Source: a virus
Strand: one strand, 5' to 3'
IMG/VR virus record: IMGVR_UViG_3300037502_001767
Span: 1 to 36,941 of that record
DNA: 36,941 nt
Part shown: positions 1-36,941 of the stretch, in pieces
Layout of the letters: each line of letters opens with the position of its first letter
Position numbering within the stretch: position 1 is the first letter of the stretch
Program-made: the position numbers and the translations under genes
Notes under the pieces: generated by a model
What the model saw: only the letters and a program-made list of their open reading frames with translations
Databases searched by the model: none
Told to the model about the DNA's origin: nothing

Positions 1-127
1 TGAAACACATTTACACAATGCTACCAACGCCACCCATAAACGCCAAAAAATTGATTTTTTGGAATTTTTTATTTTTTGGAGAAACGCCAAAAAATAACGC
101 CAAAAAACCCCCCCTTAAAGGGGGGGG
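1..127. repeat. Terminal direct repeat, left copy
   Basis: Bases 1-127 are identical to 36815-36941. This is what a circular contig looks like when an assembler leaves an overlap; 127 is also a common largest assembly k-mer size, so it need not be a physical terminal repeat of the virion DNA. The repeat ends exactly at the end of a run of eight G. Joined, the genome unit is about 36,814 bp. Confidence 0.95.
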
Positions 128-200
128 TATTTTTTGGTCTTCGTTAGTTTTTATGGCATCTTTGACGCGCGAGGACATTTCGCGATTTGAAACTCTTTGA
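1..200 (+). CDS. Possible small ORF crossing the circle junction (3' part)
   Basis: On the closed circle an ATG at 36814-36816 opens a 66-codon frame that runs through base 1 and stops at 198-200. The predicted start, MKHIYT, resembles MKHLYL of the small gene at 30445, and the bases around the two starts are alike (ATGAAACACNTTTAC), which argues that this start may be real. Against this, most of the frame is made of the AACGCCAAAAAA repeats, giving a low-complexity protein (repeated NAKK/TPKNNAKK). An overlapping frame exists on the other strand (11-232). I treat it as doubtful; function unknown. Confidence 0.25.
   Translation, partial: KHIYTMLPTPPINAKKLIFWNFLFFGETPKNNAKKPPLKGGGIFWSSLVFMASLTREDISRFETL
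39..137. repeat. Iteron-like AACGCCAAAAAA cluster with C7/G8 hairpin
   Basis: The 12-mer AACGCCAAAAAA occurs at 39-50, 83-94 and 96-107. Its core in reverse (TTTTTTGG) occurs at 55-62, 72-79 and 130-137. Between 100 and 137 the bases can fold as CCAAAAAA, seven C, loop TTAAA, a G run and TTTTTTGG, that is 15 paired bases broken by a small bulge. The block continues at 36670-36760 across the circle. Repeated short motifs in both directions in AT-rich DNA between the replication and packaging genes are typical of an origin or a protein-binding site; the function is inferred. Confidence 0.7.
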
Positions 201-236
201 CACAGCCACAAAATCAACCACAATCGCCACACAAAT

Positions 237-659
237 ATGATTGATAGAGACGCGGCGGAATATGACGAGGCAAGCTACGAGGTCGATTACGCGGGCTTCT
301 GTGATGAGCCTTGCAACGCGGCTGTCAGGCTTTTTCCCACGGAAGAGCCGATGGCCAGTTATCGCGATGCCTCGCTTAAAATGCTGGTCAAGATCAATGA
401 CCTGGTTTCATTCCTGCACGCCCGCTCACAGCGTCCGACGCCGCTACTATGGGGAGTTGCATTTGCGCTTGGGCATCCCTGCACTGCGGGGCTTACAATG
501 CTTGATGTCGCCAGGCAGATCGGTTGCACCAAGCAGGCCATCTCCAAAATCGCTATTGACCTAATTGACGAATTGGGCCTGCCACCATCACCATCTTTGA
601 AAACTGAATTTGCTCGTCAAACCTACAAGAAAACAAATGGAAATAGAACTCAACCCTGA
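237..659 (+). CDS. Putative helix-turn-helix DNA-binding protein
   Basis: A 140-residue protein starting at ATG 237. The N-terminal 50 residues are acidic and unremarkable. Around residues 83-110 the order TMLDVARQIGCTKQAISKI fits a helix-turn-helix of the kind used for site-specific DNA binding (alanine and glycine at turn positions, TKQAISK as recognition helix). It lies just downstream of the junction repeats and upstream of the small terminase, so it could bind those repeats or regulate the packaging genes; this is inference. No Shine-Dalgarno is seen; the leader is rich in A and C. Its end overlaps the next gene by 23 bases. Confidence 0.65.
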   Translation: MIDRDAAEYDEASYEVDYAGFCDEPCNAAVRLFPTEEPMASYRDASLKMLVKINDLVSFLHARSQRPTPLLWGVAFALGHPCTAGLTMLDVARQIGCTKQAISKIAIDLIDELGLPPSPSLKTEFARQTYKKTNGNRTQP

Positions 660-1164
660 CCTGACGCCTGCCGAACTCGAAGCCCGCGCGCAATACGAGC
701 GTGCCATGTCGCTGGCCGCAACGGCCAAAGACAACGCACGCGAGGCCGTTCTGGCCCTCGCAGACTGCGGGACCATGCTCATGGTCGCCAAAGACAATCA
801 ACGCGGTTCTAAGGCCGACTGGCTTGCAAGAATCGGCATTCCCGCAGGCGATGCCGAGAAGGCCGTCCATCTCGCCCGCAATCGCGAACAGCTTATGCTT
901 GATCTCTGGCCAAGTGACGTGGCCAAGGTCGGCACGCAATGGCTCGGGCTATTACCGCCTCCATCATCCGCTGCTGGTGAGCCCGTCGCCAAAGGCGCAA
1001 GTGTTGCGCTGGGGTGGTTTTCGTTTGCCGGAAAGCTGACCAAATCACTCGACGCCATGGTTGAGTCGCGACCGATTGAAAAATGGGAAGAGCATGAGAG
1101 GCAAAATGTTGCGTTGGTGCTGAAACCAATTTTGGAATTTGCAAAAAAATTAGATAACTTTTAG
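637..1164 (+). CDS. DUF3102-like phage protein
   Basis: I place the start at ATG 637 (175 residues); a TTG at 610 would add nine residues, but nothing supports it. The first 100 residues are mostly helical and resemble DUF3102 proteins of phages and plasmids: a run of NAREAVLALADCGTMLMVAK, then a short GSKADWLARIGI segment and AEKAVHLARNREQ. These proteins look like DNA-binding or adaptor proteins of unknown role. The gene overlaps the preceding HTH gene by 23 bases and is followed by 45 bases before the small terminase gene, so it is probably in the same transcript. The family match is by eye and moderate. Confidence 0.6.
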   Translation: MEIELNPDLTPAELEARAQYERAMSLAATAKDNAREAVLALADCGTMLMVAKDNQRGSKADWLARIGIPAGDAEKAVHLARNREQLMLDLWPSDVAKVGTQWLGLLPPPSSAAGEPVAKGASVALGWFSFAGKLTKSLDAMVESRPIEKWEEHERQNVALVLKPILEFAKKLDNF

Positions 1165-1209
1165 AAAATGCTAAATCAGTGCGGGTTAACATACTCTCGT
1201 TAGTCTCTT

Positions 1210-1689
1210 ATGACTCAACAGAAAAAAAGAGGTTGTCAGGTCAGCCACCAAACAATCGCCACCGCGTGGGGCGTCTCCCGCCAGGCCGTGGCAAAATGGG
1301 TCAAACTCGGGTTGCCCATCTCCTCCGTCGAGGAGGCAACCAAATGGCGTGACGCCTACCTCGCAAAAAAAGGCGGTGGTGAGCAGGCGCCAGCCACGCT
1401 CACCGAGGCCCGGCTCCAGAAGACCATCTTGGAGACGGAACGAATCAGGCTCAAGATTCAGGCTGACCGTGGTGAGCTCGTCTCGAAGGCGGAGATCGAG
1501 GAAGATGGCGTCCGCGTCGGCACCATCCTGTGCGCGAAATTGGCGGCACTGGTGAACGATTGCAGTGGCATTCTCGCCGGTCTTGGAGAGGCGGAAATCC
1601 GCACGCGACTCCACGAGCGCACCCAACAAATGCTCTCCGAAATCAAAGCTGAACTCCAAGCAGTCAACGCCGCCGAGCCGCATAAATAG
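1210..1689 (+). CDS. terS: Terminase small subunit (Nu1/DUF1441-like)
   Basis: A 159-residue protein. Residues 9-45 form a winged-helix-type DNA-binding segment (SHQTIATAWGVSRQAVAKWV), followed by a Q/E/K-rich helix around 68-100 (ARLQKTILETERIRLKIQAD) with coiled-coil character. This is the layout of lambda Nu1 and DUF1441 small terminases: bind the packaging site, oligomerise and hand the DNA to the large subunit. The large terminase lies 795 bases downstream, as expected, though here separated by three small genes and a promoter. No Shine-Dalgarno before ATG 1210. Confidence 0.75.
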   Translation: MTQQKKRGCQVSHQTIATAWGVSRQAVAKWVKLGLPISSVEEATKWRDAYLAKKGGGEQAPATLTEARLQKTILETERIRLKIQADRGELVSKAEIEEDGVRVGTILCAKLAALVNDCSGILAGLGEAEIRTRLHERTQQMLSEIKAELQAVNAAEPHK

Positions 1690-1715
1690 GGGCTCTGCGG
1701 GCTTTCTGGTTTTTG
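1676..1715 (+). terminator. Possible rho-independent terminator after small terminase
   Basis: AGCCGCA (1676-1682) can pair with TGCGGGCT (1696-1703) with one bulged G, followed by TTCTGGTTTTT. The stem is modest. The bases just after it, 1712-1727, are repeated exactly after the gene that ends at 30319, which supports an operon-end function. Confidence 0.45.
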
Positions 1716-1762
1716 TAAAGAAAAAAAATCATGGGGGCGGAAAATTTTTTTGAAAAAAATTG

Positions 1763-1791
1763 TTGACGATTTTCAAAAGGCGTGAGATAGT
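1763..1791 (+). promoter_or_regulatory. Sigma-70-type promoter upstream of head operon
   Basis: TTGACG (1763-1768) and GATAGT (1786-1791) are separated by 17 bases, the best spacing for a housekeeping promoter, and an A/T-rich tract lies just upstream like an UP element. Transcription would start near 1798 and read the 59-codon gene at 1846 and then the terminase and head genes. The -35 matches 5 of 6 and the -10 matches 4 of 6 consensus bases. Confidence 0.65.
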
Positions 1792-1845
1792 CACTCCAGA
1801 TCGAAGCCACCACGGCGACGGCAAAACCAAAAACTAAAACACAAA

Positions 1846-2025
1846 ATGAAAATACTGACTCGCAAATCACTCATCAAAAAACTTAACGCTCTTCACGAAG
1901 CCACCGAAGTCGGAGAGAGCCAAAAACGATTTCTCTTGGAGTCCTTCATCGACAATCTGAACGATGGATTCTTGAACATCCATCAAACCGTCCGCATCCT
2001 TCGCGAAAACGGAATCGCCATCTAA
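1846..2025 (+). CDS. Small hypothetical protein, 59 aa
   Basis: ATG 1846 to TAA 2023-2025 gives a 59-residue, mostly helical protein (MKILTRKSLIKKLNALHE at the start, charged middle, hydrophobic end RILRENGIAI). I do not recognise a family. The start is preceded by the A-rich leader AAACCAAAAACTAAAAC, which recurs before several other genes here, and by a good promoter 55 bases upstream, so I think it is translated. First gene of the transcript that carries the terminase and head genes; role unknown. Confidence 0.6.
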   Translation: MKILTRKSLIKKLNALHEATEVGESQKRFLLESFIDNLNDGFLNIHQTVRILRENGIAI

Positions 2026-2034
2026 TTCACCCCG

Positions 2035-2055
2035 GCGCGGGTTCAATCCCCGCGC
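2035..2055 (+). other. tRNA T-arm-like hairpin
   Basis: GCGCGGG (2035-2041) pairs perfectly with CCCGCGC (2049-2055) around the seven-base loop TTCAATC. The inner five pairs and the loop match the T-arm of a bacterial tRNA, including G53-C61 and loop bases T54, T55, C56, A58. No anticodon arm or matching acceptor strand lies upstream, so it is not a tRNA gene. It may be a piece of a host tRNA gene, an attachment-type sequence or a regulatory hairpin between two small genes. Confidence 0.6.
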
Positions 2056-2083
2056 TACTAACTCAAATCTAAAAATTAAAAAT

Positions 2084-2311
2084 ATGAAATCCGCAATCTA
2101 CGAAGTAATCGGTTGTATTGGCTCACAAAAATTCCGCGAGAGGGCGCAATATAATACTATGCGCGAAGCGAGAGCCGAAGCAAAAAAACTTAATAATGAT
2201 CGTGCAGGAATGCAAGGAAAGTCTCTGCGCGAATTTATGAACGATGTAAATGACGAAGGTAAATTTTTTGCAGGAAAAACAGGGAACAATGAAGCGCCGC
2301 TTCAACGATGA
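2084..2311 (+). CDS. Small hypothetical protein, 75 aa
   Basis: A 75-residue protein starting at ATG 2084 after an A-rich leader (CTAAAAATTAAAAAT) and no Shine-Dalgarno. The N-terminus, MKSAIYEVIGCIG, looks like the first beta strand of a small domain; the middle is basic (REARAEAKKLNNDR) and the end is polar. Many phages carry short proteins of this kind (a strand, then a helix with KKLNND) whose role is unknown. It overlaps the next small gene by four bases. I do not recognise a named family. Confidence 0.55.
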   Translation: MKSAIYEVIGCIGSQKFRERAQYNTMREARAEAKKLNNDRAGMQGKSLREFMNDVNDEGKFFAGKTGNNEAPLQR

Positions 2312-2487
2312 GCAGTCCAACCAAACGCGGCGGCGCACGCAAAGGATCCGGGCGAAAGCCCGGATCTGGCAAAGGCCGAAAGGCCATTGCGAAATCAGTT
2401 TCACTCCCAGTCACTGATTGGGAGCGTATCGATCGTGAGCGCGGGAGTATTTCGCGATCGAAATGGATTGGAGAGAGAATTAAATGA
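2308..2487 (+). CDS. Small ribbon-helix-helix-like protein, 59 aa
   Basis: ATG 2308 to TGA 2485-2487 encodes 59 residues. The first 28 are basic and glycine-rich (GGARKGSGRKPGSGKGRK), like an AT-hook or a flexible DNA-binding arm. Then KSVSLPVTDWERIDRERG followed by SISRSKWIGERIK has the strand-helix-helix pattern of MetJ/Arc-type ribbon-helix-helix DNA-binding proteins. It overlaps the large terminase start as ATGA, so the two are probably translationally coupled. It could regulate its operon or bind DNA at packaging; role inferred. Confidence 0.6.
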   Translation: MSSPTKRGGARKGSGRKPGSGKGRKAIAKSVSLPVTDWERIDRERGSISRSKWIGERIK

Positions 2488-5249
2488 GCGCACTCATCAC
2501 CGGATTTTGCAAAGGCATCAAACTCGCGTTCTCGGGAACTATCTTGGACTGGGCAGAAGCTCACGTCCGCTTCCCCAACTCCGACCGCTCAAGCCGCTTC
2601 GACCGCGCCGTCGCGCCGTGGCTCAATGCGCCACTCATTGCGGCCACGGACGACGAGGCAGTAGAGGTTGTATTAAGGGCCTGCACAGGCGGGGGAAAAT
2701 GTCTTGGCCTTGGAACTCCCATCCTAATGTTTGACGGAACGATCAAGCCTGTTGAGCAGGTCGAGGTTGGTGATCAATTGATGGGGCCGGACAGCAAGCC
2801 GAGAAGGGTGCTGTCATTGGCGAGGGGACGAGAGGAAATGTTCAAGATTATCCCGCAAAAGGGTGATCCATACATTGCAAACAAGAGTCACATTCTCTCG
2901 TTAAGAATGACCGGAAATAAATCAAAAACTATTTCTCGCAGGAAATATCACAAGGGCCAGATTGAAAATATTTCGATTGCTGACTACCTTAACGAATCGA
3001 TCAGCTTTAAGCATTGCATGAAGGGCTGGCGGTCTGCCGTGGATTTTGCGCCACAAAAAAAAGCTCATTGGACATTGCCACCATACATCTTGGGCTTATG
3101 GCTGGGTGACGGGAGTAGCGAGACGACTAAATGGTTTGGTATAGATGAAGAAATCTGGAAGGAATTGGAGAATCATGCGTTTTTATGCGGAATGAATTAT
3201 CGCATGGTTAAGCGTAAAGACGCTTGTCCAGAGGTTGCGATAACAAACATCAATGGCAAAGGGAGCAAAAATCCTATTCTTTCAACCTTAAGGGAACTCA
3301 ATTTATTAAAAAATAAACACATTCCCTTGTCATACAAAACCGCGAGCAAAGAAGATCGGCTTGAACTTCTGGCTGGGCTAATCGATACAGATGGTTGTAA
3401 GGGACACAACGGATTTGATTATGTCACAAAAATAGAAAGATTGGCGGACGATATTTGTTTCTTGGCAAGGTCGGTTGGCTTGGCCGCATACAAATCAAAA
3501 TGCAACAAAAAATGTTGCAATAATGGAGTTGTAAAAGAATATTTCAGAATTTCAATTTCTGGGGATTGCGACATGGTGCCATGTCGTTTGGAGCGGAAAA
3601 AAGCATTTCCAAGAAAGCAACTCAAAAATGTTCTAAATGTTGGCTTGCGTTTAGAATCCATAGGGGAGGGCGACTATTATGGATTTCAAATCGATGGCGA
3701 TGGGTTGTTCATGCTGGGTGATTTTACAGTCACGCATAACACGACGTTCCTCGAGACATTAACCTGCTACATCGTCGGCCAGAAGCCGGGGCCAACGCTT
3801 CTTGTTGGCCAGACGGATGACATGATTAAGGACTGGACTGAGAGCAGGCTCATCCCGATCTTCAACGAATGCGAACCAGTGCGCTCACTCTTTCCCGAAG
3901 ATCGCCACGCCATGCGCAAGACGACGATCTTATTCCCTCACATGGCACTCTTCGCTGGGGGCGCAAACATCACCAACCTCCAAGAAAAGTCCATGCGCTA
4001 CTGCGTTGGGGATGAGGTCTGGCGCTGGAAATCTGGGATGATTAAAGAACTCAAAGCTCGGCACCATGACCGATGGAACCGCAAGACGATTCTAGTCTCG
4101 CAGGGATGGGACTCGCCACACGAGGCCGATGGCGAGTGGAACAACGGCACGCAGGAAGTGTGGGGATTTGAATGCCCATCGTGCGGAGCGTGGCAACGCT
4201 ATCTATTCGACGCGATTACCTGGGACAACGAAGCCAAAGGCGAAAGCGGTTGGAAATGGGACGAACTGGAAGCCAGCGTTTCCATGAAATGTCAGCATTG
4301 CACGTCCGTATTTCGCGATACCGCCGCACAAAGGCGACAGCTTGCAGGGCGTGGGAGTTACCGCGCGATGAATCCGCATCCGGTGCGAGGCGTGAGATCA
4401 TTTGAATTTTCCGCACATGCCGTCTGGTGGATTCCGTGGTTCTCGCTTGTTCGCGAATTTCTGGAAGCGAACGAAGCCAAGCACAGCGGAAACGTCGAAC
4501 CACTGAAACAATTCGTCCAAAAGCGCAAGGCAAATCCATGGGTCGAGGAGGTCGTCTCCGACCTTCCCGATGTCTCAACCGCGGATTATGGCAAGGGCGA
4601 ATTTACCGAGGGCCAGAAGATCGATGGCGAGGCATTTCGATTCTTGGCCGTCGACAAACAACGTGATCACTTTTGGGCAATCATTCGTGCCTTCCGGGTC
4701 GATGGATCGTCCAGGCTCATTCACGAGTCGCGACCGCTGACGTGGGAAATGCTGGATGGTCTGGCGACTCAATACAGCATCGCCCCGCGATGTGTGGTGG
4801 TGGACGCTGGCTACGATACGCCGATCGTTTACGAGCAATGCGCCAAGCGTGGCTGGACGGCCTCGCATGGTTCGGGTTCCGATGGATTCTGGACGCAGGA
4901 AGGCGGTCGGCGTATCAAGCGATTTGTTTCTAAAATTGAAGCGGCACAAGCAGGTTCGCATGGGCTCAAATGCGCATACTTCTTCTATTCGAACGAGGGC
5001 ATCAAAGACCGTCTCGCCGCATTGCGCCAGCCCGATGCCGTGCCGATCTGGGAAGTGCCGCGCGATGCCTCCGATGAATACCGGCGACACATGCTCTCCG
5101 AGGCCAAACGCGACGTTGTGAACGCAAAAACGAAGCAGGTCGAGCAGCGATGGGTGCGACTCGGGGGCAAGGCTAACCACCTTTGGGACTGCGAATGCAT
5201 CGCGCTCGCCGCCGCAATGTTGGCGCGGGTTCTGCCGACTGAAATTTGA
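2484..5249 (+). CDS. terL: Terminase large subunit (GpA family) with intein
   Basis: The precursor is 921 residues; without the intein (residues 73-419) the mature protein is 574, near the normal length for lambda gpA relatives. It is the ATP-driven packaging motor and nuclease. Walker A is split: CTGGGK before the intein, TT after. Other marks are VGDEV as Walker B, a zinc ribbon with CPSC (564-567) and CQHC (603-606), and nuclease-type aspartates in FLAVDKQRDHF, VVVDAGYDT and HLWDCECIAL. The start overlaps the upstream RHH gene (ATGA) and the end overlaps the gpW-like gene. Because the intein splits the ATP-binding loop, the motor can work only after splicing. Family assignment is firm from motifs and gene order. 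Confidence 0.93.
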   Translation: MSALITGFCKGIKLAFSGTILDWAEAHVRFPNSDRSSRFDRAVAPWLNAPLIAATDDEAVEVVLRACTGGGKCLGLGTPILMFDGTIKPVEQVEVGDQLMGPDSKPRRVLSLARGREEMFKIIPQKGDPYIANKSHILSLRMTGNKSKTISRRKYHKGQIENISIADYLNESISFKHCMKGWRSAVDFAPQKKAHWTLPPYILGLWLGDGSSETTKWFGIDEEIWKELENHAFLCGMNYRMVKRKDACPEVAITNINGKGSKNPILSTLRELNLLKNKHIPLSYKTASKEDRLELLAGLIDTDGCKGHNGFDYVTKIERLADDICFLARSVGLAAYKSKCNKKCCNNGVVKEYFRISISGDCDMVPCRLERKKAFPRKQLKNVLNVGLRLESIGEGDYYGFQIDGDGLFMLGDFTVTHNTTFLETLTCYIVGQKPGPTLLVGQTDDMIKDWTESRLIPIFNECEPVRSLFPEDRHAMRKTTILFPHMALFAGGANITNLQEKSMRYCVGDEVWRWKSGMIKELKARHHDRWNRKTILVSQGWDSPHEADGEWNNGTQEVWGFECPSCGAWQRYLFDAITWDNEAKGESGWKWDELEASVSMKCQHCTSVFRDTAAQRRQLAGRGSYRAMNPHPVRGVRSFEFSAHAVWWIPWFSLVREFLEANEAKHSGNVEPLKQFVQKRKANPWVEEVVSDLPDVSTADYGKGEFTEGQKIDGEAFRFLAVDKQRDHFWAIIRAFRVDGSSRLIHESRPLTWEMLDGLATQYSIAPRCVVVDAGYDTPIVYEQCAKRGWTASHGSGSDGFWTQEGGRRIKRFVSKIEAAQAGSHGLKCAYFFYSNEGIKDRLAALRQPDAVPIWEVPRDASDEYRRHMLSEAKRDVVNAKTKQVEQRWVRLGGKANHLWDCECIALAAAMLARVLPTEI
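2700..3740 (+). mobile_element. Intein with LAGLIDADG homing endonuclease in terL
   Basis: In-frame insertion of 347 codons between GGGK and TTFLE of the Walker A loop. It begins with Cys (residue 73, CLGLGTPILMFDGTI, block A) and ends with VTHN before Thr (residues 416-419, block G), with GFQIDGDGLFML as block F. These are the splicing residues: Cys1, penultimate His, final Asn and +1 Thr. Block B is represented by GDPYIANKSHILSL. The central part has two LAGLIDADG helices, LGLWLGDG (about 203-210) and LAGLIDTDG (296-304), so it is a full-size intein with a probably active homing endonuclease. The insert is visibly richer in A and T than the flanking exteins, which suggests separate ancestry. 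Confidence 0.93.
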
Positions 5250-5515
5250 CAAGGCCCGCAAAAAGGATGGCTCTTAAAAAAACATTTTTCGGTCTGCCTC
5301 TTGCCACGTTGCAAGAATTGCTGGTCGATTTCACCGCCTGCTTGAAGGCCATCGCCGTGGCTGGGGCCAGCTACAGCATCGCCGGGCGGTCATTCACTCG
5401 CGCGAATTTGGCTGAAGTCTCTGACACGATCAAAGAACTCCAAGCGGCGATCGATGATTCTCGTGGGTTGCGCGTCAAGAAATTTGTGACATCCTTCCCG
5501 ACACAACGTCCATGA
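5246..5515 (+). CDS. gpW-like head-completion protein
   Basis: 89 residues from TTG 5246 (overlapping the terL stop), or 82 from ATG 5267; I cannot decide, as AAAAAGG is too close to the ATG to serve well. The core, LATLQELLVDFTACLKAI then SYSIAGRSFTRANLAEVSDTIKELQAAID, has the helix, strand pair, helix pattern of lambda gpW-type joining proteins, which close the filled head at the portal. Its place between terL and the portal gene is exactly that of W in lambda. The last 4 bases overlap the portal start. Confidence 0.75.
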   Translation: MTRPAKRMALKKTFFGLPLATLQELLVDFTACLKAIAVAGASYSIAGRSFTRANLAEVSDTIKELQAAIDDSRGLRVKKFVTSFPTQRP

Positions 5516-7713
5516 AGCCTGACCTTATCACCCGCGCGCTGGCAGTCGTGTCACCTAAATTGGCCATGACGCGCATGGTTGAGCAGGCACGACTGCGCGA
5601 ATTCGGACGCTTTGATGCGGCTCTGGATTCGACAAAGCGCGGCATCTCACGCAACATTTCGGGCGCAGAAGACACGTCTGCAACACGCGAACGTTACCAA
5701 TTAATCCGTGCCGCACGTGACCTTGCCGACAACTTCTCGCCCGTCCGCTCTCTTCTCCTCAAATTCGCGACCTACGTCGCCGGGCGCTTGAATTACCAAG
5801 CTCGCACCGGGGATCACGAACTCGACGAAGCCGTCGAGCGCTACTGGGCGAAATGGTGCGCATCGTGTGATTTCTCCCGCCGTCACGGATTCATTGAATT
5901 GCTCCAACTCGCCGTGATGGCAGTCCTGCGCGATGGCGATTGCGGATTCATCATCGTTCGCGATGGTGCTGATCTCCGCTTGCAATCGGTCGAGGCCGAT
6001 CGCATTGGCTCGCCATACGACCGCGTCGACACTGACAAATACATCGGGGGAATCAATCTCGACGAATTCGGACGCCCGATCTCATTCACGATTTACGCTC
6101 GCACGATCAATAATCAATACATCGCGCCAACTGATATTCCATCCGCTGAATTCATGCACATCTTCGACGCCATGCGCCTCGATGAATATCGTGGACGAAG
6201 CGCCTTTGCATCCGCTCTAAATGCGACTCGTGATCTGCAAGAGACGATCAAGGCTGAAGTGCAGGCGATCAAGTGGGCGGCCTATCAGACTGGCATTATC
6301 TATTCCGAAAATGGCGCGGCTGACTCGAGCGACTATTTCACACGTGCGACAATTTCCGACAACAATCAGCTTCAGCGTCTCTCCTCGATCGAGCCCGGCA
6401 CCGTCAACTATCTGACACCCGGCGAGAAGATGGAGGTCTTTAAAAGCGAGCGCCCGGGTGGTGCCTTCCAAGAATTCGTCCGCATGGTCCAATCGCATAT
6501 CTGCATGGCAGTTGGCCTGCCATACGGCTTCGCCTACGATGCCGACAAATCAGGGCCGATGGCTCGCCTTGAGGCCGCGATGGCCGAGCGCACGTTTGCT
6601 CGCTGGCGCGGATTCTTGGAACGTCAGTTTCTCGAACGCATCAAAAACATTGTGCTTCTTGACGCTTCCGCGCGTGGGCTTCTGCCGTCGAGCGAATATC
6701 TCCTCGATGGCCGCTGGTGCTGGCCTGCCAAGGTTTCGATTGATTACGGGCGCGAAGCCAATGCGGACATCGCACTCTGGAAGGCTGGTCTCAAGACCGC
6801 TGGACAAATCTATTCGGACGCTGGCGAAGATTACGAAGAAGCCCTGCGAGCACGCGCGAAAGAGGCCGCGATGATCAAGGAACTCGGGCAAGAATACGAG
6901 GTGCAACCAAGTCGCATTTCCGACTCCGTGCCGATCACGATCATCGATTCCAAAATTGAGGAAGGCGAAGAGTCTGCACCTCCTCTCATTGATTCAATCG
7001 GCATCGGCGGCACTGATGCGCTGGGTGGAATTCTTACTGCGATGGGTGAGGGCAAGCTCACGCCCGAACAGGTCGCTGTCATCCTTGTTGCGGTCTTCGG
7101 CATGGACGAAGATGCCGCTGCCAAAATCATCAATGCAAAGCAAGCGCCAATCGAAGCTGAACCAACAACGAATGAACTCGACACACGTCAAAACCTCCCG
7201 AACGAATCCATGGCGACGGAAGCTAAACGCGGCCTGCAATGGCGTCGAGAACATGGTCGTGGAGGCACTGCTGTGGGTGTGGCGCGAGCTCGTGACATTG
7301 CGAATCGAAAGAACCTCTCCGACTCCACCGTCAAGCGAATGCATTCTTTCTTCTCTCGCCATGCGGTCGATAAAAAGGCGAAGGGCTTCCGACCGGGCGA
7401 GGAGGGCTTCCCGTCGGCGGGCCGCATTGCGTGGGCTCTCTGGGGCGGCGATGCCGGGGCAGAGTGGGCGGCGGCCAAAGTCAAAAAAATCGCCTCCAAA
7501 AAATTGAAGGCAGTCAAGTTTGAATTTGACGCCTACGGACAACCAACATCGGCATCGCTCGTGGACAAGACTGAGTTAGTGATGCCGACTCCATCAGGCG
7601 GAGAAAGCGAAGAAGAATTCGTTGCGCGTTGCATGGGAGATGATTTGATGGTTTCCGAATATCCACAGGCCGATCAACGCGCCGCCGTCTGCTACAACCA
7701 ATCGAAATTATGA
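5512..7713 (+). CDS. Portal protein (lambda gpB family) with C-terminal extra modules
   Basis: 733 residues. The first 480 or so match lambda-type portal proteins: early arginine-rich helix, RDLADNFSPVRSLLLKFATYVAG, the crown and wing strands, HIFDAMRLDEYRGRSAF and VGLPYGFAYD. The portal forms the ring through which DNA passes. Beyond it come an acidic linker, then two short modules often seen at the ends of phage head proteins: from Met567, a basic module (REHGRGGTAVGVARARD through RIAWALWGGDAG), and a tail ending CMGDDLMVSEYPQADQRAAVCY. Their jobs are unknown. Met567 (7210) could be an internal start or the trace of a gene fusion. Neighbours by ATGA overlap on both sides. Confidence 0.9.
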   Translation: MKPDLITRALAVVSPKLAMTRMVEQARLREFGRFDAALDSTKRGISRNISGAEDTSATRERYQLIRAARDLADNFSPVRSLLLKFATYVAGRLNYQARTGDHELDEAVERYWAKWCASCDFSRRHGFIELLQLAVMAVLRDGDCGFIIVRDGADLRLQSVEADRIGSPYDRVDTDKYIGGINLDEFGRPISFTIYARTINNQYIAPTDIPSAEFMHIFDAMRLDEYRGRSAFASALNATRDLQETIKAEVQAIKWAAYQTGIIYSENGAADSSDYFTRATISDNNQLQRLSSIEPGTVNYLTPGEKMEVFKSERPGGAFQEFVRMVQSHICMAVGLPYGFAYDADKSGPMARLEAAMAERTFARWRGFLERQFLERIKNIVLLDASARGLLPSSEYLLDGRWCWPAKVSIDYGREANADIALWKAGLKTAGQIYSDAGEDYEEALRARAKEAAMIKELGQEYEVQPSRISDSVPITIIDSKIEEGEESAPPLIDSIGIGGTDALGGILTAMGEGKLTPEQVAVILVAVFGMDEDAAAKIINAKQAPIEAEPTTNELDTRQNLPNESMATEAKRGLQWRREHGRGGTAVGVARARDIANRKNLSDSTVKRMHSFFSRHAVDKKAKGFRPGEEGFPSAGRIAWALWGGDAGAEWAAAKVKKIASKKLKAVKFEFDAYGQPTSASLVDKTELVMPTPSGGESEEEFVARCMGDDLMVSEYPQADQRAAVCYNQSKL

Positions 7714-8123
7714 TCACACATGGAATTTGTCTTGAAGCCAAAAAGGCTTTTCTCTTCGGCGTCCACCAACCAGGTGATGACTACCGCATCGCATTCTATG
7801 GCCGCGATGCCAAGATCGGGCCGAACACTCGGAGCTACACGACTGCTGGGGAAATCACTGGCAAGGGCTATCCAGTCGGGGGAGTCTTGCTGAAGGGCTT
7901 TCGCAATGGCATGGCTGGCAAGAATGCCTATGTCACTTTTTCGGACGTTGTCCTTGACAATGCCACTTTCTCCGCATCGGGTGCTTTGATCTATAACGCG
8001 AGCAAAGACGGCGCGACTCTCTGCGTGCTTAATTTCGGCGCGGAGCGCCATGTCACAGATGGGAAATTTGAACTTAAATTTCCAATACCAACAGCCAACC
8101 AAGCGCTCATTCTTCTTGCATGA
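7710..8123 (+). CDS. Phage structural protein, 137 aa, unknown role
   Basis: Starts at ATG 7710 inside the portal stop (ATGA). The sequence is strand-rich: KIGPNTRSYTTAGEITGKGYPVGG, then VVLDNATFSASGALIYNASK and a final FELKFPIPTANQALILL. This pattern (a small all-beta protein with GY.VGG and GALIYN) recurs in virion gene blocks of many phages, as I recall it, but I know no defined function. Position just after the portal suggests a head or head-tail part. Its stop overlaps a 46-codon gene. Confidence 0.65.
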   Translation: MITHGICLEAKKAFLFGVHQPGDDYRIAFYGRDAKIGPNTRSYTTAGEITGKGYPVGGVLLKGFRNGMAGKNAYVTFSDVVLDNATFSASGALIYNASKDGATLCVLNFGAERHVTDGKFELKFPIPTANQALILLA

Positions 8124-8260
8124 TTTCCCCGCTTTTTGGCTCACTAACTCCGCTCGGCATCGCGCTGGTAATCGCCGCGCAACCGCGCACACTGATCATC
8201 TCCTCCCAAGGACTCATCACCATCAACCCACTTAAAATCGCAACCCAAGGACTCCTATGA
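8120..8260 (+). CDS. Small hypothetical protein, 46 aa, QGL motif
   Basis: ATG 8120 to TGA 8258-8260, overlapping the genes on both sides as ATGA. The protein has a hydrophobic start (FGSLTPLGIALVIAAQ) and then SSQGLITINPLKIATQGLL. The spacing QGL-(7 to 8 residues)-PL.I..QGLL reappears at the start of the protein encoded at 9972. Tight packing between two genes and this shared motif argue that it is translated. Unknown role; possibly a small virion part. Confidence 0.5.
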   Translation: MISPLFGSLTPLGIALVIAAQPRTLIISSQGLITINPLKIATQGLL

Positions 8261-8538
8261 ACGCCACCAATCCCATTACCATCGACGGCAAATCCTACGA
8301 CCGTTACAGCCTCAACCTCGCCATTACTGGCAAATACAATGCGGACGGCAGCACAGATGCCAGCATCGCCGCCCGTTTTATCCCTACACGCATCGAGGTC
8401 GATGAGGTTGAGCAGGCGCAAGAGCAGGCAGTCAATCTCGCTCTTGGCTCCATCTCCGGTGCTGATCAAGCAACTCTCACAGCCGTTGCCGACATTAGCG
8501 CGGCCATCCAAAAATTCATTCTCTCGAAAGGACTGTAA
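8257..8538 (+). CDS. Hypothetical phage protein, 93 aa
   Basis: 93 residues from ATG 8257 (ATGA overlap). The N-terminal half is beta-rich (ITIDGKSYDRYSLNLAITGKY, then SIAARFIPTRIEV) and the C-terminal half is helical (EVEQAQEQAVNLALGS, ATLTAVADISAAIQKFIL). It sits in the head gene block next to the G8-like protein. I recall no named family; the strands-then-helices build suggests a structural or accessory virion protein. Confidence 0.6.
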   Translation: MNATNPITIDGKSYDRYSLNLAITGKYNADGSTDASIAARFIPTRIEVDEVEQAQEQAVNLALGSISGADQATLTAVADISAAIQKFILSKGL

Positions 8539-8541
8539 GTC

Positions 8542-9972
8542 ATGGCAAACTATCGCGCAGTCGCAAACGGCAACTGGTCATCTGGAGCAACATGGGGGGG
8601 CGGGGCAGTCCCTCCGAATGGTGAAGGGCACAATATTTATTCCAACAATTTCACAGTCACAGTTGACCAGAATGTCGACGTGGCACTCATCACAAATGCG
8701 TCAATCACAGCGTCATTTGTGGGTGGCGGAACGTCAGCAACTGCTGGAGGCACATTTGCGCTCAATAATGGAGTGCAGGTTGTGGGAAATATTGCTCGCA
8801 ATAATACTAACCAAGCCGCTGGATTAGTTACAACAAGTGGCACTGTTTCAGCAACAATAACGGGCAATGTTACGACCAATTCAACAGGCAGTAGCGCAAA
8901 CAATGTTGCAATCGATCATGCATCGACTGGGACACTCACGATTACTGGCAATTTAATTGGTGGCTCTCATATTTCGTTGGGAACATGGGCGTTGCGGAAT
9001 ACATCCACAGGCACAGTCAACATTTACGGAAATGTTACTGGAGGATCAGGAGGTAATTCTACAAATACATTTTCATATGCAATAAGTAATAGCACAAGCG
9101 GAATCGTAAATATTACAGGTAACGTTACAGGAGGCTCAGGAGCATCCGGCAATAGCGCAATAAATGGTTCTGGTCAAATAAATATCGTTGGCAACTGCAC
9201 GGGAGGATCAAGCACCAACTCATTTGCAGTCTCCGCCAACGGTTCGCTTTTGACGGTTCAAGGGAATATCACTGCCACAAATTCTGTGGGGGCAATTTCA
9301 TCGACTGCAACAAGTAATTTGTTCTCGGGATCGATTTATTTTTCAGCTGAGGGAAACAATCCAATTACCTGCGCAAAATTTAGACTCTCACCGCTCCCAA
9401 CTAATGCGGTGACGCGCTATGCTCTCAACGGAACTAGCACATATGTTGACATGTATACAGCCGACAACAACCTCGGGCAAGCCTCTATTAGCGATGTCCG
9501 ACTCGGAACGGTTTATGCAAATGGCGCGCTGACCGGCACTCTTATCGTCCCCGCCGCAAACTCTGTGGCATTCGGCGTCCCGGTCGACAACACAACCGGC
9601 ACCGCAGTCCTGACACCATCGGCAGTTGCTGATGCAGTCTGGGATGCCTTGCTGGCCGATCACACGTCCAACAATACCTTCGGCGCTCGCGTTGTTCGCT
9701 CCCTCAATTCCAACAACACGCTCCAACTCACCGGCTCTCACCATGCCGCCGCAGACGTGCACGAATTCCAGTCGCAGGTGATCACCGATGACGCATTCGC
9801 ACCGAGCGCGATCACCGCACTGGCGATTCCAGAAGTGCAAGAAATGCACCTCATCCACGGCCTCAAATCGGGAAGCGCCATGACGGTCACGCCAACCAGC
9901 CGCGTGGCAGGTGCAGTCTCGCAAACGATCTCTGGTGACGGTTCGACCAGCACGACCGTGACCCGCGACTAA
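8542..9972 (+). CDS. G8-like, beta-helix-rich phage surface protein
   Basis: 476 residues. The start, GNWSSGATWGGGAVPPNGEGH and following VTVDQNVDV strand, matches a G8 domain, a beta-helix cap found in extracellular proteins. Residues about 55-270 repeat TGN(V/L)TGGS-type units rich in N, T, S and G, consistent with a right-handed beta helix. The end has VRLGTVYANGALTGTLIVP and VPVDNTTGTAV, segments typical of phage virion proteins, then AVWDALLADHTSNNTFG. It is likely on the virion surface, as a decoration or adhesin. The repeat region is more AT-rich than the rest. The stop overlaps the next start by one base. Confidence 0.6.
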   Translation: MANYRAVANGNWSSGATWGGGAVPPNGEGHNIYSNNFTVTVDQNVDVALITNASITASFVGGGTSATAGGTFALNNGVQVVGNIARNNTNQAAGLVTTSGTVSATITGNVTTNSTGSSANNVAIDHASTGTLTITGNLIGGSHISLGTWALRNTSTGTVNIYGNVTGGSGGNSTNTFSYAISNSTSGIVNITGNVTGGSGASGNSAINGSGQINIVGNCTGGSSTNSFAVSANGSLLTVQGNITATNSVGAISSTATSNLFSGSIYFSAEGNNPITCAKFRLSPLPTNAVTRYALNGTSTYVDMYTADNNLGQASISDVRLGTVYANGALTGTLIVPAANSVAFGVPVDNTTGTAVLTPSAVADAVWDALLADHTSNNTFGARVVRSLNSNNTLQLTGSHHAAADVHEFQSQVITDDAFAPSAITALAIPEVQEMHLIHGLKSGSAMTVTPTSRVAGAVSQTISGDGSTSTTVTRD

Positions 9973-10421
9973 TGACCATCCTGACGAGTCTACTCATCGC
10001 CGCGCAGGGCTTGCTTCCAAGCCCGACGCCGCTGACCATAGGCTCGCAGGGATTGCTTCGGTCGCAAGCCCCGCCGCCCATCATCTCGCCTCTGGATCTC
10101 CCGGGGGGCGGCGGGGCAGAACCGAAAAAGCGACCAGTTACCGTGCGGGTGCGCGGTGTGCGATTGACGCTTGTTTCAAATGTCGATCCAGTCATCTCAA
10201 TTTCCTCCCAGGTCGTTCCCCTCGGGACAACATTCTCGCAGTTCACATCGCCGGTTATTGTCGATCTAACAACGTCGATCTCGACGCAGGGTTGCACGAC
10301 ATATCTGTCGGCATCACGATCACGCCAGACGATCTCTCTCTCCCTGCCAGTCGTTGGATGCAAGCCGCTTGACATGGCCAAGCTCACGGCGATCGCGCTG
10401 GCGCTCCTGTCGGAAGAATAA
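9972..10421 (+). CDS. Hypothetical structural protein, 149 aa, QGLL motif
   Basis: ATG 9972 (TAATG overlap with the previous gene). Residues 5-30 read LLIAAQGLLPSPTPLTIGSQGLL, a doubled QGLL motif also present in the 46-residue protein at 8120. A proline/glycine linker (SPLDLPGGGGAEPKK) leads to a beta-rich domain around 55-135. I know no family. The frame stays open for a further 300 bases after its TAA stop (to 10721), overlapping the start of the protease gene; this is probably chance. Confidence 0.5.
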   Translation: MTILTSLLIAAQGLLPSPTPLTIGSQGLLRSQAPPPIISPLDLPGGGGAEPKKRPVTVRVRGVRLTLVSNVDPVISISSQVVPLGTTFSQFTSPVIVDLTTSISTQGCTTYLSASRSRQTISLSLPVVGCKPLDMAKLTAIALALLSEE

Positions 10422-10681
10422 AAACCACCGATTTGCAAAGCTGGCTCGGCGGAAGCCTCTGTAGATTCTCTGCCACTGGCAGAGACAAGGCGCGATGGAG
10501 CCCAGGTCGCTCGGTTGCCTGATGCGCTTCCTCGAATCTATTTCAGTCGAGTAAGGGCCGCGCTCGCGCTTTCGCACATACGCCATATCGCCCGCCCCAA
10601 GCCACGACTTAGTGGCGCACCGCCCTCGATGCTCCACCGCGCATCATGGCAAGCCTGTCAATTTGACAGCATCGCCATGGC
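10422..10681 (+). other. 260-bp non-coding gap with several hairpins
   Basis: No credible gene lies here, unusual in a genome where most genes overlap. Inverted repeats visible are TCTCTGCC/GGCAGAGA around ACT (10467-10485, 8 bp), a short CTCGA/TCGAG pair near 10530-10550, and GCCAC/GTGGC around GACTTA. None is followed by a T run, so these are not ordinary terminators. It may be a structured RNA, a control region for the protease and capsid genes, or the remains of a lost gene. I saw no group I intron core. Confidence 0.5.
10656..10668. promoter_or_regulatory. 13-bp perfect palindrome before protease gene
   Basis: TGTCAATTTGACA reads the same on both strands about its central T and lies 13 bases before the ATG of the protease gene. 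It could be an operator or an RNA hairpin covering the start. A similar half, GATTTGACAGCAT, is found at 16143, just before the gpFII-like gene. Confidence 0.35.
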
Positions 10682-11533
10682 ATGGACGAAATCATCGAAG
10701 GCGTATCCATCATCTCCGTAGGCGAAGCTAAAGGCCACGGGCTTTACATTGACGAGCAAACCCTGCGCGAAGTCAAAGAGTGCGCGGAATCATATTCTGG
10801 CGGCGTCAAGGTCAATCTCGACCACGGCGCCGGCATCAAGGACATCGTCGGCTTCGTCAATAATTTTCGCATTATCGAGGATCAATTGCTCGGCGATCTG
10901 AATCTGCTCAAGACCTCGCCCATGCGCGAATACGTTTTGGAGATCGCCGATAAACTTCCAGACGCATTCGGCATCTCGATCGCGTTCTCCGGGCCGATCC
11001 GCGAAGTGAACGGAAAGAACTTCGCATCCTGCCAAGAACTTTATTCGGCGGACCTCGTGCAAACACCTGCCGCCAATCCAACGGGTCTTTTTTCGTTCGA
11101 GGCAGTTGACAAAAAATCCAAAGAAATGGAATCCGCCGAAATCGAAATCGAACCCAAAGAAGATATGGTGTCCATCGCCGATCTTCTGAAACGCGTGGCT
11201 GACCTGGAAACCGCCTTCGGCGACTACAAAAAAGCCATGGAAGAAATGCCGAAGGCCGAAGAGCCGAAGGAAGAAATGTGCGAGTGCAAATCGCGCAATG
11301 AGGCTTCGGAACTCTCTGCCAAACTCGATCTCATCATCGCCAACTTCGGCGCGAAGCCGCTTCCCGTGAGCGTTGCCGCCGAAGAGAAGGCTGTCGAGAA
11401 ATTCGATCTCAAGGCTCTCATCACCGAGAAGACCGAGGAACTCGGCTCCCGCACTGCGGCCATCAAATTCGCGATGGCTAACCACCGCGATGAATACCTC
11501 GCCGCGATGAGCAACAACCAACTCAATTTCTAA
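10682..11533 (+). CDS. Prohead protease with C-terminal scaffold domain
   Basis: 283 residues from ATG 10682. Residues 1-140 follow phage head-maturation proteases: IISVGEAKGHGLYIDEQTL, KVNLDHG (candidate catalytic His), FGISIAFSG (candidate catalytic Ser), and SADLVQTPAANPTGLF, a typical closing motif. From about 145 on the protein is charged, with E/K-rich helices (DLLKRVADLETAF, EEMPKAEEPKEEMCEC), as expected of an internal scaffold that the protease removes. It takes the place of lambda C/Nu3. Downstream are decoration and capsid genes, in the usual order. Confidence 0.8.
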   Translation: MDEIIEGVSIISVGEAKGHGLYIDEQTLREVKECAESYSGGVKVNLDHGAGIKDIVGFVNNFRIIEDQLLGDLNLLKTSPMREYVLEIADKLPDAFGISIAFSGPIREVNGKNFASCQELYSADLVQTPAANPTGLFSFEAVDKKSKEMESAEIEIEPKEDMVSIADLLKRVADLETAFGDYKKAMEEMPKAEEPKEEMCECKSRNEASELSAKLDLIIANFGAKPLPVSVAAEEKAVEKFDLKALITEKTEELGSRTAAIKFAMANHRDEYLAAMSNNQLNF

Positions 11534-11540
11534 ACCCACC

Positions 11541-11900
11541 ATGGCTACCCAAAACGACAACCAGTTCAAATCGTTCTCATTCGCTTCGGCGTTGAGTGCG
11601 AACATCCTCGTTGCGGTCTCCGGCGACAACGCCGCTGCCGCAGTCACAGCTCCCAAAGCCGCAATCGGCGTCCTCCAAGACGACGTTGTTGCCGCTGGAA
11701 TGGGCGCGGTCAAAATGTTTCATCCCACCCAATTCGGAACCGTTTCCGCTGGCCCTGTCACTGCTGGCTCTGCCGTATTCGCGATCACCGGTGGATACGT
11801 TGCCGGTTCCCTCATCACCTCGGCGATGACTCTCGGTGTGGCAATCAACAGCGGCGTCAATGGCGACGTCGTCGAATTCGCTCCCAACTTCAACCTGTAA
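11541..11900 (+). CDS. Head decoration protein (gpD/DUF2190-like)
   Basis: 119 residues, A/G/V-rich and beta-rich: FSFASALSANILVAVSGDN, APKAAIGVLQDDV, GAVKMFHPTQFGTVSAG and TLGVAINSGVNGDVVEFAP. The pattern (repeated G..AV.. strands ending in a G..V.V line) is that of small capsid decoration or cementing proteins that sit on the shell and stabilise it against DNA pressure. Position between the protease/scaffold and capsid genes matches lambda D. Seven bases separate it from the scaffold gene stop. Confidence 0.7.
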   Translation: MATQNDNQFKSFSFASALSANILVAVSGDNAAAAVTAPKAAIGVLQDDVVAAGMGAVKMFHPTQFGTVSAGPVTAGSAVFAITGGYVAGSLITSAMTLGVAINSGVNGDVVEFAPNFNL

Positions 11901-11906
11901 TCTAAT

Positions 11907-12857
11907 ATGGCTCTCTCCTACACAACTATCCGCGCGGACATCGCTCAGGCGGTCTTCGAAGGTCTCAGCAACAAAGCGAATCTGTTCATCGGCGCTGAAG
12001 TGATGCCGATCTTCAGCTCAGACGTAAAGTCTGGCGCTTACCTCAAGCTCAACCTCGGTGACTCCGAGGCGCTCAATGATGACGCGCTCAAGATCGCTCC
12101 CGGTGCTGGATATCCTCGCACTAGCCGCCGCTTCACCTCCGACTCGTTCGACACCGTCGAATACGGTCTGGAAGAAGTGCTGCCCGATGCGAATCGCCGC
12201 GATCTCGATCGTTTCTTCGACACCGAAGTCAACATCGCTTCGATGCTCCTGCGTCAGATCCAGATCAGCCACGAAGTCCGCGTTGCTAGCGCCGCCTTCG
12301 CCGCTAACGGCCTCACCGCCATCAGCGCGACTGCCGCTTACACTGAGGCTAATCTGAGTACCTTCGACCTCCCCGGCGACGTTGCTTCGGCCAAGCTCGA
12401 GCTCGCCAAATATGGTGTGCTCCCGAATGCGCTGATCATGAGCCAGCCTGTGTTCGAGCGCGTTCGCCGCTCGACCAAGGTGCAGAACCAATTCTTCGGC
12501 GTGGTGCCTTCGGATCAAAGCCGCCTGCTCTCCGAGCAAGAAGTGGCGCAAGCCGTCGGAGTGGACAAAGTCCTCGTGGGCCGTGCCGCTCGCAACACCG
12601 CGAAAAAAGGCCAAGCCTATGCTGGTGGATTCGTCTGGTCGAACACCTACATCGCTCTCGCCAACGTGACTGGCGGAGATTTCGCCGGTGGCGGATTCGG
12701 ACGCACGATCATCTGGAGCGCTGATTCTCCGGTGCCTTTCGTGTCCGAGACCTACCGCGATGAAGCTCGCCGCGCTGATGTCCTCCGCGTTCGCCAGAAT
12801 GCGACCGAGAAAGTCATCGACGGAAGCTCGATCATCCGCATCACGACTGGCTTCTAA
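11907..12857 (+). CDS. Major capsid protein
   Basis: 316 residues. The order of segments is that of an HK97-fold phage capsid protein: VFEGLSNKANLFIGAEVMPIF at the start (N-arm and first strand), SDSFDTVEYGLEEVLPD, then an all-helix spine with DLDRFFDTEVNIASMLLRQIQISHE, LIMSQPVFERVRRS, and a C-terminal strand set ending VIDGSSIIRITTGF. It follows the decoration gene and is closed by a strong terminator, typical for the most abundant virion protein. The codon use looks strongly biased towards C-ending codons, as expected for high expression. Confidence 0.85.
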   Translation: MALSYTTIRADIAQAVFEGLSNKANLFIGAEVMPIFSSDVKSGAYLKLNLGDSEALNDDALKIAPGAGYPRTSRRFTSDSFDTVEYGLEEVLPDANRRDLDRFFDTEVNIASMLLRQIQISHEVRVASAAFAANGLTAISATAAYTEANLSTFDLPGDVASAKLELAKYGVLPNALIMSQPVFERVRRSTKVQNQFFGVVPSDQSRLLSEQEVAQAVGVDKVLVGRAARNTAKKGQAYAGGFVWSNTYIALANVTGGDFAGGGFGRTIIWSADSPVPFVSETYRDEARRADVLRVRQNATEKVIDGSSIIRITTGF

Positions 12858-12877
12858 TAGCTATAGGACTGCATAAC

Positions 12878-12919
12878 ACAGGGCTTGGAGACAGAACCTC
12901 CAAGCCCTGTTTCTTTTTG
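12878..12919 (+). terminator. Strong rho-independent terminator after capsid gene
   Basis: A perfect 13-bp stem, ACAGGGCTTGGAG (12878-12890) with CTCCAAGCCCTGT (12898-12910), closes a 7-base loop and is followed by TTCTTTTTG. It ends the head operon 20 bases after the capsid stop codon. Confidence 0.93.
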
Positions 12920-12947
12920 TTGCAAGAGAAAAAAAATCCGAAATAAT
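12920..12947 (+). promoter_or_regulatory. Promoter for the glycosyltransferase island
   Basis: TTGCAA (12920-12925) and AATAAT (12942-12947) stand 16 bases apart, directly after the capsid terminator. The expected start of transcription is only about five bases before ATG 12959, so the message would be nearly leaderless. The -10 matches 5 of 6 and the -35 matches 4 of 6 consensus bases. Confidence 0.5.
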
Positions 12948-12958
12948 GAAGCGCAGAT

Positions 12959-14665
12959 ATGAAACAACCGAAATTGGTGGCGGCGCTCATCGCCGGGAAT
13001 GAAGAGCACATCATCGAGCGATGCGTTCGCTCGCTCAAAAAATTAGTTGACGACATTGTTGTTGTCCGCGCAATCGGCGGCGCCGATCCTGACAAGACTC
13101 TTGACATAGCGAAGAAGCTGGGATGTCACACGGCAATCTATCGCAACTCGCCCATCTGCGCATCGTGGCCGCACTTGGATCATTTCGCGAATGCGCGGAA
13201 TGTCTCTTTTGAACGCGCGTATGATCTGGCCGGCCAGGATGGCTGGGTCATGTGGGCCGACTGCGACGACATCCTGCATGAGCACATGGTCGAGCCGCAC
13301 GAGAAAGCGATCCGCGAATGCAAGAGCGATTGCCAGTGGATCATGACTGACTATGTCATCCCGGAGCAGAGCCGCCGCGCGCCACGCGAAAGGCTCTTCC
13401 GCTACCGCACCGGATGGTGGACGAGGCCAATCCATGAGAATGTGCATCCCGTCATGACCTGCGGAGAGAAACCGTCCAGCGTCAAAATCTGGACCCGCCG
13501 CGACCTCGAAATCGTCCATGCTCCCGGTTTGCATAAGCGCGGATCAAACGAGCGAAACATGAGGATTCTTGCTTATAACGATTCGTTCACTCCGCATTTC
13601 AAATTCTACCAGCATTACGAGAACTTGATCGTTGGCCAGAACGAGCGTGCAGTGCGCTACGGAAAAGAGGCACTGGCGCTTGATGGTCTTGATGGAGTCC
13701 ACCGCTACGAGGTGCTCCTCAATCTCTCTAATCTGGCGCCACAGCCAAAAATGGCATTTGACCTGGCGCAAGCCGCATTCAAGCTTGATCCCGCAAGACG
13801 CGAGGCTCTCGCTGTGGGCGCGTGCGTCCTGCTCGACATGGGCCGCGTCGATGAGGCTTTGACCGCAATCGAACAAATGGAAGCGATCTCGGCTCCTGCC
13901 TTCCAACAATGGACGCATCGAGGAGAATGGTATGGATGGAAGGCCGCGCAACTCAAAGCGTGGGCGCTTCGCATGGCAGGTCGTGGTGAGGAAGCCGCAG
14001 AGGTCGAATCCGCGGTCTTGAAACAATCACGCAAAGATGGCCTGCCGATCATCTCGCTCATTCATGCCACGCGCGGAAGGCCGATCAAAGCCGTCCAGAC
14101 AATGACGCAATGGTTCCAACGTGCTCGCCATCCGGAGCGTGTTCAGCATATCTTCGCAACCGATGCGGATGACGCAACCGCGCGTCACCTCGAGCGATTC
14201 GGTGGCGTCACACAATCCAATCCCAATGGCTACAGCGTCGGAGCTTGGAATCTCGCCGCGCAATATGCGGCCGGCGACATCATCGTCCAGCTTTCGGACG
14301 ATTGGGAATGCCCTCCGGGATGGGACGAAATGATTGCCGAACGTATGGACATTGAGAAGCCACAGGTGCTCCGAATCTCCGATGGCTACCGCAAAGATGA
14401 TTTACTTTGCATGGCAATCCTCACAGCTCCTTATTATCAGGCTCACGGCCTTTTCGATTCGCGATTCCGCAACGTCTATTCGGACACCGATTTCACATTC
14501 CGCGCTCAAAAGAATGGCGCAATTGTGGACGCGCGGGATGTCACGTTCATCCACCACCATCCGTTCTGGGAGAAGACCGAACTTGATGCCACCTATCAAC
14601 GCGGCAATGACCCTGCCGAATACGAACGCGCGAAAAAACTATTTGAAGAAATCCATGGATTCTGA
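12959..14665 (+). CDS. Bifunctional GT2-type glycosyltransferase, two domains joined by helical repeats
   Basis: 568 residues. The first domain begins LVAALIAGNEEHIIERCVRSL, the usual start of GT2 enzymes, and has the metal/sugar-nucleotide motif WADCDD at 99-104. Residues about 205-355 are helical repeats resembling TPR units (GVHRYEVLLNLSNLA, REALAVGACVLLDMGRVDEALTAI). A second GT-A-like domain starts near 363 (IISLIHATRGRPIKAVQTM) with QLSDDWE at 445-450 and a late FIHHHPFWEK. So two sugar transferases are likely fused. Substrates are unknown; targets could be virion proteins or host surface sugars. The gene follows the capsid terminator. Confidence 0.85.
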   Translation: MKQPKLVAALIAGNEEHIIERCVRSLKKLVDDIVVVRAIGGADPDKTLDIAKKLGCHTAIYRNSPICASWPHLDHFANARNVSFERAYDLAGQDGWVMWADCDDILHEHMVEPHEKAIRECKSDCQWIMTDYVIPEQSRRAPRERLFRYRTGWWTRPIHENVHPVMTCGEKPSSVKIWTRRDLEIVHAPGLHKRGSNERNMRILAYNDSFTPHFKFYQHYENLIVGQNERAVRYGKEALALDGLDGVHRYEVLLNLSNLAPQPKMAFDLAQAAFKLDPARREALAVGACVLLDMGRVDEALTAIEQMEAISAPAFQQWTHRGEWYGWKAAQLKAWALRMAGRGEEAAEVESAVLKQSRKDGLPIISLIHATRGRPIKAVQTMTQWFQRARHPERVQHIFATDADDATARHLERFGGVTQSNPNGYSVGAWNLAAQYAAGDIIVQLSDDWECPPGWDEMIAERMDIEKPQVLRISDGYRKDDLLCMAILTAPYYQAHGLFDSRFRNVYSDTDFTFRAQKNGAIVDARDVTFIHHHPFWEKTELDATYQRGNDPAEYERAKKLFEEIHGF

Positions 14666-14708
14666 ACCTGAACAAATCGACGAAGATCAAGACGGAGGAG
14701 AATTTTGA
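14655..14708 (+). CDS. Tiny acidic ORF, 17 aa, linking two genes
   Basis: ATG 14655 lies inside the end of the GT2 gene and the frame stops at 14706-14708, overlapping the start of the DUF5672 gene. The peptide is acidic (MDSEPEQIDEDQDGGEF). The GGAGGAG near its end is the Shine-Dalgarno of the next gene. It may serve only to bring ribosomes to that start, or be chance. Confidence 0.25.
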   Translation: MDSEPEQIDEDQDGGEF

Positions 14709-15283
14709 CGCCCGACGTGACACTTATCATGCTTGAAGGAGTGCCGGCACGATTTGAATCATCCGAGAAAATCTTTGATCGCATGGTGGCACTTGGAAAT
14801 TGGGGCGCGGTGCAATACATCGCGCAACCTATGACCTATGAAGAGGCGATGCGATGGGAGGCTGGTGGGGCATTGAAATATGTTGAGACATCGCACGCGC
14901 TCATCTGCACATGGGATGGATTCATTGCCAATCCGCACCTGTGGCGTAATGAGTGGCTCGAATACGATTACATTGGCGCACCGTGGCCTGCATTCTGGAA
15001 CGTCGGCCACCGCGTCGGGAACTCTGGATTTTCCCTGCAATCAAAACGATTCTTAAAAGTCGCACGTCGTCATGCGTTGCTTTTTGAGGGCGCTGGCGAT
15101 GTTTGGCTCTGCCGCACGATGGAAGGCCGATTTCGCGAGCTGAAAATCAAATATGCACCAGTCGAAGTCGCCGCCGCATTTAGCTGGGAGCATTACATCG
15201 AGGAGGGGCTTGCTGGCCCTGACCGCTCGTTTGGCTTTCATGGATGGGTAGCAGGGAAACAGCCGTCGGATTATTACAAATGA
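14705..15283 (+). CDS. DUF5672 family, putative glycosyltransferase
   Basis: 192 residues from TTG 14705. The unusual start is supported by a strong Shine-Dalgarno, GGAGGAG, a few bases upstream. Family marks: HALICTWDGFIANPHLWRNE, EYDYIGAPWPAFWNVGHRVG, NSGFSLQSKRFL, and an end with AFSWEHYIEEG and FGFHGW. DUF5672 proteins are found among sugar-transfer genes and are thought to be glycosyltransferases. Here it sits between a GT2 double enzyme and a GT9-like enzyme. The stop overlaps the next gene as ATGA. Confidence 0.8.
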   Translation: MTPDVTLIMLEGVPARFESSEKIFDRMVALGNWGAVQYIAQPMTYEEAMRWEAGGALKYVETSHALICTWDGFIANPHLWRNEWLEYDYIGAPWPAFWNVGHRVGNSGFSLQSKRFLKVARRHALLFEGAGDVWLCRTMEGRFRELKIKYAPVEVAAAFSWEHYIEEGLAGPDRSFGFHGWVAGKQPSDYYK

Positions 15284-15495
15284 CACGCGATGAATTATGG
15301 GCACGATATGTCAAGCGCAATCCTGTCTTTGATCGGGGAGGAATGGTGACGCTCAGCGCTCGTGGGTTGAAAAAAATGTTTGATACGACTTGGGCGATTG
15401 CACGTCGCAGTGCCACAGAGCAATTCGACGAGACCAGAGCCGCTGGAGATTCCCGAGCTTTCGACCACCTTTTCAAGACATTTTTCCACAAATGA
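15280..15495 (+). CDS. Small phage protein, 71 aa
   Basis: I start it at ATG 15280, inside the preceding stop (ATGA); a longer frame from 15244 would overlap that gene in full. Sequence opens MTRDELWARYVKRNPVF, continues VTLSARGLKKMFDTTWAIARR and ends in a charged helix. Short proteins of this type (W..Y...NP.F, then LS..GL.K.F...W) are frequent in phage virion gene blocks; their job is unknown. Within the sugar-transfer island it is the only gene without a transferase look. Its stop overlaps the GT9-like start. Confidence 0.6.
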   Translation: MTRDELWARYVKRNPVFDRGGMVTLSARGLKKMFDTTWAIARRSATEQFDETRAAGDSRAFDHLFKTFFHK

Positions 15496-16148
15496 ACATC
15501 CTAATCATTTACCACATGCGTCTCGGCGACATCGCTCGATGCCTGCCGATTGCGAAGCATTACGAAGATCAAGGGCATGACGTGATCTTTGAATGCCTGC
15601 CCGAATATCATGGGCTTTTTGAGATGGTGCCGTATTGCAAACCATGCTATCCCGGAGCAGATCGAAGAGCGTTTGATCTCGTCTTTGATTTGCAAATCTG
15701 GCCAGCACGAAATGCTGAATTTTTGGCAAGCGGGAAAAACTGGATGGATTTTATCTACGATCCGTTGCCAGAAAAAATCAATCGTCAAATCGTTCTCCAA
15801 CCGCCTGCCATCGTGGTTCCACCAGAACTCTCCGACGCTCTGCTGGTCTTCCCGACTGGTTACAGCCAACAATGGCCAATCGATCCAAGGCGTGTTGTGG
15901 AATACGCTCAAATGCTTTTCCCAAATATGCCACACGCCTACATTGGCAAGCGCGATCACGGCATGATTGAACTGCCAACCATAGCCGATCTTTGCGCGTG
16001 GATTCGCTACGCCGGGCAGGTGCTGACCATTAACTCATCGCCATCCATTTTGGCATCGGCGCTTCGAGATAACTGGTATCACATCCCTGATCACCCGCAG
16101 CACGATTGGGTTCATCCTAAACAATTCCGCATCCGCAGGCCGATTTGA
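15492..16148 (+). CDS. GT9-like (heptosyltransferase-type) glycosyltransferase
   Basis: 218 residues from ATG 15492 (ATGA overlap). It begins MNILIIYHMRLGDIARCLPIAK, the RLGDI start of GT9 enzymes such as ADP-heptose:LPS heptosyltransferases, and the second half has the matching end, TIADLCAWIRYAGQVLTINSSPSILASAL followed by a loop that would hold the nucleotide sugar. It is shorter than bacterial GT9 enzymes (usually over 300), so parts of the GT-B fold are reduced. With the two preceding sugar genes it forms an island whose product may be a glycan on the virion or a change to the host surface. Substrate unknown. Confidence 0.7.
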   Translation: MNILIIYHMRLGDIARCLPIAKHYEDQGHDVIFECLPEYHGLFEMVPYCKPCYPGADRRAFDLVFDLQIWPARNAEFLASGKNWMDFIYDPLPEKINRQIVLQPPAIVVPPELSDALLVFPTGYSQQWPIDPRRVVEYAQMLFPNMPHAYIGKRDHGMIELPTIADLCAWIRYAGQVLTINSSPSILASALRDNWYHIPDHPQHDWVHPKQFRIRRPI

Positions 16149-16163
16149 CAGCATTCCCCGCTT

Positions 16164-16472
16164 GTGGGGATTCTCGACATTTTCGCTTACGATCTCGCCG
16201 CGATGATCGACGACCTGCCGATCGTCGTCGAACATAAGGGGCGCACGTTTGGCGCTTGTCGCACAGAACTGCGCAGATCGAATTCACTTGGCGAAGGTGG
16301 CTTTCTTGAGGGCGCTGCTTGTGCAATTACCGCGCACTACGATGCCAATACGCAACAGGTGAACTTGGGCGACATTGTCACAATCGATGGCCGCAAATTT
16401 CGCGTGCTCACCGCCGATCTCGCGCAGGATGGCGTGAGCGTCACAATTACGTTGGAGGACATCAACCGATGA
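16164..16472 (+). CDS. Head-tail connector, gpFII-like
   Basis: 102 residues from GTG 16164; ATG 16203 is a shorter choice, but the earlier start keeps a plausible first helix (GILDIFAYDLAAMIDDL). After this come VVEHKGRTFGACRTEL and the ending VNLGDIVTIDGRKFRVLTADLAQDGVSVTITLEDI, a beta domain similar to the small connector proteins that join tail to head (lambda gpFII type). The last strand pair with GD.V...G..F.V is the best clue. The stop overlaps the next gene (ATGA). Confidence 0.55.
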   Translation: MGILDIFAYDLAAMIDDLPIVVEHKGRTFGACRTELRRSNSLGEGGFLEGAACAITAHYDANTQQVNLGDIVTIDGRKFRVLTADLAQDGVSVTITLEDINR

Positions 16473-16720
16473 GTCTTTTCTTCAAACGTTCTGCCGCCGC
16501 TCCTCGCTCGATCTTGCAGAATTCGCCAATCGTTCCCGAGGACAAGACTGTCTCTCTGACGGTCGGTCAAGTTGTCGAACTGCCCCTTGGGGAGAGCCCG
16601 CGCGTTGTGAACATCGGCACTGAAAAAGATGTCGTGCTTCGCATCGAACTGCCGGTTCTCACACGATCCACTTTGATACAGACAATACAAGAAACAGGAA
16701 TCGCAGCCGCTGAATTCTAA
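16469..16720 (+). CDS. Hypothetical virion protein, 83 aa
   Basis: ATG 16469 overlaps the preceding stop. The protein starts MSLFFKRSAAAPRSILQNSP and then has VSLTVGQVVELPLGESPRVVNIGTEKDVVLRIELP, a strand pattern seen as a linker in front of phage tail-fibre domains. The end is a short helix. It precedes two genes with fibre-type N-termini, so a role in the fibre base is possible, but nothing more can be said. Confidence 0.55.
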   Translation: MSLFFKRSAAAPRSILQNSPIVPEDKTVSLTVGQVVELPLGESPRVVNIGTEKDVVLRIELPVLTRSTLIQTIQETGIAAAEF

Positions 16721-16744
16721 CCCCAACCAACCAAACACCGCACC

Positions 16745-17605
16745 ATGTCAAATATTCGCATCAAACGCCGCCTCACAGGTAATGCTGGAGCCCCATCGAG
16801 CCTCCTGTCTGGTGAGCTGGCGCATAACTTCGTAGACGAGAAATTGTATCTAGGCTCCGGCAGTGACATCAAAGTCATCGCTGGCCGTGGAGAATTCGTC
16901 GACAAATCCACCGCGCAAACCATCTCCGGGAAAAAGACCTTCTCGGGTGGTATTGACGCTGGCTCACTCGTTCTCGAGAACGTTGCAACGCCTGTTTCCA
17001 ACAGCGATGCCGCCACCAAAGGCTACGTCGACACCGCAATTCAAGGCGTTATTGACAGCGCTCCTGATGCGCTGAACACGCTGAACGAACTCGCCGCCGC
17101 TCTTAACGACGACGCGAACTTCGCCGCCTCTGTTACCTCACTGATCACCGCGAACAGCACTGCCATCAGCGCCATCGACGTCCGTTTGACCAGCGCCGAG
17201 AGCGACATCAGCACCTTGGAATCCGAAATGGATTCGGTTGAAAGCCGTGCCACCTCGCTTGAAGGTCGCGTCTCGACCGCCGAAGATGACATCGCCGACA
17301 TCGAGTCTGCCGCTTCCACTTTGGAAGGACGTGTTTCGACTGCCGAGAGCGACATCACCGCGCTGGAAGGCCGTGCGAGCACGCTTGAGAGCGATCTCTC
17401 GACTGCAGAATCGAACATCAGCACGCTCCAGTCTGACCTGGATACCGCTGAGTCCAACATCTCGACCCTTCAATCCGATCTCGACACTGCTGAATCCAAC
17501 ATCAGCACTCTTCAGAGTGACGTTAGCTCGGCTCAGAGCGACCTTTCGGATCATGAGTCCAGAATCGCCGCTCTTGAGAGCTCGATCGACGGAGGAACGT
17601 TCTAA
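16745..17605 (+). CDS. Tail-fibre-like protein with long coiled coil
   Basis: 286 residues. The N-terminal 45 residues (IKRRLTGNAGAPSSLLSGELAHNF, then EKLYLGSG) are a domain seen at the start of many phage fibres and hyaluronidase-type proteins. Next come TAQTISGKKTFSGG and ATKGYVDTAI, common fibre segments. Residues about 140-280 are an almost perfect coiled coil of repeated units such as STLQSDLDTAESNI (three near-identical copies around nt 17410-17520), typical of a trimeric stalk. The protein ends soon after the stalk, with no receptor-binding tip visible, so it may be a shaft that other proteins complete. Confidence 0.7.
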   Translation: MSNIRIKRRLTGNAGAPSSLLSGELAHNFVDEKLYLGSGSDIKVIAGRGEFVDKSTAQTISGKKTFSGGIDAGSLVLENVATPVSNSDAATKGYVDTAIQGVIDSAPDALNTLNELAAALNDDANFAASVTSLITANSTAISAIDVRLTSAESDISTLESEMDSVESRATSLEGRVSTAEDDIADIESAASTLEGRVSTAESDITALEGRASTLESDLSTAESNISTLQSDLDTAESNISTLQSDLDTAESNISTLQSDVSSAQSDLSDHESRIAALESSIDGGTF

Positions 17606-17614
17606 TTCCGTCCG

Positions 17615-17974
17615 GTGACGACCATTGTCACCAAGAAGTCAAGCGTCGCCGGGCGAGTCCCGGCGGCGCAAGACCTTGTCGCTGGTGAGTTGGCAATCAA
17701 TCTCACCGATCGCAGGCTTTATTCCAAAGACGAATCTGGCGAAGTTTTCCGATTGGCTCGCCAACGCGATCCGTCGTTGTATCTCTATCAATCCGCTACA
17801 AGCGGAAACTATCTTTTCATGGGCCGTCTCGCATGGGACGACTATCCTGCCACTGGTGACGCGGATGACGCGACCGCATGGACAATCTATCGCATTGAAA
17901 CGAATTCGGCAGGCATCGCGATTGCCGAATTAAGCGCCGAGGGCGCGTGGTCGAATCGCGAAAACCTTTTCTAA
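17615..17974 (+). CDS. Fibre-associated protein with same N-terminal domain
   Basis: 119 residues from GTG 17615. The start, KKSSVAGRVPAAQDLVAGELAINLTDRRLYSKDESGEVFRL, is a relative of the first domain of the preceding gene (both have GELA.N..D..LY). The rest is a small beta domain (LYLYQSATSGNYLFMGRLAWDD, then ATAWTIYRIETNSAGIAIAEL). The pair probably arose by duplication of the fibre-base domain. Acts presumably at the virion surface; four bases separate it from the next gene. Confidence 0.6.
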   Translation: MTTIVTKKSSVAGRVPAAQDLVAGELAINLTDRRLYSKDESGEVFRLARQRDPSLYLYQSATSGNYLFMGRLAWDDYPATGDADDATAWTIYRIETNSAGIAIAELSAEGAWSNRENLF

Positions 17975-17978
17975 AACT

Positions 17979-18338
17979 ATGCTCGAACAAGTATCAACCA
18001 ACATTAAATTCATCGCTTTCTTTTCATCGTCCAAGCAGGGCAAAACAGGGTTGACCGTGACGGTGGACATTTACAATCCCGCTGGCGAACTCGCTGTGAA
18101 CAGCGCATCGGCAACTGCAATTGGCGGAGGCTTGTATCAATACACGCTAACAAGCGGCCACTCTGCCGCTGGCGAATACATCGCAATTTTTAAGACCACT
18201 GACACGTCGGTCGATATGCAACACATCCCGTCTCTCTGGGTTCTTGGCCGTGCAGGTGTTGAACATCTCACTGATCGGCTCGATACCGTCTCGACCGTCT
18301 CGACTACTGGCGCACAGCTCGCCGCCGCACTCTCCTGA
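17979..18338 (+). CDS. Hypothetical virion protein, 119 aa
   Basis: 119 residues. The core GKTGLTVTVDIYNPAGELAVNS, AIGGGLYQYTLTS and AAGEYIAIFKTTD is an immunoglobulin-like beta sandwich pattern found in phage structural proteins. The end is helical (GVEHLTDRLDTVSTVSTTG). It could coat the tail or baseplate, but no direct clue exists. The stop overlaps the next start by one base (TGATG). Confidence 0.55.
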   Translation: MLEQVSTNIKFIAFFSSSKQGKTGLTVTVDIYNPAGELAVNSASATAIGGGLYQYTLTSGHSAAGEYIAIFKTTDTSVDMQHIPSLWVLGRAGVEHLTDRLDTVSTVSTTGAQLAAALS

Positions 18339-18802
18339 TGCTCGCATTGACATACAAGAAGCCTGCCGCACGGATCACATTGACGCTTGAAAAGGCGCTC
18401 ACCGATGCGGTGATTCTTGTGCTGCAACAGGAACTTGATTCGTCACTCGTCGTGACGGCATCGGAGAATTTCGAGAGCGTTCAGCTCCCGGCTGTCTTCG
18501 TCAAAGCCACGCGCATTCGCGAATCGATCGTCAATTCCGCGATCTATGAATTCCAAGTTTCAATCACGCTCCTCGTGCAAGCTGACGATGCCACGCCTCA
18601 AGATTTGGAGAGCTATTGGGCGCAGGTGCTCTGCGTCTCGCACGATGTCTTTGGGCTCCGCGCATTGCTCAATGGTATCCGTCCGCAATACATGACCATC
18701 TTCGGAATCCTTCGCGATGGTCCGGTGGATATGGCCACGAACGAGCGCCATTTTTCGCGCACCGTAACGATCACGATGCACGCGGGCCTCCTCGGCAGTT
18801 GA
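18338..18802 (+). CDS. Putative tail terminator/completion protein
   Basis: 154 residues. The opening helix (ARITLTLEKALTDAVILVLQQEL) followed by VQLPAVFVKATRIRESIVNSAIYEFQVSITLLVQADD and a final strand pair with HFSRTVTITMHAG is the alpha/beta pattern of tail-terminator proteins (lambda gpU type), which cap the tail tube. Its place just before the tail tube gene fits. The call rests on order and general pattern, not on a decisive motif. Confidence 0.5.
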   Translation: MLALTYKKPAARITLTLEKALTDAVILVLQQELDSSLVVTASENFESVQLPAVFVKATRIRESIVNSAIYEFQVSITLLVQADDATPQDLESYWAQVLCVSHDVFGLRALLNGIRPQYMTIFGILRDGPVDMATNERHFSRTVTITMHAGLLGS

Positions 18803-18817
18803 CAAAATCGGCCAGAT

Positions 18818-19189
18818 ATGGCCGCCACAGTCATCACCTCTTCATCCGCCGCCAACGTTAGCTTTGGCGCAACCACCGAAACCGGCATTATCCTGTCCTC
18901 GTTTTCCCGCTCCGTCCAAAGCCAAAAGGCTGAATTGATGGACGAAGACGGCGACATCGTTGCCGCTTCCTACTACGGCAAAACCGCCACCATCAGCATC
19001 GCTGGAGCCATCAATGGTTCTTCGGGCGTTGCTTCGGCTTCTGTTGGAAGCCTCCTGACTCTCGCCAACTCCACCACCTCCGGTGGCGTGACTGGCGGCA
19101 AGATCGTGGTTGATTCAATCTCCTACGAGCAAGGCTCCGACTCGTTCAAGACCATGACGATCGAAGCGACTCAGTATCCCGAAATGTAA
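18818..19189 (+). CDS. Major tail tube protein (probable)
   Basis: 123 residues, small and beta-rich: TVITSSSAANVSFGATTETGIILSSFSR, KAELMDEDGDIVAASYYGKTATISIAGAI, and KIVVDSISYEQGSDSFKTMTIEATQYP. The middle motif (E..D..G..V......K..TI...G) is that of tail tube subunits, whose rings stack into the tail around the tape measure. A GC-rich hairpin follows the gene, as is common after a highly expressed tube gene. It is short for a tube protein, but the order supports it. Confidence 0.65.
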   Translation: MAATVITSSSAANVSFGATTETGIILSSFSRSVQSQKAELMDEDGDIVAASYYGKTATISIAGAINGSSGVASASVGSLLTLANSTTSGGVTGGKIVVDSISYEQGSDSFKTMTIEATQYPEM

Positions 19190-19204
19190 TTTATGCACCC
19201 CGCT

Positions 19205-19233
19205 GGCAGGCCGGGAAAAGCCTGCCGCTCTTT
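19205..19233 (+). terminator. Attenuator-like hairpin after tail tube gene
   Basis: GGCAGGC (19205-19211) pairs with GCCTGCC (19220-19226) around an 8-base loop, followed by GCTCTTTA. The T run is weak, so it may reduce rather than stop transcription into the less needed tail genes. Confidence 0.5.
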
Positions 19234-19238
19234 AGAAA

Positions 19239-19652
19239 ATGATTTCCGAAACAATACTCGACAAAGAAGAATTTTTTTACACTGCGAACCTCAAGGTCGC
19301 CACGGCGCTCGCCACATTGGGCTTTCGTCCCAAGTATCCAAACCCTGTCACGCGCATCGTTCGCGCTGATGGTAAAGAGTCTACGGTCTTTTGGTTTGAC
19401 GCGTTGAACTCGGACGGCATGAAGGCCGAGAAGGTTCATCACTGGATGACCAAGGGAGGCGAGGAACTCGAGCGCGAACAGCCTGAGCACATCGTCAATT
19501 ATCTTCGAGCCTATGCCGCCAATCGTGACGCTCTGGTCGATATTATTCGCGCCACGCCGCGCCAAATCGTGATTGAGGCCAAGGGCAAACGCATCGCTGT
19601 TCGCGAGGATGCCAGCCCGGAGGACCGCGCTGAAATTGCCAGGCGCATTTGA
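19239..19652 (+). CDS. Hypothetical tail-block protein, 137 aa
   Basis: 137 residues. The sequence is MISETILDKEEFFYTANLKVATALATLGF, then RIVRADGKESTVFWFDA, and a helical second half with HWMTKGGEELEREQPEHIVNYLRAYAANRD. I see no known motif. It stands between the tail tube gene and the basic protein that precedes the chaperone genes. It may be a tail assembly factor, but that is only position-based. Its stop overlaps the next start (TGATG). Confidence 0.55.
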   Translation: MISETILDKEEFFYTANLKVATALATLGFRPKYPNPVTRIVRADGKESTVFWFDALNSDGMKAEKVHHWMTKGGEELEREQPEHIVNYLRAYAANRDALVDIIRATPRQIVIEAKGKRIAVREDASPEDRAEIARRI

Positions 19653-19993
19653 TGGATAGCTACCAGCAAGCGTGCATGACTGCCGCTGAAATGCGGAAGA
19701 AGGAACGCGAGGAACGCAAAGCCAACACTCCCGAAAAGCGCAAGAAGCTGCGCCAAGAAGAACGCGCCAAGAAGCGCCAAGCACGATCCAAAGAAGCCCG
19801 CAAAGCCGCACGAGAAGAGGCAAAGAAAAAACGCAGAGAAGGGCGCAAAGGCAATAAAGGAGCCAAGGGTGAGCGGGGGAAAAAATTAACACCAGAAGAG
19901 CGCAAGGCGCTCCGAAAATCTCAACGCGCCGAAAGCATCATCAAAGGACGATGCGGGAAGCGTGGCAAACAAGGACCAAACGCAAAACCATGA
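19652..19993 (+). CDS. Extremely basic small protein, 113 aa
   Basis: From ATG 19652 (overlapping the previous stop). Residues 14-105 are almost all K, R, E, A and G, for example KKREREERKANTPEKRKKLR-like stretches and KEARKAAREEAKKKRREGRK, giving a long positively charged helix and then GRKGNKGAKGERGKK. It could bind DNA or RNA, or hold an assembly partner. A gene of this composition before the tail chaperone is odd. Its end overlaps the chaperone start as ATGA, which supports that the frame is translated. Confidence 0.55.
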   Translation: MDSYQQACMTAAEMRKKEREERKANTPEKRKKLRQEERAKKRQARSKEARKAAREEAKKKRREGRKGNKGAKGERGKKLTPEERKALRKSQRAESIIKGRCGKRGKQGPNAKP

Positions 19994-20394
19994 AGAAAAC
20001 AAAACAACCTATCGACCCCGAATTCGTCAAAGATGACGAAGTCATCCGCATTCAAGCCATCGAAGATGGCGACAAAAAAGTTGGTAATTGGACGTTTCGC
20101 CCAATGACCGCGCTAACCGTTTCATGGATGCAGCGAAACAATGTATTCGGCGAAAATCGCGACATGATCTGGAAGGCTGGAGCCTTTGCATTCCTGCACT
20201 CCGAGACGTTCGCCAAGATTCGTGAAGTGGTGAATGATACCGATGAATTTACCGATGCTGTGGATTGCTGGATTGAAGAAAACATCACCGGCGGACCTGC
20301 CATGATTGCCAAGCTCTCGAAAGCCATGAATGACGCCTTCGAGTATTACATGGCGGCTGACACGATCTCGACTGGTTCGTCAACAAAAAACTAA
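19990..20394 (+). CDS. Tail assembly chaperone, G form
   Basis: 134 residues from ATG 19990 (ATGA overlap with the basic protein). Sequence features: basic start MKKTKQPIDPEFVKDDEVIRIQ, a helical middle WMQRNNVFGENRDMIWKAGAFAFLHS and the end DAFEYYMAADTISTGSSTKN. It ends at TAA 20392-20394, immediately after the slippery AAAAAAC. In lambda and most long-tailed phages, the chaperone before the tape measure is made in a short (G) and a frameshifted long (GT) form; both help the tape measure fold and recruit tube subunits. Its place two genes before the tape measure and the frameshift signal give the identity. Confidence 0.8.
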   Translation: MKKTKQPIDPEFVKDDEVIRIQAIEDGDKKVGNWTFRPMTALTVSWMQRNNVFGENRDMIWKAGAFAFLHSETFAKIREVVNDTDEFTDAVDCWIEENITGGPAMIAKLSKAMNDAFEYYMAADTISTGSSTKN

Positions 20395-20624
20395 CGAGCC
20401 CCAACTGGCTTTGCGCCTATCTTTACAGGCTCGCAAAGATCACAGGCTGGGGCCATCGGGACATTCTTGAAGAGTTGCCATTCTCGACGGGCTTGCAACT
20501 CCTGCACGCGGACGATTATCAACAAGGCCATCGTCGCGAGTGGAAATACAGCCGTCGAGCGGCGGATGTTGACGCCATTGCCTTAATGGAGGATGCATGG
20601 CAAAAATTAAACTCGACGCATTGA
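19990..20624 (+). CDS. Tail assembly chaperone, GT form by -1 frameshift
   Basis: Slippage of one base backwards on AAAAAAC (20385-20391) moves ribosomes into a frame that stays open from 20388 to TGA 20622-20624. The product would be 133 shared residues followed by Lys and 77 new residues, 211 in all. The added part begins LTSPNWLCAYLYRLAKITGW and contains FSTGLQLLHADDYQQGHRREW, a compact helical domain like the T domain of lambda gpGT. It ends 28 bases inside the next gene. No start codon near the beginning of this part would let it be a separate gene. Fits the known chaperone system closely. Confidence 0.85.
20385..20453 (+). promoter_or_regulatory. Programmed -1 frameshift site with stem-loop
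   Basis: The heptamer A AAA AAC (20385-20391, zero frame ACA AAA AAC) is the best known type of -1 slippery site. Six bases later an outer stem GCCCCA (20398-20403) pairs with TGGGGC (20448-20453), and inside it CTTTGCG (20409-20415) pairs with CGCAAAG (20432-20438). The spacing of about six bases is that of known frameshift signals. The zero-frame stop follows directly at 20392. Confidence 0.88.
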
Positions 20625-21409
20625 AGTTTGAGAAAATCGTGAAGGACTATGCGCACATCCGCAAGGTCACAATTCCGGATGCCGTCGTTGCGAATGCTCG
20701 TCTTCTTTGCGTTGAACTTGCTCGGAGGACTCAGCCATTCGGTGCTGACGACAAAGCCAAATTGACCGGGGAGAAAGCCATAAATCGCGATCTTAAGGGC
20801 GGAAAAAAACGTGCAGGCATTTTTGCCAAGGCTGATTTCACGGACGATATGGGATTTGAATGGTATGCCACCGGGCCGAACGTGCGTCTGTTCATCACCA
20901 AGGACGGACGCGTCTATGGCACGGACAAATCCTTCTATGAGCCAGACGCGTCTCATGACCGGATGCGTGCATGGCATAAGTCAAAATACGTGAATGGCAA
21001 AATGTCATCCGCAGGTTCTCGCTCTCGTGATATTGGGCGCTGGAAATTCATCGAGAAATTGATGGTCTCGAAATCCACGCTTGACACCTACGTCGATTCG
21101 CAAATCAAGAAAGTCGGCTGGGCAAAGGCTGGCTGGGCCGCGTGTGCGCGTGATCTCCGCAAGGTCGTCAAAGGTTCTATGACGCGCGGGATTCCACCAT
21201 GGGTGACTCGCCATGATAGCTATCAAGGCGATGTTATCGACCGCACGAATGACCCAAAGAACCCGACTGTCACACTGACCAATTCGACGCCATACATCTC
21301 TCAAATTCTGCCGTATTCGGAGCAACTCAATGCTCTCAATATCGTCTCAAACAAAATGCGCAAACAGATGGCGCGGATTCTGAAAAAACGCGAAACCACA
21401 ATCGAATAA
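20597..21409 (+). CDS. Tail-block protein before tape measure, 270 aa
   Basis: Start ATG 20597 has a good Shine-Dalgarno (GGAGG, eight bases upstream), which is rare here. The protein is basic: MAKIKLDALKFEKIVKDYAHI, HKSKYVNGKMSSAGSRSRDIGRW, and an end with helices (NIVSNKMRKQMARILKKRE). The second half has WVTRHDSYQGDVI and TNSTPYISQILP. The final third recalls HK97 gp10-like minor tail proteins, but the match is loose. Its start overlaps the end of the GT frame by 28 bases. It probably assists tail assembly or forms part of the tail. Confidence 0.55.
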   Translation: MAKIKLDALKFEKIVKDYAHIRKVTIPDAVVANARLLCVELARRTQPFGADDKAKLTGEKAINRDLKGGKKRAGIFAKADFTDDMGFEWYATGPNVRLFITKDGRVYGTDKSFYEPDASHDRMRAWHKSKYVNGKMSSAGSRSRDIGRWKFIEKLMVSKSTLDTYVDSQIKKVGWAKAGWAACARDLRKVVKGSMTRGIPPWVTRHDSYQGDVIDRTNDPKNPTVTLTNSTPYISQILPYSEQLNALNIVSNKMRKQMARILKKRETTIE

Positions 21410-21410
21410 T

Positions 21411-24083
21411 ATGGCCGACGTATCAGTAGAATTTGGAGCCAAGGACACTGGGCTTGAAGCGACGCTAAACAAGATTCAGGCTGAACTCACCGAAATGAAG
21501 ACCGCTGTCAAGAGCGGGGAACTCTCCATGGAAGAGCTTGAGAGGACGATGAAACGCATCGGACAAGTCGAGAACATGGAGAAGCGCATCAAAGCTATTG
21601 GCGATGAGGCAAGCGGGGCGGGGCCGAAACTTGATGCTTTAGGGCGCAACATCCAAGAGGCTGCGACAAAATCGGAGAAAGCTGGTGGCATGTTCGATGA
21701 GTCATTCAAGAAAATGACTGCCGCTTTTACGCTCGGGAATCTCGCATCGGCAGGATTCCAGAAGGCAATTGATTTGGCATTTGCGGGCGCTCAAAACGTC
21801 GTCCAAGGATTCAGCGATGCTCTTGACCTGGGAGGCAGGCTGAACGAGCTATCCAGCCGCACAGGCGAGACTGCTGGCAAATTGCTCGTTCTCGAAACGG
21901 CTTTCAAAAATTCTGGACTTGGCGCGGAGACGGTCGGAACCGCAATCAACAAATTGCAGAATTTTATGGCAGACGCCGCCGCTGGTGGTGAGAAGCAAAC
22001 CGGCGCCATGAACAAGCTAGGCGTTTCGATGGCCTCGCTGACCAACAAAACTCCCACCGAGCAAATGCAGGTTTTCGCCGATGCCATTTCCAAGATCAAC
22101 GATCCCACACAACGCGCGGCTCTGGCCTCAGAGGTATTTGGTGAGAAGCTGGGCGGGCGATTGCTGCCATTGCTAAAAGAATTTTCCCCGGCGCTTGACG
22201 ATGCCAGGAGCAAGGTCGGATCATTGGAGCAGGTCATGGATGACAATGCTGCTGTCTTCGATGCGGCAGGGGAAACGATTGACGCGATCAATGGGAAATT
22301 TGCTGCATTTGCCGCTGGTATTTTGTCGGGAGTTATTCCAGCGGTTCGCGACCTTGGTGATGAAATAGACAAAATTGACGCAGCATCTCTTGGTCAGGAA
22401 ATTAGCACATCTCTTACTCCTGTAATTTTTGAACTGCAAAAATCACTCGCCGATCTGATAAAGGAATACAAAGAATATGCAACAGTAACTAGCGCAGCCG
22501 CGCGAGGTGATGCACAAATGGCAGCATCAACTGGCAAAGCCACTGGCGCGTTGGATTTGATGGGCGCAATGGTTAAATCTGTAGTTGGTCCGATTAGCGA
22601 CCTCTTAAGCGGAACCACAACCTATATCGATGAATCTAATCGTTTAGCCGAAGCTGCAAAAAATTCTGGCAAAAGTATCACTGAACTTGTTGCGCCAATC
22701 GAATCAGTTTCAAATAAAATTGATAATGTTACTCAATCATCGGATACGGCATCCGATAAAATTGGCGAACTCGGAACGCAAGCCAATACAACCGGCGAAG
22801 CGATTGATGGGGCTTTCAACATCAATGCCAATTTTGTCCCGCAACTGAATGAAATTGGAAACGCATGGAATGGCATTAGTGAGCAGGTTTCCGAAAACCA
22901 GAGTCTACTGGGCGAAACATCTTCGCTGTATGATTTGATTGACACCAAAATTGACGGCCAAGCGCAATCAATTGGGAAGGTCAATGGTGAGAGCCAAACG
23001 CTCTACAAATTGCAAAAGCTGATCGATTTCACGTATGGTGAGCACGCAACTCGGCTGACTGAAATTCAAAATAAAGAAGAAGAGCGTGCAAACAAAGCCG
23101 CCGCAGCTTTAGAACAGGCTCAAAAGGAAGCAGTGTTGCAGTTGCAAATCAACGAAGCCAAAGCCGCTGGAAATGTCGAGGAGGCTGATCGTTTGGAGAA
23201 AATCAAGCTCTACAACCAATATCTCCAAGAAGGAATAAATAAACTCGAACTCACAGAAGAGCAGGCGAAAAACTACGCTGCTCGCATGACCGAAGCGGCG
23301 ATGCCTGCGAAAACGATCCGCAACATCCTTGACGAAATCGCGAATAAGAAAATTGACGAGCCCGTCAAGTCACTCAAGGAACGCACCGACGAAGCGCGCG
23401 GCAGGCTCTCGGAAATGAAAGATTTCATCGGCGAAGACATGGCGCGGATGAGTCTCCCGGACATTCTGAAGAAATTCGGCATTGACACATTCTCACTCAC
23501 CGATTCCAAATCACAGCTCGAAGCCGTCGAGGCGGTCGTTAAAAAGCTCGAACAAGCCAAGCCCAGCGACATCACGCCCGAGGTCGATGGTGCGCGTGTG
23601 AATGAGCGCTTGGACGCCGTGCGCGGCTATCTCAAACAACTCGAATCACAGCCGACCAAGCTCCCAATCGAACCAAAAGACGACACGATTTCAGTTGACG
23701 TCGATGGCAAAACCACGCCAGCGGAATCGGCAATTGATCAACTCCAGAACAAGTTGGTCCAGATTAAAGTCGATGCCGACACCACCGAAGCGGAGGCGAC
23801 ATTAGCGAAACTCGCTGCTGATCCTGTCACGGTGCGGGTGCACCTTGATACCTCCTCTCTTGACAGAGAGCTCGCGCGCACAAAAATCGAATTGCAGAAT
23901 GAGTTCAACAACAGCGCATCAGCAACCGGCGGTGAAGGTGGCGAAGGTGGCGAAGGCGGCGAAGGTGGGGCTGCGAATCTGGAGGAAACGGTCATGGAAA
24001 AAATCCGTGAATTCGTCGAAACAATTAAAAACGTTGTTGAAAAAATTGAACCGAAACTTCCAACAAACGCATTGACAACATGA
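21411..24083 (+). CDS. Tail tape measure protein
   Basis: 890 residues, the longest unspliced product. The first 100 residues are coiled coil (ATLNKIQAELTEMKTAVKSGELSMEELERTMKRI). Then LGGRLNELSSRTGETAGKLLVLETAF and KINDPTQRAALASEVFGEKLGGRLLPLL are typical tape measure motifs. Later helical segments (EERANKAAAALEQAQKEA) and repeated V.V..D....A...I..L lines follow. Near the end is a run of GGE units coded by GGTGAAGGTGGCGAAGG-type repeats (about nt 23930-23975), a flexible linker. If 0.15 nm per residue holds, the tail would be about 130 nm. It acts as ruler and later helps DNA entry. Its stop overlaps the next gene. Confidence 0.88.
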   Translation: MADVSVEFGAKDTGLEATLNKIQAELTEMKTAVKSGELSMEELERTMKRIGQVENMEKRIKAIGDEASGAGPKLDALGRNIQEAATKSEKAGGMFDESFKKMTAAFTLGNLASAGFQKAIDLAFAGAQNVVQGFSDALDLGGRLNELSSRTGETAGKLLVLETAFKNSGLGAETVGTAINKLQNFMADAAAGGEKQTGAMNKLGVSMASLTNKTPTEQMQVFADAISKINDPTQRAALASEVFGEKLGGRLLPLLKEFSPALDDARSKVGSLEQVMDDNAAVFDAAGETIDAINGKFAAFAAGILSGVIPAVRDLGDEIDKIDAASLGQEISTSLTPVIFELQKSLADLIKEYKEYATVTSAAARGDAQMAASTGKATGALDLMGAMVKSVVGPISDLLSGTTTYIDESNRLAEAAKNSGKSITELVAPIESVSNKIDNVTQSSDTASDKIGELGTQANTTGEAIDGAFNINANFVPQLNEIGNAWNGISEQVSENQSLLGETSSLYDLIDTKIDGQAQSIGKVNGESQTLYKLQKLIDFTYGEHATRLTEIQNKEEERANKAAAALEQAQKEAVLQLQINEAKAAGNVEEADRLEKIKLYNQYLQEGINKLELTEEQAKNYAARMTEAAMPAKTIRNILDEIANKKIDEPVKSLKERTDEARGRLSEMKDFIGEDMARMSLPDILKKFGIDTFSLTDSKSQLEAVEAVVKKLEQAKPSDITPEVDGARVNERLDAVRGYLKQLESQPTKLPIEPKDDTISVDVDGKTTPAESAIDQLQNKLVQIKVDADTTEAEATLAKLAADPVTVRVHLDTSSLDRELARTKIELQNEFNNSASATGGEGGEGGEGGEGGAANLEETVMEKIREFVETIKNVVEKIEPKLPTNALTT

Positions 24084-24814
24084 GCCACACATACCATGGA
24101 GCCGCCGGTCTTGTAAAATTGGCAGGCACTACCATTTCAACCTTCCCGGACCGCACTCGCAGGATTGATTTGAAATACGCCTGTCGCAAATCCTATCTTG
24201 ACACCGCCCTCAGCTCCCTGCAATTAGGCTCTCAAATCGAAGGCCATCCCGGTTATTTTGTCTCGCAATTTCCGCAAACCACAATTCGCGAAGATGGATT
24301 TGCTGAAATTCAAGTATCAGGTTGGAATGTTTCTCAAAATCAAACCTTGCCCGCGAGCGAAACGAGCCGAGATTTGCAAATTCGAGATGTAACATTGATG
24401 CTTCCCAACGACTTGGGTGGCGTCCTATCGACACCAACAGCCATATTGACTTTTCAGACTCAACAGATTGGCGTCCGTGCATTTTACAATCCAAATACCT
24501 CGGACGTGATGATTGATGCGTTGGGTGATACATACAATGTGCAACTGACGATTTCTGGAAATTGGAATTTTTCGGGCATGTTGGCTGGCACAAATTTGTA
24601 TGCGCGAGCTTATCCGAGTGGCGCTACAAAATGGCGATTGATTGCACAAAGTGAACGCCCCGCAGCTGGCGGATTGTATTGGGAGCGAAATTCCACGTAT
24701 GTGAGTGCGCCGGATCGGTTGCTTATCACCATTTTAGACTACAGTTTTATTTACAAATTTGATCCATCTGGAACTCAGATTTTCCCAGGCGTCGGCTACA
24801 GTCTCGTGACATGA
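24080..24814 (+). CDS. Distal tail protein candidate, 244 aa
   Basis: Starts at ATG 24080 in the tape measure stop (ATGA). The protein is beta-rich: GAAGLVKLAGTTISTFPD, FAEIQVSGWNV, LILTFQ-like strands, VQLTISGNWNFSGMLAG. The gene just after the tape measure usually codes the distal tail protein that begins the tip. I see no family signature, so the role rests on gene order and on strand pattern. Confidence 0.5.
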   Translation: MSHTYHGAAGLVKLAGTTISTFPDRTRRIDLKYACRKSYLDTALSSLQLGSQIEGHPGYFVSQFPQTTIREDGFAEIQVSGWNVSQNQTLPASETSRDLQIRDVTLMLPNDLGGVLSTPTAILTFQTQQIGVRAFYNPNTSDVMIDALGDTYNVQLTISGNWNFSGMLAGTNLYARAYPSGATKWRLIAQSERPAAGGLYWERNSTYVSAPDRLLITILDYSFIYKFDPSGTQIFPGVGYSLVT

Positions 24815-25173
24815 CGCCTCCCATTCGATTCTCGGAAAAAATAAAAGCCGCTCGTCCCGCGAATGGCGCTGGCTATCCTGTTCAGATTTCCGCGTGGGAT
24901 ATGGATGAGGATTTTTATTTTGCGACTCCCGAACTCCCATCGCGCACTCCCGATGGGCGCGTGAATTTGTTGAGCGAGGATACCACCACGACCGATGGTC
25001 ATGTCCAGCGTCGATTCTATGCGCAACTGCCAGCAGGCACGGCAACCAATCAGCTCCTTCGCTGGGATGGCACAGAATGGGTGCCATTCACTGCGCCACC
25101 TGGGAGCGGCACATATGTGCTGGGATCAATTGGCGGAACGTTGACATGGATTGACACCGAGGCATGCCCGTAA
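24811..25173 (+). CDS. Small tail-tip protein, 120 aa
   Basis: ATG 24811 (ATGA overlap). It opens MTPPIRFSEKIKAARPANGAGYPVQ, continues SAWDMDEDFYFATPELPSRTPDG and ends with a fibre-type segment, QLLRWDGTEWVPFTAPPGSG followed by TYVLGSIGGTLTWIDTEACP. The last part resembles ends of phage fibre or tip proteins that repeat W.G..W. It overlaps the next gene by ten bases. Probably part of the tail tip; no family recognised. Confidence 0.5.
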   Translation: MTPPIRFSEKIKAARPANGAGYPVQISAWDMDEDFYFATPELPSRTPDGRVNLLSEDTTTTDGHVQRRFYAQLPAGTATNQLLRWDGTEWVPFTAPPGSGTYVLGSIGGTLTWIDTEACP

Positions 25174-25850
25174 AATTAACCAGTGGCGGGAAGGTCATTT
25201 TGAAAGATGGCAAGGTCAGTTGCACTTGTTGTGAGGGGCCTCCCGGGGAATGTTGTATGTATCCGGGGCTTCCATTTATTGATGGCTTATATACAGTCGA
25301 AGACCTTCCAGATAGCATTGTTATTACAATCAACTCATCGGAATATACATTATCAAAAACTGGAGATACTTATCCAGATGCAATTTATTCTGGATCAGGA
25401 GGTGGCTTTGTAATTGAAATCTACTCTGGATGGCGCGTTTACCTCAATCCCGGCCAGGAAGATGAACAGTTTTTTGATTTTAATTGTTTGATTAGTAATT
25501 CGTTTGTCCCAGGAGAGGGAGCTACGGCCAGTGTTACAAAAACAGAAGACCAATTCGCCGATAGTTATACGATCACATATCTACCTACGTCAATTAGCGT
25601 AACAGTGTCGCGAATATTTTTATGTGTATGGAGAGGAAACGATGCCTGCGGAAGACCTTGGTATTTAATTTATGGTGATTCTATCTTTGGCGCAGGCAGT
25701 CCATTATTTTGGCACGTTGCTCCCGCAATCGACGATGATATCCCATGCGAGACTTTTCAGCAGCAACCGCAGCCAAAAAATTCGGACGAATTTAATAACA
25801 CGCCAGTCGGCAATTATACGCAGAGCGCTTATCCTTGCATCGTCTCATGA
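25164..25850 (+). CDS. Cysteine-rich tail protein, 228 aa
   Basis: Starts at ATG 25164, inside the end of the preceding gene. Near the N-terminus is a dense cysteine cluster, CTCCEGPPGECCMYPG (residues 20-35), then several beta strands, and a few more Cys late. Such clusters occur in secreted or metal-binding loops and have been seen in phage fibre-type proteins of some environmental phages. The gene is AT-rich compared with its neighbours, suggesting recent acquisition. It precedes another cysteine-rich gene. Function unknown; possibly host contact. Confidence 0.5.
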   Translation: MPVKLTSGGKVILKDGKVSCTCCEGPPGECCMYPGLPFIDGLYTVEDLPDSIVITINSSEYTLSKTGDTYPDAIYSGSGGGFVIEIYSGWRVYLNPGQEDEQFFDFNCLISNSFVPGEGATASVTKTEDQFADSYTITYLPTSISVTVSRIFLCVWRGNDACGRPWYLIYGDSIFGAGSPLFWHVAPAIDDDIPCETFQQQPQPKNSDEFNNTPVGNYTQSAYPCIVS

Positions 25851-26083
25851 CCTGCCCACACATCACAATTACCACCCGCGAATACAATGTTTGCGCACTT
25901 GGCCTCTACGGCGGCAAGCCCAGCCATGGCACATGCAAACGATGCATTGAACGACGGGAAAACACCCCAGAATTTGCGTCACAACTCCAAGAACGCTACG
26001 CAAAATCTCATCCCGCATCGGCTCCGCGAATCAGCGGATGTTGCGATTCGGCGCTGAACTATTTGACACAATCACCAGAATAA
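25847..26083 (+). CDS. Small cysteine-rich protein, 78 aa
   Basis: ATG 25847 overlaps the preceding stop (ATGA). The pattern MTCPHITITTREYNVCALGL, YGGKPSHGTCKRC and later SGCCDSAL gives seven Cys, with CKRC and CC pairs, so a metal-bound or disulfide-rich fold is likely. The line C.LG.YGG.PS.G.C..C looks like a recurrent small phage protein near tail genes, from memory. It may ride on the tail tip together with the preceding Cys-rich protein. Confidence 0.55.
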   Translation: MTCPHITITTREYNVCALGLYGGKPSHGTCKRCIERRENTPEFASQLQERYAKSHPASAPRISGCCDSALNYLTQSPE

Positions 26084-26084
26084 T

Positions 26085-27833
26085 ATGGCGCGAGAACTTT
26101 TCGTAGATTTAACCAACAACCGACTCGCCGCGAGCGAGACGAATCCCGCTCCCGCAGGGCCAATCGCATTCGTCAAGGGCGACAATGGCGAGGTTCGCTT
26201 GTATTTCCTCAGGGCCACGGGAGTCGTGAATCAGCCGTTCCAGATCAGTGACGAATCCGCCTCGAGCGTCAAATTTGGCGTGGGTTCCCGCACTGGTAGA
26301 CCGACCGATGGCGGATGGACGCTTACCTTTGGAGGCGACACCACCACGGCGATCACGTATGCCGCCACTGCGGCCAATGTGCAGTCCGCACTCAACGCGC
26401 TCACAGCGATCTCGAGTGCCGGTGGTGTCACCGTTTCGGGGGAACTCGAGAGTCATTTCACAGTCCGATTTAACAGCGCAGGATCACGCGCTCTGATCAC
26501 CGGTGATGTTACCCAACTCATCCCCGATACGACGCTTGAAATCTCCGAGCGCATTGCTGGAAGCGGAAGCGTGACTGAGGTGCAGGAAATCCAATTGCGT
26601 CTCACCCCAAGCGTCTACCAACCAACTTGGACAGACATTGACACGACCGTCACAGCGACGCTCGCCACCACGATTACAGGCAACTCGACAACGAACGAGG
26701 TCCAGCGCCTCACCTTCTCGCAAGAGCCATTCTCAGGCACCTATCGACTGACCTTGCCAGCCAACACGATCAGCGTCACGGCTGCCACCGCAGGCGTTTT
26801 TGGAACAACTGCGAATCACGGACTGCGCGTATCGCAACCCGTTACATTGACCGGATTCTCGGCGCTCACCGGCTACACCGCAGGCACGCAGTATTTCGTG
26901 CAGGCAGTCGCAGAACCGACGCTCTTCACCCTCGCCATCACCGCAGGTGGCACAGCTATTAGCGGATCCGCAACGACCGGATCTGTCATCACAATTTCCC
27001 GCCAGACAGCGCCTCTGGATGCAGACGCGAGTGCCAGCGATGTTCAATTCGCGCTTGAATCTCTTGATTCGATCGGCACTGGCAACATGACCGTGCAGGG
27101 CATTCCCGGCGAATACTACGACATGACATTCGCTGGCTCGAAAGGCTACGCGGACCAGCCTGTCATGACAGTATCGCATGATCTCCAAGCCAAAAATGGG
27201 AAGGTCGCGAGCGTCAATTTTTCGACCTTCTCGCTTCGCGATTTGCTGGGCAATAATGACAGCACTGACCTGCTCCTTGAGATCGAATTGACCGAGGCAG
27301 GCGAGCGCACCACGGTCGTGCAGAATGCCTGCACGATTTCCGAGGAGTTGATCGATTCACAGGCGCTGGCTCCCGCAATCAACCTCAATCAAAACTATGC
27401 GGTGCTGACATCGGTCGTGACCGCATCGAATACATCGACGTTGCAGCCGATCACGGGAATGTCCTTTTCAGTTGTTACGGGTGGTCAATATTGGATGGAA
27501 GGTTATCTGTATTTTAACTTGACCACAACCTCGGTCGCGGGAATGCAATTTGCTTTTTCTGGAATGACGGCCTCGAATGTATCGGCCACTGCTCAAATTG
27601 GCAGGGCCACACTTGGAAACCCCGTCGCTGCCGTGCATTCAACCGCAATCAGTCCATGTATTCAATACACAACGACTAGCACAGACACGATTCGAGCTGC
27701 GGATTTCAATATGATTTTCACAGCCGATACCGGCGGAACAATGCAATTCCAATTTGCGCAAGTCACCGCCAATGCCAGTTTCCCGGTGACTCTGCAACCA
27801 GGCTCGGTGCTGCGACTTAATAAGGTGCTATGA
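26085..27833 (+). CDS. Receptor-binding/tail fibre candidate, 582 aa
   Basis: 582 residues, the last large gene of the tail block. The start (VDLTNNRLAASETNPAPAGPIAFVKGDNGEVRLYFLRATG) is a baseplate-type domain. Two repeated beta modules follow (AATAANVQSALNALT around 100 and SASDVQFALESLDSIGTG around 325), and the C-terminal third (QYWMEGYLYFNLTTTSVAGMQFAFSGM) looks like a jelly-roll tip such as those used to bind host surfaces. A proline/threonine-rich linker lies between. Position before the lysis genes matches fibre genes of other phages. The target is unknown. Confidence 0.6.
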   Translation: MARELFVDLTNNRLAASETNPAPAGPIAFVKGDNGEVRLYFLRATGVVNQPFQISDESASSVKFGVGSRTGRPTDGGWTLTFGGDTTTAITYAATAANVQSALNALTAISSAGGVTVSGELESHFTVRFNSAGSRALITGDVTQLIPDTTLEISERIAGSGSVTEVQEIQLRLTPSVYQPTWTDIDTTVTATLATTITGNSTTNEVQRLTFSQEPFSGTYRLTLPANTISVTAATAGVFGTTANHGLRVSQPVTLTGFSALTGYTAGTQYFVQAVAEPTLFTLAITAGGTAISGSATTGSVITISRQTAPLDADASASDVQFALESLDSIGTGNMTVQGIPGEYYDMTFAGSKGYADQPVMTVSHDLQAKNGKVASVNFSTFSLRDLLGNNDSTDLLLEIELTEAGERTTVVQNACTISEELIDSQALAPAINLNQNYAVLTSVVTASNTSTLQPITGMSFSVVTGGQYWMEGYLYFNLTTTSVAGMQFAFSGMTASNVSATAQIGRATLGNPVAAVHSTAISPCIQYTTTSTDTIRAADFNMIFTADTGGTMQFQFAQVTANASFPVTLQPGSVLRLNKVL

Positions 27834-28108
27834 CGCCCGAACCTTCGACCATTCTGGAAGTGGCCAATTTTGCTTCCACACAATCCGACCGCTGGCTCTT
27901 TGTAGCGCTTCTCGTCATTGGATTGGGCGCCATTGGAGTCTTGTTCCGCTACTTTACGGCTCGCCTAGATGTGCTCCAAGACCGCATGGACAAGCAAACC
28001 GCTGATTTCGTTTCACACCTAACTACCGCACACAAAGAGATGCTCGAAGTCATCGCATCGGCCAAGGCCGTCATTGAACGCGTCGAGCGCAAGCTAGAAA
28101 TAAAATGA
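27830..28108 (+). CDS. Membrane protein with coiled coil (holin or i-spanin)
   Basis: 92 residues from ATG 27830 (ATGA). One transmembrane helix at 22-42 (WLFVALLVIGLGAIGVLFRYF) is followed by a coiled coil (LDVLQDRMDKQTADF to the end ERVERKLEIK). One-helix proteins like this just before an endolysin are holins, or inner-membrane spanins with the coiled coil in the periplasm; a lipoprotein gene follows, as in spanin pairs. Both options fit; its exact role cannot be settled from sequence. Confidence 0.6.
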   Translation: MTPEPSTILEVANFASTQSDRWLFVALLVIGLGAIGVLFRYFTARLDVLQDRMDKQTADFVSHLTTAHKEMLEVIASAKAVIERVERKLEIK

Positions 28109-28299
28109 TTGATCCACGCTGTCTCGCCCGTGTCATGCTCTTGGCTTATGTCGCCATCGGCATTTTGCTATTGACATCCTGCGCTGTGACCTACCCGACC
28201 AAAGCCGGGGATGTCACGTTTTCATTCAATCCTCCTCCCGAACTCCTGAATAAATACGGCATCAACGTGCTTGAATCACAGGCATGGAAGGACAAATAA
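28105..28299 (+). CDS. Small lipoprotein (o-spanin-like)
   Basis: 64 residues. A hydrophobic signal (VMLLAYVAIGILLLTSC) ends in the lipobox LTSC with Cys26 as the lipid-bearing residue. The mature part is about 39 residues with NPPPELLNKYG. A short lipoprotein between a coiled-coil membrane protein and the endolysin fits an outer-membrane spanin, which would imply a Gram-negative host. It overlaps the endolysin start by 16 bases. The start overlaps the preceding stop as ATGA. Confidence 0.6.
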   Translation: MIDPRCLARVMLLAYVAIGILLLTSCAVTYPTKAGDVTFSFNPPPELLNKYGINVLESQAWKDK

Positions 28300-28721
28300 A
28301 AGATTTTCAAGACCTGTTAAATAAACAGGGAATTCGCTTTTTCAAAGCGCACGAGGCATTTTATCTCGGCGCATCAAATGAACGTCTCCGGCTAAACGAA
28401 ATCCCGCCGCGCGAACTCTGGACGAATATCATTCCGACCTTGCACGCACTCGACGTCATCCGTGCTCGATTTGGTAAGCCGATTACGATTCTATCCGCGT
28501 ATCGCTCGCCAGCCTACAATGCGGCGATCGGCGGCGAGAAGAATTCATTCCACCAACGATTCATGGCGGTGGATTTTACAGCCACAAGCGATCTTGTGCG
28601 CCTTAAGATGATCACGCAGGAAGTCCGCCGGGATGGCATTTTTAAAGGCGGCATCGGCCTCTATCGCACGTTTATTCACATCGATTGCCGAGGCTACTCG
28701 GCCAACTGGAAAGGCGCATGA
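28284..28721 (+). CDS. Endolysin, M15-type peptidase
   Basis: 145 residues. The motifs SAYRSPAYNAAIGG, then SFHQRFMAVDF (His90, Asp97) and FIHID (His132) are those of zinc peptidases of the M15A family, which cut peptide cross-links in the cell wall. Phages use them to lyse the host. No signal peptide is seen, so it should be released by the holin. It overlaps the lipoprotein gene and the following gene. Short but complete for an M15 lytic enzyme. Confidence 0.88.
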   Translation: MEGQIKDFQDLLNKQGIRFFKAHEAFYLGASNERLRLNEIPPRELWTNIIPTLHALDVIRARFGKPITILSAYRSPAYNAAIGGEKNSFHQRFMAVDFTATSDLVRLKMITQEVRRDGIFKGGIGLYRTFIHIDCRGYSANWKGA

Positions 28722-28924
28722 CTCGCAATCAAGCCATGGCGGCAATCCGCAAAATTCTCGTTGACAATTTCGACACGGGCTTTGCAATCGCCAGTTGGGA
28801 ACAAGGCGGGACCACGTATCACATGGAAGTCAAATTTGGCAACCATTACGCCGCCGAAAATCTCGCAGATCGTGCAACCGAAATCCTGTTCCCCCCGGAA
28901 GAGGAAGAAACCGAAAACGCATGA
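28718..28924 (+). CDS. Small hypothetical protein, 68 aa
   Basis: ATG 28718 overlaps the endolysin stop (ATGA). Sequence MTRNQAMAAIRKILVDNFDTGFAIASWEQGG, then TYHMEVKFGNHYAAENLADRATEILFPPEEEETENA. A helix, strands and an acidic end. No known family. Its stop overlaps the metallophosphoesterase start. Position between lysis and the phosphatase gene gives no clear role. Confidence 0.5.
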   Translation: MTRNQAMAAIRKILVDNFDTGFAIASWEQGGTTYHMEVKFGNHYAAENLADRATEILFPPEEEETENA

Positions 28925-29907
28925 AAAAGACACTCAAGGAAGTCGTGACCGCTACGCAGGTCACAACCGCACAGAACGAGGCCGCGCAGGCTCGCGCTCA
29001 ATTAGAAGCCGAGCGTAAGGCGCATTCAGAAACCGTCCGCGCACTCGAACGTGTGCGGTTTGCAAAGCCACCGAAGAAGATCACGCCAACCACCGGGAAG
29101 GCTGGCACTGGCGACATTGTCGAGGTGATCTTCTCGGACGTTCACGGAAACAAGCACGATCCAGCTGCGATGGCGGCATTCCTCGGTGACCTCAAAACGC
29201 TCAAGCCAGATCGGCTTATCATCGGCGGCGACTTTATTGATTGCGGCGGGTTCTTGGCCGAACATCACACGCTCGGCTATGTCGCCGAATCCGAGGATTC
29301 CTACGAAGACGACGTCGCCGTCTCAAATTATTTGCTTGATCAAATTCTTGATGCGGCATCACCGAACGAGGTGCACTACGTCGAAGGCAACCATGAATGG
29401 CGTGTGGAACGCTGGGCGCTTACTCAGCGCCTTGCACACCACAAAGACACTGATCTTCTTCGTCGCACATTCTGCCCGGAGCACGTCTTAAGGCTCGCCG
29501 ATCGTGGGATTAAATATTACCATCAGGGCAAAACCCATGGCGACTGTGACACTCCCGGCTGGGTAAAAATGGACCGCGTCTTTTTCGTCCACAAAATCAG
29601 CAATGCTCGTGATGCCGCCGGTCAAGCGATGGCGAAAGCCGCTGGCAACATTGTTTTCTTTGACACTCACCGCGCTGCATTCAAACCAATGCACCTGCCA
29701 GGCGTCGGTTTGATCTCCGCTTGGAACCCCGGCTGTCTTTGCAAGCGCCAGCCGCTTTATGCCAACACTCGCCCGACCGAGTGGACGCACGGCTATCTCG
29801 TGCGCTTCATCAGCCGCAAGACTGGAAACTTCCAGATGGTGAATGTCACCATTAACGAAGGCGTCAGCTACGCCTCACTCCTCCTCAAACCTAAAACAAA
29901 TGAATAA
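28921..29907 (+). CDS. Calcineurin-like metallophosphoesterase
   Basis: 328 residues from ATG 28921 (ATGA overlap). After a helical N-terminus (VTTAQNEAAQARAQLEAERKA) come the phosphoesterase motifs: FSDVHGNKHD (Asp73, His75), GGDFID (Asp104), and EGNHEW (Asn157, His158), followed by candidates FVHKIS and FFDTHRA. The usual last motif GHTH is replaced by DTHR, so metal binding may be altered. Such enzymes hydrolyse phosphate esters, including nucleic acids or nucleotides. It stands between the lysis block and the replication block. The substrate is unknown. Confidence 0.8.
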   Translation: MKKTLKEVVTATQVTTAQNEAAQARAQLEAERKAHSETVRALERVRFAKPPKKITPTTGKAGTGDIVEVIFSDVHGNKHDPAAMAAFLGDLKTLKPDRLIIGGDFIDCGGFLAEHHTLGYVAESEDSYEDDVAVSNYLLDQILDAASPNEVHYVEGNHEWRVERWALTQRLAHHKDTDLLRRTFCPEHVLRLADRGIKYYHQGKTHGDCDTPGWVKMDRVFFVHKISNARDAAGQAMAKAAGNIVFFDTHRAAFKPMHLPGVGLISAWNPGCLCKRQPLYANTRPTEWTHGYLVRFISRKTGNFQMVNVTINEGVSYASLLLKPKTNE

Positions 29908-30319
29908 ACTCGCCGCACTCGTTCTCAAACACAAAGCCGCCAAGCATGGCATTCCCGAAGGCCAAGGCTGGATGACACGCACCGAAGCCGCGCGCCAGCT
30001 TGGGGTGCCCGAGCGCAACGTCCATGACATGCTTCGCGATGCAATCGCCGCCAAAGATGTGGTGGTGGGCAAATTCTCAATCTGGGACGCAGCCGGGATG
30101 CGACCGACTCCCGTGACGTGCTATCGAATTGCAGGCGAGAAAGCATCTACACCCGCACCAGCAAAGGCTCCCAAGGCCGATTCGGAATTGGAAGAGTCGA
30201 TTATTAGAGCCGCCGAAAGAAGGCCCGAATTGCCGCCCAGCGAAATTATAAAGCGTCTACCAAAGCGTCTTCGGACACTCGCCAATGTCGCTCTTGTGAA
30301 AAAAATTCTTGGATTGTAA
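29900..30319 (+). CDS. Winged-helix-like DNA-binding protein, 139 aa
   Basis: I start at ATG 29900 (139 residues), overlapping the preceding stop. Residues 20-60 contain GWMTRTEAARQLGVPERNVHDMLRDAI, a helix-turn-helix with recognition helix PERNVHDMLRD, then VVVGKFSIWD as a wing. A linker with A/P/K (APAKAPKADSE) is followed by a helical end (IIKRLPKRLRTLANVALVKKILGL). It is the last gene before an operon end, and may regulate the next operon or help replication. No family named. Confidence 0.6.
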   Translation: MNKLAALVLKHKAAKHGIPEGQGWMTRTEAARQLGVPERNVHDMLRDAIAAKDVVVGKFSIWDAAGMRPTPVTCYRIAGEKASTPAPAKAPKADSELEESIIRAAERRPELPPSEIIKRLPKRLRTLANVALVKKILGL

Positions 30320-30326
30320 AAGCCCG

Positions 30327-30359
30327 CAAACCCGCTTGCAATGCGGTTCCGCGGGTTTG
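30327..30359 (+). terminator. Operon-end hairpin, best read on the other strand
   Basis: CAAACCCGC (30327-30335) pairs with GCGGGTTTG (30351-30359) around a 15-base loop. The + side is followed by TAAAGAAAAAAA, not T. Read on the - strand the stem would be followed by GGGCTTTTAC, so it may act in both directions or only on the other strand. The bases after it (30356-30371) are the exact repeat of 1712-1727. Confidence 0.4.
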
Positions 30360-30379
30360 TAAAGAAAAAAAGCAGAGTC

Positions 30380-30405
30380 GCAGAAAAAAATTTCTGCATT
30401 TTTTT
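30380..30405 (+). terminator. Rho-independent terminator before replication operon
   Basis: GCAGAAA (30380-30386) pairs with TTTCTGC (30391-30397) around AAAA and is followed by ATTTTTTT. The stem has only three G-C pairs but the T run is clean. It closes the lysis/phosphatase operon. A weak promoter candidate, TTTACA at 30407, follows. Confidence 0.6.
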
Positions 30406-30444
30406 ATTTACACCTTGGGGGCATTTTTTGTTTCTTACGCCCCG

Positions 30445-30588
30445 ATGAAACACCTTTACCTCTGCACGGCCACAGGCGCTTTCGGGATTTACTCCGATTA
30501 TGTTTGGGCAAAAGATCGGCGCGATGCCGTTATCAAATTCCAACAAGAAAAAGGCCAGAAGCCCTATCACATCCAACTTATCAAATGA
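30445..30588 (+). CDS. Small hypothetical protein, 47 aa
   Basis: ATG 30445 to TGA 30586-30588. Sequence MKHLYLCTATGAFGIYSDYVWA, then KDRRDAVIKFQQEKGQKP and YHIQLIK: two strands, a helix and a last strand, a complete mini-domain. The first codons resemble those of the possible gene at 36814 (MKHIYT). First gene of the replication block. It ends in an ATGA overlap with the next gene. No known role. Confidence 0.55.
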   Translation: MKHLYLCTATGAFGIYSDYVWAKDRRDAVIKFQQEKGQKPYHIQLIK

Positions 30589-30725
30589 ACCAAGTAATGA
30601 CACCCACCGAATTTCTCGCCATCATCGGCGTAATCTCAATCTGCACCGCCATCCTCGGCTATTTGGCCGGGACAGTCCGCGAGCGGATGCGCAATCAGAA
30701 GTCTCCACGCTTTATCCTGCGATGA
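30585..30725 (+). CDS. Small one-helix membrane protein, 46 aa
   Basis: ATG 30585 overlaps the preceding stop. A hydrophobic helix, EFLAIIGVISICTAILGYLAG (residues 9-29), is followed by a basic end (TVRERMRNQKSPRFILR), so the protein should cross the inner membrane once. Very small phage membrane proteins of this kind can act in lysis timing, exclusion or host control; nothing here tells which. Its stop overlaps the next start. Confidence 0.5.
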   Translation: MNQVMTPTEFLAIIGVISICTAILGYLAGTVRERMRNQKSPRFILR

Positions 30726-30946
30726 CTTGGGCTGAACAGGAATTTACGCGCAATGTTTGGTGCGCGGTCATCGAGCAAGCAGTCGCCGATATGGAAGACA
30801 AAACATTTCAAAGAAGCGACGCGCAAAATCTGCATAATCATCATCGAGGGACTGCCAAGGCATTTCTTACTTCAAAATTCTTTCATTTTTTATGCAACGA
30901 ATTAGAACTTCCTGCCGATAAAATCCAAAGAAAGGCGTTTAAATGA
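30722..30946 (+). CDS. Small hypothetical protein, 74 aa
   Basis: ATG 30722 overlaps the preceding stop (ATGA). The 74 residues (MTWAEQEFTRNVWCAVIEQAVADMED, NHHRGTAKAFLTSKFFHFLCNELELPADK) look all-helical. The second part, TAKAFLTSKFFHFLCNELELPADKI, recalls small phage proteins that lie before nuclease genes, but no family is known to me. Overlaps the Hjc-like nuclease gene by four bases, suggesting coupled expression. Confidence 0.55.
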   Translation: MTWAEQEFTRNVWCAVIEQAVADMEDKTFQRSDAQNLHNHHRGTAKAFLTSKFFHFLCNELELPADKIQRKAFK

Positions 30947-31278
30947 ATTCACGCAACAAGGGCAAACGCGGCGAATTAGAAGCCGCACACTTTCTCACCG
31001 ACCAAGGATTCCCGGCTCGCCGTGGGCAGCAATTCTCGGGCGGCAAGGACTCGCCTGATGTAATCTGTGAGTCACTACCCGGCCTGCATTTTGAAATTAA
31101 GCGCACCGAAAAGGGCAATCCCTACGATTGGGTAAGCCAGGCGCAACGTGACGCAGGCTACAAGCTCCCGGTGGTCTTGCATCGGCGCAATGATCATAAA
31201 TGGCTGGCCATTATGCCAGCTGAAGATTTTTTGCGGATTATCCGTGAATCAACTTTCGTCGATAGTTCGACGAAGTAA
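30943..31278 (+). CDS. Hjc-like nuclease (PD-(D/E)XK resolvase)
   Basis: 111 residues. The motifs are in order for an archaeal-type Holliday junction resolvase or similar phage nuclease: KGKRGELEAAHFL (Glu in the first helix), RRGQQFSGGKDSPDVI (PD), and LHFEIKR (ExK), then VSQAQRDAG. It would cut branched DNA in recombination or remove branches before packaging. It is followed by an A-rich leader and the Sak4-like gene. Good motif fit. Confidence 0.75.
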   Translation: MNSRNKGKRGELEAAHFLTDQGFPARRGQQFSGGKDSPDVICESLPGLHFEIKRTEKGNPYDWVSQAQRDAGYKLPVVLHRRNDHKWLAIMPAEDFLRIIRESTFVDSSTK

Positions 31279-31297
31279 CAAAACCAAAAATAAAAAC

Positions 31298-32218
31298 ATG
31301 AACATTACTAAAGGCAAACAAACCCGCGCTCAGCGCGTGGTAATCTACGGCGTCGAATCAGTCGGCAAATCGACATTCGCCGCGCAATTCCCAAATCCGC
31401 TCTTTCTTGACGTTGAGGGCGGCACCGCTCACCTCGACACCGCACGAGCTGAAATCGACAGTTGGAAACAGCTCAACGATGCTGTCTCTGAGTGCGCGCA
31501 TCTTGACTACAAGACGGTCATTATCGATTCCGCAGACTGGGCCGAGCGCCTTGCCATTGCGGACCTGCTGGCACAGCACAAAAAAGGATCAATTGAGGAT
31601 TTCGGCTTTGGCAAAGGCTGGGTCATGGTGAGCGAGAAAATCGCAGGCTTCTTGAGCCGCTTGGACAGCTTAATTGTCGCAGGCAAAAATGTCGCACTCA
31701 TCGCGCACAGCAAGGTCACCAAAGTCGAGCCACCGGATCTCCCGGCGGCATATGATCGCTATGAATTGAAGCTCTCAAAGCAATCCAGTCCGCTCGTTAA
31801 AGAGTGGGCCGACGAGCTGTGGTTTTTCCGTTTCAAGACCAAAACAGTCGAAAGCGAATCGGGACGCGCCAAAGGCATCGGCGGCAAGGAGCGTATCATT
31901 CTGACTACACACTCAGCGGCCTATGATGCTAAGACCCGCTCCGGGCTTCCGGAGGAACTGCCCATGACCTGGGCAAGCGTCGCACATCTATTTAATGCGT
32001 CGGCACAGAAGGCAGCGCCAGCGGTTGAGATCATCGGCTCCGAGACGGTCACACTCGACGAGCGACTGGCACAAAACGAAGACAAGGTCAACAGCTATCT
32101 CCGCTCGAAAAATCTCATCACCGAAGGCCAGACCTTCCGTGACATCGAAGAGCGCGTGTTTGCACGCATCAAGGCCAATCCGGAAAAATTCTTCGCCGCA
32201 TTGGAGGAAATCAAATGA
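31298..32218 (+). CDS. Sak4-like RecA-fold ATPase
   Basis: 306 residues from ATG 31298, preceded by the A-rich leader ACCAAAAATAAAAAC with no Shine-Dalgarno. Walker A is GVESVGKST (Gly18-Thr26) and Walker B is TVIIDSADW (Asp77). AHSKVTKVEPPDLPAAYDRYELKL matches the AAA_24 group of phage single-strand annealing or recombination ATPases, Sak4 type. With the nuclease genes and ssDNA-binding protein around it, a role in phage recombination is likely. The C-terminal 70 residues form a separate helical domain. Confidence 0.8.
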   Translation: MNITKGKQTRAQRVVIYGVESVGKSTFAAQFPNPLFLDVEGGTAHLDTARAEIDSWKQLNDAVSECAHLDYKTVIIDSADWAERLAIADLLAQHKKGSIEDFGFGKGWVMVSEKIAGFLSRLDSLIVAGKNVALIAHSKVTKVEPPDLPAAYDRYELKLSKQSSPLVKEWADELWFFRFKTKTVESESGRAKGIGGKERIILTTHSAAYDAKTRSGLPEELPMTWASVAHLFNASAQKAAPAVEIIGSETVTLDERLAQNEDKVNSYLRSKNLITEGQTFRDIEERVFARIKANPEKFFAALEEIK

Positions 32219-32421
32219 ATAATATCTCACTTCGAGAATGGTTTGCAGGTCAGGCTTTAGCAGGACTATTGGCCAGTGGTCACTTTACCACTCCTGATAT
32301 TGAGGAAGATATGGGGCCATGGATGAAATCCGATGATAATGGTGATTATGAAGTCACATCCGCCGCTTGGATACTTGCTGGTGAAATGATGAGCGGTCAC
32401 AAGAAATACGACCATGAATAA
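32215..32421 (+). CDS. Small hypothetical phage protein, 68 aa
   Basis: ATG 32215 overlaps the preceding stop (ATGA). MNNISLREWFAGQALAGLLASGHFTT and SAAWILAGEMMSGHKKYDHE are recognisable as a short phage protein with a REWFAGQALAG line, often found near replication genes, from memory; function is not known. The stop lies 8 bases inside the next gene. Confidence 0.6.
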   Translation: MNNISLREWFAGQALAGLLASGHFTTPDIEEDMGPWMKSDDNGDYEVTSAAWILAGEMMSGHKKYDHE

Positions 32422-33400
32422 AGAACTCTCACCATCCATGCTTCCCAAGCTTGACGAATGCCCATTGTTCGTTGGCAAAGAAGGCTCCAGCGAAGCCGCC
32501 GAACGCGGAACGCGCATTGACGCGATCATTCGCCGCGTGATCGAGCAGGGCGAGGACATTCCGGCCGATGAGGACTACGAGGCGATTGCTTACGGAGTCA
32601 ATATGCTCCGCGAATTGGCCGGTGATTTCCCGATCGAAACCCGCGAGAGCCATCTTGCAATGGCAGTACCCGGGCTTTCGAGACTTGGCACGGCTGATGC
32701 GATTTGTCCGAGCTTGCGCTGGGTTGCAGACGTTAAGACCGGTCAAGCACGTGACTATCGTTTGCAACTCGCAGCCTATGCGCTTGCTTGCATGGACCAA
32801 TTTCAACAGGAGGAATGGACCGCACACACGATCTATCTCGACAAGCAGACCGTCCGAACCGAGCGATTTACATATGAGGAAGCCACGCGTCTTGTTGGCG
32901 ATCTCATCGCCAAATCGACCGACGACTGGGCAAGTCCGCGGCTCTGCGAGTACTGCGACTGGTGTGCCAACAAACCAAACTGCACGGCGATTGTAACGCA
33001 ATCTCGATTGGCGCTCGAGACGGCTCGCAGCGAGCAATCTATCGACGATATCCGCGCGGAGATTTACGCCACGGATGAGACATTGGCCGAATTTGTGCGC
33101 AGGTTCAAATTCCTTGAAAAAGAATTAGCCGAACCTGCCATCGCAGAACTCCGTTCCCGCGTTGAACAGCGCGAGGTGCCCGGATGGAAGATCGTCGAAA
33201 TGCGAGGCCAAGAGACGATTCTTGCTGAAGCAGTCGTGGCCACCGGAGCGACCACAGAACAGCTTATGAGCGTGCTGGGAACGCTCAAGCGAAACCAATT
33301 TCAAGACCTCTGCATCAAGGTTGGTGTGGAGTTTAACGAAGCGGCGATAATTCGGAGCGCGCCGATTAAACAGCTCCGGCAAACCAAAAACAAAAACTAA
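32414..33400 (+). CDS. RecB/Cas4-like PD-(D/E)XK nuclease (DUF2800-like)
   Basis: 328 residues. It opens LSPSMLPKLDECPLFVG and has the nuclease core around 80-125, ADAICPSLRWVADVKTG (D then DxK) and DYRLQLAAYALACM. Later CEYCDWCANKPNC has the four cysteines of an iron-sulfur or zinc cluster typical of Cas4/RecB-type phage nucleases. Phage versions act in recombination, paired with a Sak4-type ATPase, as here. The C-terminal part is a helical domain of unknown role. Followed by an A-rich leader and the ssDNA-binding gene. Confidence 0.75.
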   Translation: MNKELSPSMLPKLDECPLFVGKEGSSEAAERGTRIDAIIRRVIEQGEDIPADEDYEAIAYGVNMLRELAGDFPIETRESHLAMAVPGLSRLGTADAICPSLRWVADVKTGQARDYRLQLAAYALACMDQFQQEEWTAHTIYLDKQTVRTERFTYEEATRLVGDLIAKSTDDWASPRLCEYCDWCANKPNCTAIVTQSRLALETARSEQSIDDIRAEIYATDETLAEFVRRFKFLEKELAEPAIAELRSRVEQREVPGWKIVEMRGQETILAEAVVATGATTEQLMSVLGTLKRNQFQDLCIKVGVEFNEAAIIRSAPIKQLRQTKNKN

Positions 33401-33403
33401 AAT

Positions 33404-33853
33404 ATGCCATCGTTTACAGCAACTGACCCGACCCCCACCAAATACCACGTCGAGCCTGGGCTTTACAAATTGCGCGTCGAAAACGCATTTGAGAAGACAA
33501 GTCAAGCAGGAAATCCCATGCTCAAAGTGACCTGCCGAATCATTCTTGACGGCGACCAAAAGGGGCCGGAGATATGGGAATTCCTGACCTTCACATCGAA
33601 GGCCGCTTGGAAGATCACGCAATTTTTGCACGGTATCGGCAAGCCCGTAGCAAAAGGCGAAACAGTTAACATCGAACCGATCGACATTGTAGATAAGGAA
33701 GGCTGGGCAATCATTGGAGAGCAAGAATCCGAGAACGACACCGACGCGAAGTTTAATAAGATCGAGCGTTGGGTGTGGGGCGAAGAACTGGCTCGCTTGC
33801 GCTCCAAACCTGTTGCAAAACAGATTGACGACAGCGACGAAATTCCATTTTAA
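33404..33853 (+). CDS. Single-stranded DNA-binding protein, DUF669-like
   Basis: 149 residues from ATG 33404 after the A-rich leader AACCAAAAACAAAAACTAAA. The protein has strand-rich PGLYKLRVENAFEKTSQAGNPMLKVTCRI, FLTFTSKAAWKITQFLHGIG and the end DDSDEIPF, an acidic tip like the partner-binding tail of SSB proteins. It resembles DUF669 phage proteins that take the place of SSB. It would cover ssDNA for the Sak4-like ATPase and helicase. Confident in type, less in family name. Confidence 0.7.
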   Translation: MPSFTATDPTPTKYHVEPGLYKLRVENAFEKTSQAGNPMLKVTCRIILDGDQKGPEIWEFLTFTSKAAWKITQFLHGIGKPVAKGETVNIEPIDIVDKEGWAIIGEQESENDTDAKFNKIERWVWGEELARLRSKPVAKQIDDSDEIPF

Positions 33854-33865
33854 CAAATGGCCGGG

Positions 33866-33889
33866 GCGCGACGTGATACGCGCATTTTT
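33866..33889 (+). terminator. Weak terminator-like hairpin after SSB gene
   Basis: GCGCG (33866-33870) pairs with CGCGC (33879-33883) around an 8-base loop, followed by ATTTTT. Short stem, so perhaps only a pause signal. It lies between the SSB stop and the next ATG (33897). Confidence 0.4.
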
Positions 33890-33896
33890 CTAAAAT

Positions 33897-34364
33897 ATGA
33901 ACTACGACGAATACATCAGCTTTGAGCATCAAGGATTCCCGGTCGCCATAATGCCCGACCACCAGGATGACTGCGAACGCTGGCACTATGCTATAAAGAT
34001 CGATCATAAATGGTATGATGTGGACTATGGTGCCTTAAGTTTCGATAAAGTAGCGGCGGATAAAGTCATTGCCAAAGTCACAAAACAATTGCTTGAAGAC
34101 TATCGCAAACGCACCGACGAATTGTTTCGCGAGCGCGACGAGGCGAGGGAAGATGCGGAGCATTGGAAAATCGAGTATGAAATCATTGAGGCGCGACTTT
34201 GCGGAGTAAAACATGAAAGAGATAATGGGATTGTTTCCCCGCGCGAAATCATCCCCAAGCTGCTCAAATTAGTAGAGCGAGCAATCGATGATTTGGGTTG
34301 GTTTAGCGAAACAGCATCGCAACGATTGCAAGAAGAATTACACAAGCAACAAAATAATCGTTGA
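33897..34364 (+). CDS. Hypothetical protein with coiled coil, 155 aa
   Basis: 155 residues. The first 60 look like a small alpha/beta domain (YISFEHQGFPVAIMPDHQDD, HYAIKIDHKWYDVDYGAL), then a long charged coiled coil (LLEDYRKRTDELFRERDEARED) and a helical end (LLKLVERAIDDLGWFSETASQ). I recall no family. It follows the SSB hairpin, and its last codons contain the -35 box of the promoter at 34361. Confidence 0.5.
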   Translation: MNYDEYISFEHQGFPVAIMPDHQDDCERWHYAIKIDHKWYDVDYGALSFDKVAADKVIAKVTKQLLEDYRKRTDELFRERDEAREDAEHWKIEYEIIEARLCGVKHERDNGIVSPREIIPKLLKLVERAIDDLGWFSETASQRLQEELHKQQNNR

Positions 34365-34388
34365 CAAAATAAACACTCAACGCAGGAT
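34361..34388 (+). promoter_or_regulatory. Promoter candidate for primase-helicase operon
   Basis: TTGACA, a perfect -35 box, lies at 34361-34366 and CAGGAT at 34383-34388 after 16 bases gives three of six -10 bases. Transcription would begin near 34395, right at the first hairpin of the leader RNA at 34393-34501. The weak -10 leaves this open. Confidence 0.45.
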
Positions 34389-34392
34389 TTCA

Positions 34393-34501
34393 ATTGGCCA
34401 TGAGAAAGCCAATAACTATGCTTAAACAAATTTCCCCTTCGTGCGCACCAGAGGCTTCGCATGGCCTAATTTCTCATCTGGGGCGGCACGAAGGGTTTTT
34501 T
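34393..34501 (+). ncRNA. Structured leader with terminator and possible pseudoknot
   Basis: Hairpin P1 pairs ATTGGC (34393-34398) with GCCAAT (34408-34413) around a 9-base loop. Loop bases ATGAGAAA (34400-34407) are fully complementary to TTTCTCAT (34470-34477) downstream. P2 pairs CCCTTCGTGC (34435-34444) with GCACGAAGGG (34486-34495), followed by six T: a good terminator stem, with an inner CCAGA/TCTGG stem. The T run ends five bases before ATG 34507, and the only Shine-Dalgarno-like bases, GAAGGG, lie in the P2 stem. So this looks like an attenuator or a short regulatory RNA. Fold inferred by eye. Confidence 0.55.
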
Positions 34502-34506
34502 CAACT

Positions 34507-34752
34507 ATGGAACTTCCCGATCACGCCCTGCAAGGGCACGTCATTCGGGCCTTCAGATGCTCCCAACGAAATGGTGGAATCGACAGGCTCGATATAGCTC
34601 AACAACTCCTTCCTCAAGGAGCTCATCCAACATACTGGCAAGCGGCTAAAAAGCTCGCCGACCACGCACTCGATCACATGGCCATGCAAGGCCGTGTTTT
34701 CAAGGACACATATGGATGGTGGTATCTTCGCGACCAGGGGGGATGGGAATGA
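34507..34752 (+). CDS. Small protein preceding primase-helicase, 81 aa
   Basis: 81 residues from ATG 34507, directly after the leader terminator; I prefer it to earlier starts because those lie inside the leader hairpins. Sequence MELPDHALQGHVIRAFRCSQRNGGIDRLDIAQQLLP and ADHALDHMAMQGRVFKDTYGWWYLRD gives a helix-turn-helix-like arrangement with a final beta hairpin, a small winged-helix type. It may bind DNA near the origin. Its stop overlaps the primase-helicase start (ATGA). Confidence 0.55.
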   Translation: MELPDHALQGHVIRAFRCSQRNGGIDRLDIAQQLLPQGAHPTYWQAAKKLADHALDHMAMQGRVFKDTYGWWYLRDQGGWE

Positions 34753-36692
34753 ATCTCGAACTTGCACGTCAGAGGCTGCCCCTCCCGGAGCTCATGCATC
34801 GCATGGGCCTTGGAGATCACGCCAAACGCAACGCCAAATCGCCATTCCGCGAAGAGCGCAATCCTTCCTTTGGCATTTTTGAAAACAATGGGCGCTGGCG
34901 CTGGAAAGACCATGGCACCGGCGAAGGCGGCGATGAGGTGGATTTTATTGCCAAGCTAAATAATCAATCCAATGCCCAAGCAATCGCCACCTACTGCGAC
35001 TTGGCTGGTGTGCGACAAGACAATCGTCAATCGCAACCAGTCTACAAGCTGAATGGCAAAAGCGATTGGTCAAAATATCGCAATGCCGCCAATGATGCAT
35101 TCATCGAGCGACTGGCAACAATGCGCGGCATCTCGGCAAATATCCTGCGCGATGCTCGAGACCTTGACATTTTGGGCGCAAGCAATGGCCAGCCAGCATT
35201 CCGATGCGGTCATGGCGCACATGTTCGCTGTGACGATGGTCGTTGGAGATTTGAACCCAAGGGCACCCAGGTTGAACCTCTGACAATGGGCGACCCCAAC
35301 TCTGTCAAGGTTTTCTTCTTCGAGTCACAATGGGACATGCTCGCTATAGCGGACAAACTTGGTGATGAGTGGAAATCTGTATTTTGGGTGGCCTCACGCG
35401 GCGCAAGCAATGGAAAGGTAATTGGAGCCTTCGCAGAAGGCAAAAAGGTCTATGCATTTCCGCAAAACGATCAGCCCAAAAACGGAAAAATCCCATCCGA
35501 ACAATGGATGCAGGACGCCACGAATGCGTGCAATAAAAGCATTCTGCGCGTCCGGACGCCTGAAAAATACAAGGATGCTAACGACTGGGTAAAGAGCGGA
35601 GAATGCAGCAAGAGGCTGGTCATTGCGGCCATAAATGACGCTAACGATCCAGCCATGGTAGGCGTGGAGATTCATTCATTCAATGAGCTATTCCAGTTTA
35701 CACCACAAGATGACAATACTGTCCTTCTTGGGGATCGTTGGGTCTGCCAAGGCGGGCAGCTTCTTATTGTTGGTCAATCTGGCGTCGGGAAATCGTCCTT
35801 GACAGTTCAAGCTTCAATGATGTGGGCGCTGGGCCTTCCATTCTTTGGAATCAAGCCAAGAAGGCCACTCAAAAGCCTATTCATCCAAGCCGAGAATGAT
35901 GCCGGTGACATGGCTGAAATTGTTCAAGGTGTCATGAAGCACGTTGTTGCTGTTAGTCGCATGGATCATCGCGAGGCGATCAATACGCTTACAGAAAACA
36001 TCACATTCGCGCGCGTCACATCGCAGACCGGAAAAGAATTTATCGACGTGGTCGACAAGCTCCTTGACAAAAAAGGCGAATGCGACCTCGTCTTCGGAGA
36101 TCCGCTCCTGTCCTACATCGGCGACGATCTCTCCCAGCAATCGGTCGCCAGCACATTCCTGCGCGGATTATGCAATCCCATTGCGTTCCGCCGTAAATTT
36201 GCATGGGTCTGGAGTCACCACACCGGGAAGCCACAAAGCGATAGCAAAGGGCGCTCGCATTGGAATGCGAACGACTATGCTTACGTCGGCCTTGGCTCGT
36301 CTGAATTGACCAACTGGGCTCGAGCAATCGCGGTTCTGCAAACAACGCCTGAAGAAGGAACATTTCGCTTGTTGTTGGCTAAGCGTGGCCGCCGTGCTGG
36401 CGTTCTTGATTTTAATGGTCAACCGACAATTCAGATTGGCCTTAAGCATGCCGACAAGGGCCTCAATTGGGTCGCTTGCGATCTGCCAACAGCCGAAGAT
36501 GCAGAAAAAAAAGCAGGACGATCAAAATCAATTCCCACCGCACTGGAGCCACAAATCATGGCGATATATAATATGCACGAAGAAGGCGCACGTGGTGTCT
36601 ACTCAAAAATCAAGAAGGACCTTAATCTCTCTTGTTGTGACCAAACAATTGCCAATTTCATCGCGCAAGCCAAAAAACGACGCGAACCATGA
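34749..36692 (+). CDS. Primase-helicase with degenerate zinc-finger region
   Basis: I place the start at ATG 34749 (647 residues), which overlaps the previous stop and follows an AGGGGGG Shine-Dalgarno. The N-terminal part (SPFREERNPSFGIF then GRWRWKDHGTGEGGDEVDFI) follows the CHC2 primase zinc-finger pattern, but the zinc cysteines are gone. A Toprim-like middle has VFFFESQWDMLAIA and VYAFPQNDQ. The helicase part is RepA/AAA_25-type, with Walker A GQSGVGKSS (Lys348), Walker B DLVFGDPLL (Asp451), and WSHHTGKP. It should prime and unwind phage DNA. It ends at the junction hairpins. Confidence 0.85.
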   Translation: MNLELARQRLPLPELMHRMGLGDHAKRNAKSPFREERNPSFGIFENNGRWRWKDHGTGEGGDEVDFIAKLNNQSNAQAIATYCDLAGVRQDNRQSQPVYKLNGKSDWSKYRNAANDAFIERLATMRGISANILRDARDLDILGASNGQPAFRCGHGAHVRCDDGRWRFEPKGTQVEPLTMGDPNSVKVFFFESQWDMLAIADKLGDEWKSVFWVASRGASNGKVIGAFAEGKKVYAFPQNDQPKNGKIPSEQWMQDATNACNKSILRVRTPEKYKDANDWVKSGECSKRLVIAAINDANDPAMVGVEIHSFNELFQFTPQDDNTVLLGDRWVCQGGQLLIVGQSGVGKSSLTVQASMMWALGLPFFGIKPRRPLKSLFIQAENDAGDMAEIVQGVMKHVVAVSRMDHREAINTLTENITFARVTSQTGKEFIDVVDKLLDKKGECDLVFGDPLLSYIGDDLSQQSVASTFLRGLCNPIAFRRKFAWVWSHHTGKPQSDSKGRSHWNANDYAYVGLGSSELTNWARAIAVLQTTPEEGTFRLLLAKRGRRAGVLDFNGQPTIQIGLKHADKGLNWVACDLPTAEDAEKKAGRSKSIPTALEPQIMAIYNMHEEGARGVYSKIKKDLNLSCCDQTIANFIAQAKKRREP

Positions 36693-36760
36693 ACGCCAAA
36701 AAATCAAAAATCAATTTTTTGGCGTTATGCCAAAAAACTAAAAACCTATTTTTTGGCGTT
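36692..36760. repeat. Two tandem hairpins built from AACGCCAAAAAA
   Basis: Hairpin 1 pairs 36692-36703 with 36715-36726 (12 bp, 11-nt loop). Hairpin 2 pairs 36729-36737 with 36749-36757 (9 bp, extendable by a G-T pair and an A-T pair, again an 11-nt loop). Equal loop lengths and the shared stem sequence make these a repeated unit. They start at the stop codon of the primase-helicase gene and could also stop transcription, but the T run lies inside the stem and not after it. A further CCAAAAAA sits at 36670-36677 inside the end of that gene. Bases 36761-36813 hold only AT-rich DNA with no other feature I can name. Confidence 0.75.
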
Positions 36761-36813
36761 GCCCCAAAATCTATATACTAAAATCATCTTTTTATATTAT
36801 CTAAAACCCTATT

Positions 36814-36941
36814 ATGAAACACATTTACACAATGCTACCAACGCCACCCATAAACGCCAAAAAATTGATTTTTTGGAATTTTTTATTTTTTGGAGAAACG
36901 CCAAAAAATAACGCCAAAAAACCCCCCCTTAAAGGGGGGGG
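36814..36941 (+). CDS. Possible small ORF crossing the circle junction (5' part)
   Basis: First part of the 66-codon frame described at 1-200, with ATG at 36814. It is cut by the end of the window and continues at base 128 on the closed circle. No Shine-Dalgarno; the upstream bases are AT-rich, as at several credible starts in this genome. The codons are dominated by the repeat units, so it may be only a chance frame through the junction repeats. Confidence 0.25.
   Translation, partial: MKHIYTMLPTPPINAKKLIFWNFLFFGETPKNNAKKPPLKGG
36815..36941. repeat. Terminal direct repeat, right copy
   Basis: Exact second copy of bases 1-127. It marks the closing point of a circular (or circularly permuted) genome and should be counted once when the genome is annotated. 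Confidence 0.95.

Follow-up and report, generated by a model that had tools for sequence, protein, structure and literature searches.

A homing intein of the PI-SceI kind predicted in the Walker A motif of a GpA-type phage terminase, with relatives at P-loop motifs of unrelated genes

Inteins have been described in the large terminases of mycobacteriophages, where a survey found them in Terminase_1, Terminase_6-like and one terminase-like family (PMC5050341). The TerL1-a inteins lie between the Lys and the Thr of Walker A (Kelley et al. 2016, PMC5050341), and across the seven TerL intein sites splicing was shown for five, with cleavage shown for TerL1-b and TerL1-c (PMC5050341).

Here, we analysed a viral stretch of 36,941 nucleotides (IMG/VR record IMGVR_UViG_3300037502_001767, called the window below), in which a phage large terminase is likewise split by an intein, after the Lys and before the Thr of Walker A. 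An intein in a terminase P-loop has its precedent in TerL1-a (PMC5050341), and what differs here is the host, which is of the GpA type (PF05876/PF20454), whereas TerL1-a resides in Terminase_1. The mycobacteriophage terminase inteins that we compared, none of them confirmed as TerL1-a, are ~24–27% identical to the window intein; two of these, L208 and L209 (neither confirmed as TerL1-a), fall outside its lineage in the tree, and L208 and L210 start with Ala.

The SF2 helicase P-loop inteins of enterobacterial phages (HelliStehle_Bas95, Shelanagig and other jerseyviruses) belong to the same lineage, with ~45–51% full-length identity and the same GK/T insertion point (the slash marks the intein), although their host is a helicase rather than a terminase. 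The best match among solved structures is PI-SceI, the yeast VMA1 intein, which shares the Hint and two-motif LAGLIDADG architecture but differs in its eukaryotic V-ATPase host gene, its identity of 20–23% (structural alignment) and its larger size (454 aa). No earlier published description of the window intein's lineage was found in a literature search that covered part of the openly available papers.

The split terminase and its intein

The preliminary description of this DNA had claimed an in-frame insert of 347 codons inside Walker A, starting with Cys, ending with His-Asn before Thr, and flanked by GGGK and TT. This was borne out to the base (Table 1): GGGK (2688–2699) directly precedes the insert, which forms precursor residues 73–419, begins with CLGLGTPILMFDG and ends with FTVTHN before TT. 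The flanks join as ...TGGGK/TTFLETL..., giving 574 aa of extein, and the N-extein aligns gap-free with its intein-free relatives L007 and L008.

Table 1. Layout of the terminase precursor gene in the window.
Feature	Position	Strand	Remarks
Large terminase precursor (GpA type) with in-frame intein	2484..5249	+	921 codons + stop
N-extein, 72 aa, ends ...RACTGGGK (Walker A first half)	2484..2699	+	
Intein, 347 aa, class-1-type residues C1, N61xxH64, H346 N347	2700..3740	+	
N-terminal splicing (Hint) region, approximate end	2700..3053	+	Pfam Hom_end_hint and PI-SceI alignment
Block B NKSH	2880..2891	+	N61, H64 invariant, 30 relatives
LAGLIDADG motif 1, LGLWLGDGS	3090..3116	+	D137 invariant
LAGLIDADG motif 2, LLAGLIDTDG	3366..3395	+	D231 invariant
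C-terminal splicing region, approximate start, ends DYYGFQIDGDGLFMLGDFTVTHN	3600..3740	+	
C-extein, 502 aa, starts TT (Walker A remainder), GpA ATPase and nuclease domains	3741..5246	+	

Judged from its sequence, the host protein is a lambda GpA-type large terminase, as had been proposed for the joined extein. Pfam recognised GpA_ATPase (PF05876, 7.8e-24) and GpA_nuclease (PF20454, 1.4e-18) in the exteins, and PHROGs returned phrog_15, terminase large subunit (1.6e-71). The neighbouring genes fit this identity, with a terminase-small-subunit-like ORF upstream and a head-tail adaptor and lambda-family portal (PF05136, 3.3e-50) downstream. Moreover, two PHROGs terminase families extend across the insert, indicating that similar split terminases are already present in that collection. 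Solved structures searched with the C-extein sequence gave no match, and a predicted structure of the intein-free terminase was set aside (mean pLDDT 40).

Sequence comparison and modelling together confirm the insert as a full-length class-1-type intein of the Hom_end_hint (PI-SceI) kind with a predicted LAGLIDADG homing endonuclease domain. Pfam Hom_end_hint (PF05203, 1.4e-16) matched precursor residues 73–145, and a phmmer search of the PDB retrieved PI-SceI at 9.2e-23 in an alignment that takes in the HN end and both LAGLIDADG motifs. An AlphaFold model of the intein, built from 30 relatives, reached a mean pLDDT of 93 and had PI-SceI structures as its top fold matches (E 9.1e-26). C1, N61, H64, D137, D231, H346 and N347 are invariant in the 30 relatives; D137 and D231 are the acidic catalytic residues of the two LAGLIDADG motifs, which are intact as initially read. 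The +1 residue is Thr in the window and S, T or C across the lineage. Block B carries Thr in most inteins and Asn here, and this Asn (N61) is invariant within the lineage. The AT-richness remarked on at the outset also held: the insert has 42.7% GC, the extein 57.0%. Searches of the window with the intein sequence and with the Hom_end_hint family revealed no second intein.

We also looked among relatives for intein-free alleles and for the same 347 residues as a normal domain. We retained the 80 nearest terminase relatives from IMG/VR; the insert is absent from every one of them, and at the insertion point their sequence runs on without a break as GK/TT. That the insert might be an ordinary structural domain of the terminase family, compatible as this is with its being in frame in a wholly open ORF, can thus be practically dismissed, since the intein-free alleles already refute it, the insert carries Hint and LAGLIDADG features with a PI-SceI fold, and the same insert occurs in unrelated proteins.

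Given these residues, the insert should excise itself and ligate its exteins. In the mechanism that we propose, the intein would be translated inside the terminase and cut itself out via Cys1, Asn347 and Thr+1, and splicing would join GGGK to TT, restoring Walker A. The LAGLIDADG domain is predicted to cleave intein-free terminase alleles, whose repair would then copy the intein in. The endonuclease region shows an omega of 0.14 in the L002-L003 pair, which indicates purifying selection and a maintained domain.

From its position, the unspliced precursor would not bind ATP, so packaging would wait for splicing and the packaging ATPase would be active only afterwards; such gating is a reasonable inference, and the RadA P-loop intein is cited as disrupting ATPase function (PMC6195587). 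The preliminary description went further and suggested a timer, that is, a regulatory switch acting on packaging through conditional splicing. This we regard as very unlikely: the position in Walker A, the report that in Mycobacterium smegmatis the P-loop intein of DnaB splices conditionally (PMC6195587), and an extein Cys at -6 with a KCNKKCC stretch in the intein would agree with it, but reporter assays showed ready splicing of five terminase inteins from mycobacteriophages (PMC5050341) and the nearest phages manage without the intein.

Empty alleles, a sister phage and probable lateral arrival

The closest relatives, L007 and L008, are intein-free and have exteins 98% identical to the window's; compared separately, the window exteins are 98–99% identical to those of L008. 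L008 lies on a sister contig of 37.7 kb (G001), most of which is collinear with the window, at 84–98% nucleotide identity per segment (84–93% in most), and in which no related intein was found. Only L002 and L003 were found to carry this insert in their terminase gene, with 78–80% identity. Between the window and L002, identity is 80% for the intein, 71% for the C-extein and 67% for the N-extein, which argues against plain descent, as an intein is not expected to be the best conserved part.

Moreover, the window and L008 diverge at 2.2 times the local nucleotide mean from -22 to +38 of the site, a ratio that 0.35% of 1,990 non-independent comparisons between empty alleles match or exceed; this interval was picked after viewing the divergence profile, and a symmetric ±30 gives 1.5%. 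Such a rise is suggestive of co-conversion, in which flanking DNA would have arrived with the intein, a modest signal from one phage pair. In the haloarchaeal MCM, a flanking Pro was co-converted to Ser during intein invasion (PMC10643990). Residue -6 is Cys in the window, Ser in L002 and L003, and Pro in L007, L008 and most empty alleles; helicase inteins of the lineage tolerate Pro at this position, so these residues do not point to a required change at -6.

Together, the mismatch of identities and the raised divergence at the site are suggestive of lateral arrival of the intein in the window's terminase lineage. We consider it unlikely that an old ancestral intein of the terminase lineage was instead lost by most descendants, with no later transfer to the window's lineage. 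L002 and L003 do carry the intein at the same site and agree with each other in intein (85%) and extein (86%) identity, as such an ancestry would have it, but the window extein matches an empty allele at 98% identity and that of L002 at 71%, while its intein matches that of L002 at 80%, the sister would need a precise, scarless loss, and the insertion point shows elevated divergence. That the insert is recent, as first suggested, finds partial support. The intein-free sister phage, at ~88–93% nucleotide identity, and the incongruent intein and extein identities speak for it, but two more distant relatives share the insert (78–80%), and low GC alone gives no date. The near-identical empty and occupied terminase pair suits direct homing and packaging assays.

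The lineage across P-loop genes

Relatives were searched by intein sequence alone and were found in viral contigs, bacterial genomes and archaeal genomes; members of the lineage are mostly 35–80% identical. After removal of near-copies and of distant mycobacteriophage and T4-like rows, 88 non-redundant relatives had both junctions readable, and every one is placed at a P-loop or a motif resembling one: exact GK/[ST] in 62, G/[STC]GK in 21 and, on inspection, variants in 5 (SHK/S, GAK/T, LHK/T, SGHS/TGKT and, in L173, an alignment that begins late, ahead of CGKT). The C-exteins of the collected set form 29 sequence clusters, and the hosts comprise ~10 unrelated families, among them SF2 helicases, DnaB, an SNF2-type helicase, ClpB-type AAA, RecD, UvrD, RecA, a UvsX-like recombinase, the T4SS coupling protein (TraG), Terminase_3 and other terminases. 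In Croceicoccus gelatinilyticus (L171), the P-loop of a TraG/VirD4-type coupling protein for type IV secretion carries an intein of this lineage. L182 (2761–4470) has a helicase-like start, the intein and, after SGKSLV, a DUF1643 protein, apparently a helicase whose remainder was lost or that underwent a fusion.

One member, L153 (558–3437), interrupts an S77-type head maturation protease at GDGK/S, with protease matches on both sides of the insert, and all six empty protease relatives (L218–L223) read DGK/S at the insertion point. As this protease is not an ATPase, a P-loop-like string suffices and the host need not be an ATPase.

Trees were built from ~350 columns and are unrooted, with weakly supported deeper forks. 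In a quick tree of 92 rows the host-gene label needs 19 changes, against a minimum of 9, and GpA inteins fall among helicase inteins. In a careful tree of 38 rows the GpA inteins form one clade (support 100/100) and, with the helicase intein L089, a further clade (98/94) nested among helicase inteins; helicase inteins were monophyletic in 0 of 200 bootstrap trees. An AU test rejected their monophyly at p 0.00385, an optimistic value because the choice of the helicase group followed inspection of the first tree. This intermixing of helicase and terminase hosts implies, as far as such trees can tell, that the lineage moved between non-homologous genes. The simpler reading is that the terminase copies would derive from the SF2 helicase P-loop kind of intein; as the root was not inferred, the direction from helicase to terminase is not demonstrated. 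Ectopic movement of inteins to new sites is described as rare, since homing depends on homology on either side of the site (PMC1635734, PMC4071816). A single lineage that recurs at one motif in ~10 unrelated gene families provides a concrete system for testing how inteins change genes.

The best explanation overall is very probably a homing intein of the PI-SceI kind in Walker A, from a lineage that occurs only at GK/[ST] or G/[STC]GK and has moved between genes. How the lineage came to be tied to this motif is a separate matter. The preference could reflect DNA recognition or splicing needs, and the data separate neither. No nucleotide recognition sequence common to the host genes was found beyond the letters imposed by the motif, ACC at +1 being weakly in excess. 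GGAAAA stands at the junction in 3 of 3 GpA intein carriers and in 3 of 79 empty alleles (p 0.0002). As a general required recognition core it was dropped because, of 66 relatives in which a Lys codon occupies the site, only 7 have GGAAAAAC.

We therefore put forward only tentatively, as a possibility, that a homing-intein lineage targets the P-loop-coding motif itself, jumping repeatedly among non-homologous genes (the protease by mimicry) with the terminase as one landing place. There is nearly an even chance that P-loops are shared because such sites tolerate or retain inteins and suit splicing, after old independent captures and with no endonuclease recognition of P-loop-coding DNA. The absence of a strong DNA consensus beyond the motif codons agrees with this, as does the clustering of diverse inteins at P-loops already described (PMC5050341), whereas the use of one splice point by one lineage, and a member in a non-ATPase protease at GDGK/S with empty relatives reading DGK/S, count against it.

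Window ends and other loci

Positions 1–127 and 36815–36941 of the window are identical over 127 bases. They were not accepted as a true terminal repeat, as the ends of the sister contig also match over exactly 127; this length in both contigs fits the assembler overlap of a circular assembly, and the window is probably circular and complete. The primase/helicase region (34128–36941) is 98% identical to the sister contig, against 84–93% in most other segments, and looks like a recent recombination on this comparison. Just upstream of the terminase, 1793–2329 is unaligned with the sister phage and contains a small ORF (2084–2311). The window also holds a glycosyltransferase-like ORF (12959–14665), a metallophosphoesterase-like ORF (28795–29907) and a tail-fibre-like ORF (16745–17605).
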